Source: Eubacteriales bacterium (GTDB lineage: Bacteria > Bacillota > Clostridia > Lachnospirales > Lachnospiraceae). Taken from it: DNA of 46,865 bases. The DNA lies in assembly GCA_030524585.1 (NCBI GenBank), contig JAUNGJ010000020.1:1-46865 (forward strand), in the 5' to 3' direction. The notes under the pieces were generated by a model. The model saw only the letters and a list, made by a program, of their open reading frames with translations. It made no database searches and was not told the origin of the DNA. Below are positions 1 through 46,865 of the stretch, one piece after another (position 1 is the first letter of the stretch; the number at the start of each line of letters is the position of its first letter). The translations under genes and the position numbers were made by a program.

Positions 1-1619
1 GTCTGTCCCAGTGCACACAGAGAATTGGACTTCAGATGAGCCGCCAGCTCCTCCAGTCTGTCCAAATCCTCCATGGTTCCCTGTCCCCTGGTAATCTTAT
101 CCAGAATCTCCAACATACGTCTGGTGCCGATACGGCACGGCGTACATTTGCCGCAGGATTCATCTACCGTAAATTCCAGGAAAAACTTGGCGATATCCAC
201 CATACAGGTATCCTCATCCATAACAATCAATCCGCCGGAACCCATCATGGAACCGATCGCAATCAGATTATCATAATCGATCGGCACATCAAAATGCTCC
301 GCCGGGATGCATCCGCCGGATGGGCCGCCGGTCTGGGCCGCCTTAAACTTCTTGCCCTTCGGGATTCCTCCGCCAATCTCCTCTACGATCTCCCGGAGGG
401 TGGTTCCCATCGGGATTTCCACAAGTCCGGTATTATTCACCTTGCCTCCCAGAGCAAATACCTTGGTTCCCTTGGATTTCTCCGTACCCATAGCGGCAAA
501 CCACTCAGCGCCATTTAAGATGATCTGAGGAATGTTCGCCAGGGTCTCTACGTTGTTCAAAATCGTCGGCTTCTGGAAGAGGCCCTTCAGTGCCGGGAAC
601 GGCGGACGCGGCCTCGGTTCGCCCCGGTTGCCTTCAATGGAAGTCATCAGCGCAGTTTCCTCGCCGCATACAAAGGCCCCCGCGCCAAGTCTCAGCTCAA
701 TATCAAAATCAAATCCTGTTCCGAAAATATCCTTACCCAGCATTCCGTATTCTCTCGCCTGTTTAATCGCAATATTCAGACGTTCTACCGCAATCGGATA
801 TTCTGCTCGAACGTATATGTATCCCTGGGAGGCTCCGATTGCATAGCCGGCAATGGCCATTGCCTCCAGTACGACATGGGGATCACCCTCCAACACGGAA
901 CGGTCCATAAATGCTCCCGGGTCGCCTTCATCGGCGTTACAACAGACATATTTCTGATCTGCCGCATTCGCCGCCGCAAATTTCCACTTCATACCGGTCG
1001 GGAATCCGGCGCCGCCGCGCCCACGGAGTCCGCTGTCAAGCAGGGTCTGGATCACATCCTCGGGACTCATCTCCGTCAGGACCTTGCCCAGCGCCTCATA
1101 GCCACGGGTTCCGATGTATTCTTCAATATTCTCCGGGCTGATCACGCCGCAGTTACGGAGTGCAATTCTGTGCTGCTTCTTGTAAAAATTCGTCTCCTGT
1201 AAAGGAAGCACATCCTCGCCTTTTACCGTCTCGTCATATAACAGTCTCTTTACCACATTGCCTTTTGCAAGATGCTCTTCCACGATTTCCGGAATATCTT
1301 CCTCTTTTACCATGGAATAGAACGCACCTTCCGGATACACGATCATGATCGGGCCCAGTGCGCACAGACCGAAACATCCTGTCTTGATCACGCACACCTC
1401 TTCCTCCAGACCGTTCTTCTTAATTTCTTCATCTAATCTCTCTCTGATTCTCTGACTTCCGGATGACGTACATCCCGTACCGCCGCACACCAGCACATGA
1501 GTGCGGTATTTGCCATGCTCTGTGGCAACTGCAGCAGCCAGAGATTCATGTTCAGAACGATATTCTACAGTTCCCTGCATCTTTTCTCTAATTACTCGTA
1601 ATTCTTCCAGAGATTTCAT
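1..1619 (-). CDS. hndC: NADH-binding hydrogenase subunit, HndC/HydB (NuoF-like), 3' end missing
   Basis: This flavoprotein subunit of an NAD(P)-linked, probably electron-bifurcating, [FeFe]-hydrogenase-type complex exchanges electrons between NAD(P)H and iron-sulfur centres in the cytoplasm. The reading frame is open to the left edge, and 539 codons are visible. A thioredoxin-like [2Fe-2S] domain comes first (C45, C50, C82, C86). It is followed by the NuoF FMN/NADH core, with GRGGAGFPTG near residue 200, CNADEGDPGAF, and GEETAL. The 4Fe-4S motif C489-x2-C492-x2-C495 has its fourth cysteine near 535. Family members of about 600 residues end in a ferredoxin domain, which would lie outside the window. 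The start is ATG 1619 behind GGAGGG. The hndA-like gene ends 36 bp upstream, so the two are co-transcribed. A formate dehydrogenase-linked NuoF homologue is possible, because the catalytic subunit is not in view. Confidence 0.9.
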   Translation of the reverse strand, partial: MKSLEELRVIREKMQGTVEYRSEHESLAAAVATEHGKYRTHVLVCGGTGCTSSGSQRIRERLDEEIKKNGLEEEVCVIKTGCFGLCALGPIMIVYPEGAFYSMVKEEDIPEIVEEHLAKGNVVKRLLYDETVKGEDVLPLQETNFYKKQHRIALRNCGVISPENIEEYIGTRGYEALGKVLTEMSPEDVIQTLLDSGLRGRGGAGFPTGMKWKFAAANAADQKYVCCNADEGDPGAFMDRSVLEGDPHVVLEAMAIAGYAIGASQGYIYVRAEYPIAVERLNIAIKQAREYGMLGKDIFGTGFDFDIELRLGAGAFVCGEETALMTSIEGNRGEPRPRPPFPALKGLFQKPTILNNVETLANIPQIILNGAEWFAAMGTEKSKGTKVFALGGKVNNTGLVEIPMGTTLREIVEEIGGGIPKGKKFKAAQTGGPSGGCIPAEHFDVPIDYDNLIAIGSMMGSGGLIVMDEDTCMVDIAKFFLEFTVDESCGKCTPCRIGTRRMLEILDKITRGQGTMEDLDRLEELAAHLKSNSLCALGQ

Positions 1620-1655
1620 ACTGTCCCTCCATCTTTCTCGAATACTGCCTTACTG

Positions 1656-2150
1656 CTACTCATACTTTGCAAGGATATCGTCAATATCCTCAACCTTCAA
1701 ACGTCCGTATACCTCATCATTAATAGTCATGACCGGCGCCAATCCGCAGGCGCCAATACAACGGCATGCATCCAGCGAAAATCTTCCGTCCGCCGTACAC
1801 TCGCCTCCAACGATTCCAAGCTTTTCCATCAGCTTATTGTAAATATCGCCGGAGCCTTTGACATAGCATGCCGTGCCAAGACAGACGGAAATCTGGTATC
1901 TTCCCTTTGGACTTAAGTTAAACTGAGAATAAAATGTTGCCACTCCGTAAATCTTCTCCAGGGGAATACCCGTATGATCTGAAATCATCGTCTGTACTTC
2001 GATTGGAAGATATCCGTAAATATCCTGCGCCTTCTGCATGATCGGCATAAGAGCACCTTTTTCATCTTTCAGCTCTTCAATTACCGCAAGCAGTGCTTTT
2101 TCCTGTTCTTCAGTTCCGCGAAACGAAACAGTAGACTTTTTCGAAAGCAT
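1656..2150 (-). CDS. hndA: [2Fe-2S] thioredoxin-like hydrogenase subunit, HndA/HydC (NuoE-like)
   Basis: This is the 164-residue partner of the NuoF-like subunit next door. NuoE-family proteins carry one [2Fe-2S] cluster and sit beside the FMN subunit. The four ligands are visible as C90-x4-C95 and C131-x3-C135. The helical N-terminal part, with GYLPIEVQ and VATFYSQF, matches the family. ATG 2150 was chosen because GGGAGG stands 7 bases upstream; the frame extends 14 codons further upstream but has no ribosome binding site there. It is the first visible gene of the operon, and its likely promoter is an extended -10 about 50 bp upstream. Confidence 0.92.
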   Translation of the reverse strand: MLSKKSTVSFRGTEEQEKALLAVIEELKDEKGALMPIMQKAQDIYGYLPIEVQTMISDHTGIPLEKIYGVATFYSQFNLSPKGRYQISVCLGTACYVKGSGDIYNKLMEKLGIVGGECTADGRFSLDACRCIGACGLAPVMTINDEVYGRLKVEDIDDILAKYE

Positions 2151-2201
2151 GTGATTACCTCCCTTTTCATATATTGTATAGTTCGTATTCAACTATTTAT
2201 C

Positions 2202-2211
2202 ATTCTATCAT
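2202..2211 (-). promoter_or_regulatory. candidate extended -10 promoter of the hndA-hndC operon
   Basis: Read on the minus strand this is TGATAGAAT, an extended -10 element (TGn plus TAGAAT). No good -35 hexamer lies 16-18 bases upstream. The start point would be near 2195, leaving a leader of about 45 bases. The surrounding 150 bp are very AT-rich and hold no gene. Confidence 0.3.
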
Positions 2212-2305
2212 ACAAATTGTCTAATTTCTACAAAAATAACAGGTAAATTATTGTTAATTTTCACTCATTCCCGTTAGTTTTTTCACTACTATCTGTCCGG
2301 AATAC

Positions 2306-2362
2306 AAAAAAAACTCCGGCTTCTATGCTGAATTATCTTTCATTCAATACAAAAACCGGAGT
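2306..2362 (-). terminator. terminator of the pheS-pheT-queA-ORF operon
   Basis: On the minus strand ACTCCGG (2356-2362 in plus coordinates) pairs with CCGGAGT (2313-2319). A smaller GAAT/ATTC helix lies inside the long loop. Eight T residues follow. It sits just after the stop of the 77-residue ORF. Confidence 0.75.
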
Positions 2363-2370
2363 CTTTTTAT

Positions 2371-2604
2371 TCAGTTTTCCATCTCGACAATCAGATAAAA
2401 TCCTCTTTCTGTTTCTTCAATCTTTCGAACAATGCCTTTTCTGGATTTAATGCGCTCTGTCGTTCGATAAATTCCTGACATAGCAATGGAGGGCTCTACC
2501 AGATATGTATACCTTCCGGTACTGGGACTTCGCTCGCTAAGAATAACCTCCTGCCCCTCTTCCACCAATCCCGGACGCTCCATCTTAAACCGTTCCTGTC
2601 TCAT
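2371..2604 (-). CDS. small protein of unknown function downstream of queA
   Basis: I do not recognise this 77-residue protein. It is soluble-looking and charged, with no signal peptide, membrane segment or cysteine motif. The middle (SERSPSTGRYTYLVEP) and the end (RKIEETERGFYLIVEMEN) look like short beta strands. ATG 2604 is preferred because AGAGGAT precedes it. A TTG further upstream would overlap the end of queA and lacks a ribosome binding site. It follows queA by 28 bp and is the last gene before the operon terminator, so it should be expressed with pheST-queA under the T-box. A translation or tRNA link is only an inference from position. Confidence 0.7.
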   Translation of the reverse strand: MRQERFKMERPGLVEEGQEVILSERSPSTGRYTYLVEPSIAMSGIYRTTERIKSRKGIVRKIEETERGFYLIVEMEN

Positions 2605-2632
2605 ATTTTTATCCTCTTCTTTAAACTGTCTG

Positions 2633-3658
2633 TCAGACAATCAGCATCGCATCCCCAAAGGAGAAGAACCTATATCTCTCCTGAATTGCCTCTTCATATG
2701 CATTCAGCACATGCTCTCTTCCTGCAAGCGCAGATACCAGCATGATCAGTGTAGATTCCGGCAGGTGAAAATTGGTAATCAGACAATCCAGAACCTTAAA
2801 CTGGTATCCCGGATAAATAAATATCTCCGTCCATCCGCTGCACTCTTTTAGCCTGCCGTTCTCGTCTGCTGCCGACTCCACTGTTCTGCAGCTTGTAGTT
2901 CCCACACAGATCACTCTTCTGCCATTATCTTTGGCGCGGTTGATCTTTTCTGCCGCCTCCGCTTCAATCTGATAAAATTCAGAATGCATGTGATGCTCCA
3001 GAATATCATCCACCTTCACCGGACGGAAGGTTCCAAGGCCCACGTGAAGAGTAACCTTGGCAATATCCACGCCTTTTTCTTCTATCTGCCGCAAAAGCTC
3101 CGGCGTAAAATGCAGCCCCGCCGTAGGCGCCGCTGCAGAACCGGTATTCTTCGCATATACTGTCTGATAACGATTCTTATCCTCCAATTGATGGGTAATA
3201 TAAGGCGGCAGCGGCATCTGCCCCAGCTGATCTAATATTTCTTCAAAGATTCCTTCATATTCAAAACGTATCAGACGATTGCCCTCATCTACAATATCTA
3301 CAACCTCTCCTACAAGAAGTCCGTCTCCAAAACTGATTCTGGTACCAGGCTTTGCTTTCCTTCCGGGTTTTACCAGGGTCTCCCACACATTACCTTCGCC
3401 CCTTTTTAGGAGTAATACCTCAATCTTGGCTCCGGTACCTTCCTTTGCGCCAATCAGTCTTGCGGGAATAACCTTAGTGTCATTTAGAACCAGGCAGTCG
3501 CCTGGTTCTAAATAATTGATTATTTCTTTAAAAATATGATGGGAGACTTCTCCGGTTTCTCTATTCAGCACCAGAAGTCTTGAACTGGACCGGTCCTCAA
3601 GCGGATCCTGCGCAATCAATTCCTCCGGCAGATCAAAATAAAAATCCTGACGTTTCAT
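2633..3658 (-). CDS. queA: S-adenosylmethionine:tRNA ribosyltransferase-isomerase
   Basis: QueA moves the ribosyl group of S-adenosylmethionine onto preQ1 at tRNA position 34, giving epoxyqueuosine. The 341 residues match the usual length. Family landmarks are the N-terminal [29 protein letters not shown] near residue 182, [10 protein letters not shown], and the C-terminal [19 protein letters not shown]. The ATG follows pheT by 15 bp, which places it in the pheST operon and thus under the phenylalanine T-box. No tgt gene is beside it, though queA and tgt are neighbours in many bacteria. Confidence 0.97.
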
Positions 3659-3673
3659 ATACTCTCTCCTGCT

Positions 3674-6094
3674 CTATTTTCGAAGCTCGATTCCCATCTC
3701 TTCCAATGCCTTCAGGATCTTATCCATGGCTCTGGTAATATCCGCCTCTTCCAGCGTCTTATCCTTAGCACGGAATACAATCGAGTATGCAACTGACTTG
3801 AAGCCCTGCTTAATCTGAGCTCCCTCATATAAGTCAAACAATGCATAACTCTCCAGATAAGCTCCGCCGCGTTTTTCAATAACTTCCTCAATCTGACCTA
3901 CCATGATGTTCTTTGGCACTACCATGCTAATGTCACGATTCACTGCCGGGAATCTTGCAATACCTTCATATTTGCGGTCAAAGGTTGCTCTCTTCACAAT
4001 CTCCGGCATATCAATCACTGCAATATATGCTTTCTCGCCAATGCCATAGGTGTCGGCCACATCCGGATGAACCTCACCCAAATATCCTACAACCTTACCT
4101 TCATAAATAATGTTTGCCTGGCGTCCCGGGTGAAGATAGGGCTTTCCCGCATTTGGATCATAGACTTCTTTTCTGTGAAGTCCCACTTTATCAAAAAATT
4201 CTTCCACAACACCTTTCATGCTGAAGAAATCGCCGTCACCGTACATTCCCAGGGTAAACTGCATCCGTTCCTCAGGAAGCTCTGTCAATGGCAGTGCCTT
4301 CGGCAGATAAATGTTACCCAGCTCATATAATCTTACATTCTTATTTCTTCTATTGTAATTCGTTGCCAGTGAAGTCAGCATACCATTCAGAGATGTGGTT
4401 CTCATAATGCTGTAATCCTCACCCAGAGGATTCATAATTTCCACCGCCTGACGGAGCTTAGAATCTTCCGGAAGCATCAGTTTATCAAATACCTTCGGGC
4501 TCTCGAAAGAATAGGTCATACCCTGGCTGAAACCACAGAATTCTGCAATGTTTCTGGCCACCTCTTCGATGCGGAGCTTATAAGAAAGTTTACCTGTAGT
4601 CGCCTCACCGCTTGGCAGAGTCGTCGGGATATTATCATATCCGTAGAATCTTGCCACTTCCTCAGCAATATCTGCAAGGCGCAGAATATCCTGACGGAAG
4701 GTCGGCGCAATTATCTCATTGGCTGCCTCATCATATTCAAGCTCTACCATCTTAAGATATCCGATCATCTCTTCCTTGGAAATGTCTGTTCCCAACAGCG
4801 CATTGATCTTCACTGCATCAAACGGCACACGTACCGGCTGTCTCTTCTCAGCATATACATCTACCATTCCTCCGACTACTTCACCTGCGCCCATTTCTTC
4901 TACCAGCTGGCATGCACGGTCAATGGCTGCCTGTGCATTTTCCGGATCCAGACCTTTTTCAAACTTGCCGGAGGCATCGGTACGAAGACCAACCTTCTTG
5001 GAAGATTTGCGGATATTGGTTCCATCGAAGCAGGCTGCCTCAAAGAGCATTGTCTTTACATCATCTGTAATCATGGAATTCTCTCCGCCCATGATACCAG
5101 CGATACCTACAGACTTCTCTCCATCGCAGATCATCAGAACAGAATCATCCATCTCCCGCTCCTGGCCATCCAGGGTAACAAATTTTTCTCCCTTTTCCGC
5201 TCTGCGGACAATAATCTCATGACCGGCAATGGTGTCCAGATCATACGCGTGCATTGGCTGTCCATACTCTTCCATTACATAGTTGGTAATATCAACCAGA
5301 TTATTGATCGGACGAATTCCAACCGATGCCAGTCTTCTCTGCATCCACTCCGGTGACGGTCCGATCTTAATGTTTTTCACTACTCTTGCGGTATATCTTG
5401 GGCAGAGATCTGTATCCTTAACTGTAACCTTGATGTAATCATTTACATCCTCATCATTTCCGGTCGGCGTCACTACCGGAGGCTTAAACTCCTTGCGGAA
5501 CGTAGCGGCTGCTTCCCTGGCGATACCGACCACACTGTAGCAGTCTACACGGTTCGAGGTAACCTCATATTCAAATACAACATCCTTCAGACCCAGCGCT
5601 TCAATGGCGCTGCTGCCTACTTCCACATCCTTCCTGAAAATGTAAATGCCGTATTCCGGCGCTTCCGGATACATATCCCTATTTGAGCCAAGCTCCTCAA
5701 TCGAACACATCATGCCATTACTCGGCACACCGCGAAGCTTGCCTTTCTTAATCTTGATTCCGCCTGCCACACGCTGTCCAGGCTCATGTCCGCCTGCCAC
5801 ACGTCCGCCGTCCAGTACAACCGGAATCTTGTCTCCCTCTTTCACGTTTGGCGCTCCGGTGACAATCTGTATCGTCTCAGTCCCAACATTTACCTGACAC
5901 ACGATCAGTTTGTCCGCATCCGGATGCTTCTCAATTTTCTCAATCTGACCGACTACAATCCTGTCCAGATCGGCATCCAATTTCTCAAAGCCTTCTACCT
6001 TTGTACCGGAAAGTGTCATTGCATCGGTATATTCCTGTGCTGTCACATCCAAATCCGGCACATATGCTTTTATCCATGATAATGAAGTATTCAT
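3674..6094 (-). CDS. pheT: phenylalanine-tRNA ligase beta subunit
   Basis: PheT is the large subunit of the (alpha-beta)2 enzyme that charges tRNA-Phe; its B3/B4 region edits mischarged tyrosine. The 806 residues match the long bacterial form. An EMAP/tRNA-binding fold lies near residues 40-150 (VGQIEKIEKHPDADKL). The B3/B4 region follows, then the B5 domain near 400-475, a catalytic-like core (ARFYGYDNIP onward), and the C-terminal anticodon-binding fold (RFPAVNRDISMVV to the end). It starts 32 bp after pheS and belongs to the same T-box operon. Confidence 0.98.
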   Translation of the reverse strand: MNTSLSWIKAYVPDLDVTAQEYTDAMTLSGTKVEGFEKLDADLDRIVVGQIEKIEKHPDADKLIVCQVNVGTETIQIVTGAPNVKEGDKIPVVLDGGRVAGGHEPGQRVAGGIKIKKGKLRGVPSNGMMCSIEELGSNRDMYPEAPEYGIYIFRKDVEVGSSAIEALGLKDVVFEYEVTSNRVDCYSVVGIAREAAATFRKEFKPPVVTPTGNDEDVNDYIKVTVKDTDLCPRYTARVVKNIKIGPSPEWMQRRLASVGIRPINNLVDITNYVMEEYGQPMHAYDLDTIAGHEIIVRRAEKGEKFVTLDGQEREMDDSVLMICDGEKSVGIAGIMGGENSMITDDVKTMLFEAACFDGTNIRKSSKKVGLRTDASGKFEKGLDPENAQAAIDRACQLVEEMGAGEVVGGMVDVYAEKRQPVRVPFDAVKINALLGTDISKEEMIGYLKMVELEYDEAANEIIAPTFRQDILRLADIAEEVARFYGYDNIPTTLPSGEATTGKLSYKLRIEEVARNIAEFCGFSQGMTYSFESPKVFDKLMLPEDSKLRQAVEIMNPLGEDYSIMRTTSLNGMLTSLATNYNRRNKNVRLYELGNIYLPKALPLTELPEERMQFTLGMYGDGDFFSMKGVVEEFFDKVGLHRKEVYDPNAGKPYLHPGRQANIIYEGKVVGYLGEVHPDVADTYGIGEKAYIAVIDMPEIVKRATFDRKYEGIARFPAVNRDISMVVPKNIMVGQIEEVIEKRGGAYLESYALFDLYEGAQIKQGFKSVAYSIVFRAKDKTLEEADITRAMDKILKALEEMGIELRK

Positions 6095-6126
6095 TGTTTT
6101 TCTCCTTCCTTCTGCTTCAGTGCTTG

Positions 6127-7146
6127 TTAGAACTGTTTTAAAAATCTTACATCGTTTTCATACAGCAGTCTCATATCATCAATCTCGTATTTCAGAAGTG
6201 CAATACGCTCAAGTCCTACACCAAAAGCAAAGCCTGTGTATTCTTCCGGATCAATGCCGCACATTTCAAGTACATGAGGATGCACCATTCCGCAGCCAAG
6301 AATCTCAATCCACCCGGAACCTTTACAGAAACGACAGCCCTTGCCTCCACACTTAAAGCAGCTTACATCCACTTCTGCACTTGGCTCTGTAAACGGGAAA
6401 TGATGTGGACGGAATTTTGTCTTTGTGTCCTCTCCAAACAGCTCTTTTGCAAATACCTCCAGCGTTCCCTTCAGGTCTGCAAAGGAGATATTCTTATCAA
6501 TCACCAATCCTTCTATCTGATGGAAAGATGGAGAATGGGTCGCATCTACTTCATCTGAACGGAACACACGTCCCGGTGCGATCATACGGATCGGAAGCTT
6601 ACCCTGCTCCATAACACGGGCCTGAACCGGTGAAGTCTGGGTACGCAGTACAATATCCTTGTTAATATAGAACGTATCCTGCTCATCCTTTGCCGGATGA
6701 TCTGCCGGGATGTTCAGCTTCTCAAAGTTATACAGATCATACTCCACTTCCGGACCTTCTACGACCTCATAGCCCATGCCGATGAAGATACGCTCCACCT
6801 CTTCCAGTGCGATCGTATTCGGATGACGGTGTCCAACCATATTCTTCTTTGCCGGCAGGGTAACATCGATGACTTCCATTTTCATCTTCTCTTCACGGAT
6901 TGCACGCTCCATTTTCTTCTTGCTGTCTTCCAGAATCTCTTCGATGGCTGCGCGTGTTTCATTGACCATCTGTCCAACCTTCGGACGCTCCTCCGGAGCT
7001 ACATCCTTCATCCCCTTAAGGACCGCAGTCAATTCTCCTTTCTTGCCAAGAAATCTGACACGCACATCATTTAATTTCTCCGGCACATCTGCTTCCTGAA
7101 TTGCTCTCAGCGCTTCCTCCCTGATGCTCTCCAATCTCTCTTTCAT
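6127..7146 (-). CDS. pheS: phenylalanine-tRNA ligase alpha subunit
   Basis: PheS is the catalytic class II synthetase subunit. The 339 residues include an N-terminal coiled-coil arm (about 1-85), motif 2 (GRVFRSDEVDATHSP), and motif 3 (GFAFGVGLERIALLKY) near the C-terminus. A four-cysteine stretch of C-x2-C-x4-C-x2-C type (CFKCGGKGCRFC) near residue 265 is shared with many Firmicutes PheS proteins and could bind metal. It is the first gene of the operon and is directly preceded by a T-box leader with a UUC specifier, so it should be switched on by uncharged tRNA-Phe. Confidence 0.98.
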   Translation of the reverse strand: MKERLESIREEALRAIQEADVPEKLNDVRVRFLGKKGELTAVLKGMKDVAPEERPKVGQMVNETRAAIEEILEDSKKKMERAIREEKMKMEVIDVTLPAKKNMVGHRHPNTIALEEVERIFIGMGYEVVEGPEVEYDLYNFEKLNIPADHPAKDEQDTFYINKDIVLRTQTSPVQARVMEQGKLPIRMIAPGRVFRSDEVDATHSPSFHQIEGLVIDKNISFADLKGTLEVFAKELFGEDTKTKFRPHHFPFTEPSAEVDVSCFKCGGKGCRFCKGSGWIEILGCGMVHPHVLEMCGIDPEEYTGFAFGVGLERIALLKYEIDDMRLLYENDVRFLKQF

Positions 7147-7164
7147 CGTTTTCTTCCTTTCTTA

Positions 7165-7430
7165 TTCGTAAAATAAAATCCCCGTCCCAAAAGGGACGAG
7201 GAATATCTCGCGGTACCACCCTAATTCCCACTGATCAGTGGACACTTAGTTCCATGTAACGTACGGCTACGGCACACCCTACTCTCCTAATGATTTCAAA
7301 TATGCAGCTTGCGTGGGAAATTCGATTACTGTCTGAACCTGAGGAAACTTGCAGCCCGGTGATTTCCTCTCTCTGCTGGAAAACAGCTCTCTACTGACAC
7401 GGTCATCGCTTTTATCAACTTATATAGCTT
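7165..7430 (-). promoter_or_regulatory. T-box leader responding to tRNA-Phe
   Basis: The conserved T-box sequence AGGGTGGTACCGCG (7209-7222) and the antiterminator region lie next to a terminator hairpin whose arms are CGTCCC and GGGACG (7181-7200), followed by a T-rich run to 7171. The specifier reads UUC (7317-7319) inside the usual GAAUUUC context, which codes for phenylalanine and agrees with the pheS gene downstream. Stem I with its AGTAGAGAGCTG-type base lies toward 7400. By family knowledge, uncharged tRNA-Phe stabilises the antiterminator and lets pheS-pheT-queA be transcribed. Confidence 0.93.
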
Positions 7431-7445
7431 TTAAAATACAAAAAT

Positions 7446-7473
7446 ATTTTATCACAAGAATCTGTAATGTCAA
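7446..7473 (-). promoter_or_regulatory. promoter of the pheS T-box operon
   Basis: Minus-strand TTGACA (7468-7473) and TAAAAT (7446-7451) are spaced by 16 bases, with TG just before the -10. Transcription should begin near 7438, at the start of T-box stem I. Confidence 0.7.
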
Positions 7474-7480
7474 GCCGATA

Positions 7481-8332
7481 TTACAATTCTTCTTTCGCTT
7501 CTCTTTTCTCCTTTCCAGTAAACAGAACATCCCGGAGATACGTATTTGCCACTGCTCCCAGCAAAATACAGTACATGCAGAAATACAGCCACAGCATAAT
7601 CAGCACAATCGTTGTCAGGCTCCCGTACATATCGGAAAATCCCTTGAAAATGTCCAAATACATAGAGAAAATCCAGGAAATAACCTGCCATCCGATCGCT
7701 GAGAAGACAGCTCCCGGTATCTGTTTGCGAAACCAGTCTTTTCGGTTCGGCAGGAACTTATAAATCAGCAGTGAGAAGCACATCAGTACAATTGGAGTCA
7801 CAATCGTTCTCAACTCAATCAATTTGTCCGCCAACGGCTTCACTGCCGGTATATGGGACGTAATAAAAATATTCAGTGAATTACCGAATACCGACATTAC
7901 AAGCAACAGGATAATTACTACCATAAAAAGAACCGTATACAGCGTTGCCCTTATCCGAAGATAAAAATAATTACGGGTCTCAGGACACCCATAAATGGTA
8001 TTAAGTCCTGTAGAAATAGAAAGTACACCTTTGCCTGCTGACCACAGGGCCACGATGATGGTAATCGGAATAATCGTGCTGGATTGATTATACACCTGAT
8101 TCACAATAGATGTGATCATCGAATCCACGCTGGACGGAAACACCTGCACTACAGCTGTCATAACATCTGCTTTTGTGATCGGTGTATACTGCACCATAGT
8201 AAGAAGCAGCAAAATAATCGGAATCATAGACAGCATGAAGAAATATGCGGCCTGAGCTGCATATGCTCCAACATGATGTCTGGAAACATCATCCGGTATC
8301 TCCATTACCTTTTTAATCAGATTCTTCGCCAT
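7481..8332 (-). CDS. YihY/BrkB-family inner membrane protein
   Basis: This 283-residue integral membrane protein belongs to the YihY/UPF0761 family; the old ribonuclease BN label is obsolete, and the function is not settled. About six membrane helices are visible. The first region has the family hallmark AAQAAYFFMLSMIPIILLLL. A later segment reads WSAGKGVLSISTGLNTIYG, and the last helices hold GSLTTIVLIMLWLYFCMYCILLGA. The C-terminus is charged (GKEKREAKEEL) and cytoplasmic. ATG 8332 follows GGAGGAATGGT; upstream in-frame ATGs lack such a site. It lies 74 bp after spoIID on the same strand. Confidence 0.88.
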   Translation of the reverse strand: MAKNLIKKVMEIPDDVSRHHVGAYAAQAAYFFMLSMIPIILLLLTMVQYTPITKADVMTAVVQVFPSSVDSMITSIVNQVYNQSSTIIPITIIVALWSAGKGVLSISTGLNTIYGCPETRNYFYLRIRATLYTVLFMVVIILLLVMSVFGNSLNIFITSHIPAVKPLADKLIELRTIVTPIVLMCFSLLIYKFLPNRKDWFRKQIPGAVFSAIGWQVISWIFSMYLDIFKGFSDMYGSLTTIVLIMLWLYFCMYCILLGAVANTYLRDVLFTGKEKREAKEEL

Positions 8333-8406
8333 ACCATTCCTCCGTAGTTTTATGGCAATCATACCACTTTCATCCATTTTATTCAAGCATTCTGTAATCT
8401 GTCATT

Positions 8407-9732
8407 TTATTCGATGGTTACATTCTGATAAAACAACTCCAGAATCTCTCTATAGGTTTTCCCATTCTTTGCCATCTCATTCGCTCCGTTTTGACTCATT
8501 CCAATTCCGTGTCCATAGCCTCCGCCCTCAATCACATAGGTTTCGTCCTGCTTTGTAATCGTAAAAAAAGCGCTGGGAAGCAGCTTCTGACTATCTACTA
8601 CAGATCCGTCATTTTTGGTGATCGTATACCCGGTTCCCCCGAGAGCAGTGCGAATCTTATTCTCTGTCTCCACCGTAACCGTACCTTCTGTTCCCGTTGC
8701 CGTCAGTTCCAGCGCCACGTCTCCCGGTCCCCGCCTGGTCACTTCTACATTTTCCAGCGCACCCAAATTCTGATTGGCATAATCTCCGATCAATGCGGCA
8801 AGAGTCTCTGCTGAAATCTCCGCCTGCCAGCGATACCACGGCAGATCCTTTTCATAATCGCCTTCGTCTCCGCACACCTCAATACACTTAAGATAGGCAT
8901 TTCTTTCGTTTGGAGCACTTCCCCATGCTTCCATATCTGTCGTTCTGCCGCAGGAAGTAGAATAATAATAGGTAGTTGCAATATTTCCCTGGTAGCGGAC
9001 TACCTGTCCTGCTGTCTCCATCACTGCCTGGAAAGCGCTGTCTGCCGTATAACTATTATTGTATACCTGAAATTCCGTACTGTCATTCACATGAGCTTCA
9101 TACTGTGGATATGCATAGTCTCCCATCTGCCGGCAGGCATAGCTTCTTGCGCAGACTGCCTGGGCCTTCAAAGCCTCCATCTCATAAGAAGATGGCATCT
9201 CGCTGGGCACCACCTTGCACAGATACTGCTCCAGGGGCAGCTCATTAATCATAACCATACCTTCCTCGCCGGACCATATCTCAATCACCCCGGCATAAGC
9301 AGGAATTCCACATCCGCGTTCAATACTCTCCACTCGGATTTCTTCTCCTTCATTCAGTGGCTTCACCGTGATCTTTCCCTCAGCAAATCTCTCATCATCC
9401 TGTGTCAGTGTCAGAATTCCTCCTGTCCACTCTTCCTCCTGGTCTCCGCGGCAGATAATAAGGCCGCTGTCTGCTGCCAGACTGACAGAATCATGCAGAA
9501 TATCTCCATAGCCAGATGTCATCAATAACACCCGGATATTTTCATTAGGCACAGTCCCCTGACTTCCCTCCTGCTGGTATTCGTCCGGTATATCCAATTC
9601 ACTCTCCGTCTTTCCTTTCAGACCGCCCTTCCTGATCTCCTCTGAATTCAGGGAACGAATCAGGCCAAGAATCAGACACAGCATCGCCATAATACCGAAT
9701 ATATATACAATGTACCGATTCGTTTTCTTCAC
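8407..9732 (-). CDS. spoIID: SpoIID/LytB domain protein (stage II sporulation protein D type)
   Basis: SpoIID is a lytic transglycosylase that trims peptidoglycan during engulfment of the forespore. The 441-residue protein has one N-terminal membrane anchor (about residues 7-26). The SpoIID core follows, with the conserved LCKVVPSEMPSSYEMEALKAQAVCARSY block. The C-terminal stretch GGYGHGIGMSQNGANEMAK is the most conserved part of the family. The GTG start at 9732 has GAGGT six bases upstream. A sigma-E-like promoter lies just upstream, fitting mother-cell expression. SpoIIQ/SpoIIR or spoIIID neighbours, common in other genomes, are not in view, so a LytB-type paralogue is possible. Confidence 0.85.
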   Translation of the reverse strand: MKKTNRYIVYIFGIMAMLCLILGLIRSLNSEEIRKGGLKGKTESELDIPDEYQQEGSQGTVPNENIRVLLMTSGYGDILHDSVSLAADSGLIICRGDQEEEWTGGILTLTQDDERFAEGKITVKPLNEGEEIRVESIERGCGIPAYAGVIEIWSGEEGMVMINELPLEQYLCKVVPSEMPSSYEMEALKAQAVCARSYACRQMGDYAYPQYEAHVNDSTEFQVYNNSYTADSAFQAVMETAGQVVRYQGNIATTYYYSTSCGRTTDMEAWGSAPNERNAYLKCIEVCGDEGDYEKDLPWYRWQAEISAETLAALIGDYANQNLGALENVEVTRRGPGDVALELTATGTEGTVTVETENKIRTALGGTGYTITKNDGSVVDSQKLLPSAFFTITKQDETYVIEGGGYGHGIGMSQNGANEMAKNGKTYREILELFYQNVTIE

Positions 9733-9762
9733 TTATGTACCTCTTGTCCGTAGCTTCTCTTA

Positions 9763-9792
9763 AATGTATGTATTCTTCCGTAAATTGATACA
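9763..9792 (-). promoter_or_regulatory. candidate sigma-E promoter of spoIID
   Basis: The minus strand reads CATACATT (9763-9770), an exact fit to the sigma-E -10 pattern CATACAnT. TGTATCAA (9785-9792) lies 14 bases upstream as a weaker -35. The start point would be near 9755, about 23 bases before the GTG. Confidence 0.4.
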
Positions 9793-9822
9793 TAAAAAGA
9801 ACGACCTTGCGGTCGTCCTTTC
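9793..9822 (-). terminator. terminator of the 6S RNA gene
   Basis: On the minus strand a ten-base-pair stem of GGACGACC/GGTCGTTC type closes a GCAA tetraloop and is followed by TTTTT. It ends the transcription unit that starts near 10012. Confidence 0.85.
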
Positions 9823-9825
9823 ATC

Positions 9826-10012
9826 TTTTGTACTTCCCCAAAATGCCGGTTCCTGTATTTTGACTCCTAGCCACAGCTAGGTGGGTGTCCGCATCCGTTT
9901 TTCTGCCTTCCCCTGCGTAAATGGAGGCCTGGCATATTACGGAGATATAAGAGTCCCGTTTAAAGTTTTGTAGGTTCAAAATTACAGGAGTTATCGTACA
10001 TCCCAGGTTGTT
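9826..10012 (-). ncRNA. ssrS: 6S RNA
   Basis: 6S RNA binds the housekeeping RNA polymerase holoenzyme by imitating an open promoter. The unit has its own promoter and terminator and spans about 187 bases, the usual size. Order and motifs agree with bacterial 6S. Near the 5' end is CUGGGAUGUACGAUAAC, resembling the E. coli CUGAGAUGUUCGCAAGC. Near the 3' end come ACACCCACCU, a small AGC/GCU hairpin, UACAGG, and CCGGCAUUUUGGGG. The 5' and 3' ends pair over ten bases (CCUGGGAUGU with GCAUUUUGGG, using G-U pairs). A second helix pairs UCCUGU and AUUUUGA with UCAAAAU and ACAGGA. The overlapping 95-codon frame is a shadow. Confidence 0.8.
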
Positions 10013-10018
10013 GGTCTT

Positions 10019-10049
10019 ATTATAACCTAATATCATGTATTTTTCCACT
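10019..10049 (-). promoter_or_regulatory. promoter of the 6S RNA gene
   Basis: Consensus TATAAT on the minus strand (10019-10024) has TGGAAA 17 bases upstream as a four-of-six -35. The predicted start is near 10012. Confidence 0.65.
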
Positions 10050-10164
10050 ATTTTAAGAAAAAAGTATTTAAAATATCTGCCAAAATTACCAAACCAAACA
10101 GTTTTCACTATTTGTTACTTAAGATATTTCCATAAACCAATCGAGACAGGCGGATATTTATAAG

Positions 10165-10191
10165 GAAAAGGTTACTTGCGGCAACTTTTTC
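10165..10191 (-). terminator. probable terminator of the leuC-leuD-thrC operon
   Basis: Minus-strand AAAAGTTGC and GTAACCTTTT pair around a CGCAA loop, with one bulged base and one G-U pair. The T-run is short (TTTTCC). It lies about 75 bp after the thrC stop. Confidence 0.5.
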
Positions 10192-10261
10192 TCGGGCAAT
10201 GATTCCTGCCTTGACCGGCTGTGCTATGGATACCACCTATAATTTTGGCTCTTTTCATATT

Positions 10262-11752
10262 CTATAATCCCAAAATTGACTTTACTGTTTCTTCCATCTT
10301 ATCTGCATCACATTCCAGTGTATGCAGGATATTTGCATCCAGGATCTCCCGAATTGCATTCGGAAGCTCTGTCCCGGATACCTTCTTTAGCTCTTCTAAA
10401 AGCTCAAATTCATCCTGGGATTCATACTTCTCATCAATCGCTGTCATGACGCTCTTGACAAATTTATACGGACTTGCAGTAGACGCCACAACGCATTTCG
10501 CAGTATCTCCCGTCTTCTTACCATATTCTTTGCACACATGAGCAGCGACTGCTGTATGGGTGTCTATAACATATCCGGTTCTGCCATATACCTCATGGAT
10601 CATCTCGGCCGTCTGCTTTTCTGTCGCATAACCAGCAGCAAAATCAGCAAGCTTCACCTTCATATCCTCGGTGATCTGGTAAATTCCTTCCTCTTTAAGA
10701 GCATTCATAAGCTCTGCGTTCTTCTTATCATCACAATCTGCAATCTGATAGATCAGACGCTCCAGATTGCTGGAAATCAGAATGTCCATAGAAGGTGATG
10801 TGGTCAGTACAAATTCTCTGTTCTTCTTATCATAGGTTCCTGTCTGGAAAAAATCAAACAGCACTTTATTCTCATTGGATGCGCATACCAGCTTCCGAAT
10901 CGGCACACCCATCTGTTTTGCATAGTAAGCAGCCAGAATATTACCAAAATTGCCGGTAGGAACTACTACATTGATTTCTTCGCCCGCCTGAATCTCATCA
11001 TTCTGAAGAAGCTTCGCATAAGCATACACATAATAAACCACCTGCGGAACCAATCGTCCAATATTGATCGAGTTGGCAGATGAAAACTGGTAGCCATGAG
11101 CGTCCAACTCTTCTGCCAGCTTCTTGTTCTCAAACATCGCTTTCACGCCGCTCTGCGCATTGTCAAAGTTGCCATGAATAGCTACAACATCTACATTCCT
11201 GCCCTTCTGGGTAACCATCTGCATTTCCTGCACTCTGCTGACGCCATTCTTTGGGTAGAATACGATAATTCTGGTCCCTTCCACATCAGCAAAGCCTGCC
11301 ATAGCAGCTTTTCCCGTATCTCCGGATGTAGCTGTCAGAATCACGATCTCGTTCTTCACCTGGTTCTTTCTGGCAGAAACCGTAAGTAAATGGGGCAGAA
11401 TGGAAAGCGCCATATCCTTAAATGCAATGGTTGCCCCGTGAAACAGCTCCAGATAATAAGTTCCATCCACCTTTACAAGCGGCGCGATCTCCTCTGTATC
11501 GAACTTGCTGTCATACGCCCTGCGTATACATTCCTTAAGCTCATCCTCTGTAAAATCTGTCAGGAACTCCTTCATAACGGTGTATGCTGTTTCCTGATAA
11601 GACATGCCCTTAAGTTCGTCCACAGCAACTGACAGCTTCGGAATCTCAACCGGAACAAACAGCCCTCCGTCATCTGCCAATCCTTTCAGAATTGCCTGAG
11701 ATGCAGTAACTGTAATATCAGAATTTCTTGTGCTTTTATATAGTATACTCAT
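10262..11752 (-). CDS. thrC: threonine synthase
   Basis: ThrC converts O-phosphohomoserine to threonine with pyridoxal phosphate. The 496 residues match the long (fungal/Gram-negative-like) form. The N-terminal region starts with YKSTRNSDITVTASQAILKGLADDGGLFVP, split here by family knowledge into the usual small domain. The cofactor lysine is in GATIAFKDMAL near residue 112. LTATSGDTGKAAMAGF and VPTGNFGNILAAYYAKQMG are the phosphate- and substrate-binding loops. It begins 25 bp after leuD, so it is the third gene of leuC-leuD-thrC, which pairs the leucine and threonine/isoleucine routes. Confidence 0.97.
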   Translation of the reverse strand: MSILYKSTRNSDITVTASQAILKGLADDGGLFVPVEIPKLSVAVDELKGMSYQETAYTVMKEFLTDFTEDELKECIRRAYDSKFDTEEIAPLVKVDGTYYLELFHGATIAFKDMALSILPHLLTVSARKNQVKNEIVILTATSGDTGKAAMAGFADVEGTRIIVFYPKNGVSRVQEMQMVTQKGRNVDVVAIHGNFDNAQSGVKAMFENKKLAEELDAHGYQFSSANSINIGRLVPQVVYYVYAYAKLLQNDEIQAGEEINVVVPTGNFGNILAAYYAKQMGVPIRKLVCASNENKVLFDFFQTGTYDKKNREFVLTTSPSMDILISSNLERLIYQIADCDDKKNAELMNALKEEGIYQITEDMKVKLADFAAGYATEKQTAEMIHEVYGRTGYVIDTHTAVAAHVCKEYGKKTGDTAKCVVASTASPYKFVKSVMTAIDEKYESQDEFELLEELKKVSGTELPNAIREILDANILHTLECDADKMEETVKSILGL

Positions 11753-11777
11753 TGTTTTCCCTTTCTCGAATCACACA

Positions 11778-12272
11778 TTATATACTTTTCTTACTGTTAA
11801 TATAGTTTACCAATCCTCCGGCTGCAATCAGCTCCTGCATAAATTCCGGGAATGCCTGTCCCTGAAACTCCGTACCTCTGGTCCGGTTATAGATCTTTCC
11901 GCTGTCAAAATCAATCTCCACCTCGTCTCCGGCTTCAATACCTTTGGCTGCTTCCGGACATTCAATGATCGGAAGACCGATATTGATAGCATTGCGGTAG
12001 AAAATTCTTGCAAACGTCTCTGCAATCACGCAGCTTACACCTGCTGTCTTTAAGCAGAGCGGCGCATGCTCTCTGGAAGAGCCGCAGCCAAAGTTTTTAT
12101 TGGCAACGATAATATCTCCCGGCTGTACCTTCTGCGCAAATTCAGGATCAATGTCTACCATTGCATGACTTGCCAGCTCCTGAGGATCAAACGAGTTCAG
12201 ATATCTGGCCGGAATGATAACATCCGTATCCACGTTATCTCCATATTTAAATACATGTCCCAATGCCTTCAT
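11778..12272 (-). CDS. leuD: 3-isopropylmalate dehydratase small subunit
   Basis: LeuD is the swivelling-domain subunit that, with LeuC, isomerises 2- and 3-isopropylmalate in leucine synthesis. The 164 residues match the short LeuD2/archaeal-type form. Conserved segments are [16 protein letters not shown] at the N-terminus and [12 protein letters not shown] near residue 60. Its ATG shares one base with the leuC stop (TAATG), so translation is coupled to leuC. Confidence 0.96.
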
Positions 12273-13549
12273 TATCTGTCACCTCCAACTTTTTCCGGAT
12301 TTGCAATATATCCTGCGATCGCGCTTGCTGCCGCCGTCTCCGGTGACGCAAGATAAATCAATGAATCCACATGCCCCATTCTTCCTACAAAGTTACGGTT
12401 CGTGGTTGATACACACTTCTCGCCTGCTGCCATAACACCCATATGTCCGCCCATACATGGTCCGCAGCTTGGAGTATTCACAGCACAGCCTGCATCAACA
12501 AATATATCAAGCAGACCTTCTGCAATACACTGCTTATAAATCTTCTGTGTTGCCGGAACAACCATGACACGTACATCCGGGTGCACCGTATGTCCTTTCA
12601 GAACGGCTGCCGCCTTTCTCAGGTCAGACATACGTCCATTTGTACAGGAACCAATAACCACCTGATCGATCTTGATCGGCTCCATTGCCTCAATCTCATC
12701 GATGGTCTTCGCATTACCAGGAAGATGAGGAAATGCAACCGTCGGGCGAACCTCGGCCAGATCAATCTCAATAACTTCATCATATACCGCATCTTCATCT
12801 GCCTCGTATACTTTATATTCCTTCCTGCAATGATCTGCCAGATATGCTTTTGTCTGCTCATCCACTGGGAAGATACCGTTCTTAGCTCCTGCTTCAATCG
12901 CCATATTGGCAATGGTAAACCGATCATCCATAGACAGATTGGCAATACCGTCTCCTGTAAATTCCATCGTCTTATACAGCGCTCCGTCTACACCGATTTT
13001 TCCAATAATATGGATGATAATATCCTTGCCGCTTACATATTGAGACGGCTTGCCTGTCAATACAAATTTCATTGCATTCGGCACCTTGAACCACAGCTCT
13101 CCCGTTGCCATACCTGTGGAAATATCTGTCGTGCCGACACCAGTAGAAAATGCACCCAGCGCACCATATGTACAGGTGTGTGAATCTGCGCCAATAATAC
13201 ATTCACCGGCGGTTACAACACCCGCCTCCGGCAAGATCGCATGTTCTACACCGGACTTGCCCTGTTCAAAGTACCAGCTAAGTCCCTGCTCTTTTGCGAA
13301 CTCACGGATCGCCTTAGAGTTCTCTGCAGATTTAATATCCTTGTTTGGTGTAAAATGATCTGGTACCAGAACTACTTTATCTTTATCAAATACTTTATCA
13401 GCCATCTGTCTGAAAATCGGCAGCGCCATTGGTCCGGTGATATCATTCGCCATAACCACATCAAGCTTTGCCATGATCAGCTGTCCTGCTTCCACATGAT
13501 CCAATCCCGCATGTGCCGCCAGGATCTTCTGTGTCATCGTCATTCCCAT
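12272..13549 (-). CDS. leuC: 3-isopropylmalate dehydratase large subunit
   Basis: LeuC carries the [4Fe-4S] cluster of isopropylmalate isomerase. The 425 residues fit the LeuC2-type aconitase family. Cluster ligands are seen in GSCTNGR (near residue 300) and in PSCGPCMGG (near 360). Other hallmarks are [21 protein letters not shown] and the C-terminal [13 protein letters not shown] 13549 was chosen, with AGGAGG ten bases upstream; the upstream GTG is too close to that site. Only 18 bp separate it from the stop of the surface-protein gene upstream. No leuA or leuB is present in the window, and no leucine T-box or leader lies in front. Confidence 0.96.
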
Positions 13550-13567
13550 GGAAATCACGCCTCCTTA

Positions 13568-15445
13568 TTATCTTTTCTTCATTCTACGTGCTATCATAAC
13601 ACAAGTAACGACAGCCACGCAAGAAAGAATGCAAGTAATAAGCGGAATCACTATATTTCTTTCATCCCCGGTCTTTACTGTAGCCGGTTTGGGATTCTCC
13701 ACAGGCTGCTTGGGCTCTTTCGGATTTTCCGGTTCCTCCTCCTGAATCTCATCATTCGTCATAGTACCAAGGTGTACTGTAGTCTTATCTTTCCTGATCG
13801 TCACTGTAAATGGCGGAATCAGCTCATATTCCTGATTGTTCTCACATCGAAGCTCCTCAATCGTATACGTGTCAAAGGGAAGCGCCCCTCTTCTGTCATC
13901 TGTTTTTACCGAGGTTCCGTCTGATTTTATTCCAAACCACACACCATCCCTGCAGGTTTCTCCCAAATTAGTATTTGTAGAATGAAGATTCCATTCGGCT
14001 GCCGTAGATGCCTGCCCGTTTTCATCGGTCAGAATAATATGGCTCTCTCCTGTCGTGTTGCTGGTGATGCGAAATGGTATCTGCGAAAGTCTCCTATGTG
14101 TTCCATCTGCAATCTTTACCAGCTCCAGATCTCCGCGAATCACATAATCTGAGGCAGCATATACATTTCCGCCCTCCATCTCAGCTAAATTTCCACTCTG
14201 CCTAATCTGTGTCAGAAGTCTCCCCTCCCACACGTTACCCGTATGATTCTGAAAATAATTTCCGTCCAGCAAATATCCTGACGGCGCCTTCCTTTCTTCT
14301 ACCGTAACCGTCCCCAGCGGAAGCACGATCTGATCTTCATCCTCATAAAACGCATCCCCTTCTATTAGATGTTCCCTGTCCAATCTGCAAAGATACTGTG
14401 TCTGACCATCCACCTCTTCCGCTTTTGCTTCCAGCAGCCAGGTACGATCCGGCTCCTTTGGCAAGTCCTCAGCAGTATAATATCCTGCATAAAAACGCAC
14501 TTCGAAATTAGCTCCCTCCAGAGACGCACCTCCCAGCGGATATCCTTCTTGCCCCTCCGCATCCTGCTTATATACAGCAAGTCCCAGAGTGTCCCATACT
14601 GGCATATCCTCCACTTCTACTATTTGCGTTTCCTGAGCCGTAACTGTCACCGGATATACAGTTTCATCCAGCCTATATCCTTCCGGTGCTTTTGTTTCTT
14701 TAATATAGTAAGTTCCTGGCTCCAGTTCTGCCGCGCCGGTTTCCCCCGACGCATCCGCAGTCAAAGCTGCCGCCTGATTTCTGCAGCTCGCGTCTGTATA
14801 GATTCCATATTCTGCTCCCTGCAGGCTATAGCATGTATTATTTTCCACCAGTTCTGTTCTTGCTGTTCCTTTTTTCAGAGCTACAAAACCGGTAGGATAA
14901 TATTCCCAATAGGCCAGATTCTGCGTAGTATTCACTCCGTCGGACAGCAAATATACATTAAATCCCCTTGGCGCATTGGGCAGACCTGCAATTCGGTCAA
15001 TGAAAGCCTGTCCGTATCCATAATAATTATCATCATGTCCATTAGCAACAGAACCCGCAAGACAGGTCTCTACATAAGAGGCACCCACGTCTCCCGGCCC
15101 TTTCCATCCGTAATAATATACCTTTCTCAGCAATTCATTGCCATGGTTATCCTCCGTATAAGAAGCAACCGTAGAAAATGCCGTTCCCACCTGTGTAGGC
15201 GGCTCTAACTCATGACATACACACATAGCAGAGGTGTTTCCGTCAATTTCAAAATATCCCACTCTAAGCATTCCATCATCATACCTGGTATCATAGAGTG
15301 TAAGGACATGCGAACCCTCTTCAATGCTTTCATCAGACGCCCGCGCCATTCGTTTCACTCCCCCGGCGCATAAGAGCATCACTGCCGCAGCCAATGCCAT
15401 CATGAACACTATTTGTCTCCTATTCAGTTTTCTTTGCTTTTTCAT
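13568..15445 (-). CDS. cell-wall surface protein with thioester domain and SpaA/Cna-B repeats
   Basis: This 625-residue secreted adhesin or pilus-tip-like protein has a signal peptide (residues 1-37: KKQRKLNRR, a hydrophobic core, then ARA). A thioester-type domain (about 55-185) follows, with MCVCHELEPP (C75/C77) and TTQNLAYW (Q175), the usual Cys and Gln partners. Three SpaA/Cna-B-like domains come next (about 190-282, 288-430, 455-580), each ending in a conserved Glu segment such as YYIKETKAPEGY, TVEERKAPSGY and YTIEELRCEN. A proline-rich spacer leads to VKTGD at 590, a degenerate sorting motif, then a membrane helix and RRMKKR. ATG 15445 follows TAGGAGG. No sortase or pilin partner is nearby. 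Leucine and threonine genes follow directly. Confidence 0.88.
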   Translation of the reverse strand: MKKQRKLNRRQIVFMMALAAAVMLLCAGGVKRMARASDESIEEGSHVLTLYDTRYDDGMLRVGYFEIDGNTSAMCVCHELEPPTQVGTAFSTVASYTEDNHGNELLRKVYYYGWKGPGDVGASYVETCLAGSVANGHDDNYYGYGQAFIDRIAGLPNAPRGFNVYLLSDGVNTTQNLAYWEYYPTGFVALKKGTARTELVENNTCYSLQGAEYGIYTDASCRNQAAALTADASGETGAAELEPGTYYIKETKAPEGYRLDETVYPVTVTAQETQIVEVEDMPVWDTLGLAVYKQDAEGQEGYPLGGASLEGANFEVRFYAGYYTAEDLPKEPDRTWLLEAKAEEVDGQTQYLCRLDREHLIEGDAFYEDEDQIVLPLGTVTVEERKAPSGYLLDGNYFQNHTGNVWEGRLLTQIRQSGNLAEMEGGNVYAASDYVIRGDLELVKIADGTHRRLSQIPFRITSNTTGESHIILTDENGQASTAAEWNLHSTNTNLGETCRDGVWFGIKSDGTSVKTDDRRGALPFDTYTIEELRCENNQEYELIPPFTVTIRKDKTTVHLGTMTNDEIQEEEPENPKEPKQPVENPKPATVKTGDERNIVIPLITCILSCVAVVTCVMIARRMKKR

Positions 15446-15455
15446 AAAATTCCTC

Positions 15456-15608
15456 CTACTTAAAATAATCATTACCTCGATAAGGATTGTCATTTCGTGT
15501 CATCTCTGGAAAGTGGGATGATATGTTCCCTGGCGAACCGCCTTTAGAATTTCCTAAATAGAATATTCGAACTTTGACTTCTTGACGAGTATTGACATAA
15601 TAATACAT
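15456..15608 (-). CDS. possible 50-codon leader ORF before the surface-protein gene
   Basis: The frame begins MYYYVNTRQEVKVRIFYLG and ends in PYRGNDYFK. Its stop TAG is the first part of the TAGGAGG ribosome binding site of the surface-protein gene. AGGAG stands only three bases before its ATG, which is short. The predicted -10 element (TATTAT) falls inside codons 3-4, so this ORF and that promoter cannot both work as drawn. No family is recognised. I hold it as a candidate only. Confidence 0.25.
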   Translation of the reverse strand: MYYYVNTRQEVKVRIFYLGNSKGGSPGNISSHFPEMTRNDNPYRGNDYFK

Positions 15609-15625
15609 TTTCTCCTCGCCGTCAA
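15597..15625 (-). promoter_or_regulatory. promoter of the surface protein-leuCD-thrC transcription unit
   Basis: Minus-strand TTGACG (15620-15625) and TATTAT (15597-15602) are separated by exactly 17 bases. The start point would be near 15590, giving a leader of about 145 bases that contains a small GGCG/CGCC hairpin. Confidence 0.55.
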
Positions 15626-15677
15626 CATAATTTTTATATTTATTTAAACTTTGTATAACCTGCACAAGCACAAAGGA

Positions 15678-15706
15678 GCTGCATATGCTGCAACTCCTCT
15701 GCAAAT
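15678..15706 (-). terminator. hairpin after the CmpB-family gene, possible weak terminator
   Basis: Minus-strand AGGAGTTGCA and TGCAGCTCCT pair over ten bases around GCATA. Only TTTGTGCTTG follows, so the T-run is poor. It may limit read-through into the surface-protein gene. Confidence 0.4.
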
Positions 15707-15725
15707 TCAAAACAGTATCATGTAT

Positions 15726-16598
15726 TTATTTTCTGCGGACTCCAAGATTCTCTTTCAATTCCCGCAGAGCATCTCTATATTTTCTGGACTCCATGCCTGG
15801 AAATGCCTTGATAAGCCGCTCTCCAACTGCTCCCTTCTCCTTCAGAAGCTTCTCATAAAGGCCTCTCAGCTCGTCCTTTCTCGCCAGCATCTCACCATAC
15901 AGTTCTTCTTTTCTCTCCGTATAGTACTCTTCTCTGAATTCTCTTCCGGCTTCCTTTACATTTTCGACCTTGGATCTTAGTTTCTCTTCTTTCTCCAGGC
16001 CATCCTTTACATTCTCGTATATATTTTCTCCCATCTTGTCTGACAGCTCACGCAGCTCCACGGCAATCTTTTCCATAGACTCCAACTTTTTGTTCAGCTT
16101 CAGTATAGCTGCTGCAGTAACATACAGGTCAGCAATCATACCAACGCTGCATACCACCAGAATTACCAGACCAATTCCAAAAGGTATATGTACCACCAAT
16201 CCGTTCACCATCGGCTGAAATACCTTCATAATAAATACACAGAACACTCCCCATATCAGCGAGAATATTAGGCATACATAGCCTCCGATGTTCAGTGGCT
16301 GGTTCGAATAATCCCACCACTTATGATGAAATAATCTGTCCATGACAAATCCGGTAAGACCTTCAATTACCGTGACAAGTACCACAGACGCCAGATAAAG
16401 CATAATCAAATTGCCACGTACTTCACTCAGGCAGTAAATCACTGATACCACACCAACTCCGTAAATCGGGCAAATCGGTCCATTTAAAAATCCTCTATTT
16501 ACAAACTGTCCTGTCTTCACCGCCGCATAGGCTACTTCCACGCACCATCCAAGCACACCATATATAAAGAAAAACGCTGTCAAGTAATATAAATCCAT
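15726..16598 (-). CDS. CmpB-type (PF06541) multi-spanning membrane protein
   Basis: The 290-residue protein has about five N-terminal membrane helices (residues 3-160) and then a long charged, coiled-coil-prone cytoplasmic tail to the end (LNKKLESMEKIAVELRELSDKMGENI onward). The motif GVLGWCVEVAYAAVKTGQFVNRGFLNGPICPIYGVG is the hallmark of proteins annotated as putative ABC-transporter type IV/CmpB; it is cited here in pieces from residues 14-50. Transport has not been shown for the family, and no ABC partner is next door. ATG 16598 follows AAAGGATGG. It is divergent from feoAB, with about 150 bp between. Confidence 0.8.
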   Translation of the reverse strand: MDLYYLTAFFFIYGVLGWCVEVAYAAVKTGQFVNRGFLNGPICPIYGVGVVSVIYCLSEVRGNLIMLYLASVVLVTVIEGLTGFVMDRLFHHKWWDYSNQPLNIGGYVCLIFSLIWGVFCVFIMKVFQPMVNGLVVHIPFGIGLVILVVCSVGMIADLYVTAAAILKLNKKLESMEKIAVELRELSDKMGENIYENVKDGLEKEEKLRSKVENVKEAGREFREEYYTERKEELYGEMLARKDELRGLYEKLLKEKGAVGERLIKAFPGMESRKYRDALRELKENLGVRRK

Positions 16599-16670
16599 AA
16601 GTTCCATCCTTTCATAATATATTAGCTGCACTGCCTTAAATCTGCATAATATTGTTTATTATATGCCAGA

Positions 16671-16699
16671 TTGTAAATTTCGTCAAATAGTGCTATACT
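16671..16699 (+). promoter_or_regulatory. promoter of feoA-feoB
   Basis: TTGTAA and TATACT are spaced by 17 bases, an excellent sigma-A match. The start point would be near 16706. Confidence 0.75.
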
Positions 16700-16710
16700 T
16701 TTGCCGTAAC

Positions 16711-16726
16711 AGATAATTATTTATCA
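16711..16726 (+). promoter_or_regulatory. candidate metal-regulator (Fur or DtxR type) box at the feoA start point
   Basis: The stretch reads GATAATTATTTATC, an inverted repeat GATAA/TTATC close to the Fur consensus GATAATnATTATC with one extra T. It covers roughly +6 to +20 of the predicted transcript, where bound repressor would block transcription when iron is plentiful. Confidence 0.4.
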
Positions 16727-16749
16727 ACAACATTTTTTGGAGTTTATTT

Positions 16750-16983
16750 ATGGTTTTAAAAGAAGGAAAAAATCATCACACATACGAAGTTCTTTCCATT
16801 CACATAGAATTACAGCTGGAACGCCGCCTGGAGGCACTGGGATTAACAGAGGGCAGCCGGATCACCATCCTCAACAATGACAGGCGCGGCTCCCTCACCG
16901 TCAAATTCAGGGGCACCCGGTTCGCACTTGGCAAAAGAATCGCTGATAACATTGAAGTCATGGAGGTACCAATGCATGAGTAA
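16750..16983 (+). CDS. feoA: ferrous iron transport protein A
   Basis: FeoA is a 77-residue SH3-like cytoplasmic partner of FeoB. Characteristic segments are LERRLEALGLTEGSRITIL, then a basic strand region, and RIADNIEVMEV at the end. GGAG lies eight bases before the ATG. Its stop overlaps the feoB start by eight bases (ATGAGTAA), so the two are translationally coupled. Confidence 0.94.
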   Translation: MVLKEGKNHHTYEVLSIHIELQLERRLEALGLTEGSRITILNNDRRGSLTVKFRGTRFALGKRIADNIEVMEVPMHE

Positions 16984-19021
16984 GACAATTAATGTCGGGT
17001 TTATCGGAAACCCCAACTGTGGAAAAACCACACTGTTTAATGCTTATACCGGCGCCAATCTCAAAGTTGCAAACTGGCCGGGAGTTACTGTTGAGAAAAA
17101 AGAAGGACACACAGCTTACGAAGGACAGGACTACAAATTAATCGATCTGCCAGGCATCTACAGCCTCACTTCCTATACCATGGAAGAAAAGGTATCCCGC
17201 GAATGCATCCTCAGCGAGGAAGTGGACGTAATTGTCGATGTGGCAGATGCATCCAGCCTGGAGCGAAACTTATATTTAACCCTTCAGCTGATTGAGCTTG
17301 GCAAACCTGTTGTCCTGGCTTTGAATATGATGGATATCGTAGAAGAACGTGGTATGGAAATTGACCTCCATCGTCTTCCGGAAATGCTTGGAATCCCTGT
17401 AATTCCTGTTTCTGCCCGTAAAAAGACCGGTCTTTCCATCCTGATGCATGCGGTCGCACACCATCAGACCCCTGGGACCCAGGGACCTTTGATCCATCAT
17501 CATCACACAAAAAATGTGGCGCATAAACACAATCACCACAGTGAATATGCCATGGTCTATCAGGATTACATCGAAGACAAAATAGATGGTCTCATAGACC
17601 GGATCACTGATACATATCCCGACTTCCAAAATAAGCGCTGGCTTGCCATCAAATATCTGGAAAAAGATCAATCTGCCATGAATGCCTGGCCTCTTGATAC
17701 TGACGGCATTTTAAAGCGCAGCTATGAAAAGGATATCATTAATCAGAAATATGACTTTATCGAAGAAATTGTCGCAGAAACTCTGGTAAATAAATCCACC
17801 AAAGAAGAACGAACAGATAAGATAGACTCTTACCTTACCAGCAAATATCTTGGTCTCCCGGTCTTTCTGGCAATTATGGCGCTTGTTTTCTTTCTTACAT
17901 TTACGGTAGGCGATTTCCTGAAGGGATATTTTGAAATTGCTCTGGACGCCTTCTCTGAATTTATCGCAAATGGTATGGCCGCCATTCATGCCAGTGATAT
18001 GCTGACTTCCCTGGTGGTAGACGGAATCATAGCCGGCGTAGGTGGTATCCTTACCTTCCTGCCCAATATTTTCATACTGTTTTTAGCCCTTGCCTTCTTA
18101 GAAGACAGTGGATATATGGCGCGGGTGGCATTTGTCATGGATGATATCATGAGCAGACTTGGTCTGTCCGGCAGAGCGTTTATTCCCCTGCTTCTTGGAT
18201 TCGGCTGCTCAGTACCGGCAATCATGGCATCCCGTGCACTGGAGCACCGCAAAGACCGGTTGAAAACGATACTGATCACCCCATTTATGTCCTGCAGCGC
18301 AAGACTCCCAATTTATGTATTATTTTCATCTATGTTTTTTGGAAAACATGCTATGATAGTCTGTTATTCCATGTATCTGTTGGGAATCATTACCGCAATT
18401 CTGACTGCTTATATTCTGTCAAAAATTGACGGCAGCAAATCGGAGCATGCACTGCTCATTGAACTGCCCGAATACAAGACCCCCAATGCCAGAACGATTG
18501 CCATCTATGTATGGGAGAAGGTAAAGGATTATCTGACCAGAGCGGGTACCATCATCTTTCTGGCATCTGTCATCATGTGGCTGCTTCTTAATTTCGGGCC
18601 ATCTGGATATGTTACCGACATCAGCGCCAGCTTCGGCTCTTATATCGGTAAAGCCATAGTACCGTTTTTTGCCCCTCTCGGTCTTGGCTACTGGCAGATA
18701 GTAGTGGCACTGATCGCAGGAATCGCCGCCAAAGAGGTGGTCGTATCAAGCTGCGGAGTCCTCTTTGGAATCCAGAATATTGCCACCTCCAACGGTATGG
18801 CTGCTGCTTTGGCCACCTTAAACTCCATGGGCTTTGGTATGGCAAATGCATACGCTCTGATGGTATTCTGTCTGCTCTATGTCCCCTGTACTGCCACCAT
18901 TGCCACAATTCACCGGGAAGTAGGCAGCAAAAAGACAACGGCAGCCTTTGTATTATTCCAGCTTGCCGTTGCCTGGGTCGTAAGTTTTCTGTTCTATCAG
19001 GGCCTGTCACTGATTCTTTAG
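16976..19021 (+). CDS. feoB: ferrous iron transporter B
   Basis: FeoB is the GTPase-linked membrane permease for Fe2+. The 681 residues begin with the G domain: P-loop GNPNCGKT at 11-18, DLPG at 57-60, NMMD at 117-120. A histidine-rich stretch (about 162-188, with eleven His in 27 residues) follows and could bind metal. A helical GDI-like segment leads into the membrane region, which has the two Gate motifs GFGCSVPAIMASRAL and the later IAAKEVVVSSCGVLFG. ATG 16976 was chosen because GGAGG precedes it and the family begins at this point. It is co-transcribed with feoA from a promoter carrying a Fur-like box. No FeoC gene follows. Confidence 0.97.
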   Translation: MSKTINVGFIGNPNCGKTTLFNAYTGANLKVANWPGVTVEKKEGHTAYEGQDYKLIDLPGIYSLTSYTMEEKVSRECILSEEVDVIVDVADASSLERNLYLTLQLIELGKPVVLALNMMDIVEERGMEIDLHRLPEMLGIPVIPVSARKKTGLSILMHAVAHHQTPGTQGPLIHHHHTKNVAHKHNHHSEYAMVYQDYIEDKIDGLIDRITDTYPDFQNKRWLAIKYLEKDQSAMNAWPLDTDGILKRSYEKDIINQKYDFIEEIVAETLVNKSTKEERTDKIDSYLTSKYLGLPVFLAIMALVFFLTFTVGDFLKGYFEIALDAFSEFIANGMAAIHASDMLTSLVVDGIIAGVGGILTFLPNIFILFLALAFLEDSGYMARVAFVMDDIMSRLGLSGRAFIPLLLGFGCSVPAIMASRALEHRKDRLKTILITPFMSCSARLPIYVLFSSMFFGKHAMIVCYSMYLLGIITAILTAYILSKIDGSKSEHALLIELPEYKTPNARTIAIYVWEKVKDYLTRAGTIIFLASVIMWLLLNFGPSGYVTDISASFGSYIGKAIVPFFAPLGLGYWQIVVALIAGIAAKEVVVSSCGVLFGIQNIATSNGMAAALATLNSMGFGMANAYALMVFCLLYVPCTATIATIHREVGSKKTTAAFVLFQLAVAWVVSFLFYQGLSLIL

Positions 19022-19028
19022 GATGCTT

Positions 19029-20396
19029 TTACTGTATCTTTTTCAACAGTGTCAGCTTGTTCTTAAAGGGTGCATAACGAATTGGAATATCAATTAGACA
19101 CAATTTCTTCATGATACTCTTCTTATGGGTAAATGTATCAAAGCTGTCTTTCCCGTGATATCCGCCCATGCCGCTATTTCCTACTCCGCCAAAAGGCATA
19201 TGGGAGGTTGCAAGATGTACGACCGTATCATTGATGCAGCCTCCTCCATAAGAAATATTCTTCAGCACTTCCGCCTCCCGTCCTTTGTCTTTGGTAAAAT
19301 AATATAACGCCAGCGGTCTTGGTCTTGCATTCACCATCTGAATCACTTCCTGCATATCATAGAAGGTAAGCACCGGAAGCAGCGGACCAAAAATCTCTTC
19401 CTGCATAACTGGACTTTCCCATGTCACCTGGTCCAGAATCGTCGGTTCAATCTTCAGACTTGCCCGGTCGCTATGACCGCCGGACAATATATGTGCTTCC
19501 TGCATAAGTCCTGCTACACGGTCAAAGTGTTTCCCGTTAATCATCTTCGGATACTCCACATTCTGAAACACATCTTTGCCATACATCTTCTTAATATATC
19601 TGGCAATCTGCTTTACCAGTTTATCCTTCACACTTCTCTGCACCAAAATATAATCAGGCGCCACACAGGTCTGTCCGCAGTTCAAAAATTTCCCCCATAC
19701 AATTCTCTTCGCTGCCAGCTTTAAATCCGCAGTTTCGTCCACAATACACGGACTCTTGCCGCCAAGCTCCAGACTGACTGGCGTCAGATGGGCAGACGCT
19801 TTCTCCATAACATACCTTCCCACATTCACACTGCCCGTAAAGAAAATGTAATCAAATTTCTCGTCCAGAAGCGCCTGATTCGCCTCTCTCCCACCTTCTA
19901 CTACCGTAATATATTCAGCCGGAAATAGCTCTCGTATCATTTCTGCCATCACCCGGGTCGTGTTTGGTGAATATGCCGATGGTTTTACCACTGCACAGTT
20001 ACCTGCACAGATTGCTCCTACCAGAGGCGCGATGGTCAGCTGAAACGGATAATTCCACGGGGACATGATCAGCACCACGCCATAAGGTTCCGGATAGATA
20101 AAAGACTTCGATGGGAACTGAGTAATCGGTGTCCTCACCCGCTTTGGTGAAGCCCACTTTCTAATATGCTTCAGCGTATATTTAATCTCCTCTTTCACAA
20201 TACCAATCTCTGTAGCATATGCTTCAAAGGCTGATTTATTCAAATCCTGATACAGTGCGTCCGTAATCTCCTGTTCATGCTCACAAATCCACTGATTCAG
20301 ATTCTTAAGCTGCCTGATTCGGAAATTCACATCCTTACATTCTCCTCTCTGAAAATATGCCCTCTGAGCATGAAGCATCTCCTTATATTCCGCCAT
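19029..20396 (-). CDS. aldehyde dehydrogenase, class 3 type
   Basis: This NAD(P)-dependent enzyme oxidises aldehydes to acids; the 455-residue size and N-terminal helical start match the ALDH3/YwdH group. SPWNYPF (N115), LELGGKSP (E210) and GQTCVAPDY (catalytic C244) are intact. EEIFGPLLPV and the end segment SGMGGYHGKDSFDTFTH are also family-typical. A basic C-terminal tail (KNKLTLLKKIQ) may touch the membrane, as in fatty-aldehyde members. ATG 20396 has AAGGAG nine bases upstream. It converges with feoB, only seven bp away, with no clear terminator between. The substrate cannot be told from the sequence. Confidence 0.93.
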   Translation of the reverse strand: MAEYKEMLHAQRAYFQRGECKDVNFRIRQLKNLNQWICEHEQEITDALYQDLNKSAFEAYATEIGIVKEEIKYTLKHIRKWASPKRVRTPITQFPSKSFIYPEPYGVVLIMSPWNYPFQLTIAPLVGAICAGNCAVVKPSAYSPNTTRVMAEMIRELFPAEYITVVEGGREANQALLDEKFDYIFFTGSVNVGRYVMEKASAHLTPVSLELGGKSPCIVDETADLKLAAKRIVWGKFLNCGQTCVAPDYILVQRSVKDKLVKQIARYIKKMYGKDVFQNVEYPKMINGKHFDRVAGLMQEAHILSGGHSDRASLKIEPTILDQVTWESPVMQEEIFGPLLPVLTFYDMQEVIQMVNARPRPLALYYFTKDKGREAEVLKNISYGGGCINDTVVHLATSHMPFGGVGNSGMGGYHGKDSFDTFTHKKSIMKKLCLIDIPIRYAPFKNKLTLLKKIQ

Positions 20397-20438
20397 TATC
20401 TCCATCTCCTTATTCTTTCTGTGTTTATGTACGCTCCG

Positions 20439-20475
20439 GCGCTCACCGCAGGACCTGCCACTCAGCGCTCGCCGC
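20439..20475 (-). repeat. GC-rich leader hairpin and 11-bp direct repeat before the aldehyde dehydrogenase
   Basis: GCGCTCACCGC (20439-20449) and GCGCTCGCCGC (20465-20475) are near-identical direct repeats. GCGCT and AGCGC also enclose a GCAG/CTGC inner helix, forming a hairpin in the mRNA leader. Its role is unknown. Confidence 0.4.
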
Positions 20476-20484
20476 TATGCGTTC

Positions 20485-20512
20485 ATTGTACCACAATCAT
20501 TTTAAAATGCAA
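20485..20512 (-). promoter_or_regulatory. promoter of the aldehyde dehydrogenase gene
   Basis: Minus-strand TTGCAT (20507-20512) and TACAAT (20485-20490) are spaced by 16 bases. The -35 overlaps the end of the small membrane-protein ORF. Confidence 0.55.
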
Positions 20513-20675
20513 CTTCTGCCCCAGAGCCATAATAGACAGCCCCCGCACTTAGAATCCACATTCCCAGATATCCCACATTAGGTATGTCTGTCTCCACAAA
20601 CCCAAACATTACAAAAATCACACACATCATAACCAATCCAACAATCATCAAAATCATTCTACTTATCCTGTACAT
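20502..20675 (-). CDS. small two-helix membrane protein, unknown
   Basis: The 57-residue protein has two hydrophobic segments (about 7-27 and 38-52) separated by VETDIPNVG. I recognise no family. ATG 20675 is preferred, with GAGGTG seven bases upstream; the frame also opens five codons earlier at a GTG. That ribosome binding site is the 3' arm of the terminator of the gene upstream, so expression would depend on read-through or on the hairpin being open. Confidence 0.55.
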   Translation of the reverse strand: MYRISRMILMIVGLVMMCVIFVMFGFVETDIPNVGYLGMWILSAGAVYYGSGAEVAF

Positions 20676-20723
20676 AAAAAGACACCTCACTTCCTATAGC
20701 TAAACTATAGCAAATAAGGTGTC
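20676..20723 (-). terminator. terminator of the acidic-tail membrane protein gene, overlapping the next ribosome binding site
   Basis: On the minus strand GACACCT (20717-20723) pairs with AGGTGTC (20681-20687), and inner CTATAG copies pair with each other. TTTTTA follows at once. AGGTG is also the Shine-Dalgarno sequence of the small ORF. Confidence 0.75.
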
Positions 20724-20737
20724 CCATAATCCGTACA

Positions 20738-21550
20738 CTACTCTATAATTTGAAAATCGTCATCATCTTCCAAATCATCACCGTCAAAATACGAATCCTC
20801 TAAATCATCATCCAGGAATTCTTCTTCCTCGTCATAGTCGTCCTCATCCAGGAAGCCGTCCTCTTCATCATAGTCGTCTCCATCTAAAAGCATTCTTGCC
20901 TGCTCGACTTCAGTCTCCCGTGAGGCCTGCTGTCTGTGCTTACCAGCCTTCTCAACCTGTTTTTTGCCAACCTGTCTGGAACGCATAATAAACTGTATGC
21001 ATGCACAGATAGCAATCAGCACAAGCGGAACAGCAACCGCCACAATCATATTGTCTCTGAGTCTGATTAGCGATACGATTGCACTTCCTGCCATCAGGCC
21101 GCCATCAATTGACGTCACAATAATCACCAAAGGATCAAATGCCTTTACAGTAATAATTGCAATTACCAACCCGATTGCCAGACCGATGCCAAGAAACAGC
21201 AGTGAATCCGTCTGCAAAACTGCCATAAAAAGTCCTGCTACGATAAATAATATGAAGAAAAAAATTCCAACTTTGTAAAAAATACAGGCCAGAACTGCTA
21301 ACAAAACGGCTCCGCCGAGCATAGCGCCTGCAAACGCCATATCTGTCAGCCCTGCCACATGGGCAATTCCGCCGCCTGCTGCCGCTCCAAGAATAAATCC
21401 AACAAATGCAGCCCACACTCTTGCCAGTTTTAGTCCGAACAATCCAATAATCAGACCTATCACTATGGTAATAATCAATACGATCATATTTTCCATAAAA
21501 GCTACGCCCGTCCCGGCCATCTGATCTATACGTGAAATCACTTCATTCAT
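20738..21550 (-). CDS. multi-spanning membrane protein with strongly acidic C-terminal tail (DUF4203/TMEM198-like)
   Basis: The 270-residue protein has seven or eight hydrophobic helices between about residues 20 and 190, rich in small Gly/Ala faces (FVGFILGAAAGGGIAHVAG). The order and spacing resemble the DUF4203/TMEM198 group, which I assign tentatively. A basic linker near 195-215 (RSRQVGKKQVEKAGKHRQQ) is followed by a tail from about 223 to the end that is over half Asp/Glu with FLDDD- and FLDEDD-like repeats. Such a tail could bind cations or partner proteins. AAAGGAG precedes the ATG, and a good promoter lies within the end of the DUF6465 gene upstream. Confidence 0.7.
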   Translation of the reverse strand: MNEVISRIDQMAGTGVAFMENMIVLIITIVIGLIIGLFGLKLARVWAAFVGFILGAAAGGGIAHVAGLTDMAFAGAMLGGAVLLAVLACIFYKVGIFFFILFIVAGLFMAVLQTDSLLFLGIGLAIGLVIAIITVKAFDPLVIIVTSIDGGLMAGSAIVSLIRLRDNMIVAVAVPLVLIAICACIQFIMRSRQVGKKQVEKAGKHRQQASRETEVEQARMLLDGDDYDEEDGFLDEDDYDEEEEFLDDDLEDSYFDGDDLEDDDDFQIIE

Positions 21551-21591
21551 TGTCTTTCTCCTTTGTGTTCTCTATTCGGTCACTACCGTTT

Positions 21592-21620
21592 ATTGTAACA
21601 CTTATAGGCTTAAAATGCAA
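21592..21620 (-). promoter_or_regulatory. promoter of the acidic-tail membrane protein gene
   Basis: Minus-strand TTGCAT (21615-21620) and TACAAT (21592-21597) are spaced by 17 bases. The -35 lies in the last codons of the upstream gene. Confidence 0.6.
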
Positions 21621-21927
21621 CGGAACCGCTCTCAGTTCCATTAATCACATAGTATACTGCACTTTCCTCCGGCTTGATATAAAGATCCATAGTCTTAATG
21701 TCTCCAATCTTCTTACCGGACTTTGTCCATGCCTTCTTAACATCTGCGATGATAGCCTTCTCTTCAACCTGCTTACCACAGAATTCTACGTAAGCATTCA
21801 CTTTCATCTCTTTCTTCGCAGCAGTTCTTTTTGCTGCAGGCTTCTTTACTGCAGCTTTAGTCTCAGTTACTTTCTTCTCCGCTGCTTTCTTAGCTGTCTC
21901 AGCTTTTGCTGTTGTCTTTGTAGCCAT
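21610..21927 (-). CDS. DUF6465-family protein with Lys/Ala-rich histone-like N-terminus
   Basis: The 105-residue protein has two parts. Residues 1-42 are almost only Ala, Lys, Thr and Glu in AAKK/AAEKK-like repeats, reminiscent of histone H1 tails and likely able to touch nucleic acid. Residues 43-105 form a compact beta-alpha domain (VNAYVEFCGKQVEEKAI, IKTMDLYIKPEESAVYYVING) that matches the DUF6465 group of Lachnospiraceae. The function is unknown. A strong ribosome binding site (AGGAGG) and a near-consensus promoter suggest high expression. Confidence 0.8.
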   Translation of the reverse strand: MATKTTAKAETAKKAAEKKVTETKAAVKKPAAKRTAAKKEMKVNAYVEFCGKQVEEKAIIADVKKAWTKSGKKIGDIKTMDLYIKPEESAVYYVINGTESGSVAF

Positions 21928-21986
21928 AATATTTCCTCCTAAAATGTCTATATCATATGTTCGAGATTTCTTTGTAACAGGAATTA

Positions 21987-22014
21987 TTATAGCACATATG
22001 TTACATATTTCAAT
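21987..22014 (-). promoter_or_regulatory. promoter of the DUF6465 gene with a 13-bp palindrome in the spacer
   Basis: Minus-strand TTGAAA (22009-22014) and TATAAT (21987-21992) are spaced by 16 bases. ATATGT and ACATAT (21997-22009) make a perfect inverted repeat around one base between the two hexamers, a likely operator position. Confidence 0.65.
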
Positions 22015-22077
22015 TGTAGTTTATACCGTAATTTTAAGCAATTATTTTATTTTTTTGGTAATTTTTCCGTACATTTA

Positions 22078-22386
22078 TTAGCCAAGAAATGCCAAAAGCT
22101 CTGCTTTTGTCTGCTCGCCGACTGTCCGTTTTACAACCTCTCCGCCTTCAAAAATCAAGAATGTCGGAATGGACATAACGCGATATTTTCTGGCGATATC
22201 CATAGCTTCGTCAATATCAAGCTTACATACTTTTACATCCTGAAGCTCCTCTGAAAGCTCCTCTACAATCGGTCCCATAGTCTGACACGGACCGCACCAC
22301 TGTGCCCAGAAATCCACCAGCACCGGTTTATCTGAATCCAATACTATCTCTTTAAAATCTTCTGCTGTTACATGTATAGCTGCCAT
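22078..22386 (-). CDS. trxA: thioredoxin
   Basis: The 102-residue protein is a plain thioredoxin that reduces disulfides in the cytoplasm. The active site WCGPC is intact with C31 and C34, and the cis-proline loop MSIPTFLIF follows at about residue 73. ATG 22386 was chosen because AAGGAT precedes it and the N-terminus then matches the family length. No thioredoxin reductase gene is adjacent; one presumably exists elsewhere. Confidence 0.96.
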   Translation of the reverse strand: MAAIHVTAEDFKEIVLDSDKPVLVDFWAQWCGPCQTMGPIVEELSEELQDVKVCKLDIDEAMDIARKYRVMSIPTFLIFEGGEVVKRTVGEQTKAELLAFLG

Positions 22387-22475
22387 AATCCTATCCTTCT
22401 TTCCTTTTTCATAATAGTCTGTTAGTTTCACATTTCAATTATACATGATTGTACAAAAAATACCAGTAATTTCTA

Positions 22476-25223
22476 TCACAAATCCAATCCGGGTTCTTTC
22501 TTGCCGAGCCTAATATCCTCCATATGCTGTGCAAGCTCCTCATCCATATAGTCAAACAGATAATTCCTTCCATTCTGTCTGTGGTGTTCCCATTCTTCCC
22601 GGATTTGCCGGTTTACAATCTCAACCTCTTCTTTAAATTCCCTTGCGGAAATCAATTTGGCGCCCTGACCGGTGGTAATTACCTGCTCTACTCCGTCTGA
22701 GGTTGCAACCGTAACATGATATCTGCGGCCAATCTCGTGGACCACCTTTTCAATATACTGATCGGCCGTCTCCGCCTCTTTCGTATATACCACATGAATA
22801 TTGTGATATCTTTGTATCTCCAGGACCTCTCCGTCTACCTTATAGGCATCGAACACCAAAATCAGAACGCATTTCTTAAATCCCTGATAGTTGCTCAGAA
22901 TATCCATTAATTTATTTCTGGCTGCTTCAATATTATCCTTTGCAAGCTCTTTCAGCTCCTCCCACGCAAAGATAATATTGTATCCATCCACCAGAAGATA
23001 TTCCTTCTGACCTGCAGCGTTTTTCTTTTTCTTCTTCTCTGTCTGCGCCACTACTGTCCGTCCGGCAGGCGGATTCCGCCGTTCGATCTTCCCGTAGGTA
23101 CGGATGAAAATATCTTCCAGCTCCTTCTCTTCCCTGGCATTCCAGCCTGATGACATAGATGGCGCTTTCTTGCCGGACATCCTGCTTTTCCCCCCGAAAG
23201 AGCCACGCCCGGCCTCTGTCCGTTCCCTATCCAGCCGCTTTTTCAGCTGACTCTCAATATGCATATGCCGGAACACCTGACTCCAGGGAACATAGTACCC
23301 AGCTCCATGAGAGCAAAAGACAGAACCCGTCGGATTATCGATATCTGCCTCCGGATCGTAATCTATTGCTTCTATAATTTTCTCCGGATTCCCACACGGC
23401 TCATACCCTTTTAGTGTGCAGAACAATCTTCCTCTGCCTCTGGTATAGGCGGTCAATTCCATCTGGTAATCCCGCATTCCGGCCACCGGCGCACTTCCCC
23501 TTATAATCGACATTTCTCCATCTGTCTCGGGCGGCTCAAATTCTCCGTTCATTTTTTGAATATCATTCAACGCCCGTCCCACATTTTCTGCCGGAAGCTC
23601 CAGGCAGAACGCATAATATGGTTCCAGAAGAACACTCTCCGCCTGCATAAGCCCCTGTCTCACAGCACGGTACGTCGATTGACGAAAATCGCCGCCCTCT
23701 GTGTGTTTCAAATGAGCACGTCCTGCCACTAATGTGATCCGCATATCAGTAATCGCTGAACCGGTTAGTACACCTCTGTGCTCTTTTTCATACAGATGTG
23801 TCAAGATCAATCTCTGCCAGTTTTTATCCAGCATATCTTCACTGCAGGCTGACGCAAATACCAGACCGCTGCCAGGCTCTCCAGGTTCCAGTATCAAGTG
23901 CACCTCTGCATAATGGCGCAATGGCTCAAAATGTCCCACACCCTCTACCGTATTTCGAATGGTTTCTTTATACACAATATTACCTGCGTCAAAGGATACG
24001 CTGACACCGAACCGCTCCTGAATCAGACTCTTCAGTATCTCAATCTGAATCTCACCCATCAGCTGGACATAAATCTCACCAAGCTCCTCATTCCACAGAA
24101 TATGGAGCATCGGGTCCTCTTCCTCTAATTGACGCAGGTTCAAAAGCATAGTATGTGCATCCACTTCCTCCGGAAGCAGGATGCGATAACTGAGCACCGG
24201 TTCCAGCATAGGCGGAGCCGACTCTTCTTCTATACCCAATCCTTCTCCCGGATAGGCCGCGCTCAGCCCGGTTACGGCGCAGATCATTCCCGCCGGCGCC
24301 TCCTGAACCATTTCATATTTTTCACCGGAATAAATGCGAATCTGATTCACCTTTTCTTCCCAGATGGCTCCATCAGCCGCATCAGCTGTCCGACCGTTGG
24401 TCAGTAGCTCCTTCACCTTCAGACAGCCGCCGGTAATCTTCATATGGGTTAGTCGGGCTCCGGAAGAATCCCTGGTTATTTTATATACTTTAGCTCCAAA
24501 TTCTTCCGGATACTCCGGATGTTCCATGTAGTCTTCCAGGCCCTGCAGAAATTCCTTCACGCCCCAGAGCTTTAAAGCAGATCCAAAATAGCAGGGAAAT
24601 ATCCTTCTCGTACGGATCAGTCTCCGCAAAGTCACTCTCGTTAGCTGTTCCGTATCCAGATATTCCTCCATCGCCGCTTCTTCCGTCACTGCAATGCTCT
24701 CCAATATCTCTCCCTCTGGTTCCCTATTTGCAAATGGAATGCACCCATCTGAAAGACTATTCTTCAATTCTTCTATCAGCCGTCCTTCATCCGTTCCTTC
24801 CTGATCCATCTTATTGATAAACAGAAATACAGGAACCTCATATCTCTGAAGCAATTTCCACAATGTTCTGGTGTGTCCCTGCACACCATCTGCCCCGTTG
24901 ATAACCAGAATCGCATAATCCAGAACCTGCAGCGTCCGCTCCATCTCCGCAGAAAAGTCCACATGTCCCGGTGTGTCAAGCAAAGTCACGCTCAACCCAC
25001 CCAATTCAAACTCCGCCTGCTTGGAAAAAATAGTGATCCCCCTGCTCTGCTCCAGCTCATGGGTATCCAGATAGGCATCTCCATGATCTACTCTTCCAAG
25101 CTTTCTGATCCTGCCGGTTTCATAGAGCATACTCTCCGACAGCGTCGTTTTCCCCGCGTCCACATGGGCCAACAGACCCACACAAATATGTTTTTTTACT
25201 CTTTTTGGTTCTTGTTCGCCCAT
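22476..25223 (-). CDS. TetM/EF-G-like ribosomal GTPase fused to a Rae1/YacP-type NYN endoribonuclease domain
   Basis: The first 660 or so of 915 residues are an EF-G-like translation GTPase of the ribosomal-protection (TetM/OtrA) type: AHVDAGKT (19-26), RGIT (61-64), DTPGH (83-87), NKMD (137-140), domain IV near GVGHFEPLRHYAEV, and a final EF-G-like domain. A basic, Ser/Gly-rich linker (about 670-740) leads to an NYN/PIN domain (741-915) resembling B. subtilis YacP/Rae1. Its acidic residues are kept: D746 in LLVDGYN, D792 in VFDAYKV, D821 in ETADQYIE, D843 in TSDGVEQ. Rae1 cuts mRNA in the ribosomal A site, so the fusion could release or cut stalled complexes; that is inference. ATG 25223 follows AAAGGAGG. 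Tetracycline resistance cannot be assumed. Confidence 0.88.
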   Translation of the reverse strand: MGEQEPKRVKKHICVGLLAHVDAGKTTLSESMLYETGRIRKLGRVDHGDAYLDTHELEQSRGITIFSKQAEFELGGLSVTLLDTPGHVDFSAEMERTLQVLDYAILVINGADGVQGHTRTLWKLLQRYEVPVFLFINKMDQEGTDEGRLIEELKNSLSDGCIPFANREPEGEILESIAVTEEAAMEEYLDTEQLTRVTLRRLIRTRRIFPCYFGSALKLWGVKEFLQGLEDYMEHPEYPEEFGAKVYKITRDSSGARLTHMKITGGCLKVKELLTNGRTADAADGAIWEEKVNQIRIYSGEKYEMVQEAPAGMICAVTGLSAAYPGEGLGIEEESAPPMLEPVLSYRILLPEEVDAHTMLLNLRQLEEEDPMLHILWNEELGEIYVQLMGEIQIEILKSLIQERFGVSVSFDAGNIVYKETIRNTVEGVGHFEPLRHYAEVHLILEPGEPGSGLVFASACSEDMLDKNWQRLILTHLYEKEHRGVLTGSAITDMRITLVAGRAHLKHTEGGDFRQSTYRAVRQGLMQAESVLLEPYYAFCLELPAENVGRALNDIQKMNGEFEPPETDGEMSIIRGSAPVAGMRDYQMELTAYTRGRGRLFCTLKGYEPCGNPEKIIEAIDYDPEADIDNPTGSVFCSHGAGYYVPWSQVFRHMHIESQLKKRLDRERTEAGRGSFGGKSRMSGKKAPSMSSGWNAREEKELEDIFIRTYGKIERRNPPAGRTVVAQTEKKKKKNAAGQKEYLLVDGYNIIFAWEELKELAKDNIEAARNKLMDILSNYQGFKKCVLILVFDAYKVDGEVLEIQRYHNIHVVYTKEAETADQYIEKVVHEIGRRYHVTVATSDGVEQVITTGQGAKLISAREFKEEVEIVNRQIREEWEHHRQNGRNYLFDYMDEELAQHMEDIRLGKKEPGLDL

Positions 25224-25226
25224 GAA

Positions 25227-25281
25227 ATCGCCTCCTTTCGTGATTGCATACTGTTCTAAGTATATCACAAGAGGAGGCGAT
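25227..25281 (-). repeat. 18-bp inverted repeat covering the ribosome binding site of the GTPase-NYN gene
   Basis: ATCGCCTCCTTTCGTGAT (25227-25244) and ATCACAAGAGGAGGCGAT (25264-25281) pair in 17 of 18 positions counting one G-U. An inner ATAC/GTAT helix extends the stem. In RNA from the minus strand, the downstream arm holds AAAGGAGG, the Shine-Dalgarno sequence. Confidence 0.8.
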
Positions 25282-25287
25282 AGTCGA
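25259..25287 (-). promoter_or_regulatory. promoter of the GTPase-NYN gene, embedded in the inverted repeat
   Basis: Minus-strand TCGACT (25282-25287, four of six) and TATACT (25259-25264) are spaced by 17 bases. TGA precedes the -10, making it extended. The start point near 25252 excludes the upstream arm of the repeat from the RNA. Confidence 0.6.
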
Positions 25288-25319
25288 GACGTCACAATAG
25301 AATAACCAGATTCTTCCGA

Positions 25320-25864
25320 TCAATGCCGATCAAACCACAGCAGCAGCCTTTCATACTCTTCGTCCGAAATCTGCAAAACGCCGCCATGACGTTTTTTTAT
25401 TTTCCCCATATCATATTCATCCGGAGCCAATATTCTGAAATCACCGGAAGACAGATTTTCTGTCAGCATCGGCAGATAGCCCTTTCCGGTCATGAACTGA
25501 TCTGCTATCAGACACCATGTTTTTCCATCGGGAAGCAGGAAACCTTCCGGTCCCTCCACACCTTCCAGTGCACCAGATCCTCCGTTTCCCATATGATTAT
25601 ACTTTTACTTCCATTTTCCCGGGCGTCTTCCCACCCTCTGCCTGCTTCAATCCGCAAATCCGTGGCAATCAGGTAAATCCTTCCTGTCTTAGGGTTCCTA
25701 ACCAGAAACGGATCACGTACCCTGCAGGTGCCTGTCTGTGAAAAAAGTACGGGCGTTCCATTATTCAAATCCCTCCAATGCAGCCCATCCCGACTCACTG
25801 AAAAATAGATCTGTTCCCCATCCTTCTCTTCACCAATAAAATGTGCAAATAAGTATGCTGCCAT
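25320..25864 (-). pseudogene. GH43 (arabinosidase/xylosidase type) pseudogene with internal deletion
   Basis: The 5' part (ATG 25864 behind AAGGA) encodes a normal GH43 beginning, with YLFAHFIGEEKDGEQIYFS, DGLHWRDLNNG and VRDPFLVRNPKTGRIYLIATDL, up to ETEDLVHWK. The next codons run out of frame. The GH43 C-terminal part, EGVEGPEGFLLPDGKTWCLIAD through RHGGVLQISDEEYERLLLW, continues in the neighbouring frame from about 25590. Roughly 140 residues expected between, including the catalytic acid region, are missing. The join lies near GGAAGGTGTGGAGG. Total coding left is about 180 codons against about 300 in the family. It follows the GH127 gene by 37 bp and was probably its operon partner. Confidence 0.8.
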
Positions 25865-25901
25865 GTTTTCCTTCATTCTACTCGTCTTTAGAGGCCTGTA
25901 T

Positions 25902-27914
25902 TTAAATTCTTGTCCAAACCTGCATTTCTCCCTCTCCTCTGTTTGCCCATGCATAATAAGGAATCCAGGTCAGTTCCGTCCGCTCATATTCTATTTTATC
26001 ATATGCAAAGTATAAGCCTGCATTCTGTGCCTTTCGCTGCCGCCAGCCCTGTGCCCTGATTGCGATTACCGATTCCAGGGCAATCTTCTTCTCCTCCGTC
26101 TCAAATGAAGCGTCCTCATCCATTTTTAACAGGTGCATATCCTTTCCGTTGTCAGCTTCTTCCATACAATATACAACGGGTCCCCGCATAACGGCTGCTT
26201 TTCCGATATTCTCCCGAACTCTGGAATCTGCTTCCAGCACTTGAATTTCCATCGGAAATTCAATCTGAAGGACATCTGACTTCCACGCTTTTGTAAGATA
26301 TAAATAGCCGTCTTTTTCCTGAGCCGCCGCATTTTCTATTCCATTTATCCGGAAATTCCGGCCCCAACTCGGAATACGGAGCGCGATCGTAAATGTTTCC
26401 TCCGTTTCGCACTCCACACGGATGCTTACATTCCCATTCCAGGGAAATCCGGATTGCATATCAATTCTTACCGAATCTGATTCCAATTTCTTTTCCATCT
26501 GGATTCCCATGTACAAATGAACAAAAACCGTGTCCTCTGTCTCTGTAAATACATAAGACCCAATGGAGCCGACCAATCTTGCCAGATTCGGAGGACAGCA
26601 GGCACATCCAAACCATTTCTGTCTCACTGGCTTTACATGCTCTTTCCGGCTATCTTTGTGGCATGCTTCCGGAACCACCTCCAGAGGATTTACATAGAAA
26701 AAGCTGGTTCCATCCAATCCCATACCTCCTAAAACAATGTTATAGAGTTCCCGCTCCATAATATCCGCATACTTGGAATTCGGACACATTTCCAACATTC
26801 TCTGTGCGAAAAAAATCATTCCAATTGAAGCACAGGTTTCTGCATAGACCGTATCATTCGGCAAATCATAGGCGAAGGAAAATGCCTCCCCGATATGAGT
26901 GCTCCCTATTCCGCCGGTAATGTACATTTTCTTTTGCGTGATATCATCCCAAAGCCGTTCACACGCGGCTTTCAGCTCCTCATCCGATGTCAGCCTTGCA
27001 AAATCCGCCATTCCGGAATAAAGGTAGACCGCTCTCACCGCATGTCCTACCGCCTCCGTCTGTTCCCGCACCGGCAAATGTGCCTGATGATACTGATAGC
27101 GCAGCTTCTCATTTTCCTTAGCATCCAACGGATGCTCCATATCAAAAAAATAAGGTCTTTTCCCTCTTTCATTGATGAAATACAATCCCAAATCCCGGTA
27201 TCTCTCCTGTCCGGTAACCGCATATAGCTTCGCCAGCGCCATTTCAGCGATTTCATGTCCCGGATATCCATGTAATTTACCGGTTTCCGGACCAAAGTGC
27301 TCCGCCACACAATCCGCATACCTGCAGGCTACTCCGAGTAATCTGTCTTTTCCTGTCGCCTGATAATAAGCCACCGCTCCCTCGATCAAATGGCCCAGGC
27401 AATACAGCTCATGATGGTCCCGCAAATTGGTAAAGCGCTTGCTGATATCGTTGATAATGTAAAACGTATCCAGATAACCGTCCGGCTGCTGAGCGCGATA
27501 CACAATCTCAATCGCTTCGTCAGCGGTCTTCTCCAGTTCCGGATTCGGATACTGGCGCAGAATATAGGCCACCGCTTCGATCCATTTTGAAAAGTCGCTG
27601 TCCTGAAAAACAAAACCATAAAATCTCTCTTCCGGCTCTTTGGGATTCTCCGGCCAGACACAAAAGCCGTTGGTCGTATGAACCGGCTGTATATAATCTG
27701 CTTCCTGTTCGATCTTCCGGTTAATCTTCCCTGCCACCTTATAGTTATGCATACAATAACTGGGCTGCGCATCCGGCACTCTGTCATTCAGCGCTTCCCA
27801 CTGATAAGGGATAACCGTATCGCGCACCAATTCAATCTCCTTTTTCCAGAACGTATCCGTAACCTGGATCCGATTCAGATCAATTACATTTGAAATTCCT
27901 TTACTTTCTGCCAT
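25902..27914 (-). CDS. hypBA1: GH127 beta-L-arabinofuranosidase
   Basis: The 670-residue protein matches the GH127 (formerly DUF1680) family, whose model HypBA1 removes beta-L-arabinofuranose from arabino-oligosaccharides of plant hydroxyproline-rich glycoproteins. The zinc/cysteine active site is intact: E359 and C361 in YAETCASIG, and C439-C440 in FGCACCPPNLAR. HELYCLGHLIEGAVAYYQATG and the GYPGHEIAEMALAKLY block are typical of the (alpha/alpha)6 barrel. There is no signal peptide, so the enzyme is intracellular and needs an imported oligosaccharide. The ATG follows AAGGAAAAGAAGAAT, a modest binding site. The GH43 partner downstream is broken, and no arabino-oligosaccharide transporter is beside it. 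Confidence 0.93.
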   Translation of the reverse strand: MAESKGISNVIDLNRIQVTDTFWKKEIELVRDTVIPYQWEALNDRVPDAQPSYCMHNYKVAGKINRKIEQEADYIQPVHTTNGFCVWPENPKEPEERFYGFVFQDSDFSKWIEAVAYILRQYPNPELEKTADEAIEIVYRAQQPDGYLDTFYIINDISKRFTNLRDHHELYCLGHLIEGAVAYYQATGKDRLLGVACRYADCVAEHFGPETGKLHGYPGHEIAEMALAKLYAVTGQERYRDLGLYFINERGKRPYFFDMEHPLDAKENEKLRYQYHQAHLPVREQTEAVGHAVRAVYLYSGMADFARLTSDEELKAACERLWDDITQKKMYITGGIGSTHIGEAFSFAYDLPNDTVYAETCASIGMIFFAQRMLEMCPNSKYADIMERELYNIVLGGMGLDGTSFFYVNPLEVVPEACHKDSRKEHVKPVRQKWFGCACCPPNLARLVGSIGSYVFTETEDTVFVHLYMGIQMEKKLESDSVRIDMQSGFPWNGNVSIRVECETEETFTIALRIPSWGRNFRINGIENAAAQEKDGYLYLTKAWKSDVLQIEFPMEIQVLEADSRVRENIGKAAVMRGPVVYCMEEADNGKDMHLLKMDEDASFETEEKKIALESVIAIRAQGWRQRKAQNAGLYFAYDKIEYERTELTWIPYYAWANRGEGEMQVWTRI

Positions 27915-28083
27915 TTTTATTCTTCTTTTCCTTTTCTGCTATGGTTTTCCCCTTCGGGTTCTAGTATTTTCTCGCCCATATCATCAATTTTCATTCACAA
28001 AATACTCAATCTGATATTCTTCTAAAACAATTTCTATTAACATCTTTACAAAAGTCTTTATTTCCATAAATAAAACTTCGTAT

Positions 28084-28131
28084 TTACCGTCTGCCCGCAT
28101 CCACATGGGCCAGAATACCTAATACAATCTT
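28084..28131 (-). pseudogene. relic of the N-terminus of a second TetM/EF-G-like GTPase gene
   Basis: Read on the minus strand in one frame the codons give KIVLGILAHVDAGRR and a stop. KIVLGILAHVDAG is the canonical start of TetM-family GTPases up to the P-loop glycine, but the KTT that must follow is lost. The DNA is similar to, yet clearly different from, the matching stretch of the intact GTPase gene 2.9 kb away. It begins on the last codon of the parvulin gene. The 170 bp between this relic and GH127 hold no other recognisable gene. Confidence 0.7.
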
Positions 28132-28870
28132 ACATTTCGACATATTTTTCTTTCAACTCTTTTACTTTTGCTTCATATGCATCATTCTGTTTCTTCTGAT
28201 ATATAGAACGGAAAATCGTATCCTTTACCTCATCATACGTCTGAACTGCAGCAGCCGTCTTCTTCTCAACCTTAATCAGATGATAACCAAACTGTGTCTT
28301 CACCGGCCCAACAATCTCTCCAACCTTTGCTGCAAAGGAAGCCTCGTCGAATTCCTTCACCATCTGTCCGTGACCAAATTCGCCCAGATCGCCTCCTTTC
28401 TGCCCGGATGGGCAGGTAGAGAATTCTCTGGCTGCATCTTCAAAGGTCTTTTCACCTTTCTCAATCGCTTCTCTAATCTGAGCACACTTCTCTTCGGAAT
28501 CTACCAGGATGTGTTTTGCCGACACCTTCTCCTCCATCTGGAACTTTCTCGGATTCGCTTCATAATATTCCTTTGCTTCCTCTTCCGATACCATCACGTT
28601 TGACATCACCTCTCTGACAGCAAACTGTGCCAGAAGATCACGCTTTGTATTTTCCAGCACTCTCTGAAATTCTTCTGTCCTGTCCAAACCTCGCTCAAGA
28701 GCCTCCTGTGCAAAGGTATGCAACGCCAGATACTGTTCCATCATCTGCTCCTTAAATCCCGGATACTGCATATATGCCTTCTGCTCCTGAGGAAGATTTT
28801 GCAAAAATACTTCAAACTCCGCATTTGTAATCTCTTTTCCTGCAACAACTGCAATTACTCCATCTTTCAT
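28130..28870 (-). CDS. cytoplasmic parvulin-type peptidyl-prolyl isomerase
   Basis: The 246-residue protein combines a SurA/PrsA-like helical N-terminal region (1-110) with one parvulin domain (about 114-205), which runs from VSAKHILVDSEEKC through GGDLGEFGHGQMVKEFD to FGYHLIKVE. A short helical tail ends it. No signal peptide or lipobox is present, unlike PrsA, so it should act in the cytoplasm as a folding helper or trigger-like chaperone. It follows the Nudix gene by 26 bp on the same strand. Calling it PrsA would be misleading. Confidence 0.9.
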   Translation of the reverse strand: MKDGVIAVVAGKEITNAEFEVFLQNLPQEQKAYMQYPGFKEQMMEQYLALHTFAQEALERGLDRTEEFQRVLENTKRDLLAQFAVREVMSNVMVSEEEAKEYYEANPRKFQMEEKVSAKHILVDSEEKCAQIREAIEKGEKTFEDAAREFSTCPSGQKGGDLGEFGHGQMVKEFDEASFAAKVGEIVGPVKTQFGYHLIKVEKKTAAAVQTYDEVKDTIFRSIYQKKQNDAYEAKVKELKEKYVEM

Positions 28871-28896
28871 CCTTCTAATATCTCCTTTTTCCTTTA

Positions 28897-29379
28897 TTAT
28901 CTATGAATATCTAATTCTTTTCCATCCAAAGCCGCATAAATCAGCTTATCATGTCCATCATACACCAGTTTGAGTGAAAAGAATGTTTCCCTCTCCTGCA
29001 GAAGCCGAAGAAAAATTCGATCTCCCTCCCACAGATTCAGCTCTCCGATATGAGAAATCTCCACCCATTCCAGATCACCCTCATTGCAGGGAATCGGCCG
29101 ACCTTCAAATCCATCCGCCGTAAACAGCGACATATATTCTGTCACTCCGGTTCCCGACACAAAGGTAACCATTGCCCGAAACTGGTAAGAGGTCAGTGTA
29201 TACCCGGTCTCTTCCTTTACCTCCCTGAGCAGACATTCCTCCGGGCTTTCGTCCTGTTCAAAATGTCCGCCGACACCAATCCATTTGCCTTCGTTTACAT
29301 CATTCTCCTTCACATTCCTGTGAAGCATCAGGTATCTGCCATCCTTTTCTATATAGCAAAGCGTACTTAGTTCTGACAT
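28897..29379 (-). CDS. Nudix hydrolase, MutT-like (8-oxo-dGTP diphosphatase type)
   Basis: The 160-residue protein has a perfect Nudix box: G38-x5-E44-x7-R52-E53-V54-x-E56-E57-x-G59. TLCYIEKDGRYLMLHRN at the N-terminus is the usual MutT-type strand pair. MutT-like enzymes clear oxidised nucleotides, but Nudix substrates cannot be read from sequence. It is probably co-transcribed with the parvulin gene. The divergent rluA gene lies about 100 bp away. Confidence 0.9.
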   Translation of the reverse strand: MSELSTLCYIEKDGRYLMLHRNVKENDVNEGKWIGVGGHFEQDESPEECLLREVKEETGYTLTSYQFRAMVTFVSGTGVTEYMSLFTADGFEGRPIPCNEGDLEWVEISHIGELNLWEGDRIFLRLLQERETFFSLKLVYDGHDKLIYAALDGKELDIHR

Positions 29380-29484
29380 TTTTCTTCTCCTGTCTTCCTG
29401 TATTTTTTCAGAAAATTCCCGAAGGATTTTCTACAGCTTCAAAATATGCTATGATTATCTTATCGAATTTCAGGGGGAAATGCA

Positions 29485-30375
29485 ATGAATCGTACAATGA
29501 ATTATGAGATAAATGAAAGTGAAGCCGGATTGCGCGTGGAGCAATACCTAAAGCGCAGAGGATATTCCTCTCAGAATCTCGCCACAATCAAGCGGATGCC
29601 GGAGAGTATTCTGGTAAACGGCATCCATTACTATATGCGGCAGACGCTTGCAGCGGGAGATCTGCTGACCGTTCAGATTACCGAGACTGAATGTTCTAAG
29701 AAGATTCCGCCGGTGGAGCTTCCGCTGGATATTATATATGAAGATGAGGACATCATTGTCATCAATAAGCCAGCAGGAATGCCAATCCATCCCTCGCAAA
29801 ATAACTACTATAACACCATGGCAAATGCTCTCGCCTGGTATTATAAGCAGCAGGACAAGCCTTTCATCTTTCGCTGCTGCAACCGTCTGGACCGGGATAC
29901 CTCCGGGCTGACGGTGGTTGCTAAACACCTGGTGAGCGCCGGAATCCTCTCATCCATGACCGGAAGACGGGAGGTGTCCCGGGAATACCTTGCAATCACC
30001 GACGGTCATGTAACTCCCGAATCCGGCACCATTAATGCCCCGCTGGCCAGAAAGCCGGGCACCATTATCGAGCGTACCGTAGACTGGGAACACGGTGAGC
30101 CGGCCATTACACATTATCGTCTGATCTCGGCCACCCAGCTTCACAGCCTTGTGGCATTAAAACTGGAAACCGGACGTACCCATCAGATACGGATTCACAT
30201 GAAGTATCTCGGCTACCCGCTAATCGGTGATTATCTCTATCACCCGGATATGACATATATTGGAAGGCAGGCGCTGCATTCTCACAAATTATCCTTTCCT
30301 CATCCCATCACCGGAGAAATGATGGAATTTACCGCGCCGCTGCCGGAAGATATGCAGGCAGTTCTTACTTTGTAA
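29485..30375 (+). CDS. RluA-family 23S rRNA/tRNA pseudouridine synthase
   Basis: The 296-residue enzyme isomerises uridine in RNA. An S4-like N-terminal region (about 12-70, EAGLRVEQYLKRRGYSSQNLATIK) precedes the catalytic domain. The catalytic aspartate is D136 in NRLDRDTSGL. LVALKLETGRTHQIRIHMKYLGYPLIGD is the conserved late block, seen around residues 218-245. AGGGGGA stands before the ATG. Its 3' end overlaps that of thiD, on the opposite strand, by 11 bp. RluD-like and RluC-like members share these motifs, so the target site is open. Confidence 0.93.
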   Translation: MNRTMNYEINESEAGLRVEQYLKRRGYSSQNLATIKRMPESILVNGIHYYMRQTLAAGDLLTVQITETECSKKIPPVELPLDIIYEDEDIIVINKPAGMPIHPSQNNYYNTMANALAWYYKQQDKPFIFRCCNRLDRDTSGLTVVAKHLVSAGILSSMTGRREVSREYLAITDGHVTPESGTINAPLARKPGTIIERTVDWEHGEPAITHYRLISATQLHSLVALKLETGRTHQIRIHMKYLGYPLIGDYLYHPDMTYIGRQALHSHKLSFPHPITGEMMEFTAPLPEDMQAVLTL

Positions 30376-31162
30376 ATGTACTGCTGATATCAAATCCATG
30401 GTTCATAGGACCACTGCCTTTGCCAAGATTTAACATCGCTCCCAGAGCGCCGGAAATATATGCTTTCGCCCGCTCCACTGACGTATCCAGATCAAGTCCC
30501 TTGGCCAGATTGGAAGCAATGGCGCTGGACAAGGTACATCCTGTTCCGTGGGTATTGGGATTGTCGATCCGTTTTCCATAAAACCATCGATATGCCCCAT
30601 CTCTGTAGAGAAGATCATTTGCATCATTTAGCTGATGACCGCCCTTGCAGAGCACGGCGCATTGGTATTCCCCGCTGATCTTTTTCGCCGCAGCAATCAT
30701 ATCCGCTTCCGTCTGAATCTTCATTCCCGCTAATACCTCTGCCTCGGGAATGTTCGGAGTCAAAACCGCCGCCATGGGAAGCAGCCGGTCTTTTAATGAT
30801 TGAACTGCTTCTTCGCTGATCAGCTTCGCCCCGCTGGTTGCCACCATTACCGGATCAACGACTATGTTTTCCGCATGATATTCTTCCAGCTTATCCGCAA
30901 TCGTATGGATCAGTGCACCAGCAGACACCATACCGATCTTCACTGCATCCGGATAAATATCCGTAAAAATATTATCCAACTGCTCGGCCAGAAATTCCGC
31001 CGGCACCTCCATAATTCCGGTTACACCGGTAGTATTCTGTGCTGTCAGAGCGGTGATAGCACTCATGGCATATACACCGTTGCTGATCATTGTTTTAATA
31101 TCTGCCTGAATGCCGGCTCCTCCGCTGGAATCACTTCCGGCAATTGTCAATGCTGTTTTCAT
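30365..31162 (-). CDS. thiD: hydroxymethylpyrimidine/phosphomethylpyrimidine kinase
   Basis: ThiD phosphorylates hydroxymethylpyrimidine twice to give HMP-PP, one of the two substrates of ThiE. The 265 residues start MKTALTIAGSDSSGGAGIQA, the ribokinase-fold signature. NTHGTGCTLSSAIASNLAKG near residue 205 holds the catalytic cysteine and anion hole. ATG 31162 was chosen because AAAGGAG precedes it. It is the last gene of the TPP-riboswitch operon thiE-HAD-thiD. ThiM, ThiC and ThiG are not here, so the cell may salvage pyrimidine or make it elsewhere on the chromosome. Confidence 0.95.
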   Translation of the reverse strand: MKTALTIAGSDSSGGAGIQADIKTMISNGVYAMSAITALTAQNTTGVTGIMEVPAEFLAEQLDNIFTDIYPDAVKIGMVSAGALIHTIADKLEEYHAENIVVDPVMVATSGAKLISEEAVQSLKDRLLPMAAVLTPNIPEAEVLAGMKIQTEADMIAAAKKISGEYQCAVLCKGGHQLNDANDLLYRDGAYRWFYGKRIDNPNTHGTGCTLSSAIASNLAKGLDLDTSVERAKAYISGALGAMLNLGKGSGPMNHGFDISSTFTK

Positions 31163-31175
31163 CTGTTCTTCTCCT

Positions 31176-31829
31176 TTACTCATCCAAAATCCCGACAGCC
31201 TCTTTCCAACTGCTCAAATACTGATCTGCTATCTGCCGAATCTGCATCCGATCCCTTAAACTAGAATCATCTTCAACTCCCACGGTCCGAAAGCCTGCCT
31301 TCTTCGCCGTCTCCAGCGCATAAAATGCATCCTCAAACACATAGGTTTCCTCCGGAACGGAGCCAAGAATTTCCAATGCCTTTTGGTAAATATCCGGTTC
31401 GTGCTTTCCAGCTCCCACCTCTGTACAGGTAAGGATCTCTTTAAAATAGCTTCGTATCCCCAGGCGCATAAGCGCTCTCTCCGCCAGTTCTCTGTTCCCA
31501 GCCGTGGCGGCAGCCATAGGTATTCCCTGCTTTGAAAGCCTCTCAAGGAACTCCTTCGCTCCTTCTTTTGCCTGTACTTCCTCATAATAAAAATTCCGCA
31601 CAATCCCCAGGACACCATCCATGATCTGCCCTTCAGTCTGCTGCAGATGATAGTGTTCTTTAACGTATCTGGCGCCCACTTCCATAGTCATCGGAAACAG
31701 AATAATACTCAAATTCTCCTCCGGCTCCACACCAATGCTGTGCAAATACCGTTTTCCCGCATCATTCCAGATGCCCATAGAGTCCAGAAGCGTCCCATCC
31801 AAATCAAAAATTGCCGCTTTCATCATCAT
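31176..31829 (-). CDS. HAD-superfamily hydrolase embedded in the thiamine operon
   Basis: The 217-residue protein is a class I HAD phosphatase of the phosphoglycolate phosphatase/beta-phosphoglucomutase type. It has motif I FDLDGTLLDS (D9 and D11 in the ATG-ATG-ATG-initiated form), a helical cap at about 20-90, motif II AAATAG, and motif III/IV near EPDIYQKALE and VFEDAFYALE. Its start overlaps the thiE stop, and thiD follows by 13 bp. It is therefore co-regulated by TPP. Family knowledge allows a thiamine-phosphate phosphatase or a phosphate-clearing housekeeping role; this is inference from position. Confidence 0.88.
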   Translation of the reverse strand: MMMKAAIFDLDGTLLDSMGIWNDAGKRYLHSIGVEPEENLSIILFPMTMEVGARYVKEHYHLQQTEGQIMDGVLGIVRNFYYEEVQAKEGAKEFLERLSKQGIPMAAATAGNRELAERALMRLGIRSYFKEILTCTEVGAGKHEPDIYQKALEILGSVPEETYVFEDAFYALETAKKAGFRTVGVEDDSSLRDRMQIRQIADQYLSSWKEAVGILDE

Positions 31830-32467
31830 ACTTCCACCATCTGTCCTGTCAATTCCTTCAGCTCTCTTGTGGATGCTTCAATATCTGGCTGTGCAAATAC
31901 AGCGCTGATCACTGCAACACCGCAAAGGCCATGTCCCCGAAGCTCCTGCACATTATCCTTATTGATTCCGCCGATAGCTATGACAGGAATCTTCACTGCC
32001 CTGCTGATTGCCCGTATCATTTCATGGTCTATCACATTTACATCGTCCTTGGATCCAGTAGGAAATGCCGCACCCACGCCAAGATAGTCCGCACCCTGCT
32101 GTTCTGCAATCAGTGCTTCCTCCACCGTATGGGCAGATACTCCAATAATCTTGTCCGGTCCCAGCTTTGCTCTCACATCTCCTGCCTTCATATCATCCTG
32201 CCCCACATGAACTCCGTCAGCATCCGCAGAAATCGCAATTCCCACATGATCGTTAATCACGAAAGGTACCTGATATTTTCTGCAAAGCTCCTTGATCTGT
32301 ACTGCCTCCTCCAGAAAAGATTCCTCGTTAAGATCTTTCTCTCTGAGCTGAATAAAGGTTGCACCTCCCTTTAAAGCTTTCTCCACCTGATTGTAAAGAG
32401 TTTCGCCATTCAGCCAGTGTCTGTCTGTTACTGCATATAACAGTAAGTCCTTTTTATCACACTTCAT
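31826..32467 (-). CDS. thiE: thiamine-phosphate synthase
   Basis: ThiE joins HMP-PP and thiazole phosphate to give thiamine phosphate. The 213 residues form a TIM barrel: LYAVTDRHWLNGETL at the start, GGATFIQLREKDL, VPFVINDHVGIAISADADGVHVGQDD, and the late IPVIAIGGINKDN. ATG 32467 is preferred because AAGGAG stands six bases upstream; the frame extends 20 codons further with no such site. It is the first gene after the TPP riboswitch and its terminator. Confidence 0.96.
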   Translation of the reverse strand: MKCDKKDLLLYAVTDRHWLNGETLYNQVEKALKGGATFIQLREKDLNEESFLEEAVQIKELCRKYQVPFVINDHVGIAISADADGVHVGQDDMKAGDVRAKLGPDKIIGVSAHTVEEALIAEQQGADYLGVGAAFPTGSKDDVNVIDHEMIRAISRAVKIPVIAIGGINKDNVQELRGHGLCGVAVISAVFAQPDIEASTRELKELTGQMVEV

Positions 32468-32535
32468 AATTCGCTCCTTTTTCCTATTGACATACAGAAG
32501 ACGCGTCGCCGGCGCATCTCTCTGCACATTAAGAC

Positions 32536-32562
32536 ATAAAAAGAGACACCTGACGGTGTCTC
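32536..32562 (-). terminator. expression-platform terminator of the TPP riboswitch
   Basis: On the minus strand GAGACACC and GGTGTCTC pair perfectly around GTCA and are followed by TTTTTA. It lies between the aptamer and thiE, so TPP binding should favour its formation. Confidence 0.85.
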
Positions 32563-32577
32563 CGAAAAATCAATCTT

Positions 32578-32668
32578 TGACTTCCTACGGCGGCATTATC
32601 CGCATCAGGTTAAAGGGTCGAAGCTGCTTTACTTCCTCTCAGCCCGCCAAACGAGCTCCCCCGTTATC
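32578..32668 (-). promoter_or_regulatory. TPP riboswitch (THI element)
   Basis: The minus strand carries the conserved aptamer parts in order: GGGGGAGCTC, GGCTGAGAGGAAG, CGACCCTTTAACCTGATGCGG, split here as CGACCC and AACCTGATGCGG, and then CCGTAGGAAG. It precedes thiE-HAD-thiD. By family knowledge, TPP binding turns the operon off through the terminator at 32536-32562. Confidence 0.95.
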
Positions 32669-32669
32669 A

Positions 32670-33092
32670 TTAAATTCTTTCCGCATTATCAACCATAAAC
32701 CGATACTCTGCAACCGAACGGTCAAAGCCCTGAATATGACGAATCAGCCAATCCACCACATGAACCTCAACCTGCTTTACGAAAGCCTCGGTCGGTCCTT
32801 CTTCCTCATCCAGCATCTCATATAACTCTTTCACCGTATTACGCAGTTCCTCATGCTTCTTCTTATGCTCTGCCAATCCCGGATAACCGATCTCTTCCTG
32901 AAGCTTTTCTTCTTCGCCAAAATGAAACTCCACATACTCGTCCAGATAATCCAGCATCTTGATTGCCTCTACCCGTCCTACCTGTTCTTCCAGTTTTGCC
33001 AAAAACTGATTGGTACGGTCAATAAGCTCCCTGTGCTGTGTGTCAATCATCTCATTTCCTGTAATCAGGTTATCGTCAAATTCAATTCTCAT
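32670..33092 (-). CDS. bacteriohemerythrin
   Basis: This 140-residue diiron oxygen-binding protein carries the full ligand set: H20, H57, E61, H76, H80, H119 and D124, with the family segments DTQHRELI, HFGEEEKL, EHKKKHEEL and WLIRHIQGFD. ATG 33092 was chosen because GGAGG stands seven bases upstream; the long upstream extension of the frame runs into the preceding gene. It lies 40 bp after the flavin reductase-rubredoxin gene on the same strand, so both should be made together. It may bind or deliver O2 to that reductase partner. Confidence 0.93.
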   Translation of the reverse strand: MRIEFDDNLITGNEMIDTQHRELIDRTNQFLAKLEEQVGRVEAIKMLDYLDEYVEFHFGEEEKLQEEIGYPGLAEHKKKHEELRNTVKELYEMLDEEEGPTEAFVKQVEVHVVDWLIRHIQGFDRSVAEYRFMVDNAERI

Positions 33093-33132
33093 CGTTATAC
33101 CTCCACATTTATATATACTTTTTTCGGTCTTC

Positions 33133-33735
33133 CTACAGCGGATTAAAATCAGATGCCGGATGCTTGCACCACGGACAGATAAAATCCTCCGGCAGTGTAT
33201 CGCCCTCATAAACATATCCGCAGACACTGCACACAAATCCTTTCTTTTTCTCATCCTTTTTCGGTGCTGTCTTTACATTCCGCTGATAATAGCTGTATGT
33301 AATCGATTCTGTATCCGACAGCACTTCGCCGTCTGTCACATCTGCCAGAAACAGCGTGTGGGTTCCAAGATCAACTGAAGATACTACCTTCGCTGAAAGA
33401 TAGGCATTGGTCTCCCCGGCAACATATACCACACCATTTTCCGCCCGTGGACAGACCATTCCTTCCAGCTTGTCCACCTGCGCTCCGCTCTGGAATCCCC
33501 AGTGCTTATAAGTGTCAAACTTCGACTGCTCTGTCAGCATGGAAACATTAAAAATCCCTGTGCGCATAATCATATCATGTGTATAGTTTTTCTTATTCAC
33601 CGCAATCGTAATGCGATTCGGCTCCGTAGTAACCTGAACGGCAGTATTTATAATACAACCATTGTCCTTTTCCCCTTCTCTGGCTGTCAGGACAAACAAC
33701 CCATACGTCAGCTTAAACATCGCTTTCTTATCCAT
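33133..33735 (-). CDS. hrb: flavin reductase-rubredoxin fusion (high-molecular-weight rubredoxin)
   Basis: Residues 1-155 are a flavin reductase-like FMN-binding domain (LTYGLFVLTAREGEKDNGCIINTAVQVT, GIFNVSMLTEQ). Residues 165-200 are a rubredoxin with CSVCGYVYEG and CPWCKHP as the two CxxC knuckles. The same order is known from Moorella Hrb, which feeds electrons from NAD(P)H to an oxygen- or NO-reducing flavodiiron protein. No flavodiiron protein gene is adjacent; the hemerythrin gene follows instead. GGGAGGGCGG precedes the ATG. It is driven by a perfect consensus promoter. Confidence 0.93.
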   Translation of the reverse strand: MDKKAMFKLTYGLFVLTAREGEKDNGCIINTAVQVTTEPNRITIAVNKKNYTHDMIMRTGIFNVSMLTEQSKFDTYKHWGFQSGAQVDKLEGMVCPRAENGVVYVAGETNAYLSAKVVSSVDLGTHTLFLADVTDGEVLSDTESITYSYYQRNVKTAPKKDEKKKGFVCSVCGYVYEGDTLPEDFICPWCKHPASDFNPL

Positions 33736-33782
33736 ATATCCGCCCTCCCGGTTTGATAAATCCTTAATAGGAATTTATTTCA

Positions 33783-33811
33783 ATTATATAAACTGCTCAG
33801 AGGATTGTCAA
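33783..33811 (-). promoter_or_regulatory. perfect sigma-A promoter of the hrb-hemerythrin unit
   Basis: Minus-strand TTGACA (33806-33811) and TATAAT (33783-33788) are spaced by 17 bases. Start near 33776. Such a strong promoter usually needs a repressor, but no clear operator was found. Confidence 0.85.
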
Positions 33812-33841
33812 TGGATTTCCCTCGGTACTCTGAAATACACC

Positions 33842-33884
33842 GACAAAAAAGCCGCCCGGTATATATACCTATTTCGGGCAGCTT
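33842..33884 (-). terminator. terminator of the ferritin-like gene
   Basis: Minus-strand AAGCTGCCCG and CGGGCGGCTT pair over ten bases with one G-U. An inner GGTATATATACC hairpin sits in the loop, and TTTTTT follows. Confidence 0.85.
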
Positions 33885-33888
33885 TCTA

Positions 33889-34437
33889 TTACATTTCATT
33901 CTTCAATGCCTGAAGCAGCATAATATGATATTCCTCATCTTTGATGATCCTTGCCAGCACCGCATTCACAAATTCATCATTTATCATCTTCATGTGCGTT
34001 CGGTACTGATGAATCGCATCCTTTTCTGCTTCAATGTCAGACAGGAGCATTTTCCAGAGGTCATCGGTGACCGAAACTCCCTCCGGCGTCCACATTCTCG
34101 TTTTTCCTCCCTGGTACTTTGCCACAAAATCAATATTGCCGCCCAGCAGGAAAATCAGCTCTCCCAGTTTCTGCAAATGGATCATTTCTGCCATTGCAAT
34201 TCCAAGGATTGTCTTAGCCACAGGACATTTCTGACAGGACAGCCGGTTCTCATTGTTGATATATTGAGTAATGGCCGTCATCTCAGATACCCCGCCGCAG
34301 TAATCAATGCTGAGCAGATCTGCATAGGCACGATTTTTCTCCCGTACCCGTGTTTCCGGATATGGTAAGTCTGCCATAATGGGTTTTACACCGGCAAAGT
34401 TACATGTATTAATCAGAGGATGGGATTTTTCTTCCAT
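33889..34437 (-). CDS. ferritin-like diiron protein
   Basis: The 182-residue protein folds, by motif, as a four-helix ferritin-like bundle: SEMTAITQYI on helix 1, EMIHLQKLGELIFLLGG on helix 2, DIEAEKDAIHQYRTHM on helix 3, KDEEYHIMLLQALK on helix 4. These give the usual E...E-x2-H pairs. A CQKC pair lies between helices 1 and 2 and could bind metal. The family is related to manganese catalase/CotJC and rubrerythrin-like proteins; no rubredoxin part is present. The first 45 residues are an unassigned extension with SHPLINTCNFAG. ATG 34437 has GGGGAAT upstream. Iron or peroxide handling is probable but the exact activity is open. Confidence 0.8.
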   Translation of the reverse strand: MEEKSHPLINTCNFAGVKPIMADLPYPETRVREKNRAYADLLSIDYCGGVSEMTAITQYINNENRLSCQKCPVAKTILGIAMAEMIHLQKLGELIFLLGGNIDFVAKYQGGKTRMWTPEGVSVTDDLWKMLLSDIEAEKDAIHQYRTHMKMINDEFVNAVLARIIKDEEYHIMLLQALKNEM

Positions 34438-34508
34438 TGTTATTCCCCATTCCATATTCCACTTTATAGCAGTATATGAAATTATGAAAGCAAACGTGTA
34501 TACTCCCG

Positions 34509-35852
34509 TTAGTCGGACAGACGCTGCATCCAGATCTTCCTTTTAAATACTACCAGGGAAATACCAAATCGCACGCATTCCTCCAATGAAAGGATAAAAT
34601 ATACCGCCGGAATCGGAAGCTTCCAGGCAAATGCCGACAGCATTCCCAACGGAACGCCAAAGATCCATGTTCCGATCAGATCAATCGCCATAATATATTT
34701 GGTTTTTCCTCCGCTTCGGATAATTCCGCCTCCCAGAATCATATTCTGCACCTTTACGGGTGAAACTAATGCAAATACAAGCAATAGTCTCCGTGCCATT
34801 CGTCTTACACTGGCTTCCACATGAAAAATCAGCACATAATATCTGCTGAAGATCACCAGCAGTACCGACAGAACCAGAGAGCCCGCCACTCCATACAGCA
34901 TCAGTTTTTTTGAATTTTCATAGGCCTTATCATAGGCTCCTGCCCCCAGAGACTTCCCGATCATAATTCCGGCCGCCTGGGACACGCCGCTCAATGCTCC
35001 GATCATCAATGCCTGAATCGGATTGGTCAGCATCATTGCCGCATACGCCAGCGTCCCAATATGTCCATAAATTAATGCATACACATTTTCTCCAAGTCCC
35101 CAGAAGAATTCACAAATTAGAATCGGCAAAAGTATTCCTGCATACTGCATCCAGCAATTGCCCCCTGTAATCAGAGCAAAGGTCAATTTCCGTGATTGCG
35201 CCCGGCATAACCGGACAAACAGCCCAAACAGGAACAGACAGCTTACAAACTGTGCAATAACGGACGCAAGCGCTGCTCCATTACTTCCCATGACAGGACA
35301 TCCAAGTTTTCCAAAAATCAGAATATAATTGAGTCCTGTATTCAAAAGAGCCGCCGCCACACTGGTATACAGAGGCAGAGCTGCTGCTCCCACACACCGC
35401 AGATAAGTAGAAAGCAAGGTACTGAAAGCAGCCGGAATATAGGAGACCGCATAAATCTTAAGATAATCTGCCGCTACTTCTATCGTCTCTGCATCTCTGA
35501 TATAAATTCCCATGATTCGTTCCGGAAACAGGGTACTTCCTCCAGTAAACAGTATCGCTACCATAATTGCCAGTACTAAGTTTGTAAAAAAGCTTTTTCC
35601 AACCTCTTTTTCATCTTCTTTTCCGATATACTGTGCGATCATAATACCGGCTCCTGTTGCAATTGCAGCTATCACAACTGTATAAAGGGATGTAAATTTG
35701 GCCGCCAGACCGATTCCGGCTATGCTGATGCTGCCAAGCTGCCCTGTCATAATCTGATCCACCACTCCAAAAGAAGATTGAAGTAACGACTGCATTGTAA
35801 CCGGCAGAGCTATCATCAACACTTCCTTACGGAACAACTGATTTTCTTTCAT
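34509..35852 (-). CDS. MATE-family efflux transporter
   Basis: The 447-residue protein has twelve hydrophobic helices in two bundles, with the MATE start FRKEVLMIALPVTMQSLLQSSFGVVDQIMTGQLG and the mid-protein repeat VSQAAGIMIGKSLGAG. MATE proteins exchange Na+ or H+ for cationic drugs or metabolites across the inner membrane. It follows the LacI gene after 104 bp that include a possible operator, so it may be coupled to the sugar locus. The substrate is unknown. Motif spacing fits the NorM/DinF-like group found in many clostridia. Confidence 0.93.
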   Translation of the reverse strand: MKENQLFRKEVLMIALPVTMQSLLQSSFGVVDQIMTGQLGSISIAGIGLAAKFTSLYTVVIAAIATGAGIMIAQYIGKEDEKEVGKSFFTNLVLAIMVAILFTGGSTLFPERIMGIYIRDAETIEVAADYLKIYAVSYIPAAFSTLLSTYLRCVGAAALPLYTSVAAALLNTGLNYILIFGKLGCPVMGSNGAALASVIAQFVSCLFLFGLFVRLCRAQSRKLTFALITGGNCWMQYAGILLPILICEFFWGLGENVYALIYGHIGTLAYAAMMLTNPIQALMIGALSGVSQAAGIMIGKSLGAGAYDKAYENSKKLMLYGVAGSLVLSVLLVIFSRYYVLIFHVEASVRRMARRLLLVFALVSPVKVQNMILGGGIIRSGGKTKYIMAIDLIGTWIFGVPLGMLSAFAWKLPIPAVYFILSLEECVRFGISLVVFKRKIWMQRLSD

Positions 35853-35916
35853 CTCATTCTCCTTTTCTATAGTCCTCTATAAAAAAGGATAAAACCAGCT
35901 TCGCCAATTAGCAATG

Positions 35917-35932
35917 GGTTAAACGCGTAACC
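35917..35932. promoter_or_regulatory. possible LacI-type operator between the LacI and MATE genes
   Basis: GGTTA and TAACC form an inverted repeat around AACGCG. The CG-centred core resembles LacI-family sites, but the match is short. It could let the adjacent LacI protein control the MATE gene. Confidence 0.3.
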
Positions 35933-35956
35933 AATTACAAAAATACTCTCGCAAAT

Positions 35957-36991
35957 TTATGCATTTTGCCCAGAATCCACTGAAATCTCTTTTACACTTT
36001 CCCGCTCGACCAAAGTTACTCCCAGCCGGATTGTATCTCCCTGTTTTGCTCCATATTTCAGTTTTTCCAGAAGCCGCAGACTTTCTCTTGCCCGTTCCTT
36101 ACTGTCCTGACGTATGGTGGTCAGAGATGGCCGAATCATCTTCCCCAATTCTGTATCGTCAAATCCCATAACCGAAATATCCTCCGGGACTCTGATCTGA
36201 CGGGACATAAGGAAACATATCAGGTCTACCGCATAATAATCCGACACACAGAACACAGCCGTATGCTCTCTAATGTCCGATAATCTGTCCGAATAAAATT
36301 GATACCGTTCTTCTCCTGCCATCGGCACGATCATAAGCTCCGCCTGGGGCAGCGCCGCTTTCAGACCCTGATATCGTTCCAGATCCACACATATCTCATT
36401 GTCGGAAATACACAGCACCTTCCGGTGCCCCTTTTCCTTTAAATAATTTCCGGCACGAAGGCCCCCGTCAAAATTATCTACGATAATATTAGACAGCTTA
36501 ACGGTTTCCTCTACATAACCATCATAAATAACAAAGGGAATGCGCATTGTCTCCCGAAGCTTCTTATAATCCTGCTCGCAAAACCCGATCAGCACCAGCC
36601 CCTCCATGTTCCACATAGATGCAAAGCGGCTGATTTCATTCCACTCTGCCGTTACTTTAACCATCATAAAGTATCCGGCGTGGTCGATTTCTTCGGATAA
36701 CGCATTCAGATTGGCGGCAATAAAGCCATCTTCCAGAACATGCCCCTCGTACTTTTCATGATTGTTGATTACCACGCCGATAATCCGCGAATCGTTCTGG
36801 GCCAGAAGAATCCCGGCCATACTGGGAATATATTCTCTCTCTTCCAAAAGCTCCTGTACTCGTCTTACCGTTTCATCGGATATCTTTTTTGTTTTGCCGT
36901 GAATCACATTAGACACCGTTGCTGTGCTAAGCCCCAGCTCCTCTGCGATATCCACGATTCTTACTCTGCTTTCTGTCTGCATCCTTTTCAC
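35957..36991 (-). CDS. LacI-family transcription regulator (first copy)
   Basis: The 344-residue regulator has a HTH at about residues 10-32 (VRIVDIAEELGLSTATVSNVI), a hinge helix with the AGILLAQN segment, and a periplasmic-binding-like effector domain with SVMGFDDTELGKMIRPSLTTI near the end. The GTG start overlaps the malQ stop (GTGA), so it is translated after malQ. The middle (EKYEGHVLEDGFIAANLN) differs from the other LacI protein in the window, so these are not recent duplicates. It may control the same sugar operon, the MATE gene or both. Confidence 0.93.
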   Translation of the reverse strand: MKRMQTESRVRIVDIAEELGLSTATVSNVIHGKTKKISDETVRRVQELLEEREYIPSMAGILLAQNDSRIIGVVINNHEKYEGHVLEDGFIAANLNALSEEIDHAGYFMMVKVTAEWNEISRFASMWNMEGLVLIGFCEQDYKKLRETMRIPFVIYDGYVEETVKLSNIIVDNFDGGLRAGNYLKEKGHRKVLCISDNEICVDLERYQGLKAALPQAELMIVPMAGEERYQFYSDRLSDIREHTAVFCVSDYYAVDLICFLMSRQIRVPEDISVMGFDDTELGKMIRPSLTTIRQDSKERARESLRLLEKLKYGAKQGDTIRLGVTLVERESVKEISVDSGQNA

Positions 36992-38475
36992 TCTGCCAAC
37001 CTTCCGTAAAGCCCGGTATAATGCCGCAGTTTTTCTGCCAGCCTGTCATCAAAGCTTCCCGGCAGTGCACGCCAGATCCAGTTTCTTCCTATCGTAGACG
37101 GTGTATTCATCCGGCTGTCACTGGCCAGGCCAAGAAGATCCTGTGCCTGCACAATGGTAAGATCCGCTGCACTTTCCCAGAGAGCGCGCATCATGTCCCA
37201 GTGATAATTGGACGGTTCATTTAGTCTCAAATACTCTTTGGCATAGGCTGCATCTTCCGGGTCAGCCGAAGTAAACCAACCCTGAATCGTGTCATTGTCA
37301 TGAGTACCAGTATAAGCCACACAATTCGGAATATAGCGATATGGAAGATAATCGCTGTTATTATCATCCCGTCTGTCAAATGCAAATTCCAGCACCTTCA
37401 TTCCCGGGAATCCACTTTCTCTCAAAAGTTTTCTGACCGACCCCGTCATAAATCCCAGATCCTCCGCTATAATCCGCTGCTTTCCAATTGTCTTCTCCAT
37501 TGCCCGAAACAGCGCAATTCCCGGTCCGGGATGCCATCGTCCTTCCCCGGCATCCCGCGCTCCGTAAGGAATGCCATAGTAAGAATCAAAACCCCTGAAG
37601 TGATCAATGCGAAGCACATTATACACCTTACACAGATAACCGATACGGTTGATCCACCATCCATACTCTTTCTTCTCATGTTCTTCCCAATCAAACAGAG
37701 GATTTCCCCACAGTTGCCCGGTAGCAGAAAATCCATCCGGCGGGCATCCGGCAACCTCCGTCGGCCTCCGATCCTCATCCAGCTGAAACAGCTCCGGATG
37801 GGCCCACACATCTACGCTGTCCAGAGCCACATAGAAGGGAAGATCCCCTATAATATCTATGCCCCGTTCATTCGCATAGCTTCGAAGATTATTCCACTGG
37901 CTGAAAAAGAAGAACTGCATAACCTTCCAGAACAGCGTTTCCGTTTCTTGCTCCCATCGGGCTTTCTTAAGTCTCTCCGGCTCATGATTTCTGAGTGCAG
38001 GTTCCCATTCAAGCCAGGGAAGTCCATTATTTGTCATCTTTAAAGTCATAAACAGCGCATAATCATCCAGCCAGTATTGATTCTCCCGGCAGAACTCATC
38101 AAAAGCCCCCGGCGGGCGCTTAAGAAAACGTTCCGCTGCCCTGTGCAGAATCGGATAGCGCTTACGATATAAGGCTTCATAATTTACTTTGTTGGGCATA
38201 CTCTCCCAATCAATGGCGGCATATTCTGATTTTTCAAGTAAACCTGCCTCCGCCAGCTCATCCAGATCAATAAAATATGGATTGCCGGCAAATGTTGAAA
38301 ATGATTGATAGGGTGAATCCCCATAACTCGTAGGACACACCGGCAGAATCTGCCAGTAGGATTGTCCCGCCTTAACCAAAAAATCAATAAAGTCACGGGC
38401 ACTCTGTCCCATCGTCCCTATTCCATAAGGAGAAGGAAGCGAGGACAGATGCATCAGAACACCACTTCTTCTCAA
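36988..38475 (-). CDS. malQ: 4-alpha-glucanotransferase (amylomaltase)
   Basis: MalQ transfers glucan units between maltodextrins and frees glucose. The 495-residue GH77 protein begins RRSGVLMHLSSLPSPYGIG, has DLPFYVALDSVDVWAHPELF, and the catalytic DHFRGFDSYYGIP (Asp nucleophile) and IIAEDLGFM (acid/base Glu). The third Asp sits in YTGTHDNDT. TTG 38475 is preferred because AAGGA stands ten bases upstream and the protein then starts as the family does; GTG 38484 nearly touches the binding site. Its position between two LacI genes and downstream of a sugar importer points to maltodextrin use. Confidence 0.95.
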   Translation of the reverse strand: MRRSGVLMHLSSLPSPYGIGTMGQSARDFIDFLVKAGQSYWQILPVCPTSYGDSPYQSFSTFAGNPYFIDLDELAEAGLLEKSEYAAIDWESMPNKVNYEALYRKRYPILHRAAERFLKRPPGAFDEFCRENQYWLDDYALFMTLKMTNNGLPWLEWEPALRNHEPERLKKARWEQETETLFWKVMQFFFFSQWNNLRSYANERGIDIIGDLPFYVALDSVDVWAHPELFQLDEDRRPTEVAGCPPDGFSATGQLWGNPLFDWEEHEKKEYGWWINRIGYLCKVYNVLRIDHFRGFDSYYGIPYGARDAGEGRWHPGPGIALFRAMEKTIGKQRIIAEDLGFMTGSVRKLLRESGFPGMKVLEFAFDRRDDNNSDYLPYRYIPNCVAYTGTHDNDTIQGWFTSADPEDAAYAKEYLRLNEPSNYHWDMMRALWESAADLTIVQAQDLLGLASDSRMNTPSTIGRNWIWRALPGSFDDRLAEKLRHYTGLYGRLAE

Positions 38476-38509
38476 GATGATCACATCCTTCTCATTTTTC
38501 TTAATTCAA

Positions 38510-39514
38510 TCAGCGTGCACGCACGCTCTCTCCCGATATCAGATGAAATGGCTCTACCTCATAAACCGGAGCCATATCATCCTCAATACACTGTAATAAT
38601 ATCTCAACACTGCGGGATGCAATTCCCTCCCTATGCTGACGAATCGTCGTAAGGCGGGGAACCATATAATTTCCGATATCAATCCCGTCAAATCCAATCA
38701 CCGAAATGTCTTCCGGAACCCTTAGTCCCCGATCCTGAATTGCCCGGATTGCCCCGACAGCCATGACATCCGACATTGCAAACACCGCGGTAATATCCGG
38801 CATTTTATCCAATAGTCTTCCCATAGCATAATAGCCCTCCGAGATGGAAAAATGGGCCGCCTCATACTGGTATGCCGGCTCATACATCACACCGTTCTCA
38901 GCAAATGCTCTTCTGCACCCCTCGTAACGGGAGAATGAAGCCTGAGACATCGGCATTTTACCTCCAAGAATCCCAATATTCGTATGTCCCAGCGAAAACA
39001 GATACTCAATGGCAAACTTGGCAGCCTCTTCATCATCGGTACCAACGCTGGACAGATTGTCAAAGCCCAGCCCCTCTGCCGAGTTTGTCACCAGTACACA
39101 GGGCACCGTCACATAGGAAAATCTCTGTCGGAAATACTCCAGGTTACTTCCCAAAAACAGGATTCCAAGGGGACGCCGCTCTGTACATATCTTATTCGCC
39201 TGCTCCAGCTCGTCATCATCCTCATCCAGATAGTAGACCATACAGGCATAATCCTTCCTCCGGATCAGCCCCTGCATCTGCTCCACAATTGCCGCAAAAA
39301 GCATGTTTTGAGCCCCTTTAATGATAATGGCAATTCCATCCCTGCTCTGCTTCTTCAGATGCTTTGCATTACTGTTCAAATGAAAATGATATTTCTCCAC
39401 CACTTCCATAATCGTCTCTCTCGCTTTTTCCGAAACGCCAGGAGAGTGATTGAGCACACGTGATACTGTTCCCACCGAATAACCGGATTCTCGGGCAATG
39501 TCTTTGATCGTCAT
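38510..39514 (-). CDS. LacI-family transcription regulator (second copy)
   Basis: The 334-residue protein starts with a HTH, TIKDIARESGYSVGTVSRVL, followed by the hinge HLNSNAKHLKKQ and an effector domain ending MVPRLTTIRQHREGIA. It resembles MalR/CcpA-type regulators of maltose genes. It is transcribed 35 bp after the permease genes, as is common for local sugar repressors. It is the best candidate to bind the TGGAAACGTTTCCA sites before the transporter operon. Confidence 0.94.
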   Translation of the reverse strand: MTIKDIARESGYSVGTVSRVLNHSPGVSEKARETIMEVVEKYHFHLNSNAKHLKKQSRDGIAIIIKGAQNMLFAAIVEQMQGLIRRKDYACMVYYLDEDDDELEQANKICTERRPLGILFLGSNLEYFRQRFSYVTVPCVLVTNSAEGLGFDNLSSVGTDDEEAAKFAIEYLFSLGHTNIGILGGKMPMSQASFSRYEGCRRAFAENGVMYEPAYQYEAAHFSISEGYYAMGRLLDKMPDITAVFAMSDVMAVGAIRAIQDRGLRVPEDISVIGFDGIDIGNYMVPRLTTIRQHREGIASRSVEILLQCIEDDMAPVYEVEPFHLISGESVRAR

Positions 39515-39549
39515 AGATAATTTCCTTATATTATGGCTTCCGATGCGGT

Positions 39550-40395
39550 TTAGCCTTTCACAGCACCTGCAGCCACACCTTTCATAATATGTTTCTGGCA
39601 GAATAAATATACAATAATTACCGGAATAATACTAATCATAATTATAGCCATTGTTGCTCCCAAGTCAACTGTTCCGTAGCTTCCCTTCAGATACTGTACA
39701 TGAATTGGAATTGTCATGTATTCGGTTCTGTCGAGAACCAGATACGGAAGCAGATAATCATTCCATATCCACATAACTTCCAGTACACCTACCGAAATCA
39801 GTATAGATTTAAGCATTGGAAATACCACTTTAAAATATGTTGTCAGCGCTCCACATCCGTCAATGGCTGCCGCCTCTTCGATCTCAAGAGGAATTCCTTT
39901 GATAAATCCGGTAAACATGAATACCGCCAATCCGGCTCCAAATCCCAGATATACAATCGGAATCGTCCACGGTGTATTCAGCCGTAATCTGTCTGCCGTA
40001 CTTGACAGTGTAAACATTACCATCTGGAATGGTATGATCATGGAGAACACACACAGATAATACATAATCTTAGAAAACAGGCTATTGACGCGCACAATAT
40101 ACCAGGCCGCCATGGAGGTACAGAGCAAAATCAAAGCTGTCGATACCACCGTAATAAACAAACTGAAAAATACAGATTTCATAAACGGGTAATTTCCAAA
40201 GGTCATACCCTTCATATAATTTGCCCATCCCACGAAGGATTCCGAATTCGGCAGGGCAAATGTTTCTGTGTTGACGTATGCATTCGCTTTAAATGAATTG
40301 ATCAGCACTTCAAAAATGGGAATCAGATAAATAATACTGAATATGGAAAAAAATACCGTAAGCAGTTTGCTTCCTAAACTTCTTTTTTCTTTCAT
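39550..40395 (-). CDS. malG: carbohydrate ABC transporter permease, MalG type
   Basis: The 281-residue inner-membrane protein has six helices and the EAA loop EIEEAAAIDGCGALTTYFK, which docks on the ATPase. Its start overlaps the stop of the malF-type gene by one base (TAATG), so the two are coupled. Together with malF and the binding protein it forms a maltodextrin-type importer; the shared ATPase (MsmX-like) must be elsewhere. The specificity is assigned from neighbour malQ and the LacI sites. Confidence 0.92.
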   Translation of the reverse strand: MKEKRSLGSKLLTVFFSIFSIIYLIPIFEVLINSFKANAYVNTETFALPNSESFVGWANYMKGMTFGNYPFMKSVFFSLFITVVSTALILLCTSMAAWYIVRVNSLFSKIMYYLCVFSMIIPFQMVMFTLSSTADRLRLNTPWTIPIVYLGFGAGLAVFMFTGFIKGIPLEIEEAAAIDGCGALTTYFKVVFPMLKSILISVGVLEVMWIWNDYLLPYLVLDRTEYMTIPIHVQYLKGSYGTVDLGATMAIIMISIIPVIIVYLFCQKHIMKGVAAGAVKG

Positions 40396-41315
40396 TACTG
40401 CTGCACCTCCTTGTCGCGGGTAAATCTAAGCTGAGCAAGCGCCAGCGCAGCTACCAGAATAAAGAACAGAACAGCCTTTGCCTGGGCAAGTCCGCGGGTA
40501 TTTGCACTTGTATAGAAAGTCTTATAAATATTAAGCGCCAGCATCTCGGTTGTATTAATCATCGTCGCACCCTCTCCAAACTTCACCGGCATACCGCCCG
40601 TCAGCGCAAGGTTCTGGTCAAACAGTTTGAAGGAGTTCGTCAGAGTCAGGAAAATACAGATGGTAATCGATGACATTACATTCGGGATCGTAATCTTAGT
40701 CAGTGTCTGCCATTTGCTCGCACCGTCAATTTTAGCAGCTTCGATCATATCCTCCGATACGCTCTGTAATCCTGCGATATATATGATCATCATATATCCC
40801 ACCTGCTGCCAGCACATAAGGATTAGAAGTCCCCAAAAGCCATATTTTGTCTCCGCAAGGAGAAATGTTCCATATCGTTTTAAAATACCATCAAAAATCA
40901 TGGACCAGATATAGCCCAGTACAATACCGCCGATCAGATTCGGCATAAAGAATACTGTACGGAATATATTGGAACCTTTGATATTCTGTGTCAATAAATA
41001 TGCAATTGTAAAAGCAAGCAAATTAATTGCTATGATTGATACTGCCGCAAAAGCTGCCGTATAGAGAAACGAATACTTAAATCCCGGATCGGCAACTGCC
41101 TTCGCGTAATTGCCAAGTCCAATAAATGTTGCATCCTTTGGGATCGTAAAATCACAAAATGAGAGATACATTCCCTGTATAAACGGCCATATAAATCCAA
41201 TGCAAAAGGCTGCAAAGGTCGGCAGCATAAAAATAGGGAAACATCTTCGAATCGGTCTTGAGACCAGCCTGCTGTTTACTGCAGCCGCTGATGCTCTTTT
41301 TTTCTTTATCTTCAC
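40395..41315 (-). CDS. malF: carbohydrate ABC transporter permease, MalF type
   Basis: The partner permease has about 307 residues, six membrane helices, and the EAA loop EAAKIDGASKWQTLTKITIPNV. GTG 41315 was chosen, with AAGG nine bases upstream; a TTG directly before is possible. It follows the binding-protein gene after about 100 bp that hold an intercistronic hairpin, which would lower permease levels relative to the binding protein. Confidence 0.92.
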   Translation of the reverse strand: MKIKKKRASAAAVNSRLVSRPIRRCFPIFMLPTFAAFCIGFIWPFIQGMYLSFCDFTIPKDATFIGLGNYAKAVADPGFKYSFLYTAAFAAVSIIAINLLAFTIAYLLTQNIKGSNIFRTVFFMPNLIGGIVLGYIWSMIFDGILKRYGTFLLAETKYGFWGLLILMCWQQVGYMMIIYIAGLQSVSEDMIEAAKIDGASKWQTLTKITIPNVMSSITICIFLTLTNSFKLFDQNLALTGGMPVKFGEGATMINTTEMLALNIYKTFYTSANTRGLAQAKAVLFFILVAALALAQLRFTRDKEVQQ

Positions 41316-41373
41316 CAAATCATTCCTTTAAAATTATTAATCTTATCATAAATCAAGTGTCATTTTGTTATAA

Positions 41374-41401
41374 AAACAGGGGAGTGCCTATGCCCTCCCC
41401 T
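41374..41401 (-). terminator. intercistronic hairpin after the binding-protein gene (partial terminator)
   Basis: AGGGGAG and CTCCCCT pair over seven bases on the minus strand, followed by TGTTTTTA. It can stabilise the binding-protein mRNA and stop part of the transcripts, giving the usual excess of binding protein over permeases. Confidence 0.7.
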
Positions 41402-41414
41402 CATGTAATTGTGA

Positions 41415-42737
41415 TTACTGTGCAGCGTACTGTGTAGCCCAGCCGTCTACATATGCTGTTACTACGTCATCCCAGCTTCCGCCGTTAGCAGTGTACTGTA
41501 ACAGTGCAGATACAACCGTTGCTCTCCAGTCATCTACATTTGGTGTATAGTTGAATGCCCATGTTACAACATAGTTTCCATTCTCGATATACTCATTAGC
41601 TGCTTTGAAGAATACGTTCTCAGGCTCTTTTGCACTCTGGAAAGGAATCGGGCCAAACTGTTCTGCCATCATAGTTGTTCCCTCATCAGATGTTACAACC
41701 CATTTTACAAAGTCTAATGTAGCCTGAATATCTTCTTCGGATGCCTTACTGTTTACTGCCCAGCAGTTCTCTGTACCACAGCACAGACCTGCTTCTTCTT
41801 CTCCTTCTACACCACAGTAGATCGGAATCATTGTAAGATCATCAGGATTCATGTTGAAGCCCTTGCTCTCGTCCGTTACCAGATTTGCATATTCCCAGGA
41901 ACCATTCTGATAGAATACTGCCTGACTCTGTCCGAACTCTGCCTCAGACTCATCACCAGTCTTGGTAGCAAGCTCTGCAGGAGCACATGTTGCATTGTTG
42001 ATATACAGATCCCAGATATTCTTAAAGTTGTCAAGGTACGCGCCTGTTACTTCTGCCGGCTGCTCTGTCACACCGTCATCGCGGAACTCATAGAACATTG
42101 GCATATTAGCAAGGTGTCCGGAGAATCTCCAGGATGAAGAGCTCTCAAGTCCTGCTGATGTAAATGCAGAGAATCCAAGCTCATCCTTACGTGCTGTAAT
42201 GTCCTCAGCAACCTTCTTTAATGAATCGAAGTCTGTAATATCGGATACTTCATATCCGGCTTCCTTCAGAAGCGCTGTATTTGTAATAATACCAAATGCT
42301 TCGTAGCAGTAACCGATTGCATATATTTCACCATTGTCACCCGTCAGATTAAATTCATCTGTTGACAGTTCCTTTGCCACATCTGTGTCAGCCAGATCCA
42401 GACAATAGTCTTTCCATGTTTCAACAGCCTGATCATTTCCAACCTGGAATAATGTAGGAGCGCTGCTCTTTCCCATCTCTGTGGTGAGAGTTGACTCATA
42501 CTCTCCGGATGCTGCAGTTACGACCTTAACTTCAACACCTGTCTCTTCCGTGTACTTTGCTGCCAGATCCTGCCATGCCTGATCTGCCTCTGGTTTAAAG
42601 TTCAGATAATAAACTGAACCCTTGCCGTCAGATGAACCCCCGTCTCCGTCGCTGCTTCCGCCACTGTTTCCACATCCTGCCAGCATAGATACTGCAAGAG
42701 TGCCCACGAGAAGTCCTGATAATAATCTCTTTTTCAT
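41415..42737 (-). CDS. extracellular sugar-binding lipoprotein of the ABC importer
   Basis: The 440-residue protein has a signal peptide ending in the lipobox LAGC, with the lipid-linked cysteine C22. A Gly/Ser-rich flexible stretch (about 23-40) follows, then a cluster B type sugar-binding fold (VYYLNFKPEADQAWQDLAAKY, YAIGYCYEAFGIITNTALLKEAGY, FYQNGSWEYANLV). It would sit on the outer face of the membrane and pass maltodextrin-like sugar to MalF/MalG. AAGGAGG stands before the ATG. It is the first gene of the operon. Confidence 0.95.
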   Translation of the reverse strand: MKKRLLSGLLVGTLAVSMLAGCGNSGGSSDGDGGSSDGKGSVYYLNFKPEADQAWQDLAAKYTEETGVEVKVVTAASGEYESTLTTEMGKSSAPTLFQVGNDQAVETWKDYCLDLADTDVAKELSTDEFNLTGDNGEIYAIGYCYEAFGIITNTALLKEAGYEVSDITDFDSLKKVAEDITARKDELGFSAFTSAGLESSSSWRFSGHLANMPMFYEFRDDGVTEQPAEVTGAYLDNFKNIWDLYINNATCAPAELATKTGDESEAEFGQSQAVFYQNGSWEYANLVTDESKGFNMNPDDLTMIPIYCGVEGEEEAGLCCGTENCWAVNSKASEEDIQATLDFVKWVVTSDEGTTMMAEQFGPIPFQSAKEPENVFFKAANEYIENGNYVVTWAFNYTPNVDDWRATVVSALLQYTANGGSWDDVVTAYVDGWATQYAAQ

Positions 42738-42781
42738 AATGTTCCTCCTTCAAAATTATTTTGTCGTTTTGCAGTGAATTT

Positions 42782-42795
42782 TGGAAACGTTTCCA
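42782..42795. promoter_or_regulatory. LacI-family operator O1 of the sugar operon
   Basis: TGGAAACGTTTCCA is a perfect 14-bp palindrome with the CG centre of LacI-family operators. It lies about 40 bp downstream of the -10, between promoter and gene, so a bound repressor would block elongation. A cre site for catabolite control cannot be ruled out. Confidence 0.8.
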
Positions 42796-42835
42796 TTTTT
42801 CAGTGTAAAACAACATTTATTTATTTGTTATTTAT

Positions 42836-42864
42836 AGAATACACTTTTTTCAGTTTTTATACAA
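42836..42864 (-). promoter_or_regulatory. promoter of the sugar ABC operon
   Basis: Minus-strand TTGTAT (42859-42864) and TATTCT (42836-42841) are spaced by 17 bases. The start point near 42829 leaves a leader of about 92 bases containing operator O1. Confidence 0.6.
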
Positions 42865-43008
42865 TATCTTTTTATTGATTTATACTTTTTTGTTAAAATA
42901 GCACAGTATTTCACACTTAAAACACAATTTAACCGTTCATTTAAAGTTTCATTTATAAACATTTTGCACAAAATCTTGCTCTTTTTTCTTTCCTCTCCTC
43001 TGATTTTC

Positions 43009-43022
43009 TGGAAACGTTTCAA
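43009..43022. promoter_or_regulatory. LacI-family operator O2, upstream of the sugar promoter
   Basis: TGGAAACGTTTCAA differs from O1 only in one base of the palindrome arm. It lies about 227 bp (centre to centre) upstream of O1, just after the subtilase stop, a layout suited to DNA looping. Confidence 0.65.
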
Positions 43023-43028
43023 TTATTT

Positions 43029-44726
43029 TCATACCGGCAGACTATCTCTCACACACAGTGCACCATATCCCACCTGATTATTCGGATACACCGCAAACCC
43101 CGGCAGCGGTCTTGCTCCCCTCCTAAAATAAGCCTTCACCTTCTCCCCATATAGAAACGGGTCATTTCCCTGTACAATTCCCCACTCCATCAAAAGCGCC
43201 GCGCTTCCGGTGACAAACGGTGTGGCAAATGAAGTCCCGGTAAATTCTGCGTATCCACCACCCGCTGCCACTGTAGTGATTTTTACTCCCGGCGCTGCAA
43301 TATCAGGCTTAACCATTTCCCAAAAGTCCGGCTCTACAATTGGACCTCTGCCGGAAAAGTCCGCATAAGTAAATGTCAGCGCGTCATAGGCGCCCACCGT
43401 GATAATCCGGGATGCGGTAGAAGGTATCGTAATCGTCACCTGCGGGCTGGGCGTAGTAAACCCAGTTCCAACATTCAGCGCACTGGCACCAGGCAGCCAC
43501 AGATCATACCTTCCGCTGACCACATGTCCGGCAGACAGTATGATCTGCCAGATTCCCGGCGCAACATAGGTTTCACGCGGTAAAAAATCAATAAAAATTT
43601 CCTGTCTTGTACTATAGGGACTCGGTTTCCCATAATACAAAAGAATCTCTGTCTGCCCCACTGTAAATCTCTGGGGACCGAGAATTTCCTGAAAAGGTCC
43701 TACACGCACACCAGATGGATTAATTAAAGATATCTGCATCTCATCCGTATATGCCTTCCAAACCTGCACATTTACCCCGGTCTCCCTTTCCTGCACTGCC
43801 AGCTCTATCCGCTGTTCTTCACCGGAGCGCAAAATCCCCGATGTATGGCCGGCTCCCCGGCCCTCATTTCCTGCACCCACACAGATGCAGATGCGTCCAA
43901 GCCCTGCCACACTGTCCAGATACCGCTCCAAAAGTGACTGGCCATTGTGCGCTCCGTAAGAATTTCCAAAACTAATATTGACCGCCATCGGCTTTCTCAG
44001 TTCAATCGCCTTTCGCACCACATAATCCACTCCCAGCATCAGCTCTGTGGTGCGTGGAAATCCTTCCTGTCTTGGAATTCCAAGCTTCACAACAATGAGT
44101 TCGCTTTCCGGAGCAACTCCTGCATATGCCCCGCTTCCCGCTGCAATTCCGGCGACTGCCGTACCGTGCCCAGAAGTATCCCGGCTGGGAACCAGGGCGT
44201 AACGTTCTTCCAAAACAGAAGCCTGCAGTGCTTCGTTAATCCTTTCTTCTGTATACTCTTCTCCCAGCGATTGATCCCACAGATATTTAATCCGCGTACT
44301 TCCATCCGCATTCCGAAAATCCGGCAATGTATAGTCAATCCCGGAATCAATTACTGCTACCAGCGTCCCTTGTCCACGCAAACCAAAACGGGCTCCCTGC
44401 ACTTCATCGATACAGGAAACCCGTCTTCCATTTACCACCTGAAAATACAGCCGTTTCGGCTTTTCCACATATTCCACCTGTGGAATATCTGCCAGCCGGT
44501 CTATCAGTGATTCCCGAATGGTAATTACTGCATATTCATTTAAAAGCTCCGTCACATGGGATGCCAGTTCACGTACCGGTTCCAGATCACCAGAATATTT
44601 AATGATCAAATCCCATTCTCTGTCAATGGGATTGTATCCCACTTCCAGAACAGCAGATTTCTCACGTTCTTCTTCTGTAGCATCCATCGCCAGATTTAAG
44701 AGATTTTCCAGCTTTTGATTCTCCAT
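43029..44726 (-). CDS. Csp-like subtilisin-family serine protease
   Basis: The 565-residue S8 protease has the triad D127 (VIDSGID), H187 (SGHGTAVAG) and S499 (GTSFATPFVTG). The first 90 residues look like a prodomain (EYAVITIRESLIDRLADIPQVEYVEKP). A segment of roughly 130 residues between the His and Ser parts, including ERETGVNVQVWKAYTDEMQISLINPSG, resembles the jellyroll of CspA/B germination proteases. No signal peptide is seen, as for Csp proteins packed in the spore. Csp proteases process SleC, but no sleC or csp partner is next to it. The ATG follows GTGGAGAATTT. Confidence 0.85.
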   Translation of the reverse strand: MENQKLENLLNLAMDATEEEREKSAVLEVGYNPIDREWDLIIKYSGDLEPVRELASHVTELLNEYAVITIRESLIDRLADIPQVEYVEKPKRLYFQVVNGRRVSCIDEVQGARFGLRGQGTLVAVIDSGIDYTLPDFRNADGSTRIKYLWDQSLGEEYTEERINEALQASVLEERYALVPSRDTSGHGTAVAGIAAGSGAYAGVAPESELIVVKLGIPRQEGFPRTTELMLGVDYVVRKAIELRKPMAVNISFGNSYGAHNGQSLLERYLDSVAGLGRICICVGAGNEGRGAGHTSGILRSGEEQRIELAVQERETGVNVQVWKAYTDEMQISLINPSGVRVGPFQEILGPQRFTVGQTEILLYYGKPSPYSTRQEIFIDFLPRETYVAPGIWQIILSAGHVVSGRYDLWLPGASALNVGTGFTTPSPQVTITIPSTASRIITVGAYDALTFTYADFSGRGPIVEPDFWEMVKPDIAAPGVKITTVAAGGGYAEFTGTSFATPFVTGSAALLMEWGIVQGNDPFLYGEKVKAYFRRGARPLPGFAVYPNNQVGYGALCVRDSLPV

Positions 44727-44763
44727 AAATTCTCCACTCGAATAGTTCTCTTTACTATCTTAC

Positions 44764-45378
44764 TTAAGACGCTGTGATTTCAGAACAGGTATAAGGCGCC
44801 ATCTCCAATGGAATAAAATATCCCTTATCATGTCTGCATATCGGGCAGATCTCCGGTACTTTCCCGCCTTCATGGACGTATCCGCAATTCAGACACATCC
44901 AGGTGCCATTTCCGTTTGGTTCAAAGTATTCTTTTTTCTCCAGTAATTTTTTGATATATCCAAAACGTTTCGCATGGATATTTTCTACCTCTGCGATCTG
45001 ATAAAAGGCTGATGCTGCTTCGTAAAAGCCTTCCTCCTTCGCAGTATCTCCAAATGCCTGGTATACATCTTCATATTCCTCTGTCTCGTTATGCTCAGCT
45101 GCTTTTACCAGATCTAGCAGGGAATCAAAGGTATCCACCGGAAACCCTCCACAGATATCAATGGTCGTTCCTTCTGCCTTCTTCAGCAGATTATAGAACA
45201 CCTGTGCATGAGCCCGTTCCTGTTCTGCCGTAAACTGGAAAATATGTCCAACCGCCTGCATTCCCTGGTGTCTTGCCGCTTCGGCAGCAATCGTGTATCG
45301 GTTTCTCGCCTGACTTTCTCCTGCAAATGCTTTCATCAAGTTTTCTTTTGTTTTGCTTTCATTAAAATCAATCGCCAT
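44764..45378 (-). CDS. rbr: rubrerythrin
   Basis: The 204-residue protein combines a diiron four-helix bundle, with ENLMKAFAGESQARNRYTI, EQERAHAQVFYNLL and EVENIHAKRFGYI ligands, and a C-terminal rubredoxin domain with CLNCGYVHEG and CPICRHDKGYF. It reduces hydrogen peroxide using NAD(P)H-derived electrons in the cytoplasm. ATG 45378 was chosen because AGGAG lies eight bases upstream; the frame's GTG three codons earlier is inside that leader. The start codon lies in a strong hairpin arm. It follows the glycosyltransferase gene and has its own TATAAT. Confidence 0.96.
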   Translation of the reverse strand: MAIDFNESKTKENLMKAFAGESQARNRYTIAAEAARHQGMQAVGHIFQFTAEQERAHAQVFYNLLKKAEGTTIDICGGFPVDTFDSLLDLVKAAEHNETEEYEDVYQAFGDTAKEEGFYEAASAFYQIAEVENIHAKRFGYIKKLLEKKEYFEPNGNGTWMCLNCGYVHEGGKVPEICPICRHDKGYFIPLEMAPYTCSEITAS

Positions 45379-45421
45379 GCTGCACACTCCTCTTTTTTTG
45401 ATTAGTATGCTGCATGGCGAT
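45371..45421 (-). repeat. 13-bp inverted repeat covering the rubrerythrin start codon
   Basis: ATCGCCATGCTGC (45371-45383) and GCTGCATGGCGAT (45409-45421) pair in 12 of 13 positions. In the minus-strand mRNA the downstream arm holds the AUG and first codons, and AGAGGAG sits in the loop. Confidence 0.8.
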
Positions 45422-45425
45422 AATA

Positions 45426-45431
45426 ATTATA
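45426..45431 (-). promoter_or_regulatory. -10 element of the rubrerythrin promoter
   Basis: Consensus TATAAT is read on the minus strand; no good -35 is seen 16-18 bases upstream, so an activator may be used. Transcription would begin near 45419, at the first bases of the hairpin. Confidence 0.5.
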
Positions 45432-45458
45432 CACTCTATGCTTTTCTTTTTCTCTGTC

Positions 45459-46475
45459 CTAGTTAAATCCTATCAATCTTCTTGCAATCGTATATGCCAG
45501 AGAAGAAACCTTACGTCCCGGCTTTCCCGGAAGATTCATGCTCTGTCCTAAGATTCCCCAACGAATACGAATAAACGTCTTCTTGTCCTTCTGCTTCAGA
45601 TACTGCCACAGTTCCTTTTTCTTTTCCAGGTTCTCTGCATTTTTAGAACGGATACAGAGAATCGATGAAACGGTCATCATAATCGCCAGATAATTCTCCA
45701 TATAAGCGCGAAGTTTCTTGTTTGTAATCGCTCTCATCTGGTACATGTCAATCATGGACTTGGTCACAAAAATCTGCTGATCAATCCGCTTGATCATAAC
45801 CTTTTCATTCACCGATTGATCTTCCCGCCCAATGTAATAGCGGTAAAAATCCTCATCCATATAGTACATCTTTCTCACATGTGGAAGCGGATAATACACA
45901 TAAATATTATCTACGTAGAATGTATGCTTCGGAAGCTTCAGCTGACACAGCTTCAGCATGTCGGTCCGGTAAATGACCGAGTGCATTAATATATATTGAT
46001 CCAGATGGAACCGTCCCACATCCACCCATCGAAAAATGGTATTCTGAGGCAGTACATTACGGTAATGAATCACCTTCTTATGGGAAGCCCCTTCTTTCTC
46101 ATATACATAATTGGCTATCAGCATATCTACTTCCTTGCCTTCCGCCTCCATTCCCCGAAGGACAGCAAGAATATTATGCAGGGATTCCTCTCTCACCCAA
46201 TCATCACTGTCAACAACTTTGAAATATTTGCCGGAAGCATTCTTCAGTCCATAATTTACCGCATCTCCATGGCCTCCGTTCTCTTTATCTATCACCCGGA
46301 TAATATCCGGATACTTTTTGGCATATTCGTGCGCAATTTTCGATGTGTTATCTTTAGAGCCGTCATTTACAATGATGATCTCCACATCTTCTCCGCCGGG
46401 AAGTATACTCTCAATTGCATGAGCCATATACTCCTGAGAATTGTAACACGGAATCGCAAATGAAATGTACTTCAT
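45459..46475 (-). CDS. family 2 glycosyltransferase
   Basis: The 338-residue protein is a GT-A fold transferase: SFAIPCYNSQEYMAHAIESIL, IIIVNDGSKDNTSKIAHEY, and the metal-binding VVDSDDWV near residue 92. The last 100 residues are basic and helical with no membrane span. Such enzymes add sugars to capsule, teichoic acid or other cell-surface glycans; donor and acceptor cannot be read from the sequence. GAGGAGG-like GGAGGAT precedes the ATG. It has its own promoter upstream. Confidence 0.92.
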   Translation of the reverse strand: MKYISFAIPCYNSQEYMAHAIESILPGGEDVEIIIVNDGSKDNTSKIAHEYAKKYPDIIRVIDKENGGHGDAVNYGLKNASGKYFKVVDSDDWVREESLHNILAVLRGMEAEGKEVDMLIANYVYEKEGASHKKVIHYRNVLPQNTIFRWVDVGRFHLDQYILMHSVIYRTDMLKLCQLKLPKHTFYVDNIYVYYPLPHVRKMYYMDEDFYRYYIGREDQSVNEKVMIKRIDQQIFVTKSMIDMYQMRAITNKKLRAYMENYLAIMMTVSSILCIRSKNAENLEKKKELWQYLKQKDKKTFIRIRWGILGQSMNLPGKPGRKVSSLAYTIARRLIGFN

Positions 46476-46518
46476 AATTTTATCCTCCTCATCCTGCCAT
46501 TACAGCGTGTTCCACATA

Positions 46519-46547
46519 AGTATAGCTCATTCTTTTTTATTTTCCAA
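46519..46547 (-). promoter_or_regulatory. promoter of the glycosyltransferase gene
   Basis: Minus-strand TTGGAA (46542-46547) and TATACT (46519-46524) are spaced by 17 bases. The region from here to about 46710 is AT-rich and holds no recognisable gene. Confidence 0.75.
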
Positions 46548-46715
46548 CTTATTTTTCGTTCATAATTTGTTCATTTTATTTTTAAAAATCTTTCATTTAT
46601 TCAACATGTTTTCTTCACAGGTCTAACGTATACTAATATCATCAGAAAGAACAAAAGAATTTTTTAAAAAAGACGTTTAGTATTTCATACTTGAGAATAA
46701 GCTTTTTCATAATAC

Positions 46716-46749
46716 ATGCCGGGAACCGCATACAGCGGTTACCCGGCAT
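46716..46749 (-). terminator. strong hairpin after the right-edge gene, probable terminator
   Basis: ATGCCGGG and CCCGGCAT plus inner AACCGC and GCGGTT make a 14-bp stem with one bulged base. The minus-strand T-run after it is poor (GTATTATG); read on plus, CCTCCCTTTTT follows instead. Confidence 0.55.
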
Positions 46750-46768
46750 CCTCCCTTTTTATGGATCT

Positions 46769-46865
46769 TTACACCATCTCTCTCTGAATCTGATCAAAAT
46801 CTATTTCTAAATCCGGATATAAATACGGCTTAACCATATCCTCAAAAGTATAGACCACAGGAATT
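46769..46865 (-). CDS. C-terminal end of an unidentified protein
   Basis: Thirty-one codons and a stop are visible before the window edge: VVYTFEDMVKPYLYPDLEID and a short helical end, QIQREMV. The open frame, its acidic-aromatic composition and the hairpin just after its stop support a real gene. The family is not recognisable from so short a piece. Confidence 0.6.
   Translation of the reverse strand, partial: IPVVYTFEDMVKPYLYPDLEIDFDQIQREMV

Follow-up and report, generated by a model that had tools for sequence, protein, structure and literature searches.

A Tet/EF-G-family GTPase carrying a Rae1-type nuclease domain is widespread in Lachnospiraceae and apparently arose once

Rae1 (YacP) of Bacillus subtilis is reported to be a ribosomal A-site endoribonuclease that cuts mRNA, and its access to the A site may rise on stalled ribosomes (PMC6613710). 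One of its known targets is S1025 (PMC11780869). In B. subtilis, rae1 is a separate gene that is co-transcribed with yacO, the homologue of rlmB (PMC6613710). Tet proteins dislodge tetracycline with the tip loops of domain IV, and the Tet proteins of ten clostridial species were reported to have gained an RNase domain of the YacP-like NYN type, which was proposed as a possible resistance mechanism (Atkinson 2015, PMC4342817). The architecture of a Tet/EF-G-like GTPase with an NYN_YacP domain is therefore not new, since it has been in print since 2015; a literature search, mostly short of full texts, found no functional work on it. The likeness between those proteins and ours is one of described architecture. 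They were filed there as Tet proteins, whereas the proteins studied here form a separate clade and replace free rae1. New beyond the 2015 report are the family-wide survey, the separate clade, the replacement of rae1, the difference at the domain IV tip and the constraint on the NYN domain.

The window analysed here is a stretch of 46,865 nucleotides. Its fusion gene lies exactly at the coordinates that an earlier note on this DNA had given without a strand, and is on the minus strand. The promoter-like site upstream is graded weak, because seven such sites occur in the region against 5.9 expected. The features are as follows, with residue numbers in brackets.

22476..25223, minus strand: open reading frame of the fusion gene, 915 aa, ATG start
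25259..25287, minus strand: promoter-like TCGACT-17-TATACT with TG before the second hexamer, weak
25231..25238, minus strand: Shine-Dalgarno-like AAAGGAGG, 7 nt upstream of the ATG (25223-25221)
24522..25196, minus strand: G domain (10-234), Pfam GTP_EFTU, with AHVDAGKTT, DTPGHVD and NKMD intact
24258..24497, minus strand: EF-G domain II (243-322), Pfam EF-G_D2, 25.1 bits, under the 27-bit cut-off
23991..24203, minus strand: EF-G domain III (341-411), Pfam EFG_III
23640..23981, minus strand: EF-G domain IV (415-528), Pfam EFG_IV
23682..23714, minus strand: domain IV tip HLKHTEGGDFR (504-514), a family hallmark; its Tet counterpart is YSPVSTPxDFR
23391..23633, minus strand: EF-G domain V (531-611), Pfam EFG_C; C610 in 116/116 aligned proteins
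23259..23390, minus strand: C-terminal extension (612-655) with SVFCxHGAGF, common to fused and stand-alone GTPases
23001..23258, minus strand: linker (656-741), poorly conserved in the alignment
23091..23123, minus strand: short conserved linker motif ELxxIFxRTYG (701-711), from the alignment
22509..22997, minus strand: NYN_YacP (Rae1) nuclease domain (743-905), from Pfam and the alignment, with D746, D792, D821, E825 and D843

The PF05991 (NYN_YacP) match is nearly full-length and, at 183.4 bits, lies far above its cut-off of 24.6. Among solved structures, the last 181 residues come closest to those of B. subtilis YacP/Rae1 (5MQ9 with 95 bits and 5MQ8 with 94, E about 5e-26), which share the NYN domain and its conserved acidic residues. 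For the whole protein, the best solved relatives are TetO (247 bits) and TetM (243 bits); Tet(M) and Tet(O) have the same EF-G-like domains and G motifs. EF-G has the same domain order and GTPase motifs as well, but its tip loop differs (EF-G row L119), and the EF-G equivalog model TIGR00484 gives the fusion protein 303 bits against a cut-off of 659. With the additional C-terminal parts, this led us to reject a plain EF-G paralogue.

For comparison, 118 fused ORFs (115 distinct) were retrieved from other loci; they were unbroken and were confirmed to hold both the GTPase and the NYN domain, so the fusion is not due to chance. Together with the window they make 119 rows, and 116 distinct ones after removing the repeats L043/L173, L048/L160 and L050/L167. 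L136, which has an internal stop, was excluded from residue counts and trees. L138 was excluded from residue counts as its NYN score was below the threshold used, though Pfam detects the domain. H87, which we take to be the catalytic His of the GTPase, is kept in 116/116 distinct fused proteins, the window protein included, as are N137, K138 and D140; K25 is kept in 115, and the remaining row has a gap there. The NYN acids D746, D792, D821, E825 and D843 are invariant in 116/116 distinct fused proteins and in 11/11 free Rae1 proteins, and position 818 is E in 106 and Q in 10 of the fused rows. The domains and these residues bear out the claim of the earlier note that an EF-G/Tet-type GTPase with intact G motifs is joined to an NYN domain. 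It had also called the NYN acidic residues conserved and named their loss among homologues as evidence against its reading; the five acids are kept throughout.

Domain IV is the best-conserved part among 19 fused sequences. In eight close pairs (seven distinct, from 13 found), dN/dS ranged over 0.015-0.13 in the NYN domain, 0.09-0.28 in the GTPase and 0.16-0.33 in the linker, and in all 8 pairs the NYN value was lower than that of the GTPase. In the pairs of the window's own gene, dS is partly saturated; there dN, too, is lower for the NYN domain. The lower dN/dS marks the nuclease as the part of the fusion protein under the strongest constraint. A separate NYN product from an internal start was rejected as a general feature, with a start codon and Shine-Dalgarno sequence before the NYN domain in only 15 of 114 cases.

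The earlier note had asked how often the fusion occurs and whether its carriers lack a free rae1. The first survey sample comprised 150 genomes of the host's family (Lachnospiraceae, judged from named relatives), one per genus, and in this sample and that of the order the fused and free classes rest on ORF length. PF05991 was present in 135 of the 150 genomes. In 121 of these 135 it lay in an ORF of at least 690 aa, the fused length; nine genomes had a free PF05991 gene of 174-260 aa (G059, G024, G099, G007, G020, G016, G054, G029 and G068), and five were left unclassified at contig ends or broken frames (G095, G042, G128, G140 and G098). Re-splitting of the fusion appears to be rare, since among the family's 126 genomes whose PF05991 is not free, contig ends or broken frames occur in only 5. 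In the order sample, PF05991 was found in 93 of 116 genomes (35 fused by length, 57 free and one broken, G188). Second PF05991 matches in the family sample (G039, G076, G130) were fragments or pieces of one ORF, that of G039 being cut by a contig end, and two fused genomes of the order sample had a second match in frames of 48 and 62 aa. A second full-length rae1 was not found in fusion genomes of either the family or the order sample. The host genome itself, 91.8% complete, has a single PF05991 match, which is the fusion.

In the class sample PF05991 was present in 161 of 245 genomes; among the matches listed, G391 had two fused copies; G394, G456 and G495 had second PF05991 matches beyond those listed. 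GTPase matches with an E value of 1e-55 or lower were found in 33 of the 348 genomes in the phylum sample. Thirteen genomes outside the class had GTPase-matching ORFs of 877-909 aa, candidate fusions by their length. The best 80 of 210 relatives of the fusion protein all had the fused architecture (80/80), a set biased to fused genes because the query was the fusion itself. Named carriers among these best 80 include Blautia, Dorea, Coprococcus comes, Anaerostipes, Faecalicatena, Extibacter muris and [Clostridium] clostridioforme, and the nearest relative was from an uncultured Lachnospiraceae bacterium, with 77% identity in the best segment.

Trees and gene order were used to trace the origin of the fusion. 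The fused GTPases form one clade in a tree of 21 rows (support 100/99), and again in a second tree of 27 rows from 14 families (SH-aLRT 99), which was built without EF-G and has long branches at L138 and L034; each GTPase tree held few Tet rows (two, plus L108). Stand-alone relatives, encoded by ORFs mostly of 640-690 aa and 38-49% identical, surround the fused clade. They stop shortly past the conserved ...MH, so the fusion consists of a stand-alone GTPase, a linker and Rae1. In the NYN tree, the free domains fetched from the host's family and order group with the fused ones (100/100), apart from two of another family of the class, and the fused NYN domains were monophyletic in only 56% of bootstrap trees. 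In free-rae1 loci, rae1 comes right after rlmB in 8 of 11 cases, and mrnC is upstream; this position is usual for rae1 without being a strict mark of it. No rae1 followed rlmB in any of the six fusion genomes checked (the host's own, G102, G035, G104, G175 and G220). The host genome (contig C35), G102, G035 and G104 have the order cysS-mrnC-rlmB-sigma, in which the rlmB and sigma-gene frames overlap. Unlike in B. subtilis, rae1 is thus fused and lies away from rlmB. The simplest history that we infer is that rae1 moved once from beside rlmB onto the end of a chromosomal Tet/EF-G-family GTPase gene. The fusion is real and widespread, and it apparently has a single origin.

The family sample held 28 loci with a known fusion of the window type, of which the best, about 20, were fetched with flanks. 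No conserved operon partner was found; the best neighbour family occurred in 22 of 119 loci, with flanks of unequal length. This suits a gene that can work without partners in an operon, and the earlier note's idea of a self-contained factor is plausible as far as widely shared neighbours are lacking. The idea is weakened by the class sample, in which the stand-alone fusion-type GTPase occurred in 13 genomes and 6 of these 13 lacked any PF05991 (G438, G322, G290, G461, G295 and G338, three of one genus). One further class genome (G490), with the GTPase in two pieces and no PF05991, was left uncounted. In the order sample, 12 of 13 genomes with the stand-alone GTPase also had free Rae1, and the 13th is 77% complete. 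The GTPase was found in 12 of 57 free-Rae1 genomes versus 1 of 23 genomes without PF05991, a difference that is not significant (p 0.095). An order genome with a 66% identical ORF at a contig end and no PF05991 (G232) was counted as a cut fused gene. In the family, 5 of the 9 free-Rae1 genomes carried the stand-alone GTPase on a different contig (G054, G029, G059, G024 and G099). Both PF05991 and the GTPase were absent from 15 of 150 family genomes, 12 of which are at least 90% complete, so the gene is dispensable and can be lost. The genomes with one half alone, and those with neither, speak against a tight coupling of GTPase and Rae1.

Taken together, these comparisons make us lean towards a fusion protein that arose when the Rae1 nuclease was joined, a single time, to the end of a chromosomal Tet/EF-G-family GTPase, and that would act as a single-polypeptide, ribosome-directed mRNA endonuclease. 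Judged from sequence, it is most likely a housekeeping protein, and Rae1 in this family would then exist as a domain tethered to a ribosomal GTPase of its own. Ribosome binding and endonuclease activity would be expected from what is known of the two protein families. EF-G-family factors reach the A site with domain IV. Since Rae1 would need the very site that domain IV occupies, simultaneous action is unlikely and sequential action is proposed. The GTP-bound GTPase part would dock at the factor site of ribosomes whose A site is open or stalled, where the fusion's own type of domain IV tip may probe the decoding region. On GTP hydrolysis the GTPase part would move out, and the NYN domain, carried on a linker of about 90 residues, would then enter the A site and cut the mRNA, so that the truncated message could be degraded and the ribosome rescued. 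The order of this hand-over and the stalled-ribosome trigger are guesses.

A different reading is that the protein protects the ribosome against tetracycline, or another A-site drug, and that the RNase adds to resistance as in Atkinson 2015. Its nearest solved relatives, given above, agree with this reading, and so do the best NCBIfam model, tet_protect, and several database labels. RefSeq labels the fused protein of Agathobacter rectalis as TetM/TetW/TetO/TetS, and the stand-alone GTPases of 13 Ligilactobacillus salivarius plasmids, among the matches listed, have the same label; the Monoglobus fused protein is labelled as a translation factor GTPase family protein. Against it, the fusion protein scores 425.7 bits on the NCBI Tet model NF012153, far below the cut-off of 775, and six other fusion-type proteins (three stand-alone, the L. 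salivarius copy and two fused) score 309-450 bits. The real Tets L106 and L108 reach 853 and 1001 bits, with L104 (606) and L105 (561) as intermediates. The tip H-x-K-H-T-x-G-G-D-F-R is found in nearly all of the 116 distinct fused and 23 stand-alone rows, with H507, T508 and D512 in 116/116 fused rows, in place of the YSPVSTPxDFR of L106-L108. Because Tet loops dislodge tetracycline, this change is relevant to drug protection, but an absence of protection is not thereby proven. The Tet rows are set apart from the fused and stand-alone rows with 100/100 support in the first GTPase tree, and the second agrees. The fusion protein is also only about 30-33% identical to L106-L108, has the extra C-terminal extension, and is not usually on plasmids: matches over 80% of the query occur in 2 of 72,556 plasmid records (some match in 1069), compared with a fused-length gene in most genera of the family. 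Moreover, four fused genomes of the class sample (G154, G296, G309 and G409) also carry 30-32% identical genes of Tet length (643-644 aa), and the one scored, L106, passes the Tet model. Tetracycline data on Lactobacillus salivarius (PMC5605976) do not type the present gene in the part available, and a search for MICs of Lachnospiraceae carrying it found nothing usable. By score, tip, clade and distribution, the reading as a tetracycline-resistance gene is not preferred and seems distinctly improbable to us, and from its sequence features tetracycline protection is judged not to be the main job of the protein. The doubt that the earlier note raised about the tetracycline label is supported, as one labelled fused protein scores 389 bits against the 775-bit cut-off. 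Its term TetM-like is loose, as the GTPase sits in a clade apart and has a different type of domain IV tip.

The two halves may instead keep separate jobs, the GTPase serving as a maintenance factor similar to EF-G and Rae1 being joined to it just for the sake of co-expression or dosage, with no mechanical coupling. Both halves exist alone, and they occur together on different contigs in the five family genomes described above. As the GTPase is used without Rae1, including in the six genomes lacking PF05991, and Rae1 without the GTPase, the fusion may be a convenience, and the long and variable linker (72-144 residues, 119 rows) would suit this. What makes it unlikely in our view is that one fused clade has been kept across 14 families with a conserved linker motif (E701 in 115/116, I705 in 114/116) and that few family genomes show signs of re-splitting. 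It is less probable still that the NYN domain acts on rRNA or tRNA rather than on mRNA in the A site; the GTPase would in that case bring it to ribosomes so that rRNA is processed or ribosomes are turned over. The product of mrnC, one neighbour of free rae1, is rRNA-directed. So is that of the adjoining rlmB (PMC6613710), and an earlier proposal that NYN domains mature rRNA and tRNA is cited in PMC4342817. The A-site mRNA cleavage reported for B. subtilis Rae1 (PMC6613710) argues against this reading, and we consider it very unlikely.

The reading of an mRNA endonuclease directed to ribosomes by its own GTPase could be carried further, to a bacterial counterpart of GTPase-delivered no-go decay. 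The GTPase would check the stalled A site and hand over to the tethered Rae1, the protein would be the main ribosome-coupled mRNA endonuclease of Lachnospiraceae, and ELxxIFxRTYG and the Cys/His extension would be new coupling parts. We offer this tentatively, as possible but somewhat doubtful. If it is true, the tetracycline-resistance labels on such genes are wrong. The gene, present at fused length in 121 of the 150 genera sampled, would then serve translation quality control with an enzyme that physically links mRNA cutting to a ribosomal GTPase, and an antibiotic-resistance label sits on some of its copies. The fusion makes the route of Rae1 to the A site testable, and the simple tip motif separates fusion-type relatives from true Tet genes.

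The linker, measured from H655 to D746, has a median length of 88 residues in the 119 rows. The earlier note had described it as basic, which does not hold as a family trait: net charge ranges from -5 to +11 with a median of +2, and the +11 of the window protein is the top of the range. Besides E701 and I705, the linker motif keeps T709 in 110 and R708 in 100 of the 116 distinct fused proteins; the strict pattern ELxxIFxRTYG matches 82 and a looser one 87. The pattern was not found in 23 stand-alone GTPases and 11 free Rae1 proteins, as expected, because those have no linker. The C-terminal extension (612-655) had no PDB relative, with only chance antibody matches at E 1. It adjoins the invariant C610 and has C637 in 115/116 and H655 in 114/116 proteins, and we guess that C610, C637 and H655 may form a metal site.

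The stand-alone GTPases at loci L097, L098, L099 and L102 come from genomes without any PF05991 (NYN_YacP), and in the trees they are, together with L081, the closest branches to the fused clade. Because of this position, they are either relics that have lost the NYN domain or proteins near the ancestral partner of the fusion. Two family genomes (L111 and L116) have a free rae1 that is relocated from the side of rlmB and remains unfused.

Two conserved segments of the fusion protein are encoded as follows.

Window 23259-23390, minus strand: C-terminal extension of the GTPase, containing C637 and H655, beside C610
Window 23091-23123, minus strand: linker motif ELxxIFxRTYG, conserved among fused proteins

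The extension with C637 and H655 is common to fused and stand-alone GTPases. A relative of it was looked for in the PDB, and none was found.

L104 and L105 form a third group among the Tet-like GTPases, with HxxH-type tips (HVMHSNPGDF and HVVHTKAPDF) and scores of 606 and 561 bits with the NCBI Tet model, which are under the Tet cut-off. A stand-alone GTPase of the fusion type is carried by a Ligilactobacillus salivarius plasmid.

L222 4019-5938: stand-alone GTPase, labelled TetM/TetW/TetO/TetS

It scores 381 bits with the same model, against the cut-off of 775 bits.

Two overlapping ORFs in different frames lie between the fusion gene and a GH127 gene (span 25320-25954).

Window 25320-25592, minus strand: ORF
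Window 25508-25954, minus strand: ORF

Neither has a Pfam match, and together they look like a single interrupted gene.
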